From Maritimibacter harenae (GTDB lineage Bacteria; Pseudomonadota; Alphaproteobacteria; Rhodobacterales; Rhodobacteraceae), in the NCBI RefSeq assembly GCF_009882975.1, contig NZ_WTUX01000006.1, positions 124,001 through 188,000 of the forward strand: a DNA stretch of 64,000 nucleotides, written 5' to 3'. Below the pieces are notes generated by a model. It did not search any database. It was not told the DNA's origin and saw only the letters and a list, made by a program, of their open reading frames with translations. The position numbers and the translations under genes are program-made. Below are positions 1 to 64,000 of this stretch, piece by piece. The first letter of the stretch is position 1. Every line of letters starts with the position of its first letter.

Positions 1-701
1 GGCTCCGGCGTGCAGCCGAGGTGGATGGGGAAGTGCGGCGACAGCGCCGCCTTCAACGCGTCGCTCGTCTCTTGCGGCAAGGCGGCCAGACGGTCGCCCG
101 CGTCGAACACCTCGACCCGCACGCCAAGCCCGTGCATCGCCTGCGCCATCTCGAGTCCGAGCGGCCCCGCCCCGATCACGGCGAGCGTTCCGGGCAGGTC
201 GTCGATGTCGAAGAGCGTCGCGTTGGTCAGCACGCGGTCCGAAACCGCCTCGTAGGGCTTCGGAATGGCCGAGGTCGCGCCGGTCGCGATCACGATGGCC
301 CGCGCCTCGACCCGGTCGCCGGTGTCGAGCGAGAGAACGCCGGGCGCCTCGAAAGCCGCCTTCGCTTGGAGGCAAGTGCCGTCGGGCAAGTCGTCGATAG
401 ACTGGCGGACGCCACGGGCGAAGTCGTCACGCATGCGGCGCACGCGGTGCATCACGGCGGGACCGTCGACATCCACGCTCGTGCGCACGCCGAATTCGCC
501 GGCGTCGCGCGCGCCGTGCGCCGCGTCGGCGGCCGCGATCAGGAGCTTGGAGGGCATGCACCCGGCCATCGCGCAGGTGGTGCCCGCGAACTCCGGGTCG
601 ATCAGCAACGTGCGCGCGCCGTGGCGTCGTGCATGGCGTTCGGCGGACAGCCCGGCGGTGCCCGCCCCGATGACGGCCACGTCGGCCCGATGCGTGGTCA
701 T
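1..701 (-). CDS. Pyridine nucleotide-disulfide oxidoreductase (dihydrolipoamide dehydrogenase/mercuric reductase type), 3' end cut by window
   Basis: FAD- and NAD(P)H-dependent flavoprotein disulfide reductase, cytoplasmic. The N-terminus carries the FAD-binding GAGTAG motif (residues 12-17) and a redox-active cysteine pair, TTCAMAGCMPSK, with Cys43 and Cys48 in the C-x4-C spacing typical of the family. A second GxGxxG (VIGAGPLGLEMA, around residue 180) is the NAD(P)H site. Only about 233 residues are visible; the dimerisation domain with the His-Glu pair lies outside the window. It follows the SDR gene by 56 bases on the same strand and is probably the last visible gene of the monooxygenase operon. 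The substrate cannot be deduced; lipoamide, a mercuric-reductase-like role or another disulfide are all possible. Confidence 0.85.
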   Translation of the reverse strand, partial: MTTHRADVAVIGAGTAGLSAERHARRHGARTLLIDPEFAGTTCAMAGCMPSKLLIAAADAAHGARDAGEFGVRTSVDVDGPAVMHRVRRMRDDFARGVRQSIDDLPDGTCLQAKAAFEAPGVLSLDTGDRVEARAIVIATGATSAIPKPYEAVSDRVLTNATLFDIDDLPGTLAVIGAGPLGLEMAQAMHGLGVRVEVFDAGDRLAALPQETSDALKAALSPHFPIHLGCTPE

Positions 702-757
702 GGATGTCTCCCTGCAATCTCCCGAAAGCCCAACGCACCCCGGGCCGCGCAGGTTCC

Positions 758-1519
758 TCAGCCCTCGCCACTGATCCGGCGCCGCATGGCACGCTGGTAG
801 AGACCCGGCGAGGCGCGCATCAGCCACCATGACAGCCGCGCCACCCGGCCAACCGGGATCATCTCCCGCCCCTTGTCGACGCCGCGCAGGATCACGTTCG
901 CGGCATCGTCTGGCGTCATGTAGTCCACGCCGTCCGCCGCTGCGCCGGGGCGCAGGATGCCGTCCGCCCCGCGCTCGGGATTACCGATGTTGGTCGCCAC
1001 GAAGCTAGGCGCGGCAATGAGGGTGCGTACCCCGTACGCCGCTTCCTCGGACCGGAGGGAGGCGAAGAACCCCTCCAGCGCGTGTTTCGACGCGGCATAG
1101 GCCGTGCGGTTGTGCAGCGGCGCGAAACCCGCGACCGACGAGATGGCAAGATGCGTCCCCCGCGCGTCGCGCAATGGCCCGAGAAACGCCCGCGCCATCG
1201 CGACGGCGGCGAAGTAGTTGATCTCGAACACCCGCCGGTGGCTGTCCTCGCTCGCGCTCTCGAACGGGCCGATCTGGCTCACCCCGGCGTTGTAGATCAC
1301 CATGTCGATGCTCGGCCGATCCGCGATCACGCGCGCCGCCGCCTCCGCCAGCGCGGCCCCGTCGGTCAGGTCCACCGCGACCGGTGTGCGCGTCTCGCTC
1401 GGCTCCAGCCCGGCGACGTTCACATCCATCAGCACGCAATGCCATCCCCGCGCTTCGAGCGCGTCGGCCAGCGCCCGGCCCAGCCCGCCGTTCCCGCCGG
1501 AGATCACCGCCGTCTTCAC
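758..1519 (-). CDS. Short-chain dehydrogenase/reductase (classical SDR)
   Basis: NAD(P)-dependent oxidoreductase of about 253 residues, normal length for a classical SDR. The N-terminal SGGNGGLGRA is the dinucleotide-binding glycine motif, NAGVS the structural NAG motif, and YAASK the catalytic Tyr-x3-Lys, preceded by the catalytic Ser in ISSVAG. The GTG start is chosen because it overlaps the stop of the upstream epimerase as GTGA and because it places the glycine motif at the usual distance from the N-terminus; the frame stays open further upstream, but those codons lie inside the epimerase gene. The C-terminal SWWLMRASPGLYQRAMRRR is hydrophobic then basic, suggesting membrane association. 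The substrate is unknown. Confidence 0.85.
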   Translation of the reverse strand: MKTAVISGGNGGLGRALADALEARGWHCVLMDVNVAGLEPSETRTPVAVDLTDGAALAEAAARVIADRPSIDMVIYNAGVSQIGPFESASEDSHRRVFEINYFAAVAMARAFLGPLRDARGTHLAISSVAGFAPLHNRTAYAASKHALEGFFASLRSEEAAYGVRTLIAAPSFVATNIGNPERGADGILRPGAAADGVDYMTPDDAANVILRGVDKGREMIPVGRVARLSWWLMRASPGLYQRAMRRRISGEG

Positions 1520-2445
1520 AGCCCCGCCTCCTTGCGCCACAGCGCGAACACCTCGGCCGAGCTCAACTCGGGCCCGTAGCCGAACACCGATTTCAGCCGC
1601 TCGTTGGCCAGTACCGGGCGGTATTGCAGGAAGCGCACCTGTTCGGGGCCATACTGGATGAGCCCCAGTGGATGCGCCACCGCCAGCACGGCCTTGAGCA
1701 GCCAGGCGGGCAGGCGCAGCAGCGGCTTGCCCAACTGCCGTGCCAGGTCGTCGACCGTCAGCCACCCGTCGCCCGCGACGTTGTAGATCCCCGCCGGCCC
1801 GTCGGTCGCCGCCCGCTCCACGATCCGGGCGAGGTCGCGGGTCCAGATGAAGACGAAGGGACTGTCGGCCCCCCGGATCGCAAGCAGCCGGGGCCGGTGA
1901 AAGAGCGCCGTGATCTGGTTCTCGACCCCCGCCCCCAGCACGGTGCCCACGCGCAGCACGACCTGCTCCAGCGCGGGATGGTCGGTGCGCGCTCGGGCCA
2001 GCATCTCCTCGACCTGCCGCTTGTGATCGGCATAGGCGAATTCCGGGTTGCCCCGGACGGGCGCGTCCTCGGTCAGCGGCACGGGGTTGTCGGGGTGATA
2101 GCCATAGGCGGCCCCCGAGCTCGTCACCACGATCCGCCGCACGCCGTGGCGGATGCAGGCGTCCAGCACGTTGCGCGTGCCGGTCACGTCCACCGCGAAC
2201 GCCTGCTCCCGCGTCATTCCGGGCGGCGGGGTGACGATGGAGGCAAGGTGAACCACCACGTCCGGGCGCACCTCGCCGATCACCCCGTCGGGATCGTCGC
2301 CGGTCACGTCCATCCGCCGGAACGCCACCCCCTCGGGCAGCACCCCGCGATCGAGGTCCGTGGCGACCAGGTTCTCCATCGGCAGGGCCCCGATCAGTGC
2401 CCGGCCGACCATGCCGGCCGCGCCCGTGACGAGGATGCGGGTCAT
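1516..2445 (-). CDS. NAD-dependent epimerase/dehydratase family protein (extended SDR)
   Basis: Extended SDR of about 309 residues. It begins with the Rossmann motif TGAAGMVG and carries YADHK as the Tyr-x3-Lys catalytic pair after VTSSGAAYG. The family includes nucleotide-sugar epimerases and 3-beta-hydroxysteroid-dehydrogenase-like enzymes. The genes on both sides encode a bile-acid-type symporter and another SDR, so a small hydrophobic alcohol or ketone is a more likely substrate than a nucleotide sugar; this is inference. The ATG overlaps the symporter stop as ATGA and the stop overlaps the next gene's GTG, so translation is probably coupled along the operon. Confidence 0.82.
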   Translation of the reverse strand: MTRILVTGAAGMVGRALIGALPMENLVATDLDRGVLPEGVAFRRMDVTGDDPDGVIGEVRPDVVVHLASIVTPPPGMTREQAFAVDVTGTRNVLDACIRHGVRRIVVTSSGAAYGYHPDNPVPLTEDAPVRGNPEFAYADHKRQVEEMLARARTDHPALEQVVLRVGTVLGAGVENQITALFHRPRLLAIRGADSPFVFIWTRDLARIVERAATDGPAGIYNVAGDGWLTVDDLARQLGKPLLRLPAWLLKAVLAVAHPLGLIQYGPEQVRFLQYRPVLANERLKSVFGYGPELSSAEVFALWRKEAGL

Positions 2446-3338
2446 CGCGCCGCCTCGGTCCGGCCCATGATCGCCGCCAGCGCGATGCCGGAAATCGCGT
2501 GCCAGATCCCCCAGAACGCCGCGACCACGGCCATGCCGCCCAGCCCCCCGAAGAAGCCGAAGATCAGGACCAGCCCGAGGCCGGAGTTCTGGATGCCCGT
2601 CTCGATCGTGACCGAGCGGCGATCGAAGGCCGACAGGCCCGCAAGGGTCGCCGTGGTGAAGCCGCCCGCCAGCGCGATGGCATTGTGCAGCACCACCAGC
2701 CCGATGATCGCGCCGGCATAGGTCAGGAACTGCGTCCAGTTGGCGGCGAGCGCCACCGCGACGAAGGCGACGAAGATCGCCATCGACAGCCACTGGAGCG
2801 GCTTGCGCAACCGCGCCGTGATGTCGGGCCGCCGGGTGTTCAGCGTCACGCCCAGCACGAGCGGCAGGATCAGCATCAGCCCCACCGTGATCGCGATGCG
2901 CACCGGGTCGATCGACGTGGCGCGCAGGATTTCCGCGGACGGCCCATAGAGCCGCCCCCAGAAGGCGATATTGAAGGGCGTGGCGACGATGGCCCCCACC
3001 GTCGCGAAGGCGGTCATCGACACCGAAAGCGCCGCGTTGCCCCCGGCCCGGTGGGTGATGAAGTTCGAGATGTTGCCGCCCGGACAGGCGGCCACCAGCA
3101 TCAGCCCCAGCGCGACCGAGGCCTGCGGCTGCACCGCGAGCACCAGCAGGAAGGTCAGCGCGGGCAGCACGACGAATTGCGAAAACAGCCCGACAACCAG
3201 CGGCTTCGGCGCCTTCGCCAGAAGCCGGAAGTCGCGCGGGGTCAGGTCGATCGCGATCGAGAACATGACCACCGCGAGAATCGCGTTGAGCAGGGTCAGC
3301 GACCCCGCGGAGAAATCCAGGACCGCCTCGTCGATCAT
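2442..3338 (-). CDS. Bile acid:sodium symporter (BASS) family protein
   Basis: Integral membrane transporter of about 298 residues with roughly nine to ten hydrophobic segments. Family hallmarks are visible: ACPGGNISNF in the first half and the crossover motif TIETGIQNSGLGLVL in the second, both of which line the sodium and substrate sites in BASS proteins. Members import bile acids, pyruvate, pantoate or other organic anions with sodium. It overlaps the monooxygenase gene upstream and the epimerase downstream by ATGA, so it is co-expressed with a set of oxidoreductases. The natural inference is that it imports their substrate. The substrate itself cannot be read from the sequence. Confidence 0.85.
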   Translation of the reverse strand: MIDEAVLDFSAGSLTLLNAILAVVMFSIAIDLTPRDFRLLAKAPKPLVVGLFSQFVVLPALTFLLVLAVQPQASVALGLMLVAACPGGNISNFITHRAGGNAALSVSMTAFATVGAIVATPFNIAFWGRLYGPSAEILRATSIDPVRIAITVGLMLILPLVLGVTLNTRRPDITARLRKPLQWLSMAIFVAFVAVALAANWTQFLTYAGAIIGLVVLHNAIALAGGFTTATLAGLSAFDRRSVTIETGIQNSGLGLVLIFGFFGGLGGMAVVAAFWGIWHAISGIALAAIMGRTEAAR

Positions 3339-4651
3339 GCCGCCCGCCCCCCGAGCTTGCCGATCCAGCGGGTGACCGCCTTCCGGTAGGTCGCCTTGTC
3401 CACGTAATAGGCCATGCGCGGCAGGTCGATGTAGTTCATGCCCCCGGTCTCCCGACTGAAGCCCTCGGCCTTGGTCTTCTGCAAGGCGCGTGCCTCGGGG
3501 GTGCCGGCCCTCAACCCTTCGATGTAGCGCACCACCATCTCGGCCTGTTCGTGCCGGCCCTGCCAGCCCAGCCCGGACGCCTCGACCATTCCGAGAACGA
3601 ACAGGTCATCGCGCTCGGGGTGCATGCAGTTGAGGTAGAGATGCGGCGCGTCGCCCCGCCAGTTCAGGTGCGTATCGTCGATGAACGGGTAGTCGAGCTT
3701 GTAGCCCGTGGCGACGAGAACCATGTCGTACTCGGCGTGCGTCCCGTCCTTGAAATGCACCGTCTTGCCCTCGAACCTGTCGATGTCGGGGCGGATCGTG
3801 ATGTCGCCGTGGCCGGCGTGGTAGAGCACCAGAGAATTCACCACCGGATGGCTTTCGTAGAGCTTGTAGTCGGGCTTGGGGAACCCGTATTTCTGCGGGT
3901 CTCCCACGAACCACTTCAGGATCGTCCCGTCCACGATGCGCTTCAGCGCCATCGGCAACCGGATCGCGCCGCCCAGCGTGTCGGCGGGTTTGCCGAAGAC
4001 GTATTTCGGCACGAAGTAGTAACCCCGCCGCATCGACAGGTCGCAGGAGACGCCGTGATGGATCACGTCCACCGCGATGTCGCAGCCGGAATTGCCCGCG
4101 CCGATCACCAGCACGCGCTTGCCGTCGAACTGGCCGGGATAACGATACGCCGACGAATGGATCATCTCGCCGGTGAACTCGCCCTCGAACATGGGCATGT
4201 TCGGCGTCGACAGCGTGCCGTTGGCGATCAGGAGGCCCGCGAATTCTTCGACGTGCTCGCCCCCGTTATCGCGCCACGTGATCCGCCAGCCGTCGTTCGG
4301 CCCGCCGATCGGCTCGCAAGACAGCACCTCGGCGCCGAAGCGGTAATGCCTGTAGAGGTCGAAGTGCCTGGCGAAGTCCCGGAAATAGCGCTTCATTTCG
4401 CGGTGCGAGGGGTATTCGGCCACGTCGTCGTCCATCGGGAAATCGGTGAACTCGGTCATCCGCTTGGACGAGATCAGGTGCGCGGTCTCGTACATGGTCG
4501 AGCGGGGACCATCGATGTCCCAAAGCCCGCCCACGTCGTCGTTCAGCTCGAAGCCCTGGAACCCGATCCCGTGCTCGGCCAGAAGCTTTGCCGCGGCCAG
4601 TCCCATCGGTCCCGCCCCGATCAGGGCAAGCCGGTCGCGCGCCTCGCTCAT
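3335..4651 (-). CDS. Flavin-containing monooxygenase
   Basis: FAD/NADPH-dependent class B monooxygenase of about 438 residues. It shows the FAD motif GAGPMG (residues 12-17), the fingerprint FTGEMIHSSAY (FxGxxxHxxxY) between the two nucleotide domains, and the NADPH motif GAGNSGCD. These enzymes oxygenate N or S atoms or perform Baeyer-Villiger reactions. The ATG at MSEARD is chosen because AGGGAGGA lies a few bases upstream; the frame runs further upstream but would overlap the divergent regulator. It is the first gene of a coupled operon with a symporter and two SDR enzymes and is divergent from a TetR gene 60 bases away, which probably represses it. Confidence 0.88.
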   Translation of the reverse strand: MSEARDRLALIGAGPMGLAAAKLLAEHGIGFQGFELNDDVGGLWDIDGPRSTMYETAHLISSKRMTEFTDFPMDDDVAEYPSHREMKRYFRDFARHFDLYRHYRFGAEVLSCEPIGGPNDGWRITWRDNGGEHVEEFAGLLIANGTLSTPNMPMFEGEFTGEMIHSSAYRYPGQFDGKRVLVIGAGNSGCDIAVDVIHHGVSCDLSMRRGYYFVPKYVFGKPADTLGGAIRLPMALKRIVDGTILKWFVGDPQKYGFPKPDYKLYESHPVVNSLVLYHAGHGDITIRPDIDRFEGKTVHFKDGTHAEYDMVLVATGYKLDYPFIDDTHLNWRGDAPHLYLNCMHPERDDLFVLGMVEASGLGWQGRHEQAEMVVRYIEGLRAGTPEARALQKTKAEGFSRETGGMNYIDLPRMAYYVDKATYRKAVTRWIGKLGGRAA

Positions 4652-4676
4652 GATGTCCTCCCTTGTGCCTGTTAAC

Positions 4677-4692
4677 TTGAACATCTGTTCGA
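4677..4692. promoter_or_regulatory. Candidate TetR operator
   Basis: Inverted repeat GAACA-TC-TGTTC, with one further matching pair (T/A) outside a single mismatch on each side. It sits in the 60-base divergent gap between the monooxygenase and TetR start codons. The position and dyad shape fit an operator for the adjacent TetR regulator controlling both directions; this is inference. Confidence 0.5.
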
Positions 4693-4711
4693 AATAAGGC
4701 AAGATATTTTC

Positions 4712-5365
4712 ATGGCGGCGCCCCAACCCACTGACACGGAAAGAAAAAGAGCGCCCTCCAAACGGGCGCTCGCCACCCGAAAGCGGGTGTTCGATGCGGC
4801 GGAGAAGGTCTTCGCGGCGCGCGGATTCGACGGCGCCACGATCCGCGACATCGCCGCCGAGGCGGGCGAACCGGTTGGTACGATCCACCACCACGGGGGC
4901 GGCAAGGAGGCGCTGTTTCACCGCACCGTCGCCCGGCGCGCGACCCCGCTGTCCGAGGCCCGGCTGAAAGCGCTCGGGGTGCTGAAACGGGAGAACCAGG
5001 TCACGCTAGAGACCCTGCTCGACGCCTTCATGCGCCCGATCTTCGAGCTGTCGGACACGGACCCGGGCTGGCGCGCCTACGCGCGGCTCGTGGCGTTCGT
5101 GTCGGCCGACGACAGGTGGCGGGAGATTTCCGCGGAATGCTTCGACCCGACCGCCGAGCTTTTCCTGGCGGAACTGGGCGCGCTCCTGCCGGAGACGCCC
5201 CGCCCGGCGCTGGCGGAAGGCTTCGTGTTCTCGGTATCGGCGATGCTGGCCCTGCTCACCTCGCAGGGCCGGATCGCGGCGCTGGGGGGCGGCGCGGCCC
5301 CCGACAAGGAGCAGCTCGACCACCTCCTGCGCTTCAGCGCCGCGGGCCTGAAAGCCCGCGGCTGA
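4712..5365 (+). CDS. TetR/AcrR family transcriptional regulator
   Basis: DNA-binding regulator of about 217 residues. Residues about 20-66 form the TetR helix-turn-helix (RVFDAAEKVFAARGFDGATIRDIAAEAGEPVGTIHHHGGGKEALF). The usual YYHF at the end of the recognition helix is IHHHGG here. The C-terminal half is a ligand and dimer domain without recognisable specificity. It is transcribed away from the monooxygenase-symporter operon and a dyad lies between them, so local repression relieved by the pathway substrate is the simplest model. Confidence 0.88.
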   Translation: MAAPQPTDTERKRAPSKRALATRKRVFDAAEKVFAARGFDGATIRDIAAEAGEPVGTIHHHGGGKEALFHRTVARRATPLSEARLKALGVLKRENQVTLETLLDAFMRPIFELSDTDPGWRAYARLVAFVSADDRWREISAECFDPTAELFLAELGALLPETPRPALAEGFVFSVSAMLALLTSQGRIAALGGGAAPDKEQLDHLLRFSAAGLKARG

Positions 5366-5377
5366 GGCGACGCCGGA

Positions 5378-6424
5378 TCAGGCGGCCGCCGCGCTCGATT
5401 CACGCGGGACGAGCGCCCGCATCAGGTCGACCATCGTGAGCGTCCCGACCGGTTTGTCACCGTCCAGCACGCGGAACTGCCGGTCGACCGCCCCCTCGGC
5501 GCGGGCGATCACGCTTTCCAGCGTATCGTTGACGTCGACATCCCCGAAACAATCGCCCTCCGGCGGGGTGCTCTCCATCACCGAGCGCACCCGGAGCACC
5601 CGGGCGCGGTTGATGTCGGCAACGAAGTCCTCAATGTAGGGGTCGGACGGGTTCATCAGGATCTTCTGCGGCTCACCCTGCTGGACCACCGCGCCATCCT
5701 TCAGGATGACCAGGTGATCGGCCAGCTTCAGGGCCTCGTCGAGGTCGTGGGTGATGAAGACGATGGTCTTCTTGAGCTCCGCCTGGAGCTCCAGCAGCAG
5801 GTCCTGCATGTCTGTGCGGATCAGCGGGTCCAATGCCGAGAACGCCTCGTCCATCAGCATGATGTCGGAGTTGGACGCCAGCGCCCGGGCGATGCCCACG
5901 CGCTGCTGCATCCCGCCCGAAAGCTGGTGCGGATACTGGTCGTCCTGGCCCTGGAGCCCCACGCGGTCGAGCCACTTTCGCGCCTCGGCCTCGTAGTCGT
6001 CCCGCTTGTAGCCCTCGGTCGCCAGAGCCATCCCCGCGTTCTCCAGCACCGTGCGGTGCGGCAGAAGCGCGAACTTCTGGAACACCATCGACATCGCCTC
6101 GCGCCGCAGACGACGCAGTCGGCTTTCGCTCCAGGACAGGATGTCTTCGCCGTCCACCAGCACCTCGCCCGCCGTCGGTTCGATCAGGCGGTTGAGGTGG
6201 CGGATCAGCGTGGACTTGCCCGACCCGGACAGACCCATGATGACCGTGATCTCGCCCTCGCGCATGTCGACGTTGATGTCGTTCAGCCCGAGCACGTGAT
6301 TGGTCTCGGCCATCAGCTCGTCCTTGGTCATGCCGTCCTTCACACGGTCCAGCACGCCCTCCGGGTCTTCGCCGAAGATCTTGTAGAGATGGCGGATGGA
6401 TACCTTGATGTTGTCGTCGCTCAT
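5378..6424 (-). CDS. proV: Glycine betaine/choline-type ABC transporter ATP-binding protein
   Basis: Cytoplasmic ATPase of a quaternary-amine ABC importer, about 348 residues. Walker A is GLSGSGKST (from residue 64), the signature is LSGGMQQR, Walker B is IMLMDEAFSALDP, and the switch histidine is in FITHD. The roughly 80-residue tail after FVADINRARVL resembles the CBS-type regulatory extension of ProV but is shorter than the E. coli two-CBS tail. It lies 9 bases after the permease gene. The substrate may be glycine betaine, choline or trimethylamine N-oxide; the ATPase alone cannot tell. Confidence 0.88.
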   Translation of the reverse strand: MSDDNIKVSIRHLYKIFGEDPEGVLDRVKDGMTKDELMAETNHVLGLNDINVDMREGEITVIMGLSGSGKSTLIRHLNRLIEPTAGEVLVDGEDILSWSESRLRRLRREAMSMVFQKFALLPHRTVLENAGMALATEGYKRDDYEAEARKWLDRVGLQGQDDQYPHQLSGGMQQRVGIARALASNSDIMLMDEAFSALDPLIRTDMQDLLLELQAELKKTIVFITHDLDEALKLADHLVILKDGAVVQQGEPQKILMNPSDPYIEDFVADINRARVLRVRSVMESTPPEGDCFGDVDVNDTLESVIARAEGAVDRQFRVLDGDKPVGTLTMVDLMRALVPRESSAAAA

Positions 6425-6433
6425 GGTGACCTC

Positions 6434-7465
6434 CTATCGGCTGGACTGGCTTGCATCGATCCGCGCGAGCGACGCCTTGGTCACCCGGTCGAGGATGATC
6501 GCCAGGATCACGATGCCAAGGCCCGCGATCAGGCCGACACCGAGCTCCAGGTTGCGGATGCCGCGCAGGACGAGGATGCCCAGCCCCGGCGCCGACACCA
6601 TCGACGCGATGACGACCATCGCGAGGCTCATCATGATGGTCTGGTTCACACCGGCCATGATGTTGGGCAGAGCGAGCGGGATCTGCACCCCGAAGAGCTT
6701 CTGCCGGCGGGTCATCCCGAAGGCGTCCGCGGCCTCGATCACGTCTTTGTCCACCAGCCGGATGCCAAGGTCGGTGAGACGCACGACCGGCACGATGGCG
6801 TAAAGGATAACCGCGATGCCGTAGAGTTTCGGCTCGGTCACGGAGAACAGGAAGATCAGCGGGATGAGATAGACGAAGGGCGGCAGCGTCTGGAGCATGT
6901 CGAGCACCGGGATCGCCACCCTCTGAAGCTTGTCGGACCGCGACATCGCGATGCCTATGGGCACCCCGAACAAGACGCATATGAAGGCACAGACGAAGAT
7001 GATCGCCAGCGTCTGCATCGCGTAGTCGTAGTAATCGACGAAGGCCAGAAGCCCGATGCCGAGCGCGACGAAGCCGATGATCTTCCACGACCGTGTCACG
7101 AACCATGTGATGAGAAGCAGGATCGGGATCATGACGTACCACGGGGTAGAGGTCATGACGTCGAGCGTGCCGCGCAGCATCCAGCTGAGCGGCTGGGTGA
7201 CCGGGTCCACCACCACGGTCAGCGCGTCGCGGATGTCGAGGAACCCCTGTTCGAGCCCCACGGTCAGGTCGCGCGATTGCGGCCAGGCCGGGCAGGCCTC
7301 GTTCAGCGCGTCGAGCGAGGGGAACGGCACCGGGCCGTTCGCCGCTTCTTCCGATCCCTTGGTCTGGGCCATGAGGTCTTCCATCGACATCGGTCCGGCC
7401 TCGCCGCCGCTGTCGCACCAGTCACGCAAACCCAGCGTGTCGAATAGTCCGTCGTAAGTCGCCAT
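6434..7465 (-). CDS. proW: Glycine betaine/choline-type ABC transporter permease
   Basis: Membrane permease of about 343 residues. The first 100 or so residues are largely hydrophilic, then several transmembrane segments follow (for example WYVMIPILLLITWFV and LAIIFVCAFICVLFGVPIG). The EAA loop that contacts the ATPase is visible as EAADAFGMTRRQKLFGVQIPLALPNIMAG. The long N-terminal extension is a known feature of ProW-type permeases. It sits between the binding-protein and ATPase genes, in the order X-W-V. Confidence 0.87.
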   Translation of the reverse strand: MATYDGLFDTLGLRDWCDSGGEAGPMSMEDLMAQTKGSEEAANGPVPFPSLDALNEACPAWPQSRDLTVGLEQGFLDIRDALTVVVDPVTQPLSWMLRGTLDVMTSTPWYVMIPILLLITWFVTRSWKIIGFVALGIGLLAFVDYYDYAMQTLAIIFVCAFICVLFGVPIGIAMSRSDKLQRVAIPVLDMLQTLPPFVYLIPLIFLFSVTEPKLYGIAVILYAIVPVVRLTDLGIRLVDKDVIEAADAFGMTRRQKLFGVQIPLALPNIMAGVNQTIMMSLAMVVIASMVSAPGLGILVLRGIRNLELGVGLIAGLGIVILAIILDRVTKASLARIDASQSSR

Positions 7466-7509
7466 ATGCGGTCGTCAGGCTGTCGCCCCTCCTGTTGTGA
7501 AACGCAGAA

Positions 7510-7533
7510 GCGGGGCCGGCATCCCGGCCCCGC
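7510..7533 (-). terminator. Strong hairpin between proX and proW
   Basis: Perfect 10-bp GC-rich stem (arms GCGGGGCCGG and CCGGCCCCGC) with a 4-base loop, just after the binding-protein stop. On the transcribed strand it is followed by TTCTGCGTTTC, only moderately T-rich. It is more likely an attenuator or 3'-end stabiliser that raises binding-protein mRNA over permease mRNA than a full terminator. Confidence 0.6.
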
Positions 7534-7558
7534 CTGATCTTCGCCTCGCGGCGTCGTC

Positions 7559-8539
7559 TTACTGGATCAGCGAAGAGAGGTTCTCTTCGGCGCTGTCGTT
7601 GACCCAATCCGTCCAGGTGTTCTGGGCGGTGGTCAGGAAGTGCACCGCGACCTCTTCGTTCGACGCGTTGTTCTCATCCTTCCAGGCCAGCAGGCTGGAC
7701 ATCTGCTCGGTCGAGAACGTCATGTTCGAGAAGAACTCGGTGACTTCCGGGTTTTCCTCGGTGAACTCGGAGGTGACCGAGGTCAGGATCGGCGCGGCCG
7801 GGAAGTCCGAGACCTGCGGATCCGGGGTGTCGGGGTTCTGAAGTTCGCTGAACGCGGCTTCGTCGTACTCGCCCAGCTTCACGCGGGTCATGTCGTACTT
7901 GCCGAGCGGAACGGTCGGGCCCCAGTAGTAGCCGAACCAGGGATCGTCGTTGGTGACGGCGGCGCCCATCGAGGAAGCCAGCGTTTCACCGGAACCGTGG
8001 TTGAACACCTCGATGCCCGAGCTTTCCAGGTCGAGCGCTTCGACGAGGTTGTCGGACACGACGCGGCAGCCCCAGCCGTCCGGGCAGTTGTTGAAGCGGC
8101 CGCCGACGAGGTCGGGGTTCTCCATGATGCCTTCGATGGTGGTCAGCTCCGGGTGCTCTTCTGCAAGAGCCGTCGGAATCCACCAGCCTTCGACGCCGCC
8201 CGGTTCGAGCACCGAGGTCAGGCGTTCGATCTTGCCGCCGTCCTCCAGCTTCTTGTAGGCGTCGCCGGCGGAGTTGAGCCACAGGTTCGTCACCACGTCC
8301 GGCTCACCGTTTTCGGCAACCGAGGTGATCGCCGGGATGGTGTCCGATTGCACCAGCGTGACGTCGCAGTCGTAGCCCTGCTCGAGCAGGAATTTCGCGA
8401 TGTTCGTCGTGACCTCGGCCGCGGCCCAGCCCATCTGGGCGATCGAGACTTCACCGCACTCCGAGTCCTGCGCGCTCGCAGTGGCGGGGATGAGGGTCAT
8501 GGCGGCTAGCGCCGTCGAAGCAAGTGTCAGCTTGCGCAT
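7559..8539 (-). CDS. proX: Quaternary-amine ABC transporter substrate-binding protein
   Basis: Periplasmic binding protein of about 326 residues with a Sec signal peptide (MRKLTLASTALAAMTLIPATASAQ) ending at an AxA site. It belongs to the OpuAC/ProX group, whose members hold trimethylammonium groups in a box of aromatic residues; the many tryptophans (GWWIP, DPWFGYYWG) fit this. The ATG is chosen because it begins the signal peptide and has AGGAGT upstream; an in-frame ATG further upstream would place a long hydrophilic stretch before it. Ligand candidates are glycine betaine, choline and trimethylamine N-oxide, the last being common in marine Roseobacters. Confidence 0.85.
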   Translation of the reverse strand: MRKLTLASTALAAMTLIPATASAQDSECGEVSIAQMGWAAAEVTTNIAKFLLEQGYDCDVTLVQSDTIPAITSVAENGEPDVVTNLWLNSAGDAYKKLEDGGKIERLTSVLEPGGVEGWWIPTALAEEHPELTTIEGIMENPDLVGGRFNNCPDGWGCRVVSDNLVEALDLESSGIEVFNHGSGETLASSMGAAVTNDDPWFGYYWGPTVPLGKYDMTRVKLGEYDEAAFSELQNPDTPDPQVSDFPAAPILTSVTSEFTEENPEVTEFFSNMTFSTEQMSSLLAWKDENNASNEEVAVHFLTTAQNTWTDWVNDSAEENLSSLIQ

Positions 8540-8663
8540 GGTGTTACTCCTGTACCAATTTACATTCACCAGCCCGCAAGAGCGCCCAAAAAGCCCGCCG
8601 CATGTGTGGAAAAGGCATGTCGATGGGCAAGGGGTCACTCGCAACTCGACTGGATTCGGGCGC

Positions 8664-8676
8664 TTCGATAATCGAA
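8664..8676. promoter_or_regulatory. Inverted repeat upstream of proX
   Basis: Perfect dyad TTCGAT-A-ATCGAA, about 125 bases upstream of the proX start codon. It may be an operator for an osmotic or choline-responsive regulator, but no regulator gene is adjacent. Confidence 0.35.
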
Positions 8677-8817
8677 ACGCTTTCGTACCTCAAACGTAAA
8701 TTTGGTGAGGGTCTCAGCGGGGTTATAATCCACTTTGCCGCACATTATTTATCTATAATCATACACTTAACCCTTTGTATTGACGTAAGGTAAATGCGCT
8801 AGAGTCGTCAATATTTG

Positions 8818-8833
8818 CTGAATTTTTATTCAG
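8818..8833. promoter_or_regulatory. AT-rich inverted repeat CTGAAT-TTTT-ATTCAG
   Basis: Perfect 6-bp arms around four T residues in the AT-rich part of the proX/gyrB gap. It could be an operator or a small hairpin; no function can be assigned. Confidence 0.3.
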
Positions 8834-8897
8834 TAAGTAAAGTATTTCGGACCCAACCGGCTCCGAATCAACGGTTCGAGTGCGCCAAGAAACGATG

Positions 8898-8923
8898 CAC
8901 GCCGGGTCGAAGAACCCGGCGTG
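8898..8923 (-). terminator. gyrB terminator hairpin
   Basis: Arms CACGCCGGGT and ACCCGGCGTG form a perfect 10-bp stem with a 6-base loop, about 30 bases after the gyrB stop. The following transcribed bases (CATCGTTTCTTGG) contain only a short T tract, so it is a moderate intrinsic terminator. Confidence 0.6.
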
Positions 8924-8952
8924 TCGCGGCGTCGTCCGTTTAGGCCAGCGCC

Positions 8953-12102
<3,150 letters not shown>

Positions 12103-12106
<4 letters not shown>

Positions 12107-13218
12107 GCCGCGACCTCCCGGATGACCGACTGCCCCGCCTCGTCGCGCACCTCGACATGCATGGCCCGCGCGCCGAGCTCTGTGAAAAGCTCGGGCCCCG
12201 TGCCCGTGAGGAACGCCTGCGCGCCCAGCGCGACGATCTCGTCGTAGAGCGCGGCGCGCCGGTCCGCGTCGAGATGGGCCGAGACCTCGTCGAGCAGCAG
12301 CATGGGCGGCGCCCCGAAGTCCTGCGCCAGCGCGCGGCCGTGGGCGAGGATCAGCGAGACGAGCAGCGCCTTCTGCTCCCCGGTCGAACACTCGCGCGCG
12401 GGCATCCCCTTGTCGGCATAGGTCGCGGCAAGGTCGGCCCGGTGCGGGCCCACCAGCGTGCGCCCGGCCATCAGGTCGCGCGGCCGGCTCTCGGCGAAGG
12501 CCGTGGCGAGTTCCGCCTCGCCCTCGGGCCCGATCTCCGCCCCCTCGGCATGCAGAAGCTGAAGCTCGGCGGCGGGAAAGGCGGTCTCGGCCGCCATCTG
12601 TGCCCCCACGATCAGCGCCACGGTGCGCGCCCGGTTTTCCTGGATCGCCGCCCCGGCGCGCGCCATCTGCGCCTCGAGCGCCCCGTACCAGTGCGCGTCC
12701 CTGTGCCCGTCCTTCAACAGCCGGTTGCGGTCGCGCATCGCCTTTTCATAGTTCAGCACGGCCTCGCCGTGCCCCGGCTCGAAGCTCATCGCCATCCGGT
12801 CGAGGAACTTGCGCCGTCCCTCGGCCCCCTCGACCCAGAGCCGGTCCATCACCGGGACGAGCCACGTCACCCGCGCGATCCGGCCCAAGGCCACCTGCGC
12901 GGCGGCCTTGCCGTCGATGGTCACCTGGCGTGACTGGCCCGGCTCGGCCCAGGTCTCGATCTCGTGGAGCTGGTCGCGCGATTGCAGAAGCCCGGTGATC
13001 TTCCAGCCCACTGACTCGGGTTTGCGCGCCATCTCGTCGGCGGACGCGCCACGCAAGCCCCGGCCGGGCGACACCAGGCTCACCGCCTCGAGGATGTTGG
13101 TCTTGCCCGCCCCGTTCGGCCCGAAGATCGCCACGGGCCGCCCGTCGAGCGCCAGTTCCGCGCGCCGGTGCGAGCGGAAATGCGACAGGGTGAGTTCACG
13201 CAGGAAAAGGCCCGTCAT
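12103..13218 (-). CDS. recF: DNA replication and repair protein RecF
   Basis: ABC-type ATPase that with RecO and RecR loads RecA at single-strand gaps; about 371 residues. Walker A is GPNGAGKTN near residue 33, the signature motif is STGEQKALLVSLIL, and Walker B is MLLLDEVSAHLD. The position after dnaN fits the conserved dnaA-dnaN-recF order. The stop overlaps the GTG of the LysE gene. Confidence 0.95.
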
Positions 13219-13285
13219 CCGCGCCCTTTCATCTTTCCGAAAATACGCTCGCCGAAGGCAAGCCGGTCACGGGGTGCGGGGGCCG

Positions 13286-14404
13286 TCACACGCGCATCGG
13301 CATCACGACGTAGACCGCGCTGGTGTCGTTGCCTTCGCGCATCAGGGTCGGGTCGCCGGAGGAGTTGAACAGGAACACCGCGTTCTCGCGGTCCACCTGG
13401 CTCGCGATCTCGAGCAGGTACTTCGCGTTGAACCCGATTTCCATCGGGTCCGCGCCATAGGCGACGATCAGTTCTTCCTCTGCCGCGCCCGCGTCCGGCG
13501 CGTTGACGGACAGGGTGAGCTTGTCCTCGCCCAGCGACAGCTTCACGGCGCGCGAACGCTCCGAGGACACCGTTGCCACGCGATCGACCGCCTTGGCGAA
13601 CTCGCTCGCGTCCACTTCCATCTTCTTGGAATTGCCCTGCGGGATGACGCGCGTGTAGTCCGGGAAGGTCCCGTCGATCACCTTGGAGGTGAGCGTGATG
13701 TCGGGCGTCGCGAAGCGCACCTTGGTTTCGCCGACCGACACCGCGATCTGCATGTCGTCGTCTTCCAGGAGCTTGCGAAGTTCGCCCACGGTCTTGCGCG
13801 GCACGATCACGCCCGGCATGTCCTCGGCCCCGGCCGGAAGGTCGGCGTCGATCCGGGCCAGACGGTGCCCGTCCGTCGCCACGCAGCGCAGCACCTTGCC
13901 GTCCTCGCCGTCGGCCACATGCATGTAGACGCCGTTGAGGTAATACCGCGTCTCTTCCGTGGAAATCGCGAATTTCGACTTGTCGAACAGGCGGCGCAGG
14001 ACCGGCGCGGGCGCCGAGAAATTCGCGGCGTATTCCGACGTGGTCATCACCGGGAAGTCTTCTTTCGGCAGCGTCGCCAGCGAGAAGTTCGAGCGCCCGG
14101 CCTCGACCGTCAGCCGGCCCGAGGTGCCGTCGTCGGCAAGGCTCACCATTGCCCCGTCCGGCAGCTTGCGCACGATCTCGTGCAGCGTCACGGCGCTGAC
14201 CGTGGTCGCCCCGGCGCGTTCCACCATCGCCGGCGCCTTGTCCACGACCTCGATATCGAGGTCGGTGGCCCGGAAGCTGACCGTATCCCCTTCGGCCTCG
14301 ATCAGGACGTTGGCCAGGATCGGAATGGTGTTGCGGCGTTCGACGACCGATTGCGCCTGTCCGACTGCCTTGAGCAGCACGGCGCGTTCGACGGAAATCT
14401 TCAT
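13286..14404 (-). CDS. dnaN: DNA polymerase III subunit beta (sliding clamp)
   Basis: Ring-shaped processivity clamp that tethers polymerase III to DNA; about 372 residues, the expected length for three repeated clamp domains. Visible features are the start MKISVERAVLLKAVGQAQSVVERRNTIPILANVLIEA, the central FAISTEETRYYLNGVYMHV, and the C-terminal YVVMPMRV, which ends in the conserved MPMR. GGGAGT precedes the ATG. It lies between dnaA and recF. Confidence 0.97.
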   Translation of the reverse strand: MKISVERAVLLKAVGQAQSVVERRNTIPILANVLIEAEGDTVSFRATDLDIEVVDKAPAMVERAGATTVSAVTLHEIVRKLPDGAMVSLADDGTSGRLTVEAGRSNFSLATLPKEDFPVMTTSEYAANFSAPAPVLRRLFDKSKFAISTEETRYYLNGVYMHVADGEDGKVLRCVATDGHRLARIDADLPAGAEDMPGVIVPRKTVGELRKLLEDDDMQIAVSVGETKVRFATPDITLTSKVIDGTFPDYTRVIPQGNSKKMEVDASEFAKAVDRVATVSSERSRAVKLSLGEDKLTLSVNAPDAGAAEEELIVAYGADPMEIGFNAKYLLEIASQVDRENAVFLFNSSGDPTLMREGNDTSAVYVVMPMRV

Positions 14405-14524
14405 GTCCCACTCCCGGATTTACGTGGGCCGATGAGGCCCCGGGACGGCGACATTACCCGGTTCCCCGCCCGTCTCAAGTTTTTTTGCACTGTCTGTGGG
14501 AATACGGGGGGCGTCAAGTGCCCC

Positions 14525-15898
14525 CTAGTGCTCCAGAGCCTTGCGCAGAAGGTCCACATCCTCGGCCATCTGCGTGTCGGCATTCACCAGTTCCTCGACC
14601 CGCTTCACGGCGTGCATGACGGTCGAGTGATCGCGCCCGCCGAAGCGACGCCCGATATCGGGGTAGGAGCGCGTCGTGAGGTCCTTGGAGAGCTTCATCG
14701 CCACCTGGCGCGGCCGCGCGATCGAGCGCAGGCGCTTCGGACCGATCAGGTCGGACAGGCGGATGCCGTAGTGCTCGGCCACCTTGCGCTGGATCTCTTC
14801 CACCGTGACCTTGCGGTCCGACGCGCGCAGCACGTCCGTCAGGCATTCCTGCGCGCGCTCCAGCGTGATCTCTCCGCCGACGAGCGACGCGAAGGCGAAG
14901 AGCCGCATCAACGCCCCTTCCAGCACGCGGACGTTGGTCGAAATACGGTGCGCGAGGAATTCGAGCACGCCATCGGCGATCGTCAGGTCCGGGTACTGCG
15001 TGCGGTAGGCCGAGACCTTGGACTGGAGCACGCCCAGGCGCAGCTCGTAATCGGTCGGGTGCAGGTCCACCACCAGCCCGCATTGCAGGCGGCTCTTGAT
15101 CCGCTCCTCGAGATCCTTGATCTCACCCGGCGCGCGGTCGGCGGAGATGATGATCTGCTTGTTCTGGTCCACGAGCGCGTTGAACGTGTGGAAGAACTCT
15201 TCCTGCGTGCTGTCCTTGCCCGCGATGAACTGAACGTCATCGACCATCAGCACGTCGACCGAGCGGAAGAGGTGCTTGAAATCCATCATCGCCTTGTCGC
15301 GCAGCGCCTGGACGAAGCGGTACATGAACTGTTCGGCCGACAGGTAGACGACGCGCAGCTCCGGGTTCCGCTCCTGCATCTCGTGCGCAATGGCGTGCAT
15401 CAGGTGCGTCTTGCCCAGCCCCACGCCGCCGTAGAGGAACAGCGGGTTGAACGTGACCGGCCCGCCCTCGGCCACGCGGCGCGCGGCGGCATGGGCCAGT
15501 TCGTTGGGCTTGCCGACAACGAAGCTGTCGAAGGTGAAGCGCGGGTCGAGCGGCGCGCCCGGCAGATCGTCCCCGCCGGTGCGGGCCGGGCGGGCGTTGC
15601 CGTTGGCCGAGACCGCGGGCGTGGCATCCGTGGCCGCCGCACGCGGCTGGCCCGAGGAACGGGGCACGACGAACTCGAGGCGGGACACGCTCGCCCCGAC
15701 CGTCTTCATGTGCTGGAGGATCTGCTCGCCGAAGTTGCGCTGCACCCAGTTGCCCATGAAGTTCGTGGGCACGAGGAAGGTGGCGACACCGCCATCGAGG
15801 TCAGCGAATTCGAGCGGCTCGATCCAGTTCCGGTAGTTGTTCTGTCCCACCGATTGTTCAAGCCGTTCACGAACCTGTCCCCACATGCTGTCTGCCAT
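14525..15898 (-). CDS. dnaA: Chromosomal replication initiator protein DnaA
   Basis: AAA+ initiator of about 457 residues that binds DnaA boxes and opens the origin. Domain I is at the N-terminus (WGQVRERLEQSVGQNNYRNWIEPLEF). The AAA+ core begins with NPLFLYGGVGLGKTHLMHAI (Walker A) and has VLMVDDVQFIAGK (Walker B). The C-terminal helix-turn-helix contains LSKDLTTRSYPDIGRRFGGRDHSTVMHAVKRV, the DnaA signature. The linker domain is short. The 546-base upstream gap holds several GANTC sites, suggesting methylation-linked control. Confidence 0.97.
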   Translation of the reverse strand: MADSMWGQVRERLEQSVGQNNYRNWIEPLEFADLDGGVATFLVPTNFMGNWVQRNFGEQILQHMKTVGASVSRLEFVVPRSSGQPRAAATDATPAVSANGNARPARTGGDDLPGAPLDPRFTFDSFVVGKPNELAHAAARRVAEGGPVTFNPLFLYGGVGLGKTHLMHAIAHEMQERNPELRVVYLSAEQFMYRFVQALRDKAMMDFKHLFRSVDVLMVDDVQFIAGKDSTQEEFFHTFNALVDQNKQIIISADRAPGEIKDLEERIKSRLQCGLVVDLHPTDYELRLGVLQSKVSAYRTQYPDLTIADGVLEFLAHRISTNVRVLEGALMRLFAFASLVGGEITLERAQECLTDVLRASDRKVTVEEIQRKVAEHYGIRLSDLIGPKRLRSIARPRQVAMKLSKDLTTRSYPDIGRRFGGRDHSTVMHAVKRVEELVNADTQMAEDVDLLRKALEH

Positions 15899-16385
15899 CT
15901 CTTCTCTGCCTGCTTCATGTCATTTCCCGCGGAACCGCGGCCCGGGCACTGATGTGCCCGACAAGTTTGCAACCAGGTGCTGACACGACTGCAGCGCGGG
16001 CCATGATGGTCCGACGCGAAATACCAACGCATAGAGAACCTGTTCGGTGTGTACCGCAGGCCCCGGATACGTCCGGCATAAACCGAAGGCTTCCCCTTAG
16101 ATCTTCTAAGATCCCCTCGGTGCGAAATCCGGGGATCCCCACCCCCTTCTTCCGCTCTGTCCCAAGTCAGCGACGCGAGTCGCAAGACAGAAGATAGGAG
16201 GGGCGACGTGAGAGTCGCAACTGTTCTTAGAGCTTGACTCTAACAACGGGTAAAAGAATCCAGCGCCGCTTTCACTAATGCAATGAAGCAAGGGAAATCC
16301 GGACCCCGGGCGAATCGTCGGACCGGGTCGGGGCACGGTCCCGGGCGCCCTGTCGTGACCGAAACAACACGAACAAACCGGAACG
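15899..16385. promoter_or_regulatory. dnaA upstream region with GANTC cluster and dyads
   Basis: Long gene-free leader and promoter side of dnaA. Five GANTC sites lie within 140 bases, at 16177-16181, 16212-16216, 16236-16240, 16256-16260 and 16312-16316. Two related dyads, GCGAC-N4-GTCGC (16170-16183) and GCGAC-N6-GTCGC (16203-16218), each enclose one of them. A further dyad CTTAGA-TCT-TCTAAG lies at 16096-16110. GANTC is the target of the CcrM methylase of alphaproteobacteria, which regulates dnaA in Caulobacter; the same role here is inferred. No group of DnaA boxes is visible, so this is not called an origin. Confidence 0.5.
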
Positions 16386-16414
16386 AAAAAACGCGGCCCC
16401 GAGGGACCGCGTTT
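16386..16414 (-). terminator. rpsT intrinsic terminator
   Basis: On the minus strand, arms AAACGCGG and CCGCGTTT (with extra inner pairing) form a stable hairpin that runs into TTTTTTCG, a textbook rho-independent terminator 31 bases after the rpsT stop. Confidence 0.85.
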
Positions 16415-16444
16415 CGTCATTCATGACCTTGCGTGAGGTCGGGC

Positions 16445-16708
16445 TCAGCCCAGCGCCTTCACGCGCGAGGACAGGCGCGACATCTTGCGCGCCGCGGTGT
16501 TCTTGTGGAACACGCCCTTCGACACGCCGCGCATCAGCTCCGGCTGGCATTCCTTGAGCGCAGCCTGGGCGGCGTCCTTGTCGCCGGAAGCGATGGCTTC
16601 CTCGACCTTGCGCAGGTAGGTGCGGATGCGCGAACGGCGGGCTTTGTTGACGGCAAAGCGGCGCTCGTTCTGACGGGCGCGTTTCTTGGACTGGGGCGAA
16701 TTCGCCAT
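16445..16708 (-). CDS. rpsT: 30S ribosomal protein S20
   Basis: Small basic protein of 87 residues that binds 16S rRNA early in 30S assembly. It starts [39 protein letters not shown], which matches the S20 family, and ends [20 protein letters not shown] precedes the ATG. It has its own promoter upstream and a strong terminator downstream, so it is probably monocistronic, and it lies next to dnaA. Confidence 0.96.
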
Positions 16709-16825
16709 GGTGATCTTCCCTTCGTCGGGTGCGTTTCAATGTCTGTAGCGTGATCAAAACGACCCGACCGGGTTCTCTACCGGCTGATTCCGACCTTGGC
16801 GGGTCTCACACGCATGTAGCGGCGG

Positions 16826-16854
16826 CGTATATGGGGTTTTTCGGGACTTGTGAA
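16826..16854 (-). promoter_or_regulatory. Candidate rpsT promoter
   Basis: Minus-strand TTCACA (-35) and TATACG (-10) are separated by 17 bases, leaving a leader of about 110 bases before the rpsT ATG. The match and position fit a housekeeping sigma promoter. Confidence 0.5.
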
Positions 16855-16876
16855 CCCCTTTAATGCAGGGCCGCGC

Positions 16877-17764
16877 CTACCCGTCGATCTGGTCGCGCCA
16901 GCCATGCTTGGGCGCGAACCCGACGAGCCGCCGGGCCTTCGCGTTGGAATAGAAGCTCTCGTATTCCCCCATCTCCCGCGTGACCGGTACGCCGTCGTAG
17001 AACCGTGCTGCCACCTCGGCCGACGGCATGCCGACCGAGCTGTCGTCGTTGGCCACGTTGAACACCTCGTAGCCCAGCCCGTCGGTCTTCAGGCAGCAGT
17101 CGACCATGTGGCCCAGGTCGCGCGCATCGATGTAGGCGAAGATGTTGCGCCGGCGCAGGGCCGGGTCCTTCACGAACGCCGGGAAGTCGCGGGCGTATTC
17201 GTGCGGCTCGATCACGTTGTTGATGCGCAGCCCGTAGATGTCGACGCCCGAGCGCGCCTGGAAACTGCGCGCGGTCGCTTCGTTCACGACCTTGGACATG
17301 GCGTAGCTGTCCTCGGGCACCGTCGGGTGGTCTTCGTCCACGGGGATGTAGTCCGGCTTGCGCTCGCCCTGCGCGAAACAGATGCCGTAGGTGGTTTCGG
17401 ACGAAGCGAAGACGATCTTGCGGATGCCCAGGCGGACCGCAGCGTCGATGATGTTGTAGGTGCCCAGAGTGTTGACCCGGAAACATTCGTTGTCCGAGGT
17501 CATGAGGATGCGCGGGATCGCCGCGAAATGCACCACGGCGTCGAAGGACGGCGGGCGCGGCGCGTCGAGCTCGTCGAAACCCGCGAGGCTGGTCATCGTG
17601 TCGTGAACCTGCCCGGCGTCGGTGATGTCCACGATCCGGTTCTCGACCCCCGGCAGATCGAGCGGCACCTTGTCCACGTTCAGGACGCGGTGCCCCTGCG
17701 CCAGCAGGTGCTCGATCGCGTGACGCCCGGCCTTGCCGGAGCCCCCGGTGAACAGAACGCGCAT
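16877..17764 (-). CDS. NAD-dependent epimerase/dehydratase family protein (extended SDR)
   Basis: Extended SDR of about 295 residues with the N-terminal Rossmann motif TGGSGKAG and the catalytic pair in YAMSK, after ASSETTYG. IVDITDAG is the acidic loop after the cofactor-binding strands. It is likely a nucleotide-sugar or sugar-acid epimerase or dehydrogenase (uronate-dehydrogenase-like enzymes have the same look), but the substrate cannot be read. The enoyl-CoA hydratase gene lies 43 bases upstream on the same strand, so the two may be co-transcribed. Confidence 0.8.
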   Translation of the reverse strand: MRVLFTGGSGKAGRHAIEHLLAQGHRVLNVDKVPLDLPGVENRIVDITDAGQVHDTMTSLAGFDELDAPRPPSFDAVVHFAAIPRILMTSDNECFRVNTLGTYNIIDAAVRLGIRKIVFASSETTYGICFAQGERKPDYIPVDEDHPTVPEDSYAMSKVVNEATARSFQARSGVDIYGLRINNVIEPHEYARDFPAFVKDPALRRRNIFAYIDARDLGHMVDCCLKTDGLGYEVFNVANDDSSVGMPSAEVAARFYDGVPVTREMGEYESFYSNAKARRLVGFAPKHGWRDQIDG

Positions 17765-17807
17765 GACTTGCCCTCCTCCTGGCGGACCGGCCGCAGGTGG
17801 TCCGGCC

Positions 17808-18584
17808 CTACTTGTCGCGGAACTGCGGCTCGCGCTTCTCGATGAAGGCCGCCATGCCTTCCTTCTGGTCGGCGGTGGCGAACATCGAGTGGAACACGCG
17901 ACGCTCGAACAGGATCGCCTCGGTCAGCGGCATCTGGTCGGCGCGGTGCACCGCTTCCTTGATCGCCATGACGCTGATCATGCTCTTCTCCGCGATCTTC
18001 TTCGCGGCCGAGGTCGCCTCGTCGATGAGCTTCTTGCAGGGCACCACGCGGCTGACCAGCCCGGCGCGCTCCGCCTCTTCGGCCTCCATGAAGCGGCCCG
18101 TCAGGTTCATGTCCATCGACTTCGCCCGGCCCACGAGCCGCGTGAGCCGCTGGGTGCCGCCCATGCCGGCCATCACGCCGAGGTTCACCTCCGGCTGGCC
18201 GAACTTCGCGGTGTCCGAGGCGATGATGAAATCGCACATCATGGCCAGCTCGCAGCCCCCGCCCAGCGCATAACCGGACACGGCCGCGATGATCGGCTTG
18301 CGGATGCGCATGATCGCATCCTCTTCGGGGGTGAACAGGTCGCCGGCGAAGACATCGGCGAAGCTCTTGTCCGACATCATCTTGATGTCGGCCCCGGCGG
18401 CGAACGCCTTTTCCGACCCGGTGATGACGAAGCAGCGCACCTTGTCGTTCTTCTGGCCCTCGGCCAGCGCCTCACCCAGCTCCTTGAGCAGTTCGAGGTT
18501 GAGCGCGTTGAGCGCGTCAGGACGGTTCAGGCGGATCGTGCAGACATGGTCGTCCACGTCCACGATGATGTTGTCATAAGCCAT
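17808..18584 (-). CDS. Enoyl-CoA hydratase
   Basis: Crotonase-fold enzyme of 258 residues that adds water to 2-enoyl-CoA in fatty-acid beta-oxidation. The oxyanion-hole motif AAGADIKMM and the active-site region YALGGGCELAMMCD with its catalytic Glu are present; the second Glu is in FGQPEVNLGVMAGMGG. Length and motifs match the short-chain hydratase (FadB/EchA type) rather than an isomerase or a hydroxycinnamoyl-CoA lyase. It is separate from the crotonase in the aromatic locus. Confidence 0.9.
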   Translation of the reverse strand: MAYDNIIVDVDDHVCTIRLNRPDALNALNLELLKELGEALAEGQKNDKVRCFVITGSEKAFAAGADIKMMSDKSFADVFAGDLFTPEEDAIMRIRKPIIAAVSGYALGGGCELAMMCDFIIASDTAKFGQPEVNLGVMAGMGGTQRLTRLVGRAKSMDMNLTGRFMEAEEAERAGLVSRVVPCKKLIDEATSAAKKIAEKSMISVMAIKEAVHRADQMPLTEAILFERRVFHSMFATADQKEGMAAFIEKREPQFRDK

Positions 18585-18648
18585 GTCTGCGGGAACCCCT
18601 TCCAGTGCTTCCGCTCATGCCTATGCGAGTCTCGCTTCGGGCTTCAAG

Positions 18649-19500
18649 TCATCTTTGACAGCGCGGGCAATAGAACGACGAGCGGCCCGATTGCACGATC
18701 CGCGCGATTTTGCCCTGACATTCCGGTGTTTTGCACGGATGTCCCTCGCGGTCGTAGACCCGGAAGGTGTGTTGAAAATACCCCAGCTCGCCATCCGCCT
18801 GCCGGTAGTCGCGCAGGGACGATCCCCCGGCCGCGATCGCCTCGTTCAGCACGTCGCGGATGATCGGGACCAGCGACGCGATCCGCGCGGACGAGATGCG
18901 GCCGGCCTTGCGTGCCGGGTGGATGCGGGCGCGGTAGAGCGCTTCGCAGACATAGATGTTGCCCAGCCCCGCCACGACCCTCTGGTCGAGAAGCGCCGAC
19001 TTGATCGGCGTGTTGCGGCCCTTGAGACGCGCGACGAGGTATTCCTCGTTGAACGCATTGCCCAAAGGCTCGGGCCCCAGCGCGGCGATCAGGGGGTGAA
19101 GCTCTCCGGTGCCGGTGGTGAACAGGTCCATCGCCCCGAAGCGGCGCGGGTCGTTCAGCGTCACGCGCGCCCCGCCCTCGAAATCGAGCACCACGTGGTC
19201 GTGCTTCTCCGGCGCCGGGTGCGCGTGGTGGAATTCGCCGATCTGCGCGCCGGAAATCAGGACGCGGCCCGACATCCCCAGGTGCAGAAGCACCGTTTCG
19301 CCGGTGTCGAGATCCCCCAGGATGTATTTCGAGCGCCGCCGCAGCCCCAGCACCCGAGCGCCGGTCAGCCGCTCGGCCATGCGCTCGGGGAAAGGCCAGC
19401 GCAGCCCCTCGCGACGCACGTCGGCGTTGAGGATCCGTTTGCCTGTCATCACGGGCTCGAGCCCGCGCCGCACCGTTTCGACTTCGGGAAGTTCGGGCAT
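18649..19500 (-). CDS. mutM: Formamidopyrimidine-DNA glycosylase
   Basis: Base-excision repair enzyme that removes 8-oxoguanine and formamidopyrimidines and nicks the strand; about 283 residues. The N-terminal MPELPEVET contains the catalytic Pro2 and Glu3 (Met removed), and the C-terminus has the zinc finger with CKTPEC (C-x4-C) and CPRC. The C-x4-C first half differs from the C-x2-C of E. coli and is usual in alphaproteobacteria. It is divergent from ubiE, a common Rhodobacterales arrangement. Confidence 0.95.
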
Positions 19501-19688
19501 CTGTCGCCTGCACCTGCTTCAAGAGATCGGCCCCGGGGCCGCCCCGGCTATATAGGCCCGGTCGCGGTGGGACGCCATCCTCGGGTGCCCCGCCTGCCGT
19601 TGACCCGCCCTTCCCCCTGCGACGTATAGGTGTTTGTTTCTCGCCCTAGGTGCGTATATCTGCAAGCTGACGAAAAGAGGCGATCCGC

Positions 19689-20438
19689 ATGACCGACGCG
19701 AAGAAGACCACCCATTTCGGCTACCGGACGGTGGACGAAGACCAGAAGGCGGGCATGGTCCACGGCGTGTTCACCAATGTCGCGTCGAAATACGACGTCA
19801 TGAACGACGTCATGTCGATGGGCATCCACCGCGTCTGGAAGGACGCGATGATGGACTGGCTCGCCCCCCGCCCCGGTCAGAAGCTTCTCGACGTGGCCGG
19901 CGGCACCGGCGACGTGGCCTTCCGCTTCCTCGGCCGCGCGCCCGGCGCCCATGCGACGGTCTGCGACATGACCGAATCCATGCTGGTCGAGGGCCGCAAG
20001 CGCGCCGAGGCGGCCCAGATGGCCGGCAGCCTCGAATGGGTCGTGGGCGACGCGATGGCGCTGCCGTTCGACGACAACAGCTTCGACGTCTACACGATCA
20101 GCTTCGGCATCCGGAACGTCACCCGCATCGCGGACGCGCTGGCTGAAGCCTACCGCGTGCTGAAACCCGGCGGGCGGCTCATGGTGCTGGAGTTCAGCCA
20201 GATCCCGAACGACATGATGCAGAAGGTCTATGACCTCTATTCCTTCAACATCATTCCCCGCATGGGGCAGGTGATCGCAAACGACCGCGACAGTTACCAG
20301 TACCTCGTCGAATCGATCCGCCGGTTCCCCGACCAGGAGACCTTCGCCGCGATGATCCGCGACGCGGGGTTCGAACAGGTGAAATACCGCAACCTGACGA
20401 TGGGCATCGCGGCGCTGCACTCCGGCTGGAAGATCTGA
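19689..20438 (+). CDS. ubiE: Ubiquinone/menaquinone biosynthesis C-methyltransferase UbiE
   Basis: SAM-dependent C-methyltransferase of ubiquinone synthesis, about 249 residues. [43 protein letters not shown] is the UbiE N-terminal signature; the SAM site is [15 protein letters not shown] and the motif SFGIRNVTR is characteristic. A TTGACC-N19-TATAGG pair at 19600-19630 may be its promoter, though the spacing is long. The stop overlaps the ubiB start by one base (TGATG), so the two are coupled. Confidence 0.96.
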
Positions 20439-21967
20439 TGCGCGGACCGATCAACATCTGGCGCCTGATCCGCACCGGCGCGACCTTCGCACGCACGGGC
20501 GCTCTGGGTGAAATCCTGCACGCCATGAACGCCCCGCCGCTGGTCAAGGTGACGACGCGCACGGTCAGCTGGACCTTCGCCTGGCTGGGCAAGCGGGGCG
20601 ACCCGAACATGCCACCGGTCACCCGCGCGATCACCGCGCTGGGACCGGCCTACGTGAAGTTCGGCCAGATCCTGTCGACGCGCCCCGACGTGGTCGGCAC
20701 CGAGATGGCCGAGCAGCTGCGCTACCTGCAGGACAAGCTCGACCCGTTCCCCACCGCCGTGGCGCGCCGCACGGTCGCCGCCGAGCTGGGGATCGACGTG
20801 GACGCGGTGTTCTCGGAATTCTCCGATTCGGTCGCCGCCGCCTCGATCGCGCAGGTCCACAAGGCGCGGCTGCGCGACACGGGCGAGCTCGTGGCGGTCA
20901 AGGTCCTGCGCCCGCGGATCGAACGCGCCTTCCGCACGGACCTCGACGCGTTCCACTTCGCCGCGAAGTTCATCGAGCTGCTCCTGCCCTCGACACGCCG
21001 CCTGCGCCCGCAGGACGTGGTCGGGCATTTCGAACACACGGTTCTGGGCGAGCTCGACCTGCGGCAGGAGGCCGCCTCGGCCTCGGAGTTCGCGGAAAAC
21101 ACGCAGAACGACCCGCAATTCGTCGTCCCCACGATCCATTGGAGCCTTAGCTCCCGCCGGGTCATGACGATGGACTGGGCCGACGGCACGCCGGCCAACG
21201 AGCTGGAGAAACTCAAGTCGTCGAACCTCGACCTCGAGAACCTGGGCAACCGGGTGCTCCAGCTCTTCCTCAGCCACGCCCTGCGCGACGGGCTGTTTCA
21301 CGGCGACATGCACCAGGGGAACCTCAAGTTCACCGACAGCGGCGAAATCGTCGCGCTCGACTTCGGCATCATGGGCCGGATCGACGAATACACCCGCCGC
21401 GTCTATGCCGAGATCCTCTATGGCTTCATCCAGCGCGACTACAAGCGCGTGGCCGAGGTCCACTTCGAGGCGGGATACGTCCCCGCCGACAAGGATGTCG
21501 AGGAATTCGCCACCGCCCTGCGCGCGGTCGGCGAGCCGATCTTCGGAATGGACGCGAGCCGCATCTCGATGGGCCGGCTTCTGGCCTACCTTTTCGAGGT
21601 GACCGAGCGTTTCGGGATGCAGACGCGCACCGAGCTGATCCTGCTGCAACGCACGATGGTCATCGTCGAAGGGGTCGCGCGGTCGCTGAACCCGCACATG
21701 AACATCTGGGAAATCGGGCGGCCGGTCGTCGAGGATTACATCAAGAACGCCATCGGCCCGAAGGCGGTGATGAACGACCTGCTCACGACCGCGCGCGTGT
21801 TGTCGCGCTTCGGCCCGCGCCTGCCCGGCCTGGCCGAGGCCGCGCTCATCAACCAGTCGCGCGAACCGCGCGAAAGCGACCGGGCCCGCCCGCTGCGCGC
21901 GATGGGTTACGTCGCGCTGGGCGGCGCGCTCACGCTGGCCGCGGTGATGATCGAAGCGCTGCTCTGA
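20438..21967 (+). CDS. ubiB: Ubiquinone biosynthesis regulatory protein kinase UbiB
   Basis: Atypical ABC1/ADCK family kinase or ATPase needed for ubiquinone synthesis; about 509 residues. The family KxGQ motif is in YVKFGQILSTRPD, the Ala-rich loop is AAASIAQVHKA, and the nucleotide-site residues lie in HGDMHQGNLKF and VALDFGIMGRI. A hydrophobic C-terminal segment (ALGGALTLAAVMIEALL) probably anchors it to the inner membrane. It is translationally coupled to ubiE. Confidence 0.94.
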   Translation: MRGPINIWRLIRTGATFARTGALGEILHAMNAPPLVKVTTRTVSWTFAWLGKRGDPNMPPVTRAITALGPAYVKFGQILSTRPDVVGTEMAEQLRYLQDKLDPFPTAVARRTVAAELGIDVDAVFSEFSDSVAAASIAQVHKARLRDTGELVAVKVLRPRIERAFRTDLDAFHFAAKFIELLLPSTRRLRPQDVVGHFEHTVLGELDLRQEAASASEFAENTQNDPQFVVPTIHWSLSSRRVMTMDWADGTPANELEKLKSSNLDLENLGNRVLQLFLSHALRDGLFHGDMHQGNLKFTDSGEIVALDFGIMGRIDEYTRRVYAEILYGFIQRDYKRVAEVHFEAGYVPADKDVEEFATALRAVGEPIFGMDASRISMGRLLAYLFEVTERFGMQTRTELILLQRTMVIVEGVARSLNPHMNIWEIGRPVVEDYIKNAIGPKAVMNDLLTTARVLSRFGPRLPGLAEAALINQSREPRESDRARPLRAMGYVALGGALTLAAVMIEALL

Positions 21968-21972
21968 GGCGA

Positions 21973-22761
21973 TCAGGTTTCGAGCCGGGCGGCCCGCGCG
22001 TAACCGTCATCCCCGCGCGCCGCGCGCCAGCGGCAGTAACCGCGCATCCGGGCGGCATAGAGCGGGCGCAGCGCCCGGTAGCGCTCCGCGACCTCCGTGT
22101 CACCATAGGCCGCGAGGAAGTCGTCCACCTCCGCCTCGCGCAGGGGCCGGTTGCCCGAGATCACCTGCATCGCGGGCGACAGGAACACCGCGATGTCATC
22201 GCAGGCATCCCCCACCGCCGGGCATTGCCAATCGATGAACGTCACGCCGTCATCGGAGACCAGCGCATTGGCCGCCGTCGCATCCCCGTGGATGAAGACA
22301 GGCCGCGCGCGCGGCATGTCGGCGGGCACGTCCGGCACCTCTTCGCCAAGCGCGCGGGTCTGGCGCGCCAGCGCGTCCTTGCCCATCGTATTCTCCGGCA
22401 GGCCCTCGGGCGGCTCCATCGCGTGCAGGCGGACGAGCGTTTCGGCGACGCGGGCCACACCGTCCTCGGGAACCCAGCCGCGCCCGTCGGCCAGCCGGTA
22501 GACCAGGCTTTCGGACCCGGCCGCCACGAAGGCAGGGGCGAGCCCGGTGCCCTCCAGTGCACGCAGCGCAATGCGCTCGGCCGCGGGATCGTTGCGAAAG
22601 AGCGGCGTGTCGCCCCCGGGGCGATAGAGCTTCACCACGCGCTCGCCCACCTGCCACAACAGGTTCGTGTTGCCCCCGGTGAGCGGCACCCACCGGACGA
22701 GCGGATCGACCGCCCCGCGCTTTTCCCAGAATCGGATCAGCTCAGCGTCCGGGGATGACAC
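21973..22761 (-). CDS. Phosphotransferase (choline kinase/aminoglycoside phosphotransferase fold)
   Basis: Small-molecule kinase-like protein of about 262 residues. The catalytic-loop motif [12 protein letters not shown] (HxD-x4-N) and the metal-binding FIDWQ are clear; [13 protein letters not shown] is the N-terminal nucleotide loop. The family phosphorylates choline, ethanolamine, homoserine, sugars or antibiotics; choline-type substrates are plausible but unproven. The GTG start is chosen because it gives a normal N-lobe; it overlaps the end of the LOG-family gene by about 20 bases, so co-transcription is likely. Confidence 0.75.
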
Positions 22762-23590
22762 GGCGCTTCTGGCCCTTCTCTTCCCAGTTCTCCATCGCCT
22801 CGATCGCCTCGGCGGCGGTGTCGACATAGCGAAACAGCTTCAGGTCGTCGGGCGAGATCGTCCCGGCATCCTCGAGCGCGGCCCAATTGATGATCCGGTC
22901 CCAGAATTCGCGCCCGAACAGCAGGATCGGGATCTGCTTCATCCGGCCCGTCTGGATCAGCGTCAGGCTCTCGAACAGCTCGTCGAGCGTGCCGAACCCG
23001 CCGGGGAACACGGCGATCGCCTCGGCCCGCATCAGGAAGTGCATCTTGCGGATCGCGAAGTAGTGGAAGTTGAAGCACAGCTCGGGCGTCACGAATTCGT
23101 TCGGTGCCTGCTCGTGCGGGAGCACGATGTTGAGCCCGATGCACTTGCCCCCGGCATCCGCGGCCCCGCGGCTGCCCGCCTCCATCACGCCGGGACCACC
23201 GCCGGTGACCACGACCTTTTCGAGCTCGGGCGTCTTCAGGCCCTCGACCGTCAGGAGCCGCGCGAATTCCCGCGCCTCGTCGTAGTAGCGCGACAGGTCG
23301 CGCAGCGTTTCGGTCCGCGCGCTGTTCTTTTCGTAGGGCGCGGGAATGCGCGCGCCTCCGAACATGACGACCGTCGATTTGATGCCCGCCTCGTTCATCG
23401 CCATCTCGGGCTTCAGCAGTTCAAGCTGAAGACGCACCGGTCGAAGCTCTTCGCGTTGCAGGAAGTCCGGGTCGTCGAAGGCCAGCGCGTAGGTCGGGCT
23501 GCGCGTCTGCGGCGTGTCCGGGATGTGATGGCTCGCCTGCCGGTCCTCGGAACTGTCCCGGAACGGATGGGCGCGGCTCTGTTCTGTCAT
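22742..23590 (-). CDS. LOG family Rossmann-fold protein (TIGR00730 type)
   Basis: About 282 residues. It carries [17 protein letters not shown] and the family signature [12 protein letters not shown], the nucleotide-binding and catalytic motifs of LOG proteins, which release cytokinin bases from their riboside monophosphates and in bacteria hydrolyse AMP-like nucleotides. An extra N-terminal stretch of about 75 residues marks the longer subgroup. It is divergent from dapD and upstream of the kinase-like gene. Confidence 0.85.
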
Positions 23591-23680
23591 GCTCGTCCTC
23601 TCTGCCACGTTGCGCGGGGCGCGTTGCGCCTTTATAGCCGTCGCGATCGAAGACGTAACACGGGATTTCTGGGAGACACC

Positions 23681-24508
23681 ATGTCGAACGCCGCATTGGA
23701 AACCGCCATCGAAGCCGCCTGGGAGGCGCGCGACACGATCAACCCGTCCACCGGGGGGGAAACCCGCGAAGCGATCGAGGACACGCTGAACGCGCTCGAC
23801 AGCGGCCAGCTCCGCGTGGCCGAACGCGGCGAGGACGGCAACTGGACCGTCAACCAGTGGGCCAAGAAGGCGGTACTGCTGGGCTTCCGCATCAAGGACA
23901 TGGAAATCCATCCGGGCGGCCCGCAGGGCGGCGGCTGGTGGGACAAGGTGGACAGCAAGTTCGCCGGCTGGGGTGAGAACGCCTGGCGCGAGGCCGGCTT
24001 CCGCGCCGTGCCCAACTGCGTCGTGCGCAAGTCCGCCTACATCGCCCCCGGCGTCGTGCTCATGCCGTCCTTCGTGAACCTTGGTGCATACGTCGACGAG
24101 GGCACGATGGTCGACACCTGGGCCACCGTCGGCTCCTGCGCCCAGATCGGCAAGGGCGTGCACCTGTCGGGCGGCGTCGGGATCGGCGGCGTGCTGGAAC
24201 CGATGCAGGCCGGCCCCACGATCATCGAGGACAACTGCTTCATCGGCGCACGCTCGGAAGTGGTAGAGGGCGTCATCGTGCGCGAGGGCTCGGTGCTTGG
24301 CATGGGCGTCTATATCGGCCAGTCCACCAAGATCGTCGACCGCGAAACCGGCGAGGTCTTCATGGGCGAAGTGCCGCCCTACTCGGTCGTCGTCTCGGGC
24401 TCCATGCCGTCGAGTGGCGGGGTGAACCTCTACTGCGCCGTGATCGTGAAGCGCGTGGACGCGAAGACCCGTTCCAAGACCGGGATCAACGAGCTCCTGC
24501 GCGACTGA
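23681..24508 (+). CDS. dapD: 2,3,4,5-tetrahydropyridine-2,6-dicarboxylate N-succinyltransferase
   Basis: Enzyme of the succinylase branch of lysine/diaminopimelate synthesis, about 275 residues. The middle is a left-handed beta-helix of hexapeptide repeats (for example [38 protein letters not shown]), with the family sequence [21 protein letters not shown] precedes the ATG. dapE, a later step of the same pathway, is 5 kb downstream. A strong terminator follows. Confidence 0.96.
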
Positions 24509-24562
24509 TCCGGCGCGAAATCCCCGGCAACGGGGCTTGAATCGGCCAATGTCATGGCCATC

Positions 24563-24599
24563 TCCCACCAGCACGAGACCCGTGTTGGTGGGATTTTTT
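24563..24599 (+). terminator. Intrinsic terminator between dapD and the antiporter
   Basis: Arms TCCCACCAGCACG and CGTGTTGGTGGGA form a 13-bp stem (one G-T wobble) with a 5-base loop, followed by six T residues. The T tract ends one base before the antiporter ATG, so terminator and start codon are directly abutted. Two smaller hairpins precede it: CCCCG-GCAA-CGGGG at 24522-24535 and GGCCA-N6-TGGCC at 24544-24559. Confidence 0.85.
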
Positions 24600-24600
24600 C

Positions 24601-25557
24601 ATGACGGACATCCTTTTCGTGATCCTCGGCCTTGGGGGCCTGATCCTTGGCGGCGAAATGCTCGTGCGTGGCGCGGTTTCGGTCGCCGAACGCGCGGGGC
24701 TGTCGCCGATGGTGATCGGCCTCACGCTCGTGGGCTTCGGCACATCCGCCCCCGAACTCGTCACCTCGCTCCAGGCCGCGCTCGCCGGGTCGCCCGGCAT
24801 CGCCGTGGGCAACGTGGTCGGCTCGAACATCGGCAACATCCTGTTGATCCTTGGCCTCGCCGCGATCCTGAAGCCGGTCCTGATCGACGCCAAAGCGCTG
24901 CGCCGTGACGGCACGGTGCTGGTCGTTGCAAGCCTCGTCATGCTGGCCGCCGTGCTCACCGGCGCGATCGGGCGGCTCGCGGGTCTGGGTCTCTTCGCGC
25001 TGCTCGTCGCCTACCTCGTCGGCACGCTGCTGGTCGAACGCCGGCGCAAGACGGCCGCCGGCGCCGTCTACGAAGCCGAAGCGGAGGCGGTGCCGCCCGT
25101 GTCCCTGAGCCTGCCCGTCGCGCTCGGCACCACCCTGGCCGGGCTCGTCATCACGATCCTCGCCGCCCGCGCGCTGGTCTTCGGCGCTGTCGGGATCGCG
25201 CAGGCGGCCGGGCTGTCGGAGACCCTCATCGGCCTCACCATCGTCGCCATCGGCACCTCGATGCCCGAACTCGTCACCGCCGTGATCGCCGTGCGAAAGG
25301 GCCAGGGCGACGTGGCCTTCGGCAACGTGGTCGGCTCCAACATCTTCAACATCCTGGGCATCCTCGGCGTCACCGCGATGGTGCATCCGCTCGCCATCCC
25401 GCCCGAGATCATCCAGCTCGACATCTGGGTCATGCTCGCCGCCACCGCCGCGATGCTGATTTTCGCGGTGACCGGCTGGCGCGTGTCGCGGCGCGAAGGC
25501 GGGCTCTTCCTGCTCGCTTACGCCGCCTACCTCGGCGTTCTGATCGCCGGGATCTAG
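24601..25557 (+). CDS. Calcium/sodium antiporter (CaCA family, YrbG type)
   Basis: Inner-membrane cation exchanger of about 318 residues with two homologous halves. Each half carries an alpha-repeat motif: GFGTSAPELVTSLQAALAGS with VGSNIGNILLILG in the first, and AIGTSMPELVTAVIAV with VGSNIFNILGILG in the second. These acidic motifs form the cation site. The only Shine-Dalgarno-like bases before the ATG lie in the descending arm of the terminator, which makes its expression unusual. It converges with the downstream DUF4336-like gene; their stops overlap. Confidence 0.9.
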   Translation: MTDILFVILGLGGLILGGEMLVRGAVSVAERAGLSPMVIGLTLVGFGTSAPELVTSLQAALAGSPGIAVGNVVGSNIGNILLILGLAAILKPVLIDAKALRRDGTVLVVASLVMLAAVLTGAIGRLAGLGLFALLVAYLVGTLLVERRRKTAAGAVYEAEAEAVPPVSLSLPVALGTTLAGLVITILAARALVFGAVGIAQAAGLSETLIGLTIVAIGTSMPELVTAVIAVRKGQGDVAFGNVVGSNIFNILGILGVTAMVHPLAIPPEIIQLDIWVMLAATAAMLIFAVTGWRVSRREGGLFLLAYAAYLGVLIAGI

Positions 25558-26246
25558 TCGTCGAGCCAGGCGAAGGCGCGCCGGAGAAGCGCGTTGCCGT
25601 CGGTCGTGACCGGCGCCCCATGCGCCACGACCACCGCCCGGGCGCGCCAGGCGAGAATGCGGCGCACCGCGGTGCGCGCGGCCTCCTTGTCCTGGAACGC
25701 CACGCGGAACTTGCGCGGCACGGCGGGCTCCAGCCCGACCATGCCATCCATCCGCGCGACCAGCGCCCGCCAGCCGCGAAACCACCCGACGGGCAGTTGT
25801 TGCAACAGGTCGGCGACCAGCACCGTGCGCGACGGTTGGTGGAAGAACACCACCTCGGTGGTGATGCGATTGCCGTCCACCCGCACCTGCTGAATCACGT
25901 CGGCCCAGGCCGGGTCCGGCGTCCGGCCCAGCGTGATGTCGACGCTCAGGTCGTCCCGCTTCTCTGCCAACCCCGGCGCGGCGGCGACCTGCGCCTCGGG
26001 ATAGGCCTCGACCCAGTCGGACAGGAAGACGTGATGCAGGTGGTTGGGCGCAACGAGAAAACGCACCGGGCCGAGGTTGTCGATCTTCCACTTGAGCTGA
26101 TGGTCGAGCGCAACGGGCGACCAGATCCACAGCCCGCCATCAGGCAGCCGGATCACCGCCATGCGGGTCGGGTAGCGAAAGCCCATCGCGGCGACCACGG
26201 CCGGCCCGTTGGCCAGCCAGATCCCCTCGGCGAATTCCTCGAGCAT
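25554..26246 (-). CDS. DUF4336-like, metallo-beta-lactamase-like domain protein
   Basis: About 230 residues. It begins FAEGIWLANGPAVVAAMGFRYPTRMAVIRLPDGGLWIWSPVAL, and APNHLHHVFLSDW and VVVAHGAPV have the His-rich look of a degenerate metallo-hydrolase fold, as in DUF4336 proteins. The function is unknown. The ATG with GGGGA upstream is chosen; another in-frame ATG lies 21 bases earlier without a ribosome site. It lies between two cation antiporters but on the opposite strand. Confidence 0.6.
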   Translation of the reverse strand: MLEEFAEGIWLANGPAVVAAMGFRYPTRMAVIRLPDGGLWIWSPVALDHQLKWKIDNLGPVRFLVAPNHLHHVFLSDWVEAYPEAQVAAAPGLAEKRDDLSVDITLGRTPDPAWADVIQQVRVDGNRITTEVVFFHQPSRTVLVADLLQQLPVGWFRGWRALVARMDGMVGLEPAVPRKFRVAFQDKEAARTAVRRILAWRARAVVVAHGAPVTTDGNALLRRAFAWLDD

Positions 26247-26361
26247 GGCGTCCCCGCGCTGCCGCATCGCAGAAAGCCTAGGCCCGCGCGGAGTCCTTCG
26301 CAAGGGATGGCGCGGCGGTCCACCCGGGGAACAGAAGCCTCCCCGCGGGGTTGACCCCGAG

Positions 26362-27396
<1,035 letters not shown>

Positions 27397-27446
27397 CTTT
27401 GCCGCGCCCGCGCCGCACCCCTTTGCGGCAAACAGGAGCGCATGTC

Positions 27447-27782
27447 ATGGCCGAGAAGAAACCCAAGCGGCAACAGGTCTTCACCCTGCTGGTGGAAGTC
27501 GGCCGCAAGGACGGCGACGGGCTGCCGGAGACGGCCACCGGCGCCGCGCTGGTCTGCTACGCCTCGGGCGTGGACGAGGCCGAGGCGGTGCGCGAAACCG
27601 TCGCGATCCTGAAACAGGCCGAATTGGCGCCGCTGGACGTGTCGGGCTACGGCACGCTGGACGAGCGGCTGGACGAGGGCCACGACATCCCGGACGAGGA
27701 ACGCGCGCTCATGGAGCGCGCCCTGGCAGAGAACGCGGTGATCGTCGCCCAGATGACCCCCTTCTACGAAGACGCCGAATGA
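27447..27782 (+). CDS. Conserved small protein of unknown function, partner of DUF389 gene
   Basis: Soluble, acidic protein of 111 residues, not recognised. The pattern FTLLVEVGRKDGDGLPETATGAALVCYASGVDEAEAVRETVAILKQAEL suggests one alpha/beta domain with a strand, a helix and a strand. AGGAG lies upstream of the ATG, and the stop overlaps the start of the DUF389 membrane-protein gene as ATGA. It may be a partner of that protein. No function is claimed. Confidence 0.7.
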   Translation: MAEKKPKRQQVFTLLVEVGRKDGDGLPETATGAALVCYASGVDEAEAVRETVAILKQAELAPLDVSGYGTLDERLDEGHDIPDEERALMERALAENAVIVAQMTPFYEDAE

Positions 27783-28783
27783 GCGACCGGCTGATCCAGA
27801 TCGTGGCGCGCAAGGAAGACGTGCCCACGATCACGGACTGCCTCGAGGATCTCAAGGACGAGAACTGGTACTGCTTCCCCGCCGGCGAAGGCGACCGGCA
27901 GGTCATCATCGCCGCCCTCGACCACGTCGACATGCAGGAGGTGCTCGACCGCATCGCCGAGGCGATGGACGGGCGCGAAGGGTGGACCCTGCACGCGCTG
28001 CCGACCGAGGCGAGCCTGCCGGAAGTCACCGACGAGGAAGAGAAGGAACGCATCGCGCAGGCCGAGAACGCCAATTCGCGCGAAGAGATCTATGCCGACA
28101 TCCGGCGCGGAACGGCGCTGACCGTCGATTACCTGATCAAGATCGGACTCGCGACCGTGGTGGCGGCCATCGGGCTGTTGCAGGACGAGATCGCGGTGGT
28201 GATCGGCGCGATGGTGATCGCGCCCCTCCTGGGCCCGATCCTCGCCTTTTCCTTCGCCACCACGCTGGGCACCGTGCCCCTGATGCTGGTCGCCCTGCGC
28301 GCGTTGGGGGCCGGGCTGGGCGTCGGCGTTCTGGCGGCGGTGGCGCTCGGGTTCGTCGTGCCGTTCAACGGTGAAAGCTCGATCATGGCCTACGACGGGT
28401 CGCTGTCGCTGATGACCGTGGCGCTGCCACTGGCCTCGGGGGCCGCCGCTGCGCTGATGGTGGCGGGTGGCCAGACCTCGGCGCTCGTCGGGGTGATGGT
28501 GGCGGCCGCGCTCCTGCCCCCGCTGGCGGCGATGGGTCTTCTGATCGGGGACGGATCCTACGTCGAGGCGACCCGCGCCTTCGCGACCGTGGTCATCAAC
28601 GTCGCCGCGATCAACCTGGCCGCGCTCGTGGTGTTCCGCCTCAAGGGCATCCGCCCGCGCAATTGGGACACGGAAGATCGCAGGACCTCCATCCTCGGAT
28701 CCTACGCCGCCTCGGTCATCGTGCTTCTGGCTCTGGGGCTGGCGGTCTACATCGCCGAGACGGGCTGGCTCTTCTTCGACTAA
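27779..28783 (+). CDS. DUF389 / TIGR00341 family membrane protein
   Basis: About 334 residues. The first 115 or so are cytoplasmic and ferredoxin-like in pattern; the rest contains several membrane segments beginning RGTALTVDYLIKIGLATVVAAIGLLQDEIAVVIGAMVIAPLLGPILAF, the hallmark of the DUF389 family. The family's function is not established. It is coupled by ATGA to the small upstream gene and near two cation exchangers. Confidence 0.82.
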   Translation: MSDRLIQIVARKEDVPTITDCLEDLKDENWYCFPAGEGDRQVIIAALDHVDMQEVLDRIAEAMDGREGWTLHALPTEASLPEVTDEEEKERIAQAENANSREEIYADIRRGTALTVDYLIKIGLATVVAAIGLLQDEIAVVIGAMVIAPLLGPILAFSFATTLGTVPLMLVALRALGAGLGVGVLAAVALGFVVPFNGESSIMAYDGSLSLMTVALPLASGAAAALMVAGGQTSALVGVMVAAALLPPLAAMGLLIGDGSYVEATRAFATVVINVAAINLAALVVFRLKGIRPRNWDTEDRRTSILGSYAASVIVLLALGLAVYIAETGWLFFD

Positions 28784-28788
28784 GGCCC

Positions 28789-29388
28789 TCAGCCTCCCGG
28801 AACGAGTTCCGTGTCGAAGCTCTGCGGAAGCTCGGCGGCGAGCACCGGGTCGAACATCACGGTGAGCGGTATGACAAGCCGCGCGGCGGTGCCGTCCCCG
28901 AGAATCTCGCCATTGGTCGACACGATCTCGTCCCCAATCACGGTCAGCGTCATCGCGTGCCCCGCCAGCGCCTCGCCGAACATGGCGGCGACCTGTTGGC
29001 GCTCTTCCTCGGGCGGCAGGTCCTCGGTCATTTCGGAGAGGTCGAAGGACACGGAGATGTTGCCGTTGTCCAGCTCGCGGATCTCCACGCCTTCCCCGAT
29101 GCCGAGATCGTTCTCCGGATCATCCATCGCGGCCAGAAGGTCGTCGAGCGTGCGCGTGTCACCCATCGTGCAGGTGAAGCTGCCGTCGGAGTTCACGCTT
29201 CCCTCGCCGTCCTCGCAGGGATCCTCGCCCATGCCCTGGGTCAGGTCGTAGACCTCGGGATCCATCGTCATGACCGCGTCCAACCGCACGGCGGACGTGT
29301 CCGTGAAATCCGCCGTCACGTCGGCGTCGAAGCAGCCCGCGAGCGGCAGGACAGCGGCGAGGGCGAGGCCCATTGACGTGCGGCGCAT
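28789..29388 (-). CDS. Putative lipoprotein
   Basis: About 199 residues with a lipoprotein signal peptide ([19 protein letters not shown]; lipobox LAGC), so the mature protein is probably lipid-anchored at Cys19. The mature part is acidic and contains two further cysteines (DPCEDG and FTCTMG) that may form a disulfide. The order of strands and the phrase [19 protein letters not shown] resemble LppM-like lipoproteins, but this is a weak resemblance. Function unknown. Confidence 0.7.
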
Positions 29389-29544
29389 GGCAAGTCTCCC
29401 GTCAACCAGTGGGGTTTACCCTGTCACCGGCCCCGGGGACTGTCCACAAGGCCGCACCGCACCGGCAGGTCTTCGCGCGCCCGGCCGCGTTGCGGGCCGT
29501 CCGGCGCGCGTGTATCTCTGCCGAAACGGCAAAGAAGGCATCCC

Positions 29545-30702
29545 ATGGCACATACGGACCCGGTCGAGATCACGCGGCGGCTGATCGAATGCCCCTCGGT
29601 GACACCAGAGGAAGGCGGCGCGCTCGTCTACCTCGCGGACCTGCTGGAACAGGCGGGCTTCACCTGCACGCGCGTGGACCGGGGCGAGGTGGCCAACCTC
29701 TTCGCCCGGATCGGGCCGAAGGGCGCGGCGCGCACGCTGGGCTTCAACGGGCACACCGACGTGGTGCCGGTGGGCGACACCGGCGCCTGGACCGTGCAGC
29801 CCTTCGGGGCCGAGGAGAAGGACGGGTTCCTGTGGGGCCGGGGCGCGACCGACATGAAATCCGGCGTCGCCGCCTGGGTCGCCGCCGCGATCGACGCGGC
29901 CGCCGACCTGCCCCCCGACACCGCGCTGATCCTCGCCATCACCGGGGACGAGGAAGGGCCGGCCGAGGACGGCACGCGCGCGCTTCTCGACTGGATGGCC
30001 CAGAACGGGGAGGCGATGGATGCCTGCATCGTGGGCGAACCCACCTGCCCCAACCATCCCGGCGAGATGATGAAGATTGGCCGGCGCGGGTCGCTCAACG
30101 CGTTCTTCACCGCGCGCGGTGTGCAGGGGCACGCCGCCTATCCCCACCGGGCGCGCAACCCGGTCCCGGCGCTGGCCCGCCTGATGGCGCGGCTGAACGA
30201 TCACGTGCTGGACGAGGGCACGGCCCATTTCGACCCCTCCACGCTCGCCGTGACGACGATCGACGTGGGCAACCCGGCGACCAACGTGATCCCGGCCGAG
30301 GCGCGCGCGACGGTCAACATCCGTTTCAACGACGCCCACAGCCCGGACGGGCTGATCGCCTGGCTCGAGGAAGAGGCAGCGCGCGTGGGCGGCGAGACGG
30401 GGATCGAGATCGACCTGTCGGTGAAGGTCTCAGGCGACAGCTTCGTGACCCCGCCGGGCGATCTGTCCGCGCTGGTGGCCGAGGCCGTGGAGGCCGAGAC
30501 GGGCATCCGGCCGGAAATGTCGACCTCGGGCGGCACGTCGGATGCGCGGTTCGTCAAGGACCACTGCCCGGTCGTGGAATACGGGCTGGTCGGCAAGACG
30601 ATGCACCAGGTGGACGAACGGGTCGAGACCGCCCAGATCGGGCAACTCAAGGCCGTCTACCGGCGGATCATCGACGGCTACCTGGGCGCCTATCGTGGTT
30701 AA
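29545..30702 (+). CDS. dapE: Succinyl-diaminopimelate desuccinylase
   Basis: M20-family zinc hydrolase of about 385 residues that releases succinate from N-succinyl-LL-diaminopimelate. Metal residues are in [10 protein letters not shown] (His70 and Asp72), RGATDMKSG (bridging Asp) and [12 protein letters not shown] (catalytic Glu); the C-terminal metal His is in KTMHQVDE. Length matches DapE rather than ArgE or aminoacylases. It supports an active succinylase lysine pathway together with dapD. Confidence 0.93.
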
Positions 30703-30767
30703 GGAAGGGTAAGCGGCCGCGTGTCGCGCTTTCGATAATCTCCTGAATCCAAGGAATCTTCCCCGCG

Positions 30768-31415
30768 ATGCCGCTTTCCCGTGAAAACCAGTTTTCCGGA
30801 AAACCGGTTTTCCGGAAAAGTGAAAATCGCGACCGGCGCAGACCCGCGGCGACCCTCGTCATAATGGTGAAGGAGCCGCGCCCGGGCCGGGTCAAGACAC
30901 GCCTCGCCGCCGACATCGGCCCCCTGCCCGCCGCGCTCTGGATGCGGCGCCGGCTGGCCCGACTCGTGCAAGACCTCAGCGCCCCGCACTGGACCACGTG
31001 CCTCGCCGTCGCGCCGGACCGGGCGCTGCACTCCGGCCTTCTGCCCGCTGCACCGCGCATGCCCCAGGGCACCGGCGACCTGGGCCACCGCATGGCGCGC
31101 GCCCTCAAGGCCGCACCGCGCGGACCGGTGCTCGTGATCGGGGCCGACATCCCCGGCATCACCCGCGCCCATGTCCGCGACGCTTTCCGGCAGATTGCCC
31201 GCCATGGGGCCGTCATCGGTCCCGCACGCGACGGCGGTTACTGGGCCGTGGGGCTCGACACCCGCCGACCGGTGCCCCGTGACCTGTTCCACGGCACCCG
31301 CTGGTCCACGGAACACGCGCTGGCCGATACGCTCGCCACGCTCCCCGCCCCGGTCCTCCTCCCCGTGCTCGATGACGTCGACACCGCCGCCGACCTCGCA
31401 CGACTTTCCGACTGA
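30768..31415 (+). CDS. DUF2064 / TIGR04282-type glycosyltransferase-like protein
   Basis: About 215 residues of a GT-A-like fold related to guanylyltransferases (arsenosugar-associated TIGR04282 group). The core begins TLVIMVKEPRPGRVKTRLAADIGP, with IGADIPG and GPARDGGYWAVGL typical of DUF2064. The only in-frame start that retains the first beta-strand is ATG at the given position, which forces a palindromic repeat to be translated as residues about 6-18 (ENQFSGKPVFRKS). No arsenic genes are nearby. Function is unproven. Confidence 0.75.
   Translation: MPLSRENQFSGKPVFRKSENRDRRRPAATLVIMVKEPRPGRVKTRLAADIGPLPAALWMRRRLARLVQDLSAPHWTTCLAVAPDRALHSGLLPAAPRMPQGTGDLGHRMARALKAAPRGPVLVIGADIPGITRAHVRDAFRQIARHGAVIGPARDGGYWAVGLDTRRPVPRDLFHGTRWSTEHALADTLATLPAPVLLPVLDDVDTAADLARLSD
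30783..30819. repeat. Compound palindromic repeat (TTTTCCGGAAAA units)
   Basis: Two copies of the 12-bp palindrome TTTTCCGGAAAA (30792-30803 and 30808-30819) are joined by CCGG, so the 28 bases are one perfect palindrome. GAAAAC-CA-GTTTTC (30783-30796) precedes it. Its composition is unlike the surrounding coding DNA, and the followed CACTTTTCC on the other strand resembles short interspersed palindromes common in alphaproteobacteria. It lies within the 5' end of the DUF2064 gene. Confidence 0.75.
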
Positions 31416-31446
31416 CGCGCCCGGTGCCGCGTGATACGCGGGTCAC

Positions 31447-33702
31447 ATGGCACGTATTCCCTCCAAGGACGAAATCCTCGACTGGATTTCCGAGAACCCG
31501 ACCCAGACCTCGAAACGCGACATCGCCCGCGCCTTCGGGATCAAGGGGGCCGACCGGATCGATCTCAAGCGCGTGCTCAAGGAGCTGGAAGAGGACGGGC
31601 ACCTCGAGAAGCGCAAGAAGACCTACCGGGACCCGGACAAGCTCCCGCCCGTGTCGGTGCTCGAAGTGTCCGAGATCACGGTCGACGGCGACATCTTCCT
31701 CAACCCGCTGGAGTGGCAGGGCACCGGCCCCGCCCCCGGCGTGCTCTTCGTCGCCAAGCAGGGCGACCCGGCGCTCAAGGCGGGCGATCGCCTGCTGTGC
31801 CGGATGACCGAGGTCGAGGCGGACGATCACGCCTACGAAGCGCGGCTGATCCGGCGCATCGGGCAGAACGCGCGGCGCATCCTCGGTATCTTCCGCAAGG
31901 GCCACGAGGGCGGGCGCATCGTGCCGATCGACAAGGGCGCCGACAAGGAATGGGAGGTGCCGGCGGGCGCCACCGACGGCGCGCAGGACGGCGAACTGGT
32001 CGAGGCGAGCCAATCGGGGCCCAAGGGCCGCATGGGCCTGCCCAAGGCCAAGATCGTCGCGCGGCTTGGCGACCCGACCGCGCCGCGCGCCGTCTCCCTG
32101 ATCGCGATCCACCAGCACGGCATCCCGGACGAATTCCCGGACGAGGTCATCGCGGAAGCCGACCGGATGAAGCCCGCCGGGCTCAAGGGGCGCGAAGACC
32201 TGCGCCACCTGCCGATGATCACCATCGACCCGTCGGACGCGCGCGACCATGACGACGCGGTCTATGCCCACCCGGACGAGAACCCGGCCAACCCCGACGG
32301 GCACGTCATCTGGGTCGCCATCGCGGACGTCGCCCACTACGTCACCCCGGGCTCCGCGCTCGACCGCGAAGCGCGCAAGCGGGGCAATTCAAGCTATTTC
32401 CCGGACCGCGTCGTGCCGATGCTGCCCGACCGCCTGTCTGGCGATCTCTGCTCTCTCCACGAAGGCGTGCCGCGCGCGGTGATCGCTGCACGCATGGTGA
32501 TCGGTGCGGACGGTGAGAAACGCAGCCATTCCTTCATCCGCGGCATGATCAAGTCGCGCGCCTCGCTGAGCTACGGCGAGGTGCAGGCGGCCCAGGACGG
32601 CAATCCGAACGACCGTGTCGCGCCCTGGATGGACGAGGTGATCACCCCGCTCTACGACGCCTACTACGCCCTGCGCCGCGCGCGGGAGGCGCGCCAGCCG
32701 CTCGACCTCGACCTGCCGGAACGCAAGATCGTGCTGTCGGACGCGGGCGAAGTGGAAAGCGTGCGCATCGCGGAGCGCTTCGACGCCCACCGCCTGATCG
32801 AAGAAATGATGGTGTTGGCCAACGTGGCCGCCGCCGAAGAGCTCGACCGGCTGGGCCGCCCGCTGCTCTACCGCGTGCACGAGGAACCTTCGCCGGAGAA
32901 ACTCGAGGCGCTGCGCGAGGTGGCGCAGGCGTCCGGCTTCACGCTCGCCAAGGGCCAGGTGCTCAAGACCCGCCACCTCAACCAGCTTCTGAGCCAGGCG
33001 GAGGGGAGCGAGTTCGACGAGCTCATCAACATGTCCACCCTGCGCTCGATGACCCAGGCCTATTACTTCCCGCAGAATTTTGGGCACTTCGGGCTCGCGC
33101 TGAAGCACTACGCGCATTTCACGTCGCCGATCCGGCGCTACTCGGACCTGATCGTGCACCGCGCCCTGATCTCGGGCCACCAATGGGGCGACGACGGACT
33201 GAGCCGGGAGGACATCGACCAGCTCGAGGCGACGGCGACCCACATCTCGCAGACCGAACGCCGCTCGATGGAAGCCGAGCGCGACACGACCGACCGCTAC
33301 CTCGCCGCGTTCCTGTCGGACCGGGTGGGCAGCGAGCTGACCGGGCGCATCGCCGGGGTGCAGCGCTTCGGCATCTTCGTGCGACTGGACGAGACGGGCG
33401 CCGACGGGCTGGTCCCGGTCGCCAGCATCGGGGCGGAATATTTCCGTTACGACGAGCGGGAACAGACGCTACGCGGGGAACGCTCCGGCACGACGCTGTC
33501 GGTGGGGCAGAACGTGCTCGTTCGTCTGGCCGAGGCCGTACCGGTCACCGGGGGCCTGATGTTCGACCTGCTGGAAGTGGAGGGGGAGCCCATCAAGAGC
33601 TCCCCGCGCGGCCGTTCCGGCAAGCCCGGGCGTCGCAAACCCGGACAGGCCGCGCGCAAGAACGCCAAGACCCGGAAAAAGGTCCGCCGGACCCGGAAAT
33701 AA
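31447..33702 (+). CDS. rnr: Ribonuclease R
   Basis: 3'-5' exoribonuclease that degrades structured RNA; about 751 residues. An N-terminal winged-helix segment (SKRDIARAFGIKGADRIDLKRVLKELEEDG) is followed by cold-shock domains, the RNB domain with the catalytic Asp cluster (ITIDPSDARDHDDAV), and a C-terminal S1 domain (GSELTGRIAGVQRFGIFVRLDETGADGLVP). The tail is Lys/Arg-rich, as in RNase R rather than RNase II. Confidence 0.94.
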   Translation: MARIPSKDEILDWISENPTQTSKRDIARAFGIKGADRIDLKRVLKELEEDGHLEKRKKTYRDPDKLPPVSVLEVSEITVDGDIFLNPLEWQGTGPAPGVLFVAKQGDPALKAGDRLLCRMTEVEADDHAYEARLIRRIGQNARRILGIFRKGHEGGRIVPIDKGADKEWEVPAGATDGAQDGELVEASQSGPKGRMGLPKAKIVARLGDPTAPRAVSLIAIHQHGIPDEFPDEVIAEADRMKPAGLKGREDLRHLPMITIDPSDARDHDDAVYAHPDENPANPDGHVIWVAIADVAHYVTPGSALDREARKRGNSSYFPDRVVPMLPDRLSGDLCSLHEGVPRAVIAARMVIGADGEKRSHSFIRGMIKSRASLSYGEVQAAQDGNPNDRVAPWMDEVITPLYDAYYALRRAREARQPLDLDLPERKIVLSDAGEVESVRIAERFDAHRLIEEMMVLANVAAAEELDRLGRPLLYRVHEEPSPEKLEALREVAQASGFTLAKGQVLKTRHLNQLLSQAEGSEFDELINMSTLRSMTQAYYFPQNFGHFGLALKHYAHFTSPIRRYSDLIVHRALISGHQWGDDGLSREDIDQLEATATHISQTERRSMEAERDTTDRYLAAFLSDRVGSELTGRIAGVQRFGIFVRLDETGADGLVPVASIGAEYFRYDEREQTLRGERSGTTLSVGQNVLVRLAEAVPVTGGLMFDLLEVEGEPIKSSPRGRSGKPGRRKPGQAARKNAKTRKKVRRTRK

Positions 33703-33706
33703 CGGC

Positions 33707-34405
33707 TCAGGCCGCCTGGCCGACCGCGACCTGCGCCGCGGTGCGGATCGTCGAGATGTTCTTGCCGTAGACGTCCGGCGCGCTGACCGAACCGCCCTTG
33801 AACACCGCCGACCCGGCCACCAGAACGTCGGCCCCGGCCGCGGCGACCTTGGGCGCGGTGGTCGCGTCGACGCCGCCGTCGATCTCGATATGCACCGGGC
33901 GGTCCCCGATCATCGCACGCAGGCGGCGCACCTTGTCGGTCAGGTCGATGAACTTCTGGCCGCCGAAGCCCGGGTTCACGGTCATGACGCAGACGAGGTC
34001 CGCGAGGTCCAGCAGGTGCTCGACCGCCTCGGCCGGTGTGCCCGGGTTCAGCGCCACACCCGCCTTCATCCCGGCGGCCCGGATCGCCTGAAGCGTGCGG
34101 TGCGTGTGCGGGCCCGCCTCGACATGCGCGGTCAGGATGTCCGCCCCGGCCTCGGCATAGGCGTCGATGTAGGGGTCGACCGGCGTGATCATGAGGTGCA
34201 CGTCCATCACCGTCTTCACGTGGGGGCGGAACGCCTTCACCGCCGGCGGGCCGAACGTGAGGTTCGGCACGAAATGACCGTCCATCACGTCCACGTGGAC
34301 CCAGTCGGCGCCCTGCGCCTCGATGGCCTGGATCTCCTGCCCGAAGTTGGCGAAATCGGCGGAGAGGATCGACGGGGCGATCTTGATGGTGCGGTCAAAG
34401 CTCAT
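33707..34405 (-). CDS. rpe: Ribulose-phosphate 3-epimerase
   Basis: TIM-barrel enzyme of about 232 residues that interconverts ribulose-5-phosphate and xylulose-5-phosphate in the pentose phosphate and Calvin pathways. Metal and catalytic residues are in IAPSILSADFANFG, WVHVDVMDGHFVPNLTFG, DVHLMI and the phosphate-binding VLVAGSAVFKGG. The start is fixed by a perfect AGGAGG six bases upstream of the ATG. It converges with rnr, four bases apart. Confidence 0.95.
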   Translation of the reverse strand: MSFDRTIKIAPSILSADFANFGQEIQAIEAQGADWVHVDVMDGHFVPNLTFGPPAVKAFRPHVKTVMDVHLMITPVDPYIDAYAEAGADILTAHVEAGPHTHRTLQAIRAAGMKAGVALNPGTPAEAVEHLLDLADLVCVMTVNPGFGGQKFIDLTDKVRRLRAMIGDRPVHIEIDGGVDATTAPKVAAAGADVLVAGSAVFKGGSVSAPDVYGKNISTIRTAAQVAVGQAA

Positions 34406-34462
34406 GGTGGCCTCCTGGGGTGTCTGCGCCTGCACATAACCTCAGCCGGGGCCGGGGTCCAG

Positions 34463-34786
34463 TCAGCCCAGCGGCGGGCTCATCCGGTCGGCGATCCGAT
34501 GCGCCTGGAACCCGTCGGCCAGGCGGATGAGCCGCAGGTCGGCGACCACGCCCTCGGTGTAGAATGGGTCGCCCTCGGCGAAGGCGCGGGCCTTCTCCTC
34601 GTTCTCGGCTTCCAGCACGCCCCAATGGCCGACGGCGTTGCCCTCCATGTCCCAGGTGGCCGAACCGATCAGGACCGAACACAGGCCCTCGCCCCCGGAG
34701 GTGACCCAGTCGCGGTGCGTCGGGCGCAGCCGGTCACGGGCGTCGTCCTGGTCGGCGTGGTGGATGTTTTCCATAAGAAAGAACAT
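34463..34786 (-). CDS. YciI family protein
   Basis: About 107 residues of the YciI/dimeric ferredoxin-like fold. HWGVLEAENEEKARAFAEGDPFYTEGVVADLRLI contains the family motif AxxDPFxxxG. Some members are small dehalogenases or lactonase-like enzymes; most are unassigned. It lies just after the alpha/beta hydrolase gene with GAGGAGTGA as ribosome site and is the last gene of the first TRAP operon. Confidence 0.8.
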   Translation of the reverse strand: MFFLMENIHHADQDDARDRLRPTHRDWVTSGGEGLCSVLIGSATWDMEGNAVGHWGVLEAENEEKARAFAEGDPFYTEGVVADLRLIRLADGFQAHRIADRMSPPLG

Positions 34787-34790
34787 GGGA

Positions 34791-35465
34791 TCACTCCTCG
34801 AGGAACGGCACCAGGATATCGGCGACCGCGTCGGGTTGTTCGACCGGGGCGAAATGGCCGGCGTTCTCGATGACCTCCAGCCGCGCATTGGGCAGGAGTT
34901 CCATCATCTCTTCGTGCTGCGACACCGGGCTCCACCGGTCCTGGCGCCCGACCATCACCAGCGTCGGACAGGCGATCCGGTCGAGATAGCTCGCCGCATC
35001 CGGCCGGTTCACCAGCGCGTGGATCTGGCGCGCGTGCCGGTCCTCGTTGCTGCGCAGGACCATCGCGTTGAGCTTCTCCATCAGCTCGGGCGTCTGGTTC
35101 GGCTCGTGGACCATCGGGGGCAGCCACCGGTCGGCCAGCGCCTGCATCCCGTGCTCGTAGGCATATTGCACGATCTCGGCGCGCTTCTCGGTCTCGCCGG
35201 GCTTGAGGGGGTGGAACCCCGTGTCGAGCAGGGCGAGCCGACGGACGCGTCCGGGCGCGATCCGCGCCATCTCCATCGCCACGCGCGCGCCCATCGAATG
35301 ACCGGCGACCTCGAGCGGCCCCTCGGCGATGGCCAGGCAATCGGCTGCCATGTCCTCGATCGTGTCCTGCGACGACAGGTCGGCGACGGACGCGTTCATC
35401 CGCTCCAGGACCGGTTCCCAGCAGAACCGGTCGCAGAGCAGGCCGGGAATCAGGATGGCCGTCAT
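34791..35465 (-). CDS. Alpha/beta hydrolase
   Basis: Alpha/beta-hydrolase of about 224 residues. VAGHSMGARVAMEMA gives the nucleophile elbow GHSMG; the likely acid is in VGRQDRWSPV and the catalytic His in ENAGHFAPVEQP. LLCDRFCWEP is the oxyanion region near the N-terminus. It overlaps the TRAP large-permease gene by one base (TGATG), so it probably acts on the compound the transporter brings in, for example as a lactonase or esterase; this is inference. Confidence 0.83.
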   Translation of the reverse strand: MTAILIPGLLCDRFCWEPVLERMNASVADLSSQDTIEDMAADCLAIAEGPLEVAGHSMGARVAMEMARIAPGRVRRLALLDTGFHPLKPGETEKRAEIVQYAYEHGMQALADRWLPPMVHEPNQTPELMEKLNAMVLRSNEDRHARQIHALVNRPDAASYLDRIACPTLVMVGRQDRWSPVSQHEEMMELLPNARLEVIENAGHFAPVEQPDAVADILVPFLEE

Positions 35466-36769
35466 CAGTTGATCATCGTATCCGGCAGGATGAGCGCGAT
35501 CTGCGGGAACGCGACAAGCAGGGCCAGCGTCGCCAGCATCGCGAACCAGAACGGCGCGACACCGCGGAACATCTTGCCCAGCGACACGTCGGGTGCCACC
35601 GATTTCACGATGAAGACGTTGAGCCCCACCGGCGGCGAAATCAGGCCCATCTCGAGCGTCAGCACGACGAGCACGCCGAACCAGATCGGGTCGATGCCCA
35701 GCTGCTGCACCACCGGGAAGAAGATCGGCATGGACAGCACCATCATCGCGAACCCTTCCAGGAAGCAGCCCAGGATCAGGTAGATCGCCAGCATGATCGC
35801 CAGGACGCCCAGGACCGGGATCGCCAGCGATTCCAGGTAGGTGCCCAGCCAGGCCGGGATGTGGCTCAGCGCCAGGAACGTCTTGATCATGTAGGCCGAG
35901 ATCAGGATCAGCATGACGGTCGCGGTGGTCACGACGCTGTCCTGCGCGGCCTTCCAGAATTTCTTGAAGTTCAGCTTGCCCATGAGGATACCGAACAGGA
36001 TCACCAGCCCGGCGCCCACGGCCGATGCCTCGACCGGAGAGAAGATGCCGGTGTAGATGCCGCCGATGGTCAGCACGATCACGAGCAGGATCGGCGCGGC
36101 CCCGGTGGTGGAGCGCATCTTCTCGGAGAAGGTGGTCTGCGGACCCTTGGGGCCCATGCTCGGCTTGATCCAGGTGATGACCATGATCGTCAGGATGAAC
36201 ATGGACAGCAGCAGCAGGCCCGGCAGGACGCCGGCCAGGAACAGGCGGCCGATGCTTTCCTGCGTGAGCAGCGCGTAGATCACGAAGCCCGTGGAGGGCG
36301 GAATGAGGATGCCCAGCGTGCCGCCGGCCGCGACGACGCCGGTGGACAGGCGATCGTCGTAGTCGAAGCGCTTCATCTCCGACAGCGACACCCGGCCGAT
36401 GGTCAGCGCGGACGCGACGGAAGAGCCCGACAGCGCCGCGAAACCGCCACAGGCGACGACGGTGGCCGAGGCGAGCCCGCCCCGGATCGACCCGATCCAG
36501 GCATAGGCCGCGTCATAGAGTTTCCGGCTCATGCCGGTTTCGGTCGCCACGTTGCCCATCAGGATGAACAGCGGCACGACGACCAGTTCGATCTTCGCGG
36601 CGAGCGAGAAGCTGTCCGAGGCCAACTGGCTCAGCGCCGCCTGCGGCGAGTTCAGGATCGAAACCCCGGTGAACCCCACGGCGAACATGGCGAACGCCAC
36701 CGGAATGCGCAGTCCGAGAAGAATGAACAGCGCGATGAGGCCCAGAAGGCCGATCAGTTCAACGCTCAT
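35465..36769 (-). CDS. dctM: TRAP transporter large permease (DctM), first system
   Basis: Large membrane subunit of about 434 residues with about 12 hydrophobic segments. Conserved TRAP regions include PVAFAMFAVGFTG, VATETGMSRKLYDAAYAWIGSIRGGLASATVVACGGFAALSGSSVASA, and GGTLGILIPPSTGFVIYALLTQESIGRLFLAGVLPG. The ATG at MSVELI overlaps the DctQ stop as ATGA. It works with the DctP and DctQ genes directly upstream. Confidence 0.9.
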   Translation of the reverse strand: MSVELIGLLGLIALFILLGLRIPVAFAMFAVGFTGVSILNSPQAALSQLASDSFSLAAKIELVVVPLFILMGNVATETGMSRKLYDAAYAWIGSIRGGLASATVVACGGFAALSGSSVASALTIGRVSLSEMKRFDYDDRLSTGVVAAGGTLGILIPPSTGFVIYALLTQESIGRLFLAGVLPGLLLLSMFILTIMVITWIKPSMGPKGPQTTFSEKMRSTTGAAPILLVIVLTIGGIYTGIFSPVEASAVGAGLVILFGILMGKLNFKKFWKAAQDSVVTTATVMLILISAYMIKTFLALSHIPAWLGTYLESLAIPVLGVLAIMLAIYLILGCFLEGFAMMVLSMPIFFPVVQQLGIDPIWFGVLVVLTLEMGLISPPVGLNVFIVKSVAPDVSLGKMFRGVAPFWFAMLATLALLVAFPQIALILPDTMIN

Positions 36770-37284
36770 GCGTGGCCCCTGCTTTCTTGCCCGTTGTCGC
36801 CGGTCAGGATCAGCCCGATCGCGCGCAGGATCATTGCGAACGCGGTGATGGCCGACATGACCACGATGGCCGCTTTGAACCAGTCGAATTGAAGATCGAT
36901 GATGTTGGTGGTCTGGACGATGCCCATCTGGAACCGCATCAGGTAGATGGATTGCCACGTCGTCCAGGCGATCCCGATGAAGATCGCGGCGCCGATCAGC
37001 GCGGACACGAAGTCACCCGCCCAGATCATCCAGCGCGGCATGGTGCCTTCGAACAGGTCGACGTTCACGTGCCCGCCGATCTTGTCGCACAGGGCCATGC
37101 CGCCGAACACGATCAGGACCATGCCCATCTGCGCCAGGTCCTGCGCCCCGCTCAGGGGGCTGCCGAAGAACCGCCCGATCACGTCGATCAGGATCACGGC
37201 AACCTCGGCCACGAGGCCGATGGTGCCGATGAGGGCAGACAGGCTGATAAGCCAGTCTGCCCAGTTTTTTATGCGTGCGAACAC
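36766..37284 (-). CDS. dctQ: TRAP transporter small permease (DctQ), first system
   Basis: About 172 residues with four membrane segments and the DctQ pattern DVIGRFFGSPLSGAQDLAQMGMVLIVFGGMALCDKIGGHVNVDLFEG. It sits between the binding-protein and large-permease genes, 3 bases after dctP and overlapping dctM, so the three subunits are co-translated. Confidence 0.87.
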   Translation of the reverse strand: MFARIKNWADWLISLSALIGTIGLVAEVAVILIDVIGRFFGSPLSGAQDLAQMGMVLIVFGGMALCDKIGGHVNVDLFEGTMPRWMIWAGDFVSALIGAAIFIGIAWTTWQSIYLMRFQMGIVQTTNIIDLQFDWFKAAIVVMSAITAFAMILRAIGLILTGDNGQESRGHA

Positions 37285-37287
37285 GTC

Positions 37288-38271
37288 TTACTCGCCCCGC
37301 ATCGTGGCGAGCACTTCCTCGCCGCCCACTTCGGCCACGACGTTGTCGCGGATCGGGTAGGTCAGTTCCTCGAACGCGGCGCGCTCTTCGTCGGTGAGGG
37401 TGTAGACGGTGTTGTCGTCCATTGCGCTGATTTCCTCGATCACCGAGTTGGCGCGGGCATACCAGCCCTCTTCGGCCGACTTGGACAGCTCGCGACCGGC
37501 GATCGAGTCGATCGCGGCTTTCTGGTCGTCCGGCAGGCTGTCGTACTTGGCCTGGTTCATCACGACGTAGAACGAGATGTGGCCCAGCGGCGCGTTCAGC
37601 GTGTAGGAGTTCGCGACTTCGTCGAGCTTGAAGTCACCGATGGCCGAGGCGCCGGTGATGACGCCGTCGATCAGGCCGGTCTGAAGCGAGTTGTAGATCT
37701 CGCCGGCCGGCATCTGCACCGGCGTCGCGCCCAGCGATTCCACGGCGGATGCAGCGGCGGAGCCCGACACGCGGATCTTCAGACCCTCGAGATCGGCGGG
37801 CGTGCGCACGTCCACGTCCTTCATGATGAACACGTTCGGCTCGGACAGCCACAGGGCGAGCGGCTTGGTGCCCGGGAATTCACCGTCGAGCAGGCCCTCG
37901 TCGTAGGCGCTCCAGATCATGTCGTAGCCGGTCATGTCGTCGGGCTTGGCGCCCGGCAGTTCCGAGACCATGGTCAGCGGGAACTGCGACGATGTGTAGC
38001 CCTGGAGGCCCCACACGATGTCGGCCACGCCCTGAACGACGCGCACGTACTGCTCGAGCGGGCCGGCGCCCAGCTCACCACCGGGGTAGACCTCGATCTC
38101 GAGACCCGAACCCTCGACGGCGGCCTGCAGCGGCTCGATGGTCGATTTCGTCAGCGTGTGCGCGGGCGGAACCCAGTGCGCGAACTTGACGGTTTCGGAC
38201 ATACCCGGCGCAGCGGCGGCGACGGTGACCGCGGCCGCAGCGGCGGCGTTGCGAAGAAGATTGGTGATCAT
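37288..38271 (-). CDS. dctP: TRAP transporter substrate-binding protein (DctP), first system
   Basis: Periplasmic binding protein of about 327 residues with an Ala-rich signal peptide ending near APGMS. SETVKFAHWVPPAHTLTKSTIEPLQAAVEGSGLEIEVYPGGELGAGPLEQY matches the DctP family, and GLKIRVSG contains the ligand-binding arginine. The ligand is unknown; nearby O-demethylase and hydrolase genes suggest an aromatic or organic acid. The palindrome ATTGGCATGCCAAT lies about 122 bases upstream. Confidence 0.87.
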   Translation of the reverse strand: MITNLLRNAAAAAAVTVAAAAPGMSETVKFAHWVPPAHTLTKSTIEPLQAAVEGSGLEIEVYPGGELGAGPLEQYVRVVQGVADIVWGLQGYTSSQFPLTMVSELPGAKPDDMTGYDMIWSAYDEGLLDGEFPGTKPLALWLSEPNVFIMKDVDVRTPADLEGLKIRVSGSAAASAVESLGATPVQMPAGEIYNSLQTGLIDGVITGASAIGDFKLDEVANSYTLNAPLGHISFYVVMNQAKYDSLPDDQKAAIDSIAGRELSKSAEEGWYARANSVIEEISAMDDNTVYTLTDEERAAFEELTYPIRDNVVAEVGGEEVLATMRGE

Positions 38272-38375
38272 TTCTCGGTTTCCTCCCGTTGAGTCTGATC
38301 TTTGGCCACCTTAGGGGCACATGGCTGTGCAACCTAGGAATAACTACGGTCCGGACAAATCACATTCACGATTGG

Positions 38376-38406
38376 AGCCATAAGCTGTGGCTATTGGCAT
38401 GCCAAT
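38376..38406. promoter_or_regulatory. Palindromes upstream of the first TRAP operon
   Basis: A 14-bp perfect palindrome, ATTGGCATGCCAAT (38393-38406), with AGCCA-N7-TGGCT (38376-38392) immediately next to it. They lie between the O-demethylase gene and dctP, in the promoter side of the TRAP operon, and differ from the TGTATACA sites near the GntR gene. A different regulator is implied. Confidence 0.45.
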
Positions 38407-38443
38407 CGGATTGTCCGCACAACCGGTCTTCCGATGGCGGGAA

Positions 38444-38470
38444 TGCGGCGCCCGGAAATCGGGCGCCGCA
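38444..38470 (-). terminator. Hairpin after the LigM-like gene
   Basis: Perfect 11-bp stem (TGCGGCGCCCG and CGGGCGCCGCA) with a 5-base loop, about 20 bases after the O-demethylase stop. The following transcribed bases contain no T run, so it may be a weak terminator or an mRNA stabiliser, but it separates the gene from the TRAP operon. Confidence 0.55.
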
Positions 38471-38489
38471 TCCGTTCTCTGGGCGATTA

Positions 38490-39899
38490 TCAGTTGCCCT
38501 TGGTGCGCCAGCTGTCGGCGTAGCTGGTGCGCGCTTCCGTCGAGTAGGGGGTCGGCGACACGCGGACGCGGATCGTCGTCTGCTCGTGCGGCTCGGTCGA
38601 GGTCTTGCCCGAACCACCGTTCGGCTCACCCCAGACCAGCTCGAGCACGTCGCCCACTTCGACCGACGAGTCGACCACGCCGAGCGACAGCATGCAGCGT
38701 TCGTTGAACGAGTAGCCGTTGAACATCGACATGCCGACCATCTTGTCGCCGTGCATGACCATGTCGGCCGACGACGAGGCGTAGTTCGGCTGCGGGAAGT
38801 CGATCCACTTGTAGTTCTTCTCGCCCGGCTTGAACGAGGACGAGATGACCTTCATCACGTCGTCAGCGTTCCACTCGAAGGTGACCTTCTTGCGGTTCGA
38901 CGGCGCGTCCTTGAGCTTGGCCAGGGCGTCCTTGCCGATGAAGTCGTCTTTCTTCCAGCCGATGTAGAAGCCGTAGCCCAGTTCGAACGGGTTCACGTAG
39001 TAGTCTTCGATGTTCTCGGAGACGTACGACCCGCCGATGGAACCGGCCGCTTCGTAGGAGTTCTCCGTCAGGAACTCGCGGTATTCCTTCATCATGCCAC
39101 CGCCGGTGTAGATGCCGGGCAGCGGGGACGGGATCCAGCCGGATTCGAGCGTGTTGGTCGAATAGGCGCGCGAGCCCACGAAGTGCATCTCGACGCCCAC
39201 GTCACGGGCGGCCTGCTGGATCGTGGTCTGGATGTAGTGCTTGTCGGCGTAGGGGCCCCAGATCTCGAGACCGGGCGCACCGGCCATGCCGTGACGCAGC
39301 GCCTTCACCTTGCGGGTGCCGATGTTGATGTCGGCCACGCGGAAGAACTTCACCTCGGGAACCGGACCGCCGTTGATCTTTTCGAAGATCTTGTCGGCGT
39401 CGGGGCCCTGGATCTGGAAGCGGTAGTGGGTGCGGTAGATCGCCTTGCCGTCCGGACGCGAGTCCGAGCGCGGGTCGTGGCTGACCTTGACGTTCCACTT
39501 GCCGATGGCAGCCTGGAACATGATCCAGTTCGAGGTCGGGGCGCGGCCCACGGTGACGAACTTGTTCTCTTCCAGGCGGAAGATGATGTGGTCGCCGATC
39601 ACGTGGCCTTCCGGGGTCACGGGCACGAAGTGCTTGGCGACGTCGGTGCCGAAGTTGGCGAAGGAGTTGATGCCGACGTAGGACAGGAACGCCTCGGCGT
39701 CCGGGCCTTCGACCGTCACTTCGTCCATGTGGTGCGACTGGTCGTAAACGACGACCGAGTTGCGCCAGGCGTTCTGCTCCGAACGCCAGTTGGTGAATTC
39801 CGGCGCAACGACCGGGTACACGTACATACCGATTTTGGAATTGCGCAGAACGTCGACGATGTTCGACTCCTGCATGATATCTTCAAGCGTCTTGACCAT
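38490..39899 (-). CDS. LigM-like tetrahydrofolate-dependent aromatic O-demethylase
   Basis: GcvT-fold aminomethyltransferase relative of about 469 residues. Residues such as LRNSKIGMYVYPVVAPEFTNWRSEQNAWRNS, RTHYRFQIQGPDADKIFEKINGG, LRHGMAGAPGLEIWGPY, NTLESGWIPSPLPGIYTGG and GSYVSENIEDYYVNPFELGYG closely follow Sphingobium LigM, which moves the methyl group of vanillate or 3-O-methylgallate to tetrahydrofolate. Length also fits LigM and not the shorter DmdA or GcvT. It is probably monocistronic under the adjacent GntR regulator. Syringate, vanillate or another methoxylated substrate cannot be told apart. Confidence 0.78.
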   Translation of the reverse strand: MVKTLEDIMQESNIVDVLRNSKIGMYVYPVVAPEFTNWRSEQNAWRNSVVVYDQSHHMDEVTVEGPDAEAFLSYVGINSFANFGTDVAKHFVPVTPEGHVIGDHIIFRLEENKFVTVGRAPTSNWIMFQAAIGKWNVKVSHDPRSDSRPDGKAIYRTHYRFQIQGPDADKIFEKINGGPVPEVKFFRVADINIGTRKVKALRHGMAGAPGLEIWGPYADKHYIQTTIQQAARDVGVEMHFVGSRAYSTNTLESGWIPSPLPGIYTGGGMMKEYREFLTENSYEAAGSIGGSYVSENIEDYYVNPFELGYGFYIGWKKDDFIGKDALAKLKDAPSNRKKVTFEWNADDVMKVISSSFKPGEKNYKWIDFPQPNYASSSADMVMHGDKMVGMSMFNGYSFNERCMLSLGVVDSSVEVGDVLELVWGEPNGGSGKTSTEPHEQTTIRVRVSPTPYSTEARTSYADSWRTKGN

Positions 39900-39918
39900 G
39901 GGGTCCTCCCGAATCCAA

Positions 39919-39932
39919 AGATGTATACATCT
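39919..39932. promoter_or_regulatory. Candidate GntR operator at the LigM-like gene
   Basis: Perfect 14-bp palindrome AGATGTATACATCT, about 20 bases upstream of the O-demethylase ATG. Its core TGTATACA recurs twice before the GntR gene, so one regulator probably binds all three. Confidence 0.65.
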
Positions 39933-40012
39933 GCATCTGATCAATCCGGTTTTGCAAGGGAAAATTCTCGATTTCGTCCATCTGCGCCGGAAAATGTATG
40001 CGAGGCGCGGAG

Positions 40013-40735
40013 TTATTCCACGATCAGCGCCATCGCGGGGAGTGTGTCGATCTCGGATTTCGCCTTGGCTTCAAGGTTCAGCCGGGCGATCCCGGCGTGT
40101 TCGCGCGCCAGCGCCTCGACCCGCGACCCCTGCCGCGCGGCCAGCGCATCGACAATCGCACGATGCTGTTCCTGCGCGGTGACGAGCGACCGTGCCACCG
40201 CGTCCGGATCGCGCTTGCGGAACACGAAGGCGGAGGGGGACGCGAACGGCAGGGACTTCACCCGCTCAAGCTCCCGCCGGATGATTTCGGAGGGGCACAA
40301 TTCCGACAAAGCGTCATGAAAAATTGCGTTTAGCTCGCTGTAGCGCTCCAGGTCCGGGTCGTTTCCGAACACCATGATCTGGTCGAGCCGATCCACCAGC
40401 GCGGACAGCTCCGCCAGTGCCTCGGGGCTCACGCCCGCCTCGGCCGACAGCCGCAGCGCGGTGCCCTCGAGCACGCCGCGCAGCTCGATCGCGTCGACCA
40501 TGTCGGCATAGGTGAACGACCGCACCACGAAGCCGCCGCCGCGCGCGCGCTCGAGCAGGCCCTCTTCGGCCAGGCGGCTCATCGCCTCGCGCACCGGGGT
40601 GCGCGAGATCGCCATTTCATCGGCCAGCGCGACCTCGTAAAGCCGCGTACCGCCAGGCAGTTCGCCCTTCACGATGCGCTGTCGCAGCTCGTATGCGGCC
40701 CGTTTCGCGTGGGTGCTGCCCCGTTCTTCGGTCAT
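40013..40735 (-). CDS. GntR family (FCD) transcriptional regulator
   Basis: About 240 residues. The N-terminal winged helix is LRQRIVKGELPGGTRLYEVALADEMAISRTPVREAMSRLAEEGLLERARGGGFVV, and the C-terminal all-helical FCD domain contains RGVLEGTALRLSAE and FHDALSELCPS, which could bind metal and ligand. The ATG at MTEERG has GGAGGG upstream; an earlier in-frame ATG lies inside the operator. It precedes the LigM-like gene on the same strand; VanR regulators of vanillate genes belong to this subfamily. Confidence 0.85.
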   Translation of the reverse strand: MTEERGSTHAKRAAYELRQRIVKGELPGGTRLYEVALADEMAISRTPVREAMSRLAEEGLLERARGGGFVVRSFTYADMVDAIELRGVLEGTALRLSAEAGVSPEALAELSALVDRLDQIMVFGNDPDLERYSELNAIFHDALSELCPSEIIRRELERVKSLPFASPSAFVFRKRDPDAVARSLVTAQEQHRAIVDALAARQGSRVEALAREHAGIARLNLEAKAKSEIDTLPAMALIVE

Positions 40736-40747
40736 GTGGCCCTCCGG

Positions 40748-40769
40748 TGTATACACGCCTATGTATACA
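40748..40769. promoter_or_regulatory. Tandem candidate GntR operators
   Basis: Two identical palindromes TGTATACA (40748-40755 and 40762-40769) with centres 14 bases apart, just upstream of the GntR ribosome site and after the acyl-CoA synthetase stop. Likely an autoregulatory site; the same core occurs before the LigM-like gene. Confidence 0.65.
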
Positions 40770-40799
40770 ATCCGTGGCCCACAATGGAAGCCCTGCGTG

Positions 40800-42626
40800 T
40801 CAGGCGCGGATCACGTCCCCGCCTTCCTCGTAGAGATGGTCGACCAGCCCGGCCCGTTCACGCAGCACCGCGCGCTGGTTCACCGACCCCTTGTCCGTGA
40901 CCTCGCCCTTGTCGAGATCGAGCGGTTCGATCAGCACCATCGCGATCGGCACGCGCATCGACGACCCCGTCGCCTTGGCATTGTAGGCGGCAAGCCGTTC
41001 GGCAATCGCCTCGCGCAGCGTCGGGTGGGTGAACAGCGTGGCTTCGTCCATTTCCTTGCCGCCGGGGACGATTTCCTCGATGGCCGGCCGGAACGGCACC
41101 AGCAGCGCGCCCAGTTTTTCCTGCCCGTCGCCGGTCAGCACCACGTCGCGCGCCAGCCCGCCCAGCGCATCGGTGAGCTTGGCCCGCACGGCCCCGACGG
41201 AGACCCAGGTCCCGGTCTGGAGCTTGAAGTTCTCGGCCACGCGCCCGTCGAAGAAGAAGCCCTTGGCCGGATCGTCCGGGTCCGCGAAGCGCAATGCGTC
41301 GCCCAGCTTGTAGAAGCCTTCCTCGTCGAAGGCCTCGGCCGACAGCTTCTCGTTGCGCCAGTAGCCCGGGGTGACGTTCGGCCCCTTCACGCGGGCCTCC
41401 ATCTTGCCCTCGTTCGGCACCAGCTTCAGCACCAGGTCCTTGGCCGGGATACCGATGTTGCCGGGGCTGTCCTGCGGCTCGGTCTGGTAGAGCGCGAACG
41501 GCGCCGTCTCGGTCGCGCCAAGCCCGGTGCCCAGCAGGATTTCCTCGCCGGTCGCCTTGATGGCGGCAGCCTTGAGATCGTCCCAGGTGTGCTGGGCCAT
41601 CGCCGCGCCCGCGTAATACATCAGCTTCATCTCGGAGAAGAACGTGCGGGCGAAGTCGGGATCCTTCGCGATTTCGTGCAGGATCATCTCGAAGCCCGCC
41701 GGCACGTTCCAGTACCAGTTGGTCCGCACGTCGCGCAGGTTACGGATCGTCTCGTGAATCATGTCCTTGGTCGGACGACCCGCGTCGATGTGGAACGTCC
41801 CGCCGTTGGACAGCACCACGTTGAAGATCAGGTTGCCGGCGGCGACATGGTTCCACGGCGCCCAGTCCAGCACCATCGGCGGCTCGTCCCGGAGATAGGC
41901 ATAGCAATCCGTCACCTGTTCGATGTTCACGCAGAGCATCCGCTGCGTCTGGATCACCGCCTTGGGGCTGCCGGTCGTGCCGGAGGTGAACAGGAACTTG
42001 GCCACCGTGTCCGGCGTGATCGCGTCGTTCGCCTTGTCGACTGCGTCGGTCACCGGCGTGGCCTTCAGGTCGTCCCAAGCGATCGCCAGGTCATCCCCAT
42101 TCACACCAAGACGCGGCAGGTCGGGGAAAACGGTGTCGATGGCTTTCTTGAACGGTCCGGTGTCCTCGCAGAAGACGGCGCCGGGCGTGATCTGGTCGCG
42201 CACGCCCTTGAGCTTCTCGAACCCTTCCGACACCAGCGCATAGGCCGGCGCGATCGCGGCGGAGGGGATGCCCACGTAATGCGCGGCCACGACCATCAGC
42301 GCATGCGCGACCGAGTTGCCCGACAGGATGACAAGCGGCCGTTCCTCGGACAGGTCGAGGTCGAGCAGCCCCTGCCCGATCGACCGCACGATCTCGCGCG
42401 CCTCGCCATAGGTCACGCCGCGCCATTCGTCCTCGCCGACGCCGCGTTCCGTGATCCAGGTGCGGTCCGGTGATTCGCGCGCCCAGCGCTCGAGCCACTC
42501 CGAGGTCTTTTCGGAATGGGGCCCCAGCGGCTCCTTCTGCCAGACGTACATCGTGCCGTCGGGCTTTTTCTCATGGGCGACCTCGGCGTGCCAAAGCTTC
42601 ACCGGGCGCAATTTCGCGTCTGACAT
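40800..42626 (-). CDS. Feruloyl-CoA synthetase-like acyl-CoA ligase
   Basis: AMP-forming acyl-CoA ligase of about 608 residues. The phosphate-binding loop is FLFTSGTTGSPKAVIQTQRML and the adenylation motif is GTGLGATETAPFALYQ. The length and the QTQRMLCVNIEQ sequence fit the feruloyl-CoA synthetase clade. It probably adenylates a hydroxycinnamate and forms its CoA thioester. It is divergent from a crotonase-MarR operon, with a 20-bp inverted repeat between them. Coumarate or caffeate are alternative substrates. Confidence 0.75.
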   Translation of the reverse strand: MSDAKLRPVKLWHAEVAHEKKPDGTMYVWQKEPLGPHSEKTSEWLERWARESPDRTWITERGVGEDEWRGVTYGEAREIVRSIGQGLLDLDLSEERPLVILSGNSVAHALMVVAAHYVGIPSAAIAPAYALVSEGFEKLKGVRDQITPGAVFCEDTGPFKKAIDTVFPDLPRLGVNGDDLAIAWDDLKATPVTDAVDKANDAITPDTVAKFLFTSGTTGSPKAVIQTQRMLCVNIEQVTDCYAYLRDEPPMVLDWAPWNHVAAGNLIFNVVLSNGGTFHIDAGRPTKDMIHETIRNLRDVRTNWYWNVPAGFEMILHEIAKDPDFARTFFSEMKLMYYAGAAMAQHTWDDLKAAAIKATGEEILLGTGLGATETAPFALYQTEPQDSPGNIGIPAKDLVLKLVPNEGKMEARVKGPNVTPGYWRNEKLSAEAFDEEGFYKLGDALRFADPDDPAKGFFFDGRVAENFKLQTGTWVSVGAVRAKLTDALGGLARDVVLTGDGQEKLGALLVPFRPAIEEIVPGGKEMDEATLFTHPTLREAIAERLAAYNAKATGSSMRVPIAMVLIEPLDLDKGEVTDKGSVNQRAVLRERAGLVDHLYEEGGDVIRA

Positions 42627-42666
42627 GATGTCCTCCCTCGGCGCGCTCCTCGACGCCGCTCAGAAA

Positions 42667-42686
42667 TTAGTTTACGCGGAAACTAA
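42667..42686. promoter_or_regulatory. Candidate MarR operator in divergent promoter
   Basis: Perfect inverted repeat TTAGTTT-ACGCGG-AAACTAA in the 113-base gap between the ligase and crotonase genes. Size, AT-rich arms and place fit the operator of the MarR gene in the crotonase operon, by analogy with CouR/FerR-type repressors. Confidence 0.65.
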
Positions 42687-42739
42687 ATGAGTGGATAGTG
42701 AAATCAAGGCGACTCATGAAGTCGCGTGGGAGGATATCG

Positions 42740-43522
42740 TTGGACCTGAAGTATCTCACCTATGAGTTGAGGGGGGATGTCGCCCTTCTCGGACTGAATC
42801 GTCCGGAGAAGCGCAACGCGATCTCCGACGCATTCGTGGAAGAACTGGCCATGCTCGTGCGCAAGGCCGAGGACGAGGCGAAAGCCGCCGTCATCCACGG
42901 GCACGGATCGCATTTCTGCGCCGGGCTGGACCTTGCCGAACACGTGAAGAAGACCCCCTTCGAGGGTGTGCACGGCTCGCGCCGCTGGCACGAAGTGTTC
43001 GGCTGGATCCAGAAGGGCAAGCTGCCATGGTTCGCGGCCCTGCATGGCGCCGTGGTCGGCGGGGGGCTCGAACTCGCCTCGGCGGTCCATGTGCGCGTTG
43101 CCGATCAATCCGCCTTCTTCGCCCTGCCCGAAGGGCAGCGCGGCATCTTCGTGGGCGGCGGCGCCTCGGTGCGCTCGGCCCGGCTGATGGGGCTGGCCCG
43201 CATGACCGACATGATGCTCACAGGCCGCTCCGTCGACGCGGACACCGCCGAGCGCTGGAACATCGTGCAATACGTGGTCGACGAAGGTGCGGCGCTGGAC
43301 AAGGCGGTCGAGCTGGCCGGCCGCGCCGCCACCAACGCCGAGATCTCGAACTACGCCGTGATCAACGCCCTGCCGCGCATCCAGGACATGTCGTCCGACG
43401 ACGGCCTCTTCGTGGAAAGCTTCATCGCCTCCTTCACGGCGACCAGCCCCGAAGCCGAGGAACGGCTCAACGCCTTCCTCAACAAGAAGGCGGGCAAGGT
43501 CGCCCGGCCGACGGAGGGATGA
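42740..43522 (+). CDS. Crotonase family enzyme (hydroxycinnamoyl-CoA hydratase/lyase candidate)
   Basis: About 260 residues. The oxyanion motif CAGLDLAEH, the active-site GGGLELASAV and FALPEGQRGIFVGGGASVR retain both catalytic glutamates of the crotonase fold. With the ligase it could hydrate feruloyl- or coumaroyl-CoA and cleave it to an aromatic aldehyde and acetyl-CoA. The TTG start is chosen because GGGAGG stands six bases before it; an ATG 24 bases upstream is in frame but lacks a ribosome site. The next gene overlaps as ATGA. Confidence 0.78.
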   Translation: MDLKYLTYELRGDVALLGLNRPEKRNAISDAFVEELAMLVRKAEDEAKAAVIHGHGSHFCAGLDLAEHVKKTPFEGVHGSRRWHEVFGWIQKGKLPWFAALHGAVVGGGLELASAVHVRVADQSAFFALPEGQRGIFVGGGASVRSARLMGLARMTDMMLTGRSVDADTAERWNIVQYVVDEGAALDKAVELAGRAATNAEISNYAVINALPRIQDMSSDDGLFVESFIASFTATSPEAEERLNAFLNKKAGKVARPTEG

Positions 43523-43995
43523 TGCCCGACGACGCGCTGCAGACGACGGAAGACGCCCCCATCAAGCTGGGCGAGCTCACCAACGGGCTCGGCTTCCTGA
43601 TCCGCATCGCGCAGGTGAAACTGTTCGAGAATTTCTTCGAACATCTCGGCGAATACGGGCTCAAGCCCGGCGAATTCACCGTGCTCTGGGTCATCGGCCT
43701 GAACCCAGGCCTGCGCCAGGGCACGGTCGCGAACACGCTTCACATCAAGCCCGCCCACATGACCAAGCTCACGGGGCGGTTGGTGGAGCGGGGGCTCGTC
43801 TCGCGCGCCACGCCGGCCGACGACCGGCGCGCGGTGCGCCTGAGCCTCACACCCGAAGGTCAGAAATTCGTGGACTCCAAGAAGGACGCATTTCTGAACC
43901 ACAACTTCGACGAAAAAGAAGCCCTGAGCCCCGAGGAAGCGGAACAGCTCATCTCCCTGCTCAGGAAATTCACAGGACTGAACGCATGCCCATGA
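43519..43995 (+). CDS. MarR family transcriptional regulator
   Basis: About 158 residues with the winged-helix pattern LNPGLRQGTVANTLHIKPAHMTKLTGRLVERGLVSRATPADDRRAVRLSLTPEG, including the wing residues DDRR. MarR proteins in hydroxycinnamate clusters (CouR, FerR, HcaR) are repressors released by the CoA thioester made by the ligase. The first of two adjacent ATGs overlaps the crotonase stop; the second is spaced better from GGAGGG and may be the real start. It ends inside the next gene's first codons. Confidence 0.85.
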   Translation: MMPDDALQTTEDAPIKLGELTNGLGFLIRIAQVKLFENFFEHLGEYGLKPGEFTVLWVIGLNPGLRQGTVANTLHIKPAHMTKLTGRLVERGLVSRATPADDRRAVRLSLTPEGQKFVDSKKDAFLNHNFDEKEALSPEEAEQLISLLRKFTGLNACP

Positions 43996-44870
43996 ACATC
44001 GACGATCTCATCGCGATCGACATCCACACCCACGCCGAAGAGCCCTGCTCCCACGGCGAGCGGGACGACGGCTACTACGAATTCCAGCAGGGTATGGCCA
44101 AGTACTTCGGCAACCCCGCCGGCGCCGAGGGCATGCTGCCCTCGCCCCGCCAGACCGCCCAGTACTTCCGCGAGCGCAAGATCGGCGCGGTGATCTTCCC
44201 GGTGGACAGCGAATCCAACACCGGCTTCTACCGTTACTCGAACGAAGAAGTTGCCGAGATCTGCGCCGAGAACGATGACATCCTGATCCCCTTCGCCTCG
44301 ATCGACCCGTGGAAGGGCAAGATGGCCGCCCGCGAGGCGCGCCGCCTGATCCGCGATTTCGGCGTGCGGGGCTTCAAGTTCCACCCGACGATCCAGGCCT
44401 TCTGGCCGAACGACCGCATGGCCTACCCGTTCTACGAGGTGCTCGAGGAAGAAGGCGCGATCACGCTGTTCCACACCGGCCAGACCGGCGTCGGTTCCGG
44501 CATGCACGGCGGCATGGGGATGCGCCTGAAGTATTCGCACCCGATGTGCATCGACGATGTCGCGGTCGACTTCCCCGACCTCAGGATCATCATGGCCCAC
44601 CCGTCCTTCCCCTGGCAGGAAGAGGCGCTCGCGGTGGCCCAGCACAAGCCCAACGTCTACATCGACCTCTCCGGATGGTCGCCGAAATACTTTCCCGAGA
44701 TCCTCGTCAAATACGCCAACTCGCTCCTGAAGAAGAAGATGCTCTTCGGGTCGGACTGGCCGGCGATCACGCCGGACCGGTGGCTCGCGGATTTCGAGAA
44801 AGCCCCGTTCAAGGATGAGGTGCGTCCTCTCATCCTCAAGGAAAACGCCAAGCGGCTCTTGAACCTTTAG
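43986..44870 (+). CDS. Amidohydrolase family protein (COG2159 type)
   Basis: TIM-barrel metal-dependent hydrolase or decarboxylase of about 294 residues. Metal ligands are suggested by DIHTHAEE (HxH), GVRGFKFHPTIQ, IIMAHPSFPWQ and FGSDWPAI. The ACMSD-like subgroup contains aromatic decarboxylases such as LigW and hydrolases such as LigJ, so an aromatic acid substrate is likely. It overlaps the MarR gene by 10 bases and precedes the TRAP genes. Its exact step is not known. Confidence 0.78.
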   Translation: MPMNIDDLIAIDIHTHAEEPCSHGERDDGYYEFQQGMAKYFGNPAGAEGMLPSPRQTAQYFRERKIGAVIFPVDSESNTGFYRYSNEEVAEICAENDDILIPFASIDPWKGKMAAREARRLIRDFGVRGFKFHPTIQAFWPNDRMAYPFYEVLEEEGAITLFHTGQTGVGSGMHGGMGMRLKYSHPMCIDDVAVDFPDLRIIMAHPSFPWQEEALAVAQHKPNVYIDLSGWSPKYFPEILVKYANSLLKKKMLFGSDWPAITPDRWLADFEKAPFKDEVRPLILKENAKRLLNL

Positions 44871-44894
44871 GACGCTTCATAGGGAGGAAACTCA

Positions 44895-45983
44895 ATGAAA
44901 CTCTGGAACCTCACCGGCGCTGCCCTCGCGGCCGCGCTCACCATGACCGGCGCCGCGCAGGCCCAGTCGTTCGTCGCTGCACCGGCGGCCCCGCCGGCGC
45001 ACCCGGCGGCCTACATGTACGGCAAGTTCGCCGAGTTCCTCGACGAGGAATCGAACGGCAACATGTCCGCCAACATCGTCGGGCCCGAGGTCGTCTCGCT
45101 GCCCCAGATGAAGGACGCCCTTCAGACCGGGCTGGCCGCCGTCGGCAACTCGCTGCCGCTCTACTTCGCGGCCGACTTCCCGCAGACCGGTGTGGCCGGT
45201 GACCTCGCGCTCGCCGGCCGCAGCCCGCACGCGATGGGCTGGGCCATGACCGAGTGGGTCGTGAACTGCGAACCCTGCCAGCAGGAGTACAAGGACTTCG
45301 GCGGCGTCTTCCTGGGCTCCGGCTCCTCGGACGTCTACGTCCTGATCACCACCGAACCGGTGGAAACCATCGACGACCTGCAGGGCCTGCGCCTGCGTTC
45401 GGGCGGCGCGCCGTATTCGCGTTGGGCCGAGAACTTCGGCGCCACCCCGGTGAACCTGCCGGTGGGCCAGACCTTCGAAGCGATGAGCCAGGGCACGATC
45501 GATGGCACGATGGCCTCGATCGCGGACATGCTGTCCTATCGCCTGGTCGACGTGGCCACCAACGTGCTGCGCGTGCCGCTGGGCACCTACCACGTGACCT
45601 CGAACTTCACCGTCGCCGCCGACACCTGGGCGGACATGTCGGTCGAGGAGCGTGAGCAGTTCGCGAAGGCCGCCAACCGCGCCGACCCGCAGCTGACCGA
45701 CCGCTGGGCCTACCAGATGCCGTCGGAAGCGGACGCCGCCGTGGCCGAAGCCGGCATCGCCGACAACCAGCCCAGCGACGACTTCCTGGCCGCGTCGAAC
45801 GCCTTCGCCGAGCAGGACGTCCAGTCGCGCGTCGAGGCCAACCCGCTGGCCGCCGACTTCGCCGCCCTGATCGAGAAGTGGGACGGCATCGTGGCCGAGG
45901 TCGGCACCGATCCCGAAGCCCTGGCCGCCCGCGCCTGGGACGAGATCTGGGCCGACGTCGATTTCGCCTCCTACGGCATGTAA
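44895..45983 (+). CDS. dctP: TRAP transporter substrate-binding protein (DctP), second system
   Basis: Periplasmic protein of about 362 residues with signal peptide MKLWNLTGAALAAALTMTGAAQAQS. LQGLRLRSGGAPYSRWAENFGATPVNLPVGQTFEAMSQGTIDG shows the ligand arginine and the family's substrate region. It has GGGAGG upstream and lies 24 bases after the amidohydrolase, in the same operon as crotonase and MarR, so it likely binds a hydroxycinnamate. A strong hairpin follows it. Confidence 0.87.
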   Translation: MKLWNLTGAALAAALTMTGAAQAQSFVAAPAAPPAHPAAYMYGKFAEFLDEESNGNMSANIVGPEVVSLPQMKDALQTGLAAVGNSLPLYFAADFPQTGVAGDLALAGRSPHAMGWAMTEWVVNCEPCQQEYKDFGGVFLGSGSSDVYVLITTEPVETIDDLQGLRLRSGGAPYSRWAENFGATPVNLPVGQTFEAMSQGTIDGTMASIADMLSYRLVDVATNVLRVPLGTYHVTSNFTVAADTWADMSVEEREQFAKAANRADPQLTDRWAYQMPSEADAAVAEAGIADNQPSDDFLAASNAFAEQDVQSRVEANPLAADFAALIEKWDGIVAEVGTDPEALAARAWDEIWADVDFASYGM

Positions 45984-46001
45984 TCGACCCTTCAAACCGA
46001 A

Positions 46002-46032
46002 CGCCCCGGCCTGCGGCACGCGGGCCGGGGCG
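46002..46032 (+). terminator. Hairpin between dctP and dctQ, second system
   Basis: Perfect 10-bp arms CGCCCCGGCC and GGCCGGGGCG around an 11-base loop, followed by GATTTTCC. It resembles the hairpin after proX and probably partly terminates or protects the binding-protein mRNA, giving an excess of DctP. Confidence 0.55.
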
Positions 46033-46055
46033 CCTCGATTTTCCGGGATGGGACA

Positions 46056-46574
46056 ATGGGAAAGCTGATCGTACTCGCACGGCGCATCGCCCGCATCATG
46101 GCGTATATCGGTGCCATCGCCGTCGTCGCGATGATGTTGCACATCACGCTCGACGTGGCCTTGCGCAACTTATTTCGCATCTCGATGAACACGGTCCCCG
46201 AGATCGTGGCCCGCTACTACATGACCGCGCTCGCCTTCCTGCCGCTGGGCTGGCTCGAGCTGCGGCGCCAGATGATTTCCGTCGAACTGATCGACTTCGC
46301 GCTCTCCGACCGGATGCGCCGGTTCTCGGACGCCGCCGTGATGGTGGTGGCCGCCGCGGTCTACAGCTTCCTGGCCTGGACGAACTGGGACAAGGCGCTG
46401 TCGGAAACGCGCGTCGGCACCCTGGTCGAGATCGCGACCTACAAGATGCCCGTGTGGCATTCCTTCTACTTCGCGCCGGTGGGCTTCACGCTCGCAGCAC
46501 TGATCACCGCCCTGCTCGCGATCGGGTACATGAGCCCCAAAATCGCCGCTGAACTGGACGAGGCCGAACAATGA
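46056..46574 (+). CDS. dctQ: TRAP transporter small permease (DctQ), second system
   Basis: About 172 residues and four membrane segments. DVALRNLFRISMNTVPEIVARYYMTALAFLPLGWLELRRQMISVELID is the family core, with the substituted but recognisable motif of DctQ. It overlaps the DctM gene as ATGA. Confidence 0.85.
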   Translation: MGKLIVLARRIARIMAYIGAIAVVAMMLHITLDVALRNLFRISMNTVPEIVARYYMTALAFLPLGWLELRRQMISVELIDFALSDRMRRFSDAAVMVVAAAVYSFLAWTNWDKALSETRVGTLVEIATYKMPVWHSFYFAPVGFTLAALITALLAIGYMSPKIAAELDEAEQ

Positions 46575-47869
46575 GCGTCGAAATCGGTATCTGGGGCGTC
46601 GTCGCGCTCGGCATCCTGCTCGTCCTGCGCCTGCCGGTGGCGCTCGCCCTGATACTCGTGTCCTTCTCGGGCATCTGGGCGATGATCGGGCTCAAGCCCG
46701 CGCTCGGTATCCTCGAGAACACGCCCTACAGCTTCGTCGCCAGCTGGACGATGAGCGCGGTGCCCATGTTCCTGCTCATGGGCTTCGTGGCCTTCCACAC
46801 CGGGCTGACGGCCGGGCTCTTCGACGCCGCGAAAGTCTTCCTCGCCCGATTGCCGGGCGGTCTCGCGATCTCGTCGATCTTCGCCTGCTCGGGTTTCGCG
46901 GCCCTGTCCGGGTCGTCCATCGCCACCGCGGCGGCAATGGGCCGTATCGCGATCCCGGAGATGGTGAAAGCGGGCTACCGCCCCTCGATCGCCTCGGGCT
47001 CGATCGCGGCGGGCGGCACCATCGGTGCGCTGATTCCACCATCGATCCTGATGATCATCTACGGGATCATCGCGGAAACCTCGGTCACGCAGGTCTTCCT
47101 GGGCGGCATCAGCATCGGCATCGCGACGGCGATCGCCTATACCTTCGTCGTCCTGCTGATCAGCTTCCTGCGCCCCGACATCATCCCGCGCAGCGCGGAG
47201 GTGGATAAAGGCGAAGGCATGCGGGTCTTCCTGTCGCTCATCCCGGTGCTCGTCCTGATCCTGATCGTCTTCGGCGGTCTCTTCAGCGGCCTCTTCACCG
47301 CGACCGAAGCCGGGGCCATCGGTGCCTTCGGCACCTTCGTCGTGGCCGGTGCGATGGGCAAACTGACCAAGGCGGCGATCTCCCGCTCGCTGATGGAGAC
47401 GGTGACCACCACCGGCTCGCTCCTCATCATCGGCTTCGCGGCCACCATGTTCACCCGTTTCCTCGGCCTGTCCGGCCTGCAGAGCTTCATCGCGCAAGCC
47501 GTCGCGGGGGCCGATATCGGCTATGTCGGCCTGATGTTCATCATCGTGCTGATCTACCTGGCGCTCGGCACGTTCATGGAGCCCTTCGGCGCGATGCTGG
47601 TCACGCTGCCGGTGTTCCTGCCGGTGCTCGAGGCGCAGCACATCGACCTGGTCTGGTTCGGCGTGCTGGTGGTGAAACTGCTCGAGATCGGGATGATCAC
47701 GCCGCCCGTCGGCTTGAACGTGTTCGTGATCAAGAACGTGGCGAGTAAATACGTGTCCGTCGTCCAGGTGTTCAAAGGGGTCATCCCCTTCCTGCTGTCG
47801 GACATCCTCGTGGTCGCCATCGTGATCGCCTTCCCGGCGCTGGTCCTGTTCCTGCCCGGGCTGCTCTGA
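46571..47869 (+). CDS. dctM: TRAP transporter large permease (DctM), second system
   Basis: About 432 residues with about 12 membrane segments. FSCSGFAAL-type TRAP sequence is present as IFACSGFAALSGSSIATAAAMGRIAIPEM, and GGTIGALIPPSILMIIYGIIAETSVTQVFLGGISIG is the paired conserved region. It is the last gene of the crotonase operon and is followed by an intrinsic terminator. Confidence 0.9.
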   Translation: MSVEIGIWGVVALGILLVLRLPVALALILVSFSGIWAMIGLKPALGILENTPYSFVASWTMSAVPMFLLMGFVAFHTGLTAGLFDAAKVFLARLPGGLAISSIFACSGFAALSGSSIATAAAMGRIAIPEMVKAGYRPSIASGSIAAGGTIGALIPPSILMIIYGIIAETSVTQVFLGGISIGIATAIAYTFVVLLISFLRPDIIPRSAEVDKGEGMRVFLSLIPVLVLILIVFGGLFSGLFTATEAGAIGAFGTFVVAGAMGKLTKAAISRSLMETVTTTGSLLIIGFAATMFTRFLGLSGLQSFIAQAVAGADIGYVGLMFIIVLIYLALGTFMEPFGAMLVTLPVFLPVLEAQHIDLVWFGVLVVKLLEIGMITPPVGLNVFVIKNVASKYVSVVQVFKGVIPFLLSDILVVAIVIAFPALVLFLPGLL

Positions 47870-47894
47870 CCGCACACGCATTGATCTCCATCCG

Positions 47895-47922
47895 AAGGGC
47901 GGTCCCACGGGCCGCCCTTTTT
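47895..47922 (+). terminator. Terminator of the crotonase-TRAP operon
   Basis: Arms AAGGGCGG and CCGCCCTT with additional inner pairing, running into five T residues. It lies 26 bases after the dctM stop and separates the aromatic operon from the iron operon. Confidence 0.85.
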
Positions 47923-47959
47923 CGTTCGGAAAGCCCTGTTTTCTGGAACGATTCCAATT

Positions 47960-47999
47960 CCCGATCAAATTTGTCAACCTTTATTGACATACCCGATCA
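47960..47999. promoter_or_regulatory. Candidate iron-responsive operator and promoter
   Basis: Inverted repeat TGTCAA-CCTTTA-TTGACA (47972-47989) is flanked by two direct copies of CCCGATCA (47960-47967 and 47992-47999), 32 bases apart. The TTGACA half matches a -35 element about 70 bases before the imelysin ATG. A regulator bound here would block RNA polymerase. An iron-dependent regulator is inferred from the genes controlled. Confidence 0.55.
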
Positions 48000-48059
48000 T
48001 TTCAGTCAGCTATCCCACATAAGTTCGGAAACGTGCATAACCGAAGGGACGGATTTTCA

Positions 48060-49319
48060 ATGAAACGCACCATGCTGACCGCGACCGCGCTGATCCTCGG
48101 CGCTGTCCCGGCCTTCGCGGCGACGAAGGCCGACGTGCTCGAAACCTATGCCGACATCGCGCATGCGGGTTACGAGGACAGCCTGATCACCGCGCTGACA
48201 CTCGAGGACGCCATCGAAGCGCTCATCGCCACGCCGTCGGAAGAGACGCTCGCCGCCGCCCGCGCCGCCTGGATCGCCGCGCGCGAGCCCTACCAGCAGA
48301 CCGAGGTCTTCCGCTTCGGCAACCCGATCGTCGATGACTGGGAAGGCAAGGTGAACGCCTGGCCGCTGGACGAGGGTCTGATCGACTACGTCGACGCCTC
48401 CTACGGCGGGGCGACGGACGAGAACCCCTTCGCCGCCCTCAACGTGATCGCCAACCCCGCGCCCACCATCGCCGGGGAGGAAGTCGACGCCACGACCATC
48501 GACGCCACCTTCATCGCGGACCGGCTGAACGAGGCCGACGGGATCGAGACCAACGTCGCGCGTGGCTACCACGCGATCGAGTTCCTGCTGTGGGGCCAGG
48601 ACCTGAACGACACCGGGCCGGGCGCGGGCGAGCGCCCCTATACCGATTTCGTCCAGGGCGCGGACTGCTCCCACGGCAATTGCGACCGCCGCGTCGACTA
48701 CCTCCGCGCGGTCACCGACCTCCTGATTTCAGACCTCGAAGAGATGGTCGCGGCCTGGGAAGACGGCGGCGCGGCACGCGAAGACGTGATGGACGACGCG
48801 GACGAAGGCATTGTCGCGATGCTGACCGGCATGGGATCGCTGTCCTACGGTGAACAAGCGGGCGAACGCATGCGTTTGGGTCTTATGCTGAACGATCCGG
48901 AAGAAGAGCACGACTGCTTCTCCGACAACACCCACCGTTCGCACTACAACGACGGGCTGGGCGTGCAGAACGTCTATCTCGGTCGCTACACCCGCGTGGA
49001 CGGCACGGTGATCGAAGGCCCCGCGCTCGAGGACCTCGTGGCAGAATCGAACCCGGCGCTGGACGAAGAGATGAAAACCAGGCTCGACACCACGATGGCC
49101 GCGATGACCGACCTTTCGGACGCGGCCGAGGGCGGCTTTTCCTACGACCAGATGCTCGCCACCGGCAACGAGCGGGGCGAGACGTTGATCATGGCGGCCG
49201 TGGACGGGCTGATCGACCAGACCGCCACCATCGAGCGCATCGTCGCCGACCTGGGGCTCGACGCGATCTCCTTCGAGGGGTCCGACAGCCTCGACAACCC
49301 CAACGCGGTTTTCCAGTAA
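48060..49319 (+). CDS. Imelysin family protein (IrpA-like)
   Basis: Periplasmic or outer-membrane-associated iron-regulated protein of about 419 residues. A signal peptide (MKRTMLTATALILGAVPAFAA) is followed by an imelysin domain with the GxHxxE motif GYHAIEFLLWG. GAGVERPYTDF-like sequence (AGERPYTDF) and the cysteines of ADCSHGNCDRR are also present. Imelysins are iron-regulated; EfeO-like members bind iron. It starts the operon with bacterioferritin genes and a second imelysin. Confidence 0.85.
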   Translation: MKRTMLTATALILGAVPAFAATKADVLETYADIAHAGYEDSLITALTLEDAIEALIATPSEETLAAARAAWIAAREPYQQTEVFRFGNPIVDDWEGKVNAWPLDEGLIDYVDASYGGATDENPFAALNVIANPAPTIAGEEVDATTIDATFIADRLNEADGIETNVARGYHAIEFLLWGQDLNDTGPGAGERPYTDFVQGADCSHGNCDRRVDYLRAVTDLLISDLEEMVAAWEDGGAAREDVMDDADEGIVAMLTGMGSLSYGEQAGERMRLGLMLNDPEEEHDCFSDNTHRSHYNDGLGVQNVYLGRYTRVDGTVIEGPALEDLVAESNPALDEEMKTRLDTTMAAMTDLSDAAEGGFSYDQMLATGNERGETLIMAAVDGLIDQTATIERIVADLGLDAISFEGSDSLDNPNAVFQ

Positions 49320-49333
49320 GAGGACCTGAAAAG

Positions 49334-49600
49334 ATGATCGTCTGCCACTGCCAGAACATCACCGATCGCGACATTCACGCCGCCATCGACTGGATGCGCG
49401 CCGCGGATTCCGAGACGATCATCACACCCGGGCGCATCTACCATGCGCTCGGGAAGGCCCCCGACTGCGGCGGCTGCATGTCTCACTTCGTTGCGACAAT
49501 GCGGCAGAGTGATAACCTCCACGTACCGAACGAGCTGCGCAACCTGCGGCACAACCAGGCAAAGGAGACACACCATGAAGGGCAACGAGAAGGTCATTGA
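49334..49600 (+). CDS. bfd: Bacterioferritin-associated ferredoxin
   Basis: [2Fe-2S] protein of 88 residues that reduces the ferric core of bacterioferritin to release iron. [14 protein letters not shown] and [10 protein letters not shown] supply the C-x-C and C-x2-C cluster ligands. The last 26 bases overlap the bacterioferritin gene; the C-terminal tail is longer than in E. coli Bfd. It lies 14 bases after the imelysin gene. Confidence 0.88.
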
Positions 49601-50060
49601 GTATCTGAACAAGGCACTTCGCAGCGAACTGACCGCGGTCAGCCAGTACTGGCTGCACTATCGTCTCCAAGACGACTGGGGCCTTGCGGCGATGGCGGCC
49701 AAGAGCCGCGAGGAAAGCATCGAGGAGATGCACCACGCCGACCGGCTGATCGAACGCATCATCTTCCTCGAAGGGCACCCGAACCTTCAGAAGCTCGATG
49801 CGCTTCGCATCGGCGAAACCCCGCGCGAAACGCTCGAGGCCGATCTCGCGGCCGAGCAGGAAGCGGCGGCCCTGTACCGCGAAGCGCGCGACGTCTGTAA
49901 CCAGGTGAACGACTACGTGAGCCAGAAACTGTTTGAGGATCTCCTCGCCGATGAAGAAGGTCACATCGACTTCCTGGAAACCCAGCTCGACCTCTATGAC
50001 CGGGTCGGCGAACAGAACTACGCGCAACTCAACGCGGCCAAGATGGACGACGCCGAGTAA
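49575..50060 (+). CDS. bfr: Bacterioferritin
   Basis: Iron-storage protein of 161 residues that forms a 24-subunit shell with haem between subunits. Ferroxidase ligands are in [17 protein letters not shown] (Glu18), [13 protein letters not shown] (Glu51, His54; Met52 for haem), [12 protein letters not shown] and [20 protein letters not shown] precedes the ATG. Its start overlaps bfd. Confidence 0.95.
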
Positions 50061-51570
50061 GCTTGCGCTCGCCCTTGTCGTCGCCGGACCCGCTGCGGGG
50101 ATGGACCTGCGCAGCTTCGGCGACGACCACCTGAACGTCGTTCCCCGCACCCCGGACGAATCGGCCCGGATCGCGGACGTAACCGCCCCGACCACCGATT
50201 TCACCAAGCCGGAGCCGTTCGAGGAACGTCCCGCGGGCGCGGCCACGGTGCGCGCCCGCGACAACGCCGACGCCTTCAGCCAGCCCTCGGCCAATATCGG
50301 CTTCGAAGGCGAGCTGAAATTCAAGGTCGGCAACGGCCTCTTTCGCAAGATCTGGGTCACCGCCCCCGCCTCGACCGAGGCATCGGACGGCCTGGGGCCG
50401 CTCTACAACGCGCGCGGCTGCCAGAACTGCCACATCAAGGACGGGCGTGGCCACGTGCCCGAGGGGCCGGACGACAACGCCGTGTCCCTGTTCCTGCGTG
50501 CCTCGATCCCGGCCGAGGTCGCGCTCGACCTGCAAGAGGTCGAGGACTACATCGGCGCGGCCGAGGAACCGACCTACGGCGGCCAGATCCAGGACTTCGG
50601 CACCTTCGGCCAACCGGCCGAGGCGAAGCTCGACATCAGCTACGAGGAAATCCCCGTCGAACTCGCCGGGGGAGAGGTCGTGATGCTGCGCGACCCGACG
50701 TACACGCTCACCGACCTCGCCTATGGCGCGCTGCACCCCGACACCATGCTCTCGCCCCGCCTGACGCCGCAGATGATCGGTCTCGGCCTGCTCGAGGCGA
50801 TCTCGGCGCAGGACATCCTCGCGCGGGCGGACGAGGAAGACGCGGACGGTGACGGGATCTCGGGCCGCCCGAACCTCGTCTGGTCCGTGGAATACGACAA
50901 GGTCATGCTCGGCCGCTTCGGGCTCAAGGCCGGCACGCCCACGATCCGGCATCAGAGCGCGGCGGCCTTCTCCGGCGACATCGGCATTTCGACCCCGCTG
51001 TTTCCCGACGCCTGGGGCGAATGCACCGACGCGCAGACCGCCTGTATCGAGGCGCGCCACGGCGACAGCGACATGCACGACGGGTTCGAAGTCGACCAGA
51101 CCGGGCTCGACCTCGTCACCTTCTACGCCCGCAACCTCGCCGTGCCCGCCCGTCGCGGCGCGGACGACCCGCAGGTATTGCACGGCAAAAGGGTCTTCTA
51201 CGAGACTGGCTGCGCCGCCTGCCACACGCCGAAATTCGTCACGAACAGGCTCGAAGACCGCCCGGAACAGAGTTTCCAGCTGATCTGGCCCTACTCCGAC
51301 ATGCTGCTCCACGACATGGGCGAGGGGCTGGCCGACAACCGGCCCGAAGGCCGCGCGACGGGGCGCGAATGGCGCACCGCGCCGCTCTGGGGCATCGGCT
51401 TGACGGAGGTCGTGTCAGGTCACGCCAACTACCTGCACGACGGGCGCGCGCGCAGCCTCATGGAAGCGATCCTCTGGCACGGGGGCGAGGCGCAGGCCGC
51501 CCGCGATACCGTCGCCGCCCTCCCGAAACCCGACCGCGATGCGCTCGTGGCCTTCCTGGAGTCCCTCTGA
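49996..51570 (+). CDS. Di-heme oxidoreductase (c-type cytochrome, thiol-oxidoreductase-like)
   Basis: Periplasmic protein of about 524 residues with two CxxCH haem sites, CQNCH and CAACH, in the family usually seen beside imelysins. [19 protein letters not shown] is the likely mature N-terminus. The signal-like stretch [14 protein letters not shown] has no adjacent canonical start codon; the nearest usable ATG upstream is taken, inside bfr, while an ATG 105 bases later would remove the signal. The stop overlaps the second imelysin start. Confidence 0.78.
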
Positions 51571-52550
51571 TGCGCCTTGCCCTGGCCTTTTCGCTCATCG
51601 CTCTGCCCGCCGTCGCGGGCGTCGACGAAGCGGTGAACGACGTGATCCTCCCCGATCTCGCGACCTTCACGACCACCGCCGAACAGCTCGACGTCGCCGC
51701 GCAGGCGAATTGCAGCCCCGATGCGCTGAAGGGCCCCTACAACGCGGCCTTCGACGCATGGGTCGCGGTATCCGACGTGCGCCTCGGCCCACTCGAACAG
51801 GGCGCGCTGTCGATCGCCTTCTGGCCCGACAAGCGCGGATTCACGGAAAAGACCCTAACCCGGCTCATTTCGGACCAAGATGACATAATCGACACGCCCG
51901 AGGGTTTCGCCGAAGTCTCCATCGCCGCGCGGGGCATGTTCGCGCTGGAACGCATGCTCTACGATCCCGATTTCAACGCCTACGCCACGGGCAGCTATGC
52001 CTGCGACCTCGTGCGCGCCCTGACCCGCGACCTGCGGCGGCAGGCCATCGCGATCGAGGCGGGCTGGCGCGACACCTTCGCCGACCTTCTCCTGTCCCCC
52101 GGAGCCCCGGGCAACGCCACTTACCTCGACCGATCCGAGGCGCAGCGCGCGATCTACACCCAGATCCTCAACGCGCTTGAATTCACCGCCGACTCGCGGC
52201 TCGGCCGGCCGCTGGGCGAGGTCACGCGTCCCCGCCCGACCCGGGCCGAGGCGTGGCGGGCCGGTCGCAGCCTCGACAACGTGCTGATCGCCACGGAACA
52301 GGCCGTCACGCTCGCAAGAGCGCTCGCGGACTGGGAGATCCCGGAAACCGAGGCCGCGCTGGCGCGCGTTCAGGAGGCGGCACGCGACATCGAGGACCCG
52401 TCGTTCCAATCCATCGGCGACGACCTGACGAAGCGGCTGAAGCTCGAGATCCTCCAGCAGGAGATCGACGGCGTCTCCAACGCCATCGAGGCAGAAGTCG
52501 GCACCCGCTACGGCATCACGCCGGGCTTCAACGCGTCGGACGGAGACTGA
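51570..52550 (+). CDS. Imelysin family protein, second copy
   Basis: About 326 residues with signal peptide [17 protein letters not shown]. The domain is of the second imelysin subgroup seen after di-heme oxidoreductases; SIAARGMFALERMLYD takes the place of the GxHxxE region. It overlaps the previous gene by one base and is 1 base from the DUF1513 gene. A periplasmic iron-uptake role is inferred. Confidence 0.8.
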   Translation: MRLALAFSLIALPAVAGVDEAVNDVILPDLATFTTTAEQLDVAAQANCSPDALKGPYNAAFDAWVAVSDVRLGPLEQGALSIAFWPDKRGFTEKTLTRLISDQDDIIDTPEGFAEVSIAARGMFALERMLYDPDFNAYATGSYACDLVRALTRDLRRQAIAIEAGWRDTFADLLLSPGAPGNATYLDRSEAQRAIYTQILNALEFTADSRLGRPLGEVTRPRPTRAEAWRAGRSLDNVLIATEQAVTLARALADWEIPETEAALARVQEAARDIEDPSFQSIGDDLTKRLKLEILQQEIDGVSNAIEAEVGTRYGITPGFNASDGD

Positions 52551-52551
52551 C

Positions 52552-53613
52552 ATGACCACGCGCCGCAGCTTCCTGGGCGGCCTCATCGCCGCGACCGCCG
52601 CTCCCCGCATCGGCTGGTCGGCCGTGGGCGCCCCCGCCTTCATCGCGGCGGCGAAGGAACCGGACGGCTCCTACGCGCTGATGGGGCTGGATTCGGCAGG
52701 AATAGAGACATTTTCTGTTCCGCTCCCCGCCCGTGGCCACGCCGCCTGCGGCCACCCGACGCGGGCCGAAGCGATCGGTTTCGCCCGCCGGCCCGGCCGC
52801 TTCGCACTGGTCATCGACTGCGCCACCGGTGGTGTCGTGCGCTGCCTGGAGCCCGAGACCGACCGCCATTTCAACGGCCACGGCGCCTTCTCGGCCGACG
52901 GCACGCGCCTTTTCACCTCGGAGCAGGAGATCGAAGGCAGCCGTGGCCATGTCGGCATCTGGGAGACGGAGGGCTACACCCGCATCGGCAGTTTCCCCAC
53001 CCACGGCATCGGTCCGCACGAACTGCGCCTGATGCCGGACGGCGAAACGCTCGTCATCGCGAACGGCGGGATCGAGACGGTGGACCGGGAAAAGGTGAAC
53101 CTCGACCGGATGGTGCCGTCGCTTGTCTACACCGACCTGTCGGGACAGCTGCTGGAACGGGTCACGCTCCCCGGCGATCTGCACCAGAACTCGATTCGCC
53201 ACCTCGCCGTGCGCCCCGACGGGCTCGTCGCCTTCGCGATGCAGTGGCAGGGCGCGCCGGGACTGGCCAACCCGTTGGTGGGCCTCCACCGGCCGGGAAC
53301 GACCCCGATCCTCGCCACAGCGCCGCTCGGCGAACAGATGCTGATGCAGGATTATGCCGGCAGCATCGCGTTTTCCGGGGCGGGCACGGAGGTCGCCATC
53401 ACGTCACCGCGCGGGGGGCGCCTGCACCGATTCGCACCGGACGGCACGTTCCTGGGCGCCATGAAACGCGACGATGTCTGCGGTCTGGCGCCGCTGGCCG
53501 ATGGTTACATTGCCTCCGACGGCATGGGCGGGCTGATCGCGCTGGACGCGGCCGGGCCCCGGGCGCTCGGCCGGCTCGACCACGCCTGGGACAACCACCT
53601 GGTCGCGCTCTGA
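52552..53613 (+). CDS. DUF1513 domain protein, Tat-exported
   Basis: About 353 residues with a twin-arginine signal (MTTRRSFLGGLIAATAAPRIGWS). The rest has repeated beta-propeller-like segments (FSADGTRLFTSEQEIEG, RLMPDGETLVIANGG, LAVRPDGLVAFAMQ). It is regularly the last gene of imelysin/di-heme oxidoreductase clusters; its function is unknown. Tat export suggests it is folded with a cofactor before transport. Confidence 0.82.
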   Translation: MTTRRSFLGGLIAATAAPRIGWSAVGAPAFIAAAKEPDGSYALMGLDSAGIETFSVPLPARGHAACGHPTRAEAIGFARRPGRFALVIDCATGGVVRCLEPETDRHFNGHGAFSADGTRLFTSEQEIEGSRGHVGIWETEGYTRIGSFPTHGIGPHELRLMPDGETLVIANGGIETVDREKVNLDRMVPSLVYTDLSGQLLERVTLPGDLHQNSIRHLAVRPDGLVAFAMQWQGAPGLANPLVGLHRPGTTPILATAPLGEQMLMQDYAGSIAFSGAGTEVAITSPRGGRLHRFAPDGTFLGAMKRDDVCGLAPLADGYIASDGMGGLIALDAAGPRALGRLDHAWDNHLVAL

Positions 53614-53617
53614 CGAC

Positions 53618-54427
53618 TCACCCCCGGAACATGCGCCAGAGGTTCACGGCCATGTCCGACAAGTCGCCCAGCCGCGCGACCACGTGCTCCTTCTCCAGCC
53701 CGCCGGTCTCCGCATTGCGGTCGAGCTGATCGAGAAGCCGCTCGAGCCTGCGCCGGTGCACGCCCAGCAATCGCTGGACCGGATCGGTCACGACGCCCGC
53801 GAAGGTCGTCGCGATCGCGGTGAGCGCGGCCAGCGCGATGCCGGTGATCACAACCTGCCCGACCCCCGCGGAAACCGGAAAAAGGCCGTAATAGAGACGC
53901 CCTAAAGGCCGCCCCAGCGGGAAATCCGCCACCGCCTCGGCCGCCGCGCGCAAGTCGGCCACCGGCCCGGCCAGCGAGATGACGCCGGGCGTGGCCATGT
54001 GGAACAGGAGCGCACCGGTCGCCAGCAGCGTGAGCATCACGGCGATTTCGGCCACCGCGTTGCGCAACTGAACATGGGCCATCACGGCGCGCTCGACCTG
54101 CGCCGCCGGAAGCTCCGGCGACAGCCCCCGCGCCCTGAGATCGGCAAGGAAGGCATGCAACCGTCCGGCCACCGCCTGCGACACGTCCGTTTCCAGGAGA
54201 ATCCGCCGCCCCATGAGCCAGCCCGACACCCTCCGCCAGCCCAGCTTCCCGGCGAGGAGCGCGAAGAGCCGCACGAGCATGAAGACCGGGGCCAGAACCA
54301 CGTTCAGCGGCGCGCGCACCAGGTCCCAGCCCAGCGCATGACGATGCAGGGCCAGCGTGCCGCGCAGACCATAGGTCCGCCGCACGAAGCCGCGCACAAG
54401 CCTGTCTCTCTCGTCGATCGCCGTCAC
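53618..54427 (-). CDS. Uncharacterised membrane protein
   Basis: About 269 residues, not recognised. Several hydrophobic stretches are visible (APLNVVLAPVFMLVRLFALLAG, AEIAVMLTLLATGALLFHM and QVVITGIALAALTAIATTFAGVV), with a soluble middle and a basic C-terminal part (LLGVHRRRLERLLDQLDRN). It converges with the DUF1513 gene four bases away. No function is claimed. Confidence 0.7.
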   Translation of the reverse strand: MTAIDERDRLVRGFVRRTYGLRGTLALHRHALGWDLVRAPLNVVLAPVFMLVRLFALLAGKLGWRRVSGWLMGRRILLETDVSQAVAGRLHAFLADLRARGLSPELPAAQVERAVMAHVQLRNAVAEIAVMLTLLATGALLFHMATPGVISLAGPVADLRAAAEAVADFPLGRPLGRLYYGLFPVSAGVGQVVITGIALAALTAIATTFAGVVTDPVQRLLGVHRRRLERLLDQLDRNAETGGLEKEHVVARLGDLSDMAVNLWRMFRG

Positions 54428-54543
54428 GTGAGCCGGTCCCCCTCGCCCACATAGATGGGGTCACCGCGCGACCCCGCAACGGGGTCGGCCGCGACGGCGC
54501 CCTGAAGATGACGCATCGGTTCGGCTTGTGAGGAGACCCGAAG

Positions 54544-54619
54544 TGGTGCCGCTGAAGGGACTCGAACCCCCGACCCCATCATTACGAATGACGTGCTCTA
54601 CCAGCTGAGCTACAGCGGC
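54544..54619 (-). tRNA. tRNA-Thr (CGT anticodon)
   Basis: 76-base cloverleaf. Acceptor arms GCCGCTG and CAGCGGC are fully paired, with discriminator A and an encoded CCA. The D-arm TAGCTCAGCTGGTAGAGC, anticodon CGT within ATTCGTAAT, and T-arm GGTTCGAGTCC are present. It follows hemY on the same strand. Confidence 0.95.
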
Positions 54620-54670
54620 ACACCGCTTCGGTGGGCGGTGATTAGCACCACCGATCCGCGGTGTGTAGCC

Positions 54671-56185
54671 CTAATTTTTGGTCTCGGTTTCCGTCGTGTC
54701 CTCGGGTGTCACGTCGACCACATCAGCGGGCGTGTCGGTCGGGGTTTCCGCGTCCTCCGGCTCCATGTGCTCGGCCTCCACGACCATTTCCGCGTCAGGG
54801 GCGATGTCCGGCGCGCCGATCAGGAGCGCGTCCATCTTTTCCCCGCCGGGCATGCGCATGTCGCCTTCCTTGGGCTCCGTCCAGCTCAGCGTGTCGAACG
54901 CGCCGCAATTGTCGCAGATCGGCGTCCAGTCGGAATGGATGTGCCGGCACTTGTCGCAGACCCACTGCGGCCCGCGCGGCGCCTTCACGGCCTTGGCGAG
55001 CCAGGCGCGCACCTCGCTGTCCGGCGCCTCCAGCCCCCGCTCGATCGCCGCCATCAGGGTCAGCACGCGCTGGGTCGGCTTCTCGTAAGGCAGGTCGCCC
55101 AGCGCATCGCGCGCCTTCTCGTAATTCTCGGCGGCGACATGAAGCTCGGCCAGCAGCATCTTGGTTTCGGGGCTGTCGGGATGCTCCTTGGTCAGCGTCT
55201 TGAACCGCTTCAGCCGCTCGTCGGCGCTTTCGTCCGGGGCGATTTCGGCGAAGGCTGCGGCCAGGTCGGGGTGCGGCGTGACCTTGTAGGCCTTGGTCAG
55301 CACCCGGGCCGCGTAGCGCGGGTTGTCCTGTTCCATGTAGGAACGTGCGGCCATCACGGCGGCGGGGACCAGGTCGGGCGAGAGCTTGTTCGCCTCGATC
55401 GCCGCCTCACGGGCGCGGATCGAGTTGCCCTCGTCGAAGATCTCCCGCGCTTCCTCGAGGGCGAGCACGGCGTCGCGGCGTTTGCCCACGTCCTTGGGCA
55501 GCGCGCCGTATTTCACCTTCTTGCCCAGCGTCTCGCGCGCGCCGTGCCAATCGTTGTGCGTGGCCTGGAGTGCCAGCAGGACGTCACCGGTCTCCGCGTG
55601 CTGCGGTTTCAGCGCGAACGCCTTCTGGGCCAGCTTCAACGCGGTGTCCGTGTCGCCCTCTTCGAGCTTCTGTTTCATCAGCCCGCGCACGCCGACGAAC
55701 CGCGTCCGTTCATCGGCGAGCAGCCGCTTGTAGACCTCCGAGGCCTTCTTGCGGTCCCCCGACATCTCGGCCGCCTGCGCGGTGATGAGATTGGTGAGTT
55801 CGGGGCGGCGCAGGTAACGCTCCGCACGCGCGGCCTTGGTGATCGCCGTGCGTTCCTCGCCGCTGGCCAGTGCCATCATGCCCTCGGCCAGCGCCTGGTA
55901 GCCCTTGCGTTCACGGTTGCGGTCGAAATGGCGCGAAATCGCGGTCTCGTCGCCGTTGAGGAAGCGGAACACCGCAACGACCAGGCCGGCGAGCTTCAGG
56001 AGCAGCCACAGGCCGATCACCAGCACGATGAGGGCGATCACCGCCTGGAGCGCGCCCAGGTTGAATTCCTGCGCGCCGATGTCGATCCGGATCCCGCCGT
56101 CGGTCTCCAGCAGATAGGTCGCGCCCATCGTGGCCGCGCCGATCAGGACGACAAAGAGAATGATCTTGAAAAGGGACCAGAGCAT
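54671..56185 (-). CDS. hemY: HemY domain protein with C-terminal zinc ribbon
   Basis: About 504 residues. Two N-terminal membrane segments (LFKIILFVVLIGAATMGATYLL and AVIALIVLVIGLWLLLKLAGLVVAVF) are followed by TPR-like helices, as in HemY proteins found with haem-synthesis genes. The C-terminus has a rubredoxin-like pair WVCDKC and CDNCG, similar to the LapB metal domain, then an acidic tail. Its role in haem synthesis is not fully established. It is 10 bases after the Mic60-like gene. Confidence 0.85.
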   Translation of the reverse strand: MLWSLFKIILFVVLIGAATMGATYLLETDGGIRIDIGAQEFNLGALQAVIALIVLVIGLWLLLKLAGLVVAVFRFLNGDETAISRHFDRNRERKGYQALAEGMMALASGEERTAITKAARAERYLRRPELTNLITAQAAEMSGDRKKASEVYKRLLADERTRFVGVRGLMKQKLEEGDTDTALKLAQKAFALKPQHAETGDVLLALQATHNDWHGARETLGKKVKYGALPKDVGKRRDAVLALEEAREIFDEGNSIRAREAAIEANKLSPDLVPAAVMAARSYMEQDNPRYAARVLTKAYKVTPHPDLAAAFAEIAPDESADERLKRFKTLTKEHPDSPETKMLLAELHVAAENYEKARDALGDLPYEKPTQRVLTLMAAIERGLEAPDSEVRAWLAKAVKAPRGPQWVCDKCRHIHSDWTPICDNCGAFDTLSWTEPKEGDMRMPGGEKMDALLIGAPDIAPDAEMVVEAEHMEPEDAETPTDTPADVVDVTPEDTTETETKN

Positions 56186-56195
56186 TACGTCATCC

Positions 56196-57596
56196 TTATG
56201 GGTTCAGGGTGTCGCCCAGGGCCGCACCGGCCTCGAGCGCGGCAAGCCGCGACTCGGCCCGCGCGATCCAATCCTGCATCACGGGCTGGGCGGCCTCGGG
56301 CATCGCCGACAATTCTTCGAGCGCTTCGGCGATCCGGCCGTTGGTCAGCGCGAATTCCGCGCGCGACAGGATCGCGTCCGGGTCGTCGCCCTCCTGCGGT
56401 TCGAGCGACCGTGTGCCAAGCTGCGTGCGCAGGAACGCCTCGCCCCGCCCGATCTCGCCGGCGTCCACCATCGCGCGCAGGGCCGCGTCCAGCGCCTCCC
56501 GCGCCATCGGTGGGAAACTGTCGCGCAGGCTGGCGAGCGTGGGCACGCCGTCTTCTGCCTGCAAGGCCAGCGCCTCGGGCACGTCGGCATCCATCGCCGA
56601 CGTGAGGTCGGACAGCGCGTCGGCGAAGGGCTGGCCGGAATCCAGCGCCGCCATGATCCGCGACAGCGCCGCGCGGGCGGTCGCCTCGCGCGCAGATTCG
56701 GCCGCGTTCTCCTGCAGCGACTGCGCTTCTTCCTGTTCGGCGCGCAGCGTTTCCAGCTCGCTCTCCAGCATCGCGCGCATGTCCGCGAGTTCGCGTTCAT
56801 AGGCCGCCGCGGCGGTTTCCGCCGCCTCGGCGCTGTCGCCCTGGGGCATCTTTTCGAGCGCCGTGATCCGCTGATCGAAAGAGGCGAGCCGGTCGGAAAG
56901 CTCCGTCATCCGGGTGTCGAGCCGGTCCACATCCGCACGCAGCGCGTCACCGATCTCCTGGGCGCTCGTGTCGCCTTCCAGCTGCGAAATGGCCTGCGCC
57001 TGCGCTTCCGTCTGCGCCTGGAGCTCCGCGAGGTCCTGCGAATTGGCAAGCACGTCGGCGGCGAGCGGGTCTTCTTTCTCCTGCCCGAAGGGCCAGCTGC
57101 CGGGAACGAAGTACTGCGCGACCCCGAAGCCGATCACGCCGGCCACGATCCCGCCCAGGACCATGCCGCCGAAGGCGCCGCCGCCGCGCGACCGGCCCGT
57201 GGTGGTGCTGGCGGCCGCCACGGCAGGAACCGGCTTGGTTTCCTCTGCCGGCTCATCGTGGGTGGTGTCCGCGGTCGGTGTTTCGTCCGAAACGTCGTCG
57301 CCGGCGGTCTCTTCCCCGGCGTCCTCGTCCTTCGACGGTTCCGCCGCGGCCCAAGGCGTTGCCGCCTCCGGGTCGACCCGCTCGTCCTCGCCTTCGGCCT
57401 CTTCGCCGGAGGTTTCGGCCTCCGTCTCGGACCCGGCCTCGCTTTCGGAGAAGCCTTCCCCGGCCTCGTCCTTTTCGGGACCGGTTTCCTCGATCACCTT
57501 CGCGTCTTCGATATCGTCCGACTCGGATGGCGCGTCCGGTTGCGCGTCGGCGTCCTCGCGGGGCGCCTCATCGTCGGATTTCGGGGGTTTCGCCAC
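56196..57596 (-). CDS. Mitofilin/Mic60-like membrane protein
   Basis: About 466 residues. An acidic, low-complexity N-terminus (rich in Asp, Glu, Ala) precedes a single membrane segment (GGMVLGGIVAGVIGFGVAQYF) and a long coiled coil (SQLEGDTSAQEIGD through EETLRAEQEEAQSLQ-type heptads), ending in a helical mitofilin domain. Alphaproteobacterial Mic60 shapes the inner membrane and is encoded beside hemD and hemY, exactly as here. Confidence 0.83.
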   Translation of the reverse strand: MAKPPKSDDEAPREDADAQPDAPSESDDIEDAKVIEETGPEKDEAGEGFSESEAGSETEAETSGEEAEGEDERVDPEAATPWAAAEPSKDEDAGEETAGDDVSDETPTADTTHDEPAEETKPVPAVAAASTTTGRSRGGGAFGGMVLGGIVAGVIGFGVAQYFVPGSWPFGQEKEDPLAADVLANSQDLAELQAQTEAQAQAISQLEGDTSAQEIGDALRADVDRLDTRMTELSDRLASFDQRITALEKMPQGDSAEAAETAAAAYERELADMRAMLESELETLRAEQEEAQSLQENAAESAREATARAALSRIMAALDSGQPFADALSDLTSAMDADVPEALALQAEDGVPTLASLRDSFPPMAREALDAALRAMVDAGEIGRGEAFLRTQLGTRSLEPQEGDDPDAILSRAEFALTNGRIAEALEELSAMPEAAQPVMQDWIARAESRLAALEAGAALGDTLNP

Positions 57597-57684
57597 GCGT
57601 CCACCTTTCGAATCTCAACAAGTTACCCGTCACTCGCGGGATCGGCCCGACCTTAGCCGTGGGGCCGGACAGCCTCAAGCCAGC

Positions 57685-58350
57685 TCACCCGGCGGCGGCC
57701 GCGACAATCCGCGCGATCATCTCGTCTCCCGTCGGCGCGTCGCAGACCTCGGGCATCCGGCCCGTCGCGGCCTCCCAGGCGCGCGCCACCTGGTCGCTCA
57801 ACGCAATGACATGCAAGTTTGATCCCGGCGAACCGATCTGCGTCACCAGCCGCGCGGCGGACCGGGCCGACCAGAGCGGCAGGATCGCCGGGGCGTCGCC
57901 CCGCAACGCCGCCTTGGCCGCGTCGCTCAGCGGCACCGGAACCTGGTCGTAGATCACCACGTCATGTGTCTCTATTCCTGCCGAATTCAGCCGCTTGGCC
58001 ACCTGCCCGCGCACTTCGCGCCCGTGCGGATGAACCAAGGGCCCGGTCGCATCCAACCGCGCGACGAGGTCGTCGGCATTGCGCGCGGTCAACCGCACGT
58101 CGCCGCCCGACAGCTCCGCCGTGCGCGGCCCGACGCAATAGACCGGGACGCCCGCCAGGTCCGGCAGGAACCCGATTGCGTTCGACGATGTGAGGATGAC
58201 GCCGCGATAGCGCGACAGGTCGACGCTTTCGCCCGTGGCGACGATATCCGTGACCGGCGACACGATGACCTCGGTCCCGGGCGCGAGCGCTTCGGCGACG
58301 CGCCGCGAATCCGCTTCCGGACGGGTCAGGATCACCGGGGGTCGGGGCAT
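57685..58350 (-). CDS. hemD: Uroporphyrinogen-III synthase
   Basis: About 221 residues. [22 protein letters not shown] starts the first of two HemD domains; [13 protein letters not shown] and [11 protein letters not shown] are family features. It cyclises hydroxymethylbilane with ring-D inversion. hemC is not adjacent. The family diverges greatly in sequence, so context with Mic60 and hemY adds weight. Confidence 0.87.
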
Positions 58351-58425
58351 CTGGACGTCTCGCGGGATGGACGGGGACCGAGGGCCTTGGTATCCCGGCA
58401 GAACCGTTTGAGCAACCGGCGCGCC

Positions 58426-59523
58426 ATGTCACGCAACATCACGATCCTCGGGCTTGAAAGCAGCTGCGACGACACCGCCGCCGCGATCGTGCGCACGCGC
58501 GACGACGCGGCGCCCGAGATCCTGTCATCGGTCGTCGCCGGCCAGACCGCGCTTCACGCCGATTACGGCGGCGTCGTCCCCGAAATCGCGGCCCGCGCGC
58601 ATACCGAGAAGCTCGATCTCTGCGTCGAAGAGGCGCTGGAGGACGCGGGCCTGTCCCTGCGCGATCTCGATGCGATCGCCGTGACCGCCGGACCCGGGCT
58701 GATCGGCGGCGTGCTCGCGGGCGTGATGACCGCTAAGGGGCTGTCAGCCGCGACCGGCCTGCCGCTCATCGGTGTCAATCACCTGGCGGGCCACGCGCTC
58801 ACCCCGCGCCTCACAGGCGATGCGGATTATCCCTATCTCATGCTGCTCGTCTCCGGCGGGCACTGCCAGTTCCTTGTCGCCGAAGGGCCCGAAACCTTTC
58901 GGCGGCTGGGCGGCACCATCGACGACGCCCCCGGCGAAGCCTTCGACAAGGCCGCGCGCCTGTTGGGTCTGCCGCAGCCCGGCGGCCCTTCGGTCGAACG
59001 CGAAGCGGCTAAGGGCGACGCCGGGCGCTTCCGCCTGCCTCGCCCGCTGCTCGACCGCCCCGGCGCGGACCTGAGCTTTTCCGGCCTCAAGACCGCGCTT
59101 CTGCGCGAACGGGACAAGCTCGTGGCGGCACAGGGCGGGATCACGAAACAGGATCGCGCCGACCTCTGCGCCGCATTCCAGGCGGCGGTGGTCGACGTGC
59201 TGGCGGAGAAATCGCGCCGCGCGCTGGTCGACTACCTTGCGCTGAACCCGCCCGCGCCGCTCTTCGCCGTGGCGGGCGGCGTCGCCGCGAACACGGCCAT
59301 TCGCGCCGCGTTAGAGACTGTTTCCGCCAATCTCGGCACCGCCTTCATCGCCCCGCCGCTGGCGCTGTGCACCGACAACGCGGCGATGATCGCCTGGGCC
59401 GGGATCGAACGCTTCCGCGCGGGCCACCGCGACGACATGACCCTCGCCGCGCGCCCGCGCTGGCCGCTCGACGCGGGCGCCGCGCCGATGCTGGGGTCAG
59501 GCAAGAAGGGGGCCAAGGCATGA
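58426..59523 (+). CDS. tsaD: tRNA N6-adenosine threonylcarbamoyltransferase
   Basis: About 365 residues. [18 protein letters not shown] is the ASKHA nucleotide fold start; metal ligands are in NHLAGHAL (H-x4-H), and [12 protein letters not shown] is the phosphate loop. With TsaB, TsaC and TsaE it adds threonylcarbamoyl to A37 of ANN-decoding tRNAs. It is divergent from hemD and overlaps gpsA as ATGA. Confidence 0.95.
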
Positions 59524-60464
59524 GCGTCGCCGTCCTTGGGGCCGGGGCCTTCGGCACCTCGCTCGCCATCGCCCTGTCACGCGCCGGTGTGCCGGTGACC
59601 CTCTGGGCACGCGACACGCGCGACATGGCCCGCACCCGCGAGAATACCCTGCGTCTGCCCGGCTACGGCTTCCCCGACGATCTCACCCTCACCGACGACC
59701 TCTCCGACGTGACCGCGAAAATCGTCCTGCTCGCCGTTCCGATGCAGAAGCTGCGCGCGTTCCTGACCGACAATGCGGCACAGTTTACCGGGCGCACGCT
59801 GGTCGCGACCTGCAAGGGGATCGACCTCGAGACCGGCGAAAGCCCCGCGGACCTGATCGCCCGCCTGTGCCCGGAGGCAACCCCCGCGCTCCTGTCGGGC
59901 CCCAGCTTCGCCGTTGACGTGGCCGCCGGGCTGCCCACCGCGCTGACGCTGGCCGCGCGCGATCCCGAGCCGCTCCAGCACGCGCTCACGGCGGGCAACC
60001 TGCGGCTCTACCGCGCCACCGACATGGTCGGCGTGGGCGTGGGCGGTGCGATGAAGAATGTGATCGCCATCGCCTGCGGGCTGGCGATCGGCGCCGGGCT
60101 GGGCGAAAGCGCGCGCGCCGCGCTGATGACCCGCGGCTTCGCCGAGATGAACCGCTTCGCCATCGCCCGCGGGGCCGAACCCGACACGCTCCAGGGCCTG
60201 TCCGGTTTCGGCGACCTCACCCTGACCTGCACCTCGGAGAAGTCGCGCAATTTCGCCTTCGGCCTGTCGCTGGGGCGTGGCGAAGCCCAGCCCGAAGGCG
60301 TCACGATCGAAGGCCAGGCCACCGCGAAAGCCGTCTCTATTGCAGCCGAAAAGGCCGGAATCGACATGCCGATCACCAACATGGTGGTCGCCGTCATGTC
60401 CGGCCGCATCACCATCCACGAGGCGCGCGAGCTCTTGCTGGCCCGCCCCCTGAAGGAGGAATGA
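59520..60464 (+). CDS. gpsA: Glycerol-3-phosphate dehydrogenase [NAD(P)+]
   Basis: About 314 residues. GAGAFGT (7-13) binds NAD(P), and [41 protein letters not shown] contains the catalytic Lys and the family signature. It reduces dihydroxyacetone phosphate for phospholipid synthesis. It is coupled to tsaD and is directly followed by a YciI gene. Confidence 0.94.
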
Positions 60465-60734
60465 ATGTTCGCCATCATCTGCACCGACAAGCCGGGCCAC
60501 CTGGAAACCCGCAAGGCCAACCGCGACGCGCACCTGGCCTATATCGAGGAGACCGGCGTCGTCCTGTCCGCCGGTCCCTTCCTCGATGACAACGGCGACA
60601 TGTGCGGCTCGCTCGTCCTCCTGTCCGTCACCACGCGCGAGGCGGCGCAGGACTGGGCCAAGGGCGATCCCTACGCCAAGGCCGATCTCTTCTCGGACGT
60701 GCGCGTCGAGGAATGGAAGAAGGTGATCGGCTGA
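60465..60734 (+). CDS. YciI-like protein
   Basis: 89-residue protein with the YciI motif WAKGDPYAKADLF and an N-terminal DKPGHLETRKANRDAHLAYIEE. It starts directly after the gpsA stop and overlaps the EVE-domain gene by TGATG, so it is part of the same unit. Function unknown. Confidence 0.85.
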   Translation: MFAIICTDKPGHLETRKANRDAHLAYIEETGVVLSAGPFLDDNGDMCGSLVLLSVTTREAAQDWAKGDPYAKADLFSDVRVEEWKKVIG

Positions 60735-61147
60735 TGGCGTATTGGCTGTTCAAGACCGAACCCGGCACCTGGGGCTGGGACGACCAGGTCGCCAAGGGCG
60801 ACGCCGGCGAGGAATGGGACGGCGTGCGCAACTACCAGGCGCGCAACAATATGCGCGAGATGAAGCTGGGCGACCTGGGCTTCTTCTACCATTCGGTGAA
60901 CGAGAAGCGCATCGTCGGCATCGTCGAGGTCTGCGCCGAAATCCACCCGGACAGCACCACGGACGACGAGCGCTGGGAATGTGTGGACATCAAGGCCGTG
61001 CGCGCGCTGAAGAACCCCGTGTCGCTGGACATGATCAAGGACGAGCCCCGGCTTTCCGACATGGTGCTGGTCAACAACTCCCGCCTCTCGGTGCAGCCCG
61101 TATCCGAGGACGAGTGGAAGATCGTTCTCGAACTCGCCGGCGAATAA
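60734..61147 (+). CDS. EVE domain-containing protein
   Basis: 137 residues. MAYWLFKTEPGTWGWDDQ and WDGVRNYQARNNMREMKLGDLGFFYHS are the EVE (PUA-like) signature; such domains bind modified bases in RNA or DNA. The tsaD-gpsA-yciI-EVE order suggests constitutive expression. The nucleic-acid ligand is unknown. Confidence 0.9.
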   Translation: MAYWLFKTEPGTWGWDDQVAKGDAGEEWDGVRNYQARNNMREMKLGDLGFFYHSVNEKRIVGIVEVCAEIHPDSTTDDERWECVDIKAVRALKNPVSLDMIKDEPRLSDMVLVNNSRLSVQPVSEDEWKIVLELAGE

Positions 61148-61210
61148 GCTTGGGGAAATGACCGCCGCTGCGGCATGATTTCCCCACTGGAGCTTCAGCG
61201 AGGGACGAAA

Positions 61211-61600
61211 ATGGAAATCATCAACGTGCTCGTGGCGGCCGCCGCGGCGTGGGTGTTCGGGGCGGTCTGGTACATGGCCCTGTCGAAACCGTGGTTGCGG
61301 GTCTCCGGCGTCGCGGTGGATGAAACCGGCCGGCCCAAGGGCGGCGCGACGCCACTCCTGCTGTCTGCCGTGGCGATGATCGTCGTGGCGGGGTTCATGC
61401 GGCACATCTTCGCCACGTCCGGCATCACCACCGTGGGCCCGGGCGCGGTGTCCGGGCTGGGCATCGGGCTTTTCTTCATCGTCCCGTGGACCATGATCAA
61501 CAACGCCTACCCGGGGCGCCCCTTCCTGCTGACCGTCATCGACGGGGGCTACGCGGTGTTCGGCTGTGCCATCATCGGCGCGGTGCTGACGCTGTTCTGA
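61211..61600 (+). CDS. DUF1761-like small membrane protein
   Basis: 129 residues with four hydrophobic segments (INVLVAAAAAWVFGAVWYMAL, PLLLSAVAMIVVAGFM, AVSGLGIGLFFIVPWTMINNAY and VFGCAIIGAVLTLF). The WFGALWY-like start and spaced segments fit DUF1761. The ATG is chosen because it opens the first segment with GAGGGACG upstream; an in-frame ATG 36 bases earlier is possible. Function unknown. Confidence 0.7.
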   Translation: MEIINVLVAAAAAWVFGAVWYMALSKPWLRVSGVAVDETGRPKGGATPLLLSAVAMIVVAGFMRHIFATSGITTVGPGAVSGLGIGLFFIVPWTMINNAYPGRPFLLTVIDGGYAVFGCAIIGAVLTLF

Positions 61601-61783
61601 CGAACCCTGGACAGGAGGGCCCGACGCCGCGGCCGGACCCTCCCGACACCCCACGCGCTCCCCAGCACGTCCCTGTTCGTGAAACCGGATCCGACCGTCC
61701 TGGTCGTCGCGGCACGCCTAGACCAATCGCGTGCGCCGCTCAACGTCCAAGTAATTGGAAATTAATTCAAATTTTCAGACGGT

Positions 61784-62125
61784 TCAGGCGTAAATCGCCT
61801 CTTTGCCGAAATGCCTGACCAGCATGTAATAGATCACGGCCCGGTACTTGTTGCGCTCGGCATGACCGTAGGTCTCGATCACCGCGTTGATCGCGTCCAT
61901 CAGCTGCGGTCCATCCGTCAGGCCGAGCTTCTTGACCAGGAAATTGTTCTTCACGGTCTCGAGCTCGTGGTCCTGCGACACCGCCACGGTTTCGGCATCG
62001 GCATCGTAGATCGCCGGGCCGCACCCGATCGTGACCTTCGTCAGCAGGTCCATGTCCGGGGTGATGCCGCACTTGGTGCGCAGATCCTCGGCATACTTGG
62101 CGATCTTCTCGTCACGTTTTCCCAT
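61784..62125 (-). CDS. DUF2853 family protein
   Basis: 113-residue soluble protein. MGKRDEKIAKYAEDLRTKCG and KNNFLVKKLGLTDG resemble the DUF2853 family, found in proteobacteria and of unknown function. It is monocistronic on the minus strand. The 183-base gap to its left holds no gene that I can see. Confidence 0.75.
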   Translation of the reverse strand: MGKRDEKIAKYAEDLRTKCGITPDMDLLTKVTIGCGPAIYDADAETVAVSQDHELETVKNNFLVKKLGLTDGPQLMDAINAVIETYGHAERNKYRAVIYYMLVRHFGKEAIYA

Positions 62126-62231
62126 TTCAGACTCCCAATATACGCGCCGGACGTCGCCCCCGGCGGGGTCAAGCCTATGACCGGCATCGCGAAATCCAAA
62201 GAAAATTATCGGTGACTCATCGGCGCGGGTC

Positions 62232-63209
62232 TCAGGCCTCCTGCGCCGAAATCCCCGCCTCCATCTCTTCGACCGGGACCGTACCCGCCGCGAGCCCCTC
62301 GCGCGCCATGCGGGCACCCAGCCCGGTGAGATAGGCGTTGACCGGCACCGGCACGCCGTGGAGGCGGCCGAGATATGCGATCTCGCCGTTCAGCCAGTCG
62401 GTTTCGACGCTGCCGGTGCCCCGCTCGAGGCTTTGCATCGTGGAGGTGCCGTAATTGTCGATCCCCGGCACGCGGGTGAAGTTCATGTTGGCCTTCCGGT
62501 CGGGGTGATCCATCCCGACATCCTCCCACGCGATCCCGGCGGCGGCGAGCACCGCCTTGGCCTCGGCCTGCACCCGGTCGCGGATCTCCTGCGGCCCGGC
62601 GCCCTGGCCCAGCGCGGCGCCGATGATGTTGGACAGGTTCATGATCAGTTTGCCGTATTTGGCCGCCATAGGCTCTTCTTTCACCCGCACGGCGATGTTC
62701 GCGGCCTCCAGCAGCTCGGCGACCGCCCGGTCCGCCTCGTCCGACCCGGAGGGGTAACGGCCGAGGTAGAACAGGCCGTGTTTCGGCAGGGAATGGACCG
62801 CCACCTCTCCCGGCGTGAGGTAGAGCGCGGGCATCATCACGGTCACGGCGTGAACGTTGGGAAACAGGCGCAGCGCCTTGGCTTCGTTCGCGACGCCATT
62901 CTGCAGGCAGAAGATCGGCTGGTCCGTCACGCCCGCATCGCGCAGGTCGTGCAGAACGCCCTCGGTGTCCTGGCCCTTGGTGGTCAGAAGGATGGCGTCG
63001 TCGGGGCGAAAGTCGATCTCGCCGGGGTGGCCCACGACGGGCACGTCGACGGTGAAGGTCTCTTCGGGGGTGCGCAGCGTCAGGCCCCGCGCGCGCATCG
63101 CCTCGAGCTGCCGGCCCCGGGCCACGGCGACCACGTCGGCCCCGGACCGCGTGAGCGCGCCGGCCACAGTGCCGCCGATCGCGCCGATCCCAACGATGAT
63201 GATACGCAT
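62232..63209 (-). CDS. Ketopantoate reductase family protein
   Basis: About 325 residues. IIIVGIGAIGGTVAGALTRSG is the NADP(H) loop of the PanE/ApbA family, and EEPMAAKYGKLIMNLSN contains the catalytic Lys. The C-terminal domain is longer than in E. coli PanE. GGAGGTGAGG precedes the ATG. It may make pantoate or act on another 2-oxo acid. Confidence 0.82.
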   Translation of the reverse strand: MRIIIVGIGAIGGTVAGALTRSGADVVAVARGRQLEAMRARGLTLRTPEETFTVDVPVVGHPGEIDFRPDDAILLTTKGQDTEGVLHDLRDAGVTDQPIFCLQNGVANEAKALRLFPNVHAVTVMMPALYLTPGEVAVHSLPKHGLFYLGRYPSGSDEADRAVAELLEAANIAVRVKEEPMAAKYGKLIMNLSNIIGAALGQGAGPQEIRDRVQAEAKAVLAAAGIAWEDVGMDHPDRKANMNFTRVPGIDNYGTSTMQSLERGTGSVETDWLNGEIAYLGRLHGVPVPVNAYLTGLGARMAREGLAAGTVPVEEMEAGISAQEA

Positions 63210-63263
63210 CCTCACCTCCAAAATACTGCCCGGCGATCCTGCCGGTATTGGCGCGGGATGCAA

Positions 63264-63292
63264 GGGCGCGCCCGCAAGGTGCGGGCGCGCCC
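63264..63292 (-). terminator. Hairpin after the PRC-barrel gene
   Basis: Perfect 12-bp arms GGGCGCGCCCGC and GCGGGCGCGCCC with loop AAGGT, about 10 bases after the PRC-barrel stop. No T run follows, so it is probably an mRNA-stabilising or weak termination hairpin. Confidence 0.55.
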
Positions 63293-63302
63293 GGCAGACG
63301 CG

Positions 63303-64000
63303 TTACTGCGTCGTCTCTTCTTCGGTTTCGGTCGTTGCGTCGGTGTCGGTTTCGACCTCGGCACCGGCCTCGGCATCCGCCTCGGCGTCCATCTCGGTGT
63401 CGCCGGTCTCACCGGAGCTGTCCATCGAGGTGTCCGCCTCGGCCCCGGCATCGGCGCCATCATCCGACGCGCCGGCATCGGCGCCGCCCTCGGTGTCTTC
63501 CTCGGACTCTTCATCCGGCAGAAGATCGGCGATTCGCGTCTCGGGAGGCAGCCCTTCGACACCAGTTTCGTCGAACTCCGGTTCCTGTTTCAAGGTTTCC
63601 TTGTCGGTGTCCAAGACAAGCGAATTGCCCTCCGGCCCGAGTTCGAAATCCTCCAGTGGCAGCGCCACGGTATATTCGCCCAAGCCAAGGAAGCCGCCGA
63701 TGCCGAGCACGGCGCTCGCGCCCCCGGCGCCGTCGACGACATAGTCGATCTCGGCGATACGGTTGCCTTCGGGGTCATAGGCGGACATGCCGACCATGTC
63801 GCCGACCGTCATCTCTTCGAGCGACGAGAAACTGGGCGCAACGGCCATGTCGCCGTTTTCGCCGGTGTCCCCGGTGGCCATGCCTTCGGTTTCGGTGGTG
63901 GCGGTACCCTCCGTCGTCGCGGTGGTATCCTCGTTGGTATCCTGGGCGACGGCGCCGCCAGCAATCAATGCGGCGAGGCCGGCCCCCATCATCAGGGTCT
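63303..64000 (-). CDS. PRC-barrel domain protein, N-terminus cut by window
   Basis: At least 231 residues. A signal-peptide core (TLMMGAGLAALIAGGAVAQ) begins at the window edge; the real start is probably just outside, since the frame stays open. A PRC-barrel-like region (VGMSAYDPEGNRIAEIDYVVDGAGGASAVLGIGGFLGLGEYTVALPLEDFEL) is followed by a very acidic low-complexity tail of about 80 residues rich in Glu, Asp, Ala and Thr. Likely secreted or periplasmic; function unknown. Confidence 0.75.
   Translation of the reverse strand, partial: TLMMGAGLAALIAGGAVAQDTNEDTTATTEGTATTETEGMATGDTGENGDMAVAPSFSSLEEMTVGDMVGMSAYDPEGNRIAEIDYVVDGAGGASAVLGIGGFLGLGEYTVALPLEDFELGPEGNSLVLDTDKETLKQEPEFDETGVEGLPPETRIADLLPDEESEEDTEGGADAGASDDGADAGAEADTSMDSSGETGDTEMDAEADAEAGAEVETDTDATTETEEETTQ

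Follow-up and report, generated by a model that had tools for sequence, protein, structure and literature searches.

The gene families considered in this work are individually already known, and the closest described systems are the class B flavin monooxygenases (FMOs), the symporter ASBT-Nm, and the PsrA-type TetR repressors. Type I Baeyer-Villiger monooxygenases carry the fingerprint FxGxxxHxxxW, and BASS proteins can vary both in the direction of transport and in substrate. Characterised FMOs possess an active-site Asn, which corresponds to N57 in DiatB (structures 8z12 for the wild type and 8z16 for the N57A variant), N78 in mFMO, and N61 in human FMO3. This residue stabilises the C4a-peroxyflavin (PMC10682829, PMC5676948), and human FMO3 with the N61S substitution binds NADPH less firmly, forms a less stable intermediate, and no longer oxygenates trimethylamine (PMC5676948). 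A survey of the active-site dyad described its second residue as mostly Asn, with Gln in one clade and only sparse Thr, His, and Val; Asn or Gln at this position was considered important for the C4a intermediate, and mFMO mutated at the second dyad residue had no activity (PMC10682829). At the first dyad position, every FMO performing Baeyer-Villiger reactions has Leu or Ile (PMC10682829).

The stretch of DNA analysed here (the window) comprises 64,000 nucleotides of Maritimibacter harenae (contig NZ_WTUX01000006.1, positions 124,001 to 188,000). Near its beginning, four genes lie on the minus strand, each pair overlapping by four bases. The first gene of the operon encodes an FMO-like flavoprotein of 438 aa (3335–4651; PF00743, 185 bits), followed by a BASS-family sodium-coupled symporter of 298 aa (2442–3338; PF01758 (SBF), 116 bits), an extended SDR of 309 aa (1516–2445; PF01370 (Epimerase), 99 bits), and a classical SDR of 253 aa with a GTG start (758–1519; PF00106 (adh_short), 127 bits). 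The overlaps are ATGA between FMO and BASS (3335–3338), ATGA between BASS and the extended SDR (2442–2445), and GTGA between the two SDR genes (1516–1519). A gene for a TetR regulator with a PsrA-like C-terminal domain diverges from them on the plus strand (4712–5365; PF17939 (TetR_C_30), 105 bits; PF00440 (TetR_N), 49 bits). A preliminary description of this DNA had reported these three overlaps and the divergent TetR gene, which the coordinates and Pfam matches confirm, and its reading of a single operon under a TetR regulator is supported. The four-base overlaps are kept at 83/93, 88/93, and 89/93 orthologous junctions, which is more than chance would give.

The same description had included a pyridine nucleotide-disulfide reductase in the gene set. 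Its gene (1–701, minus strand; PF07992, 140 bits) starts at 701, indeed 56 bases past the SDR stop, and continues out of the window; in the extended locus L004 it is present at full length (17277–18701). Its membership in the set did not hold: a homologue beside the module was found at none of the other loci examined, two genomes of the same genus included, and likewise no homologue of the gene that follows it adjoins the module elsewhere. The disulfide reductase was therefore ruled out as a fifth module gene and is treated as a neighbour, which may still be co-transcribed with the module in this strain. It adjoins a protein of 829 aa encoded just beyond the window start (L004, 14750–17239), an unusual fusion of an extended SDR (Epimerase), SPW repeats, and a VKOR domain. 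In the same locus, acyl-CoA dehydrogenase, thiolase, FadB-like, and acetyl-CoA hydrolase genes are consecutive on the opposite strand (7209–14749).

Conservation of the four genes was followed in a family sample of 149 genera. Besides the window's own genus, 20 genera have FMO orthologues, with 72–84% identity, after which identity drops sharply to 39% for the next match, and the extended-SDR orthologues occupy the identical set of 21 genera. The order FMO-BASS-extended SDR-SDR is intact in 20/20 of the outside family loci, 19 of which have the divergent TetR gene. In a wider set of 80 named loci, 76 are alphaproteobacterial, from carriers such as a Mesorhizobium MAG, Hoeflea, Ahrensia, Roseibium, and Roseobacter-group genera. 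The gene order holds in nearly all of them, the exceptions being some loci cut by contig ends, and a minority is without TetR. The other four (Acidovorax, Caldimonas, and an unplaced Proteobacteria MAG) show SDR-FMO-BASS(-extended SDR), with an IclR-like gene divergent in three of them; at the betaproteobacterial loci the order is SDR-FMO-BASS-extended SDR and the divergent gene is IclR-like. The wider search also returned a Pseudomonas-like family with FMO-BASS-SDR, in which two loci (L165 and L166) have a divergent AraC-like gene, two distant alphaproteobacteria with BASS-extended SDR-FMO, and further arrangements at other loci. Since an extended SDR is not detectable in the Pseudomonas-like loci, the four genes are not always all needed. 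In one locus (L048, 7556–8490), the extended SDR is broken over two frames by a frameshift or a sequencing error.

Over 97 loci, the pairwise identities of the four module proteins correlate with each other (rho 0.63–0.79; 0/200 permutations), and no other gene families are conserved around the module. An acyl-CoA ligase gene was considered as an extra member and was not called, because only a minority of loci have one in the vicinity. The preliminary description would have fallen had the neighbourhood been unique to this strain; the synteny search removes that objection, as the module recurs widely. It is nevertheless accessory, since it occurs in only 21/149 family genera and in 3/8 genomes of the same genus (G889 among them). 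No match to plasmids in PLSDB was found at E 1e-100. Sequence comparison establishes that the overlapping genes are inherited together as a unit and are paired with a regulator of their own. With moderate confidence, we regard this unit as a self-contained module whose most likely function is to take up one organic anion together with Na+ and to oxidise it, under repression by TetR.

The flavoprotein resembles class B FMOs (DiatB 8z12, ZvPNO 5nmw, mFMO 2vq7, and AncFMO5 6sek) in a whole-length profile match, in the fold of its model (Z 24.9–29.1), and in sharing both dinucleotide motifs and FxGxxxHxxxY. In the window, the GxGxxG motifs read GAGPMG (residues 12–17) and GAGNSG (184–189), and F159, G161, H165, and Y169 are conserved in 107–109 of the 109 module FMOs. 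In contrast to class B FMOs, with which it shares 22–31% identity in structural alignments, the module protein carries an invariant Ile for Asn: Ile60, within the motif HLISSK, takes the place of the active-site Asn, and the position aligned with DiatB N57 is Ile in 109/109 module FMOs and in 11/13 distant relatives. The first dyad residue is Leu in 109/109, so that the dyad is Leu-Ile. The preliminary description had not mentioned this loss of the Asn. The AlphaFold model is of moderate quality (pLDDT 75.9), and the Asn-to-Ile call comes from the sequence alignment. Because the dinucleotide motifs and FxGxxxHxxx(Y/F) are present while the Asn is missing, the protein is classed as FMO-like and not as an N/S-oxygenating FMO; with the trimethylamine monooxygenase model NF058570 it scores 100.7 bits versus a cut-off of 675. 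An earlier hint at N- or S-containing substrates is weakened by the absence of the Asn of characterised N/S-oxygenating FMOs; without this residue, the flavoprotein may even catalyse something other than a monooxygenase reaction. One distant relative with the same Ile is encoded between large polyketide-synthase-like reading frames (L176, 9414–10736).

These residues also bear on a special case of the preferred reading, in which, after uptake, the SDRs would oxidise an alcohol to a ketone and the flavoprotein would then carry out a Baeyer-Villiger-type oxygen insertion on the ketone or keto acid. The invariant Leu agrees with the Leu or Ile found at the first dyad position of FMOs with this activity (PMC10682829), and two NAD-type dehydrogenases could provide ketones. 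However, Ile stands where the Asn or Gln important for the C4a intermediate should be (PMC10682829), and the core contains no esterase or lactonase. The type I fingerprint FxGxxxHxxxW is not matched either, as Y169 replaces its final W in 109/109 module FMOs. We therefore hold this variant to be possible but rather doubtful.

The transporter contains the SBF domain and residues Q54, S91, N92, S105, T109, and E246, conserved in 104–105 of 105 proteins, which align with the residues that we take to form both Na+ sites of ASBT-Nm (3zuy, 8oyf); it thus belongs with BASS symporters. It differs from the bile acid:sodium symporter subfamilies in scoring below the NCBIfam cut-offs for 'bass' (TIGR00841; 179.7 versus 326.3 bits) and PanS (119.6 versus 400 bits). 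Both dehydrogenases have the Ser and YxxxK catalytic residues of SDRs. In the extended SDR, S109, Y138, and K142 are present in 101/101 sequences and Asp30, of the NAD type, in 98/101; in the classical SDR, the corresponding counts are 106/106 for Y141 and K145, 105/106 for S128, and 99/106 for Asp32. The mostly kept Asp at the end of the second strand suggests that both would use NAD.

This equipment can be set against detoxification and export, in which the enzymes would modify a toxic lipophilic compound, the BASS protein would export the resulting anion, and TetR would sense the toxin. Detoxification systems often employ TetR regulators and FMOs, and an accessory, patchy module would suit such a role. 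Retention of the residues of both Na+ sites favours Na+-driven import instead, two dehydrogenases are more typical of catabolism, and the regulator elsewhere is IclR-like or AraC-like, which together make this explanation unlikely. From the Na+ sites, we infer import rather than export for the preferred uptake and oxidation module.

Between TetR and FMO lies a predicted TetR operator, TTGAACATCTGTTCGA (4677–4692), which is a TTGAAC-N4-GTTCAA palindrome with one mismatch here. At least 9 of its 12 fixed bases are matched in 88/88 loci with a divergent TetR gene, and at least 10 in 87/88, as against 0/13 loci without divergent TetR at the threshold of at least 9 (Fisher p 1e-16, a value that overstates independence, as the loci are related). 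As background, 61/1200 random stretches from the same loci reach 9/12, some of them being perhaps real copies. The columns that we read as the −35 and −10 elements of the FMO gene are conserved in the 88 loci; in the window, they are TTGCCT (4702–4697) and CAAGTT (4679–4674), separated by a 17-base spacer. This putative FMO promoter (4674–4702, minus strand) would have the predicted operator across its spacer, although a scan for the sigma-70 consensus did not report it. On the TetR side, TTGAAC and CAAGAT with 17-base spacing (within 4677–4712) end a few bases upstream of the TetR ATG, and transcription of the TetR gene may begin only a short way from its ATG. The motif alone was rejected as a definition of a regulon, because the genome holds 10 sites with at most one mismatch versus 4 for the control. 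One such one-mismatch copy is located at the start of an acyl-CoA dehydrogenase-like gene on another contig of the same genome (C57; L185, at about 4904).

The regulator shares with PsrA-type repressors the TetR_C_30 domain and an inverted repeat of the form GAAC-spacer-GTTC overlapping a promoter; it differs from them in its predicted target, the divergent FMO operon, and in lying far under the PsrA family cut-off (NF053516; 48.4 bits versus 300). Its match to 2fbq, which we take to be PsrA of P. aeruginosa, has an E value of 1.4e-8, and NicR scores better. PsrA-like lipid sensing, in which a fatty-acid-like compound would be processed in connection with beta-oxidation genes beyond the window edge, draws on this domain and weak match, on the resemblance of the operator to the PsrA site GAAAC-N4-GTTTC (PMC13104628), and on the acyl-CoA dehydrogenase, thiolase, FadB-like, and acetyl-CoA hydrolase genes found about 3.3 to 10.8 kb past the edge on the opposite strand. 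The low family score and the better match to NicR count against it, as does the lack of any conserved linkage between the beta-oxidation genes and the module; we regard it as quite improbable. Chance adjacency of families that are frequent in these genomes (FMO, SBF, and SDR), with no joint function, is barely credible given the perfect co-occurrence, the conserved overlaps, and the sets that are reordered yet retained in other classes.

A cluster of TRAP transporter, FAH-hydrolase, and metallo-beta-lactamase genes adjoins the module in one genome of the same genus (G886) and in the Mesorhizobium MAG (L111), and a homologous TRAP/FAH cluster in the window's own genome carries a matching palindrome. 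The FAH gene occurs in only 2/149 sampled genera (the window's own and one at 53% identity), the TRAP gene in 1/149, and the FAH gene is present in two genomes of the same genus that lack the module FMO. The cluster was rejected as a part of the module and is kept as an accessory association. In the Mesorhizobium MAG, genes for TetR, FAH, a small cupin-like protein, acyl-CoA ligase, FMO, BASS, extended SDR, and SDR all lie on the same strand (4015–11897), and the module's own TetR is missing. In the window's own genome, the cluster on contig C52 (L202 and L203; gene names taken directly from the sequences rather than from a family search) contains a BVMO-like gene, aldehyde and alcohol dehydrogenases, SDRs, and transposase fragments, together with an FAH-family gene, a second TetR, a TRAP transporter, and an exact TTGAAC-N4-GTTCAA at C52:48023.

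In the uptake and oxidation module that we favour, TetR bound to the palindrome between the divergent genes would block the operon promoter until it is released by a ligand, for which the substrate or a product is the probable candidate. The BASS protein would then co-transport an organic anion with Na+, and the FMO-family flavoprotein with its atypical site and the two NAD-type SDRs would convert this anion for entry into central metabolism. From the wider reading in the preliminary description (successive oxidation or reduction), the idea that one organic acid is taken up and then oxidised step by step is plausible, the order of reactions and the catabolic direction being our reading of the gene content. 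A steroid or terpenoid substrate is favoured by none of these observations. Among the conserved core genes, none codes for a CoA ligase, a hydrolase, or a ring-cleaving enzyme; the module thus does not display a catabolic route from end to end, and a role in biosynthesis or detoxification is possible. Literature searches, largely without subscription journals, returned no description of the gene combination or of the Asn-to-Ile subfamily, and a search for DiatB returned nothing; this agrees with the earlier statement that no pathway with such a gene order has been described.

More tentatively, and with clearly less confidence than in the function proposed above, the Leu-Ile FMO subfamily could perform a flavin reaction unlike N- or S-oxygenation and head a widespread, so far undescribed Na+-driven catabolic module whose regulators (TetR, IclR, AraC) are swapped between lineages. 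This compact module recurs in other proteobacteria as well as in a large number of marine Rhodobacterales, and a reporter built on its conserved operator could be used to search for the inducer. An FMO subfamily without the active-site Asn would offer a test of how far flavin oxygenation needs that residue.
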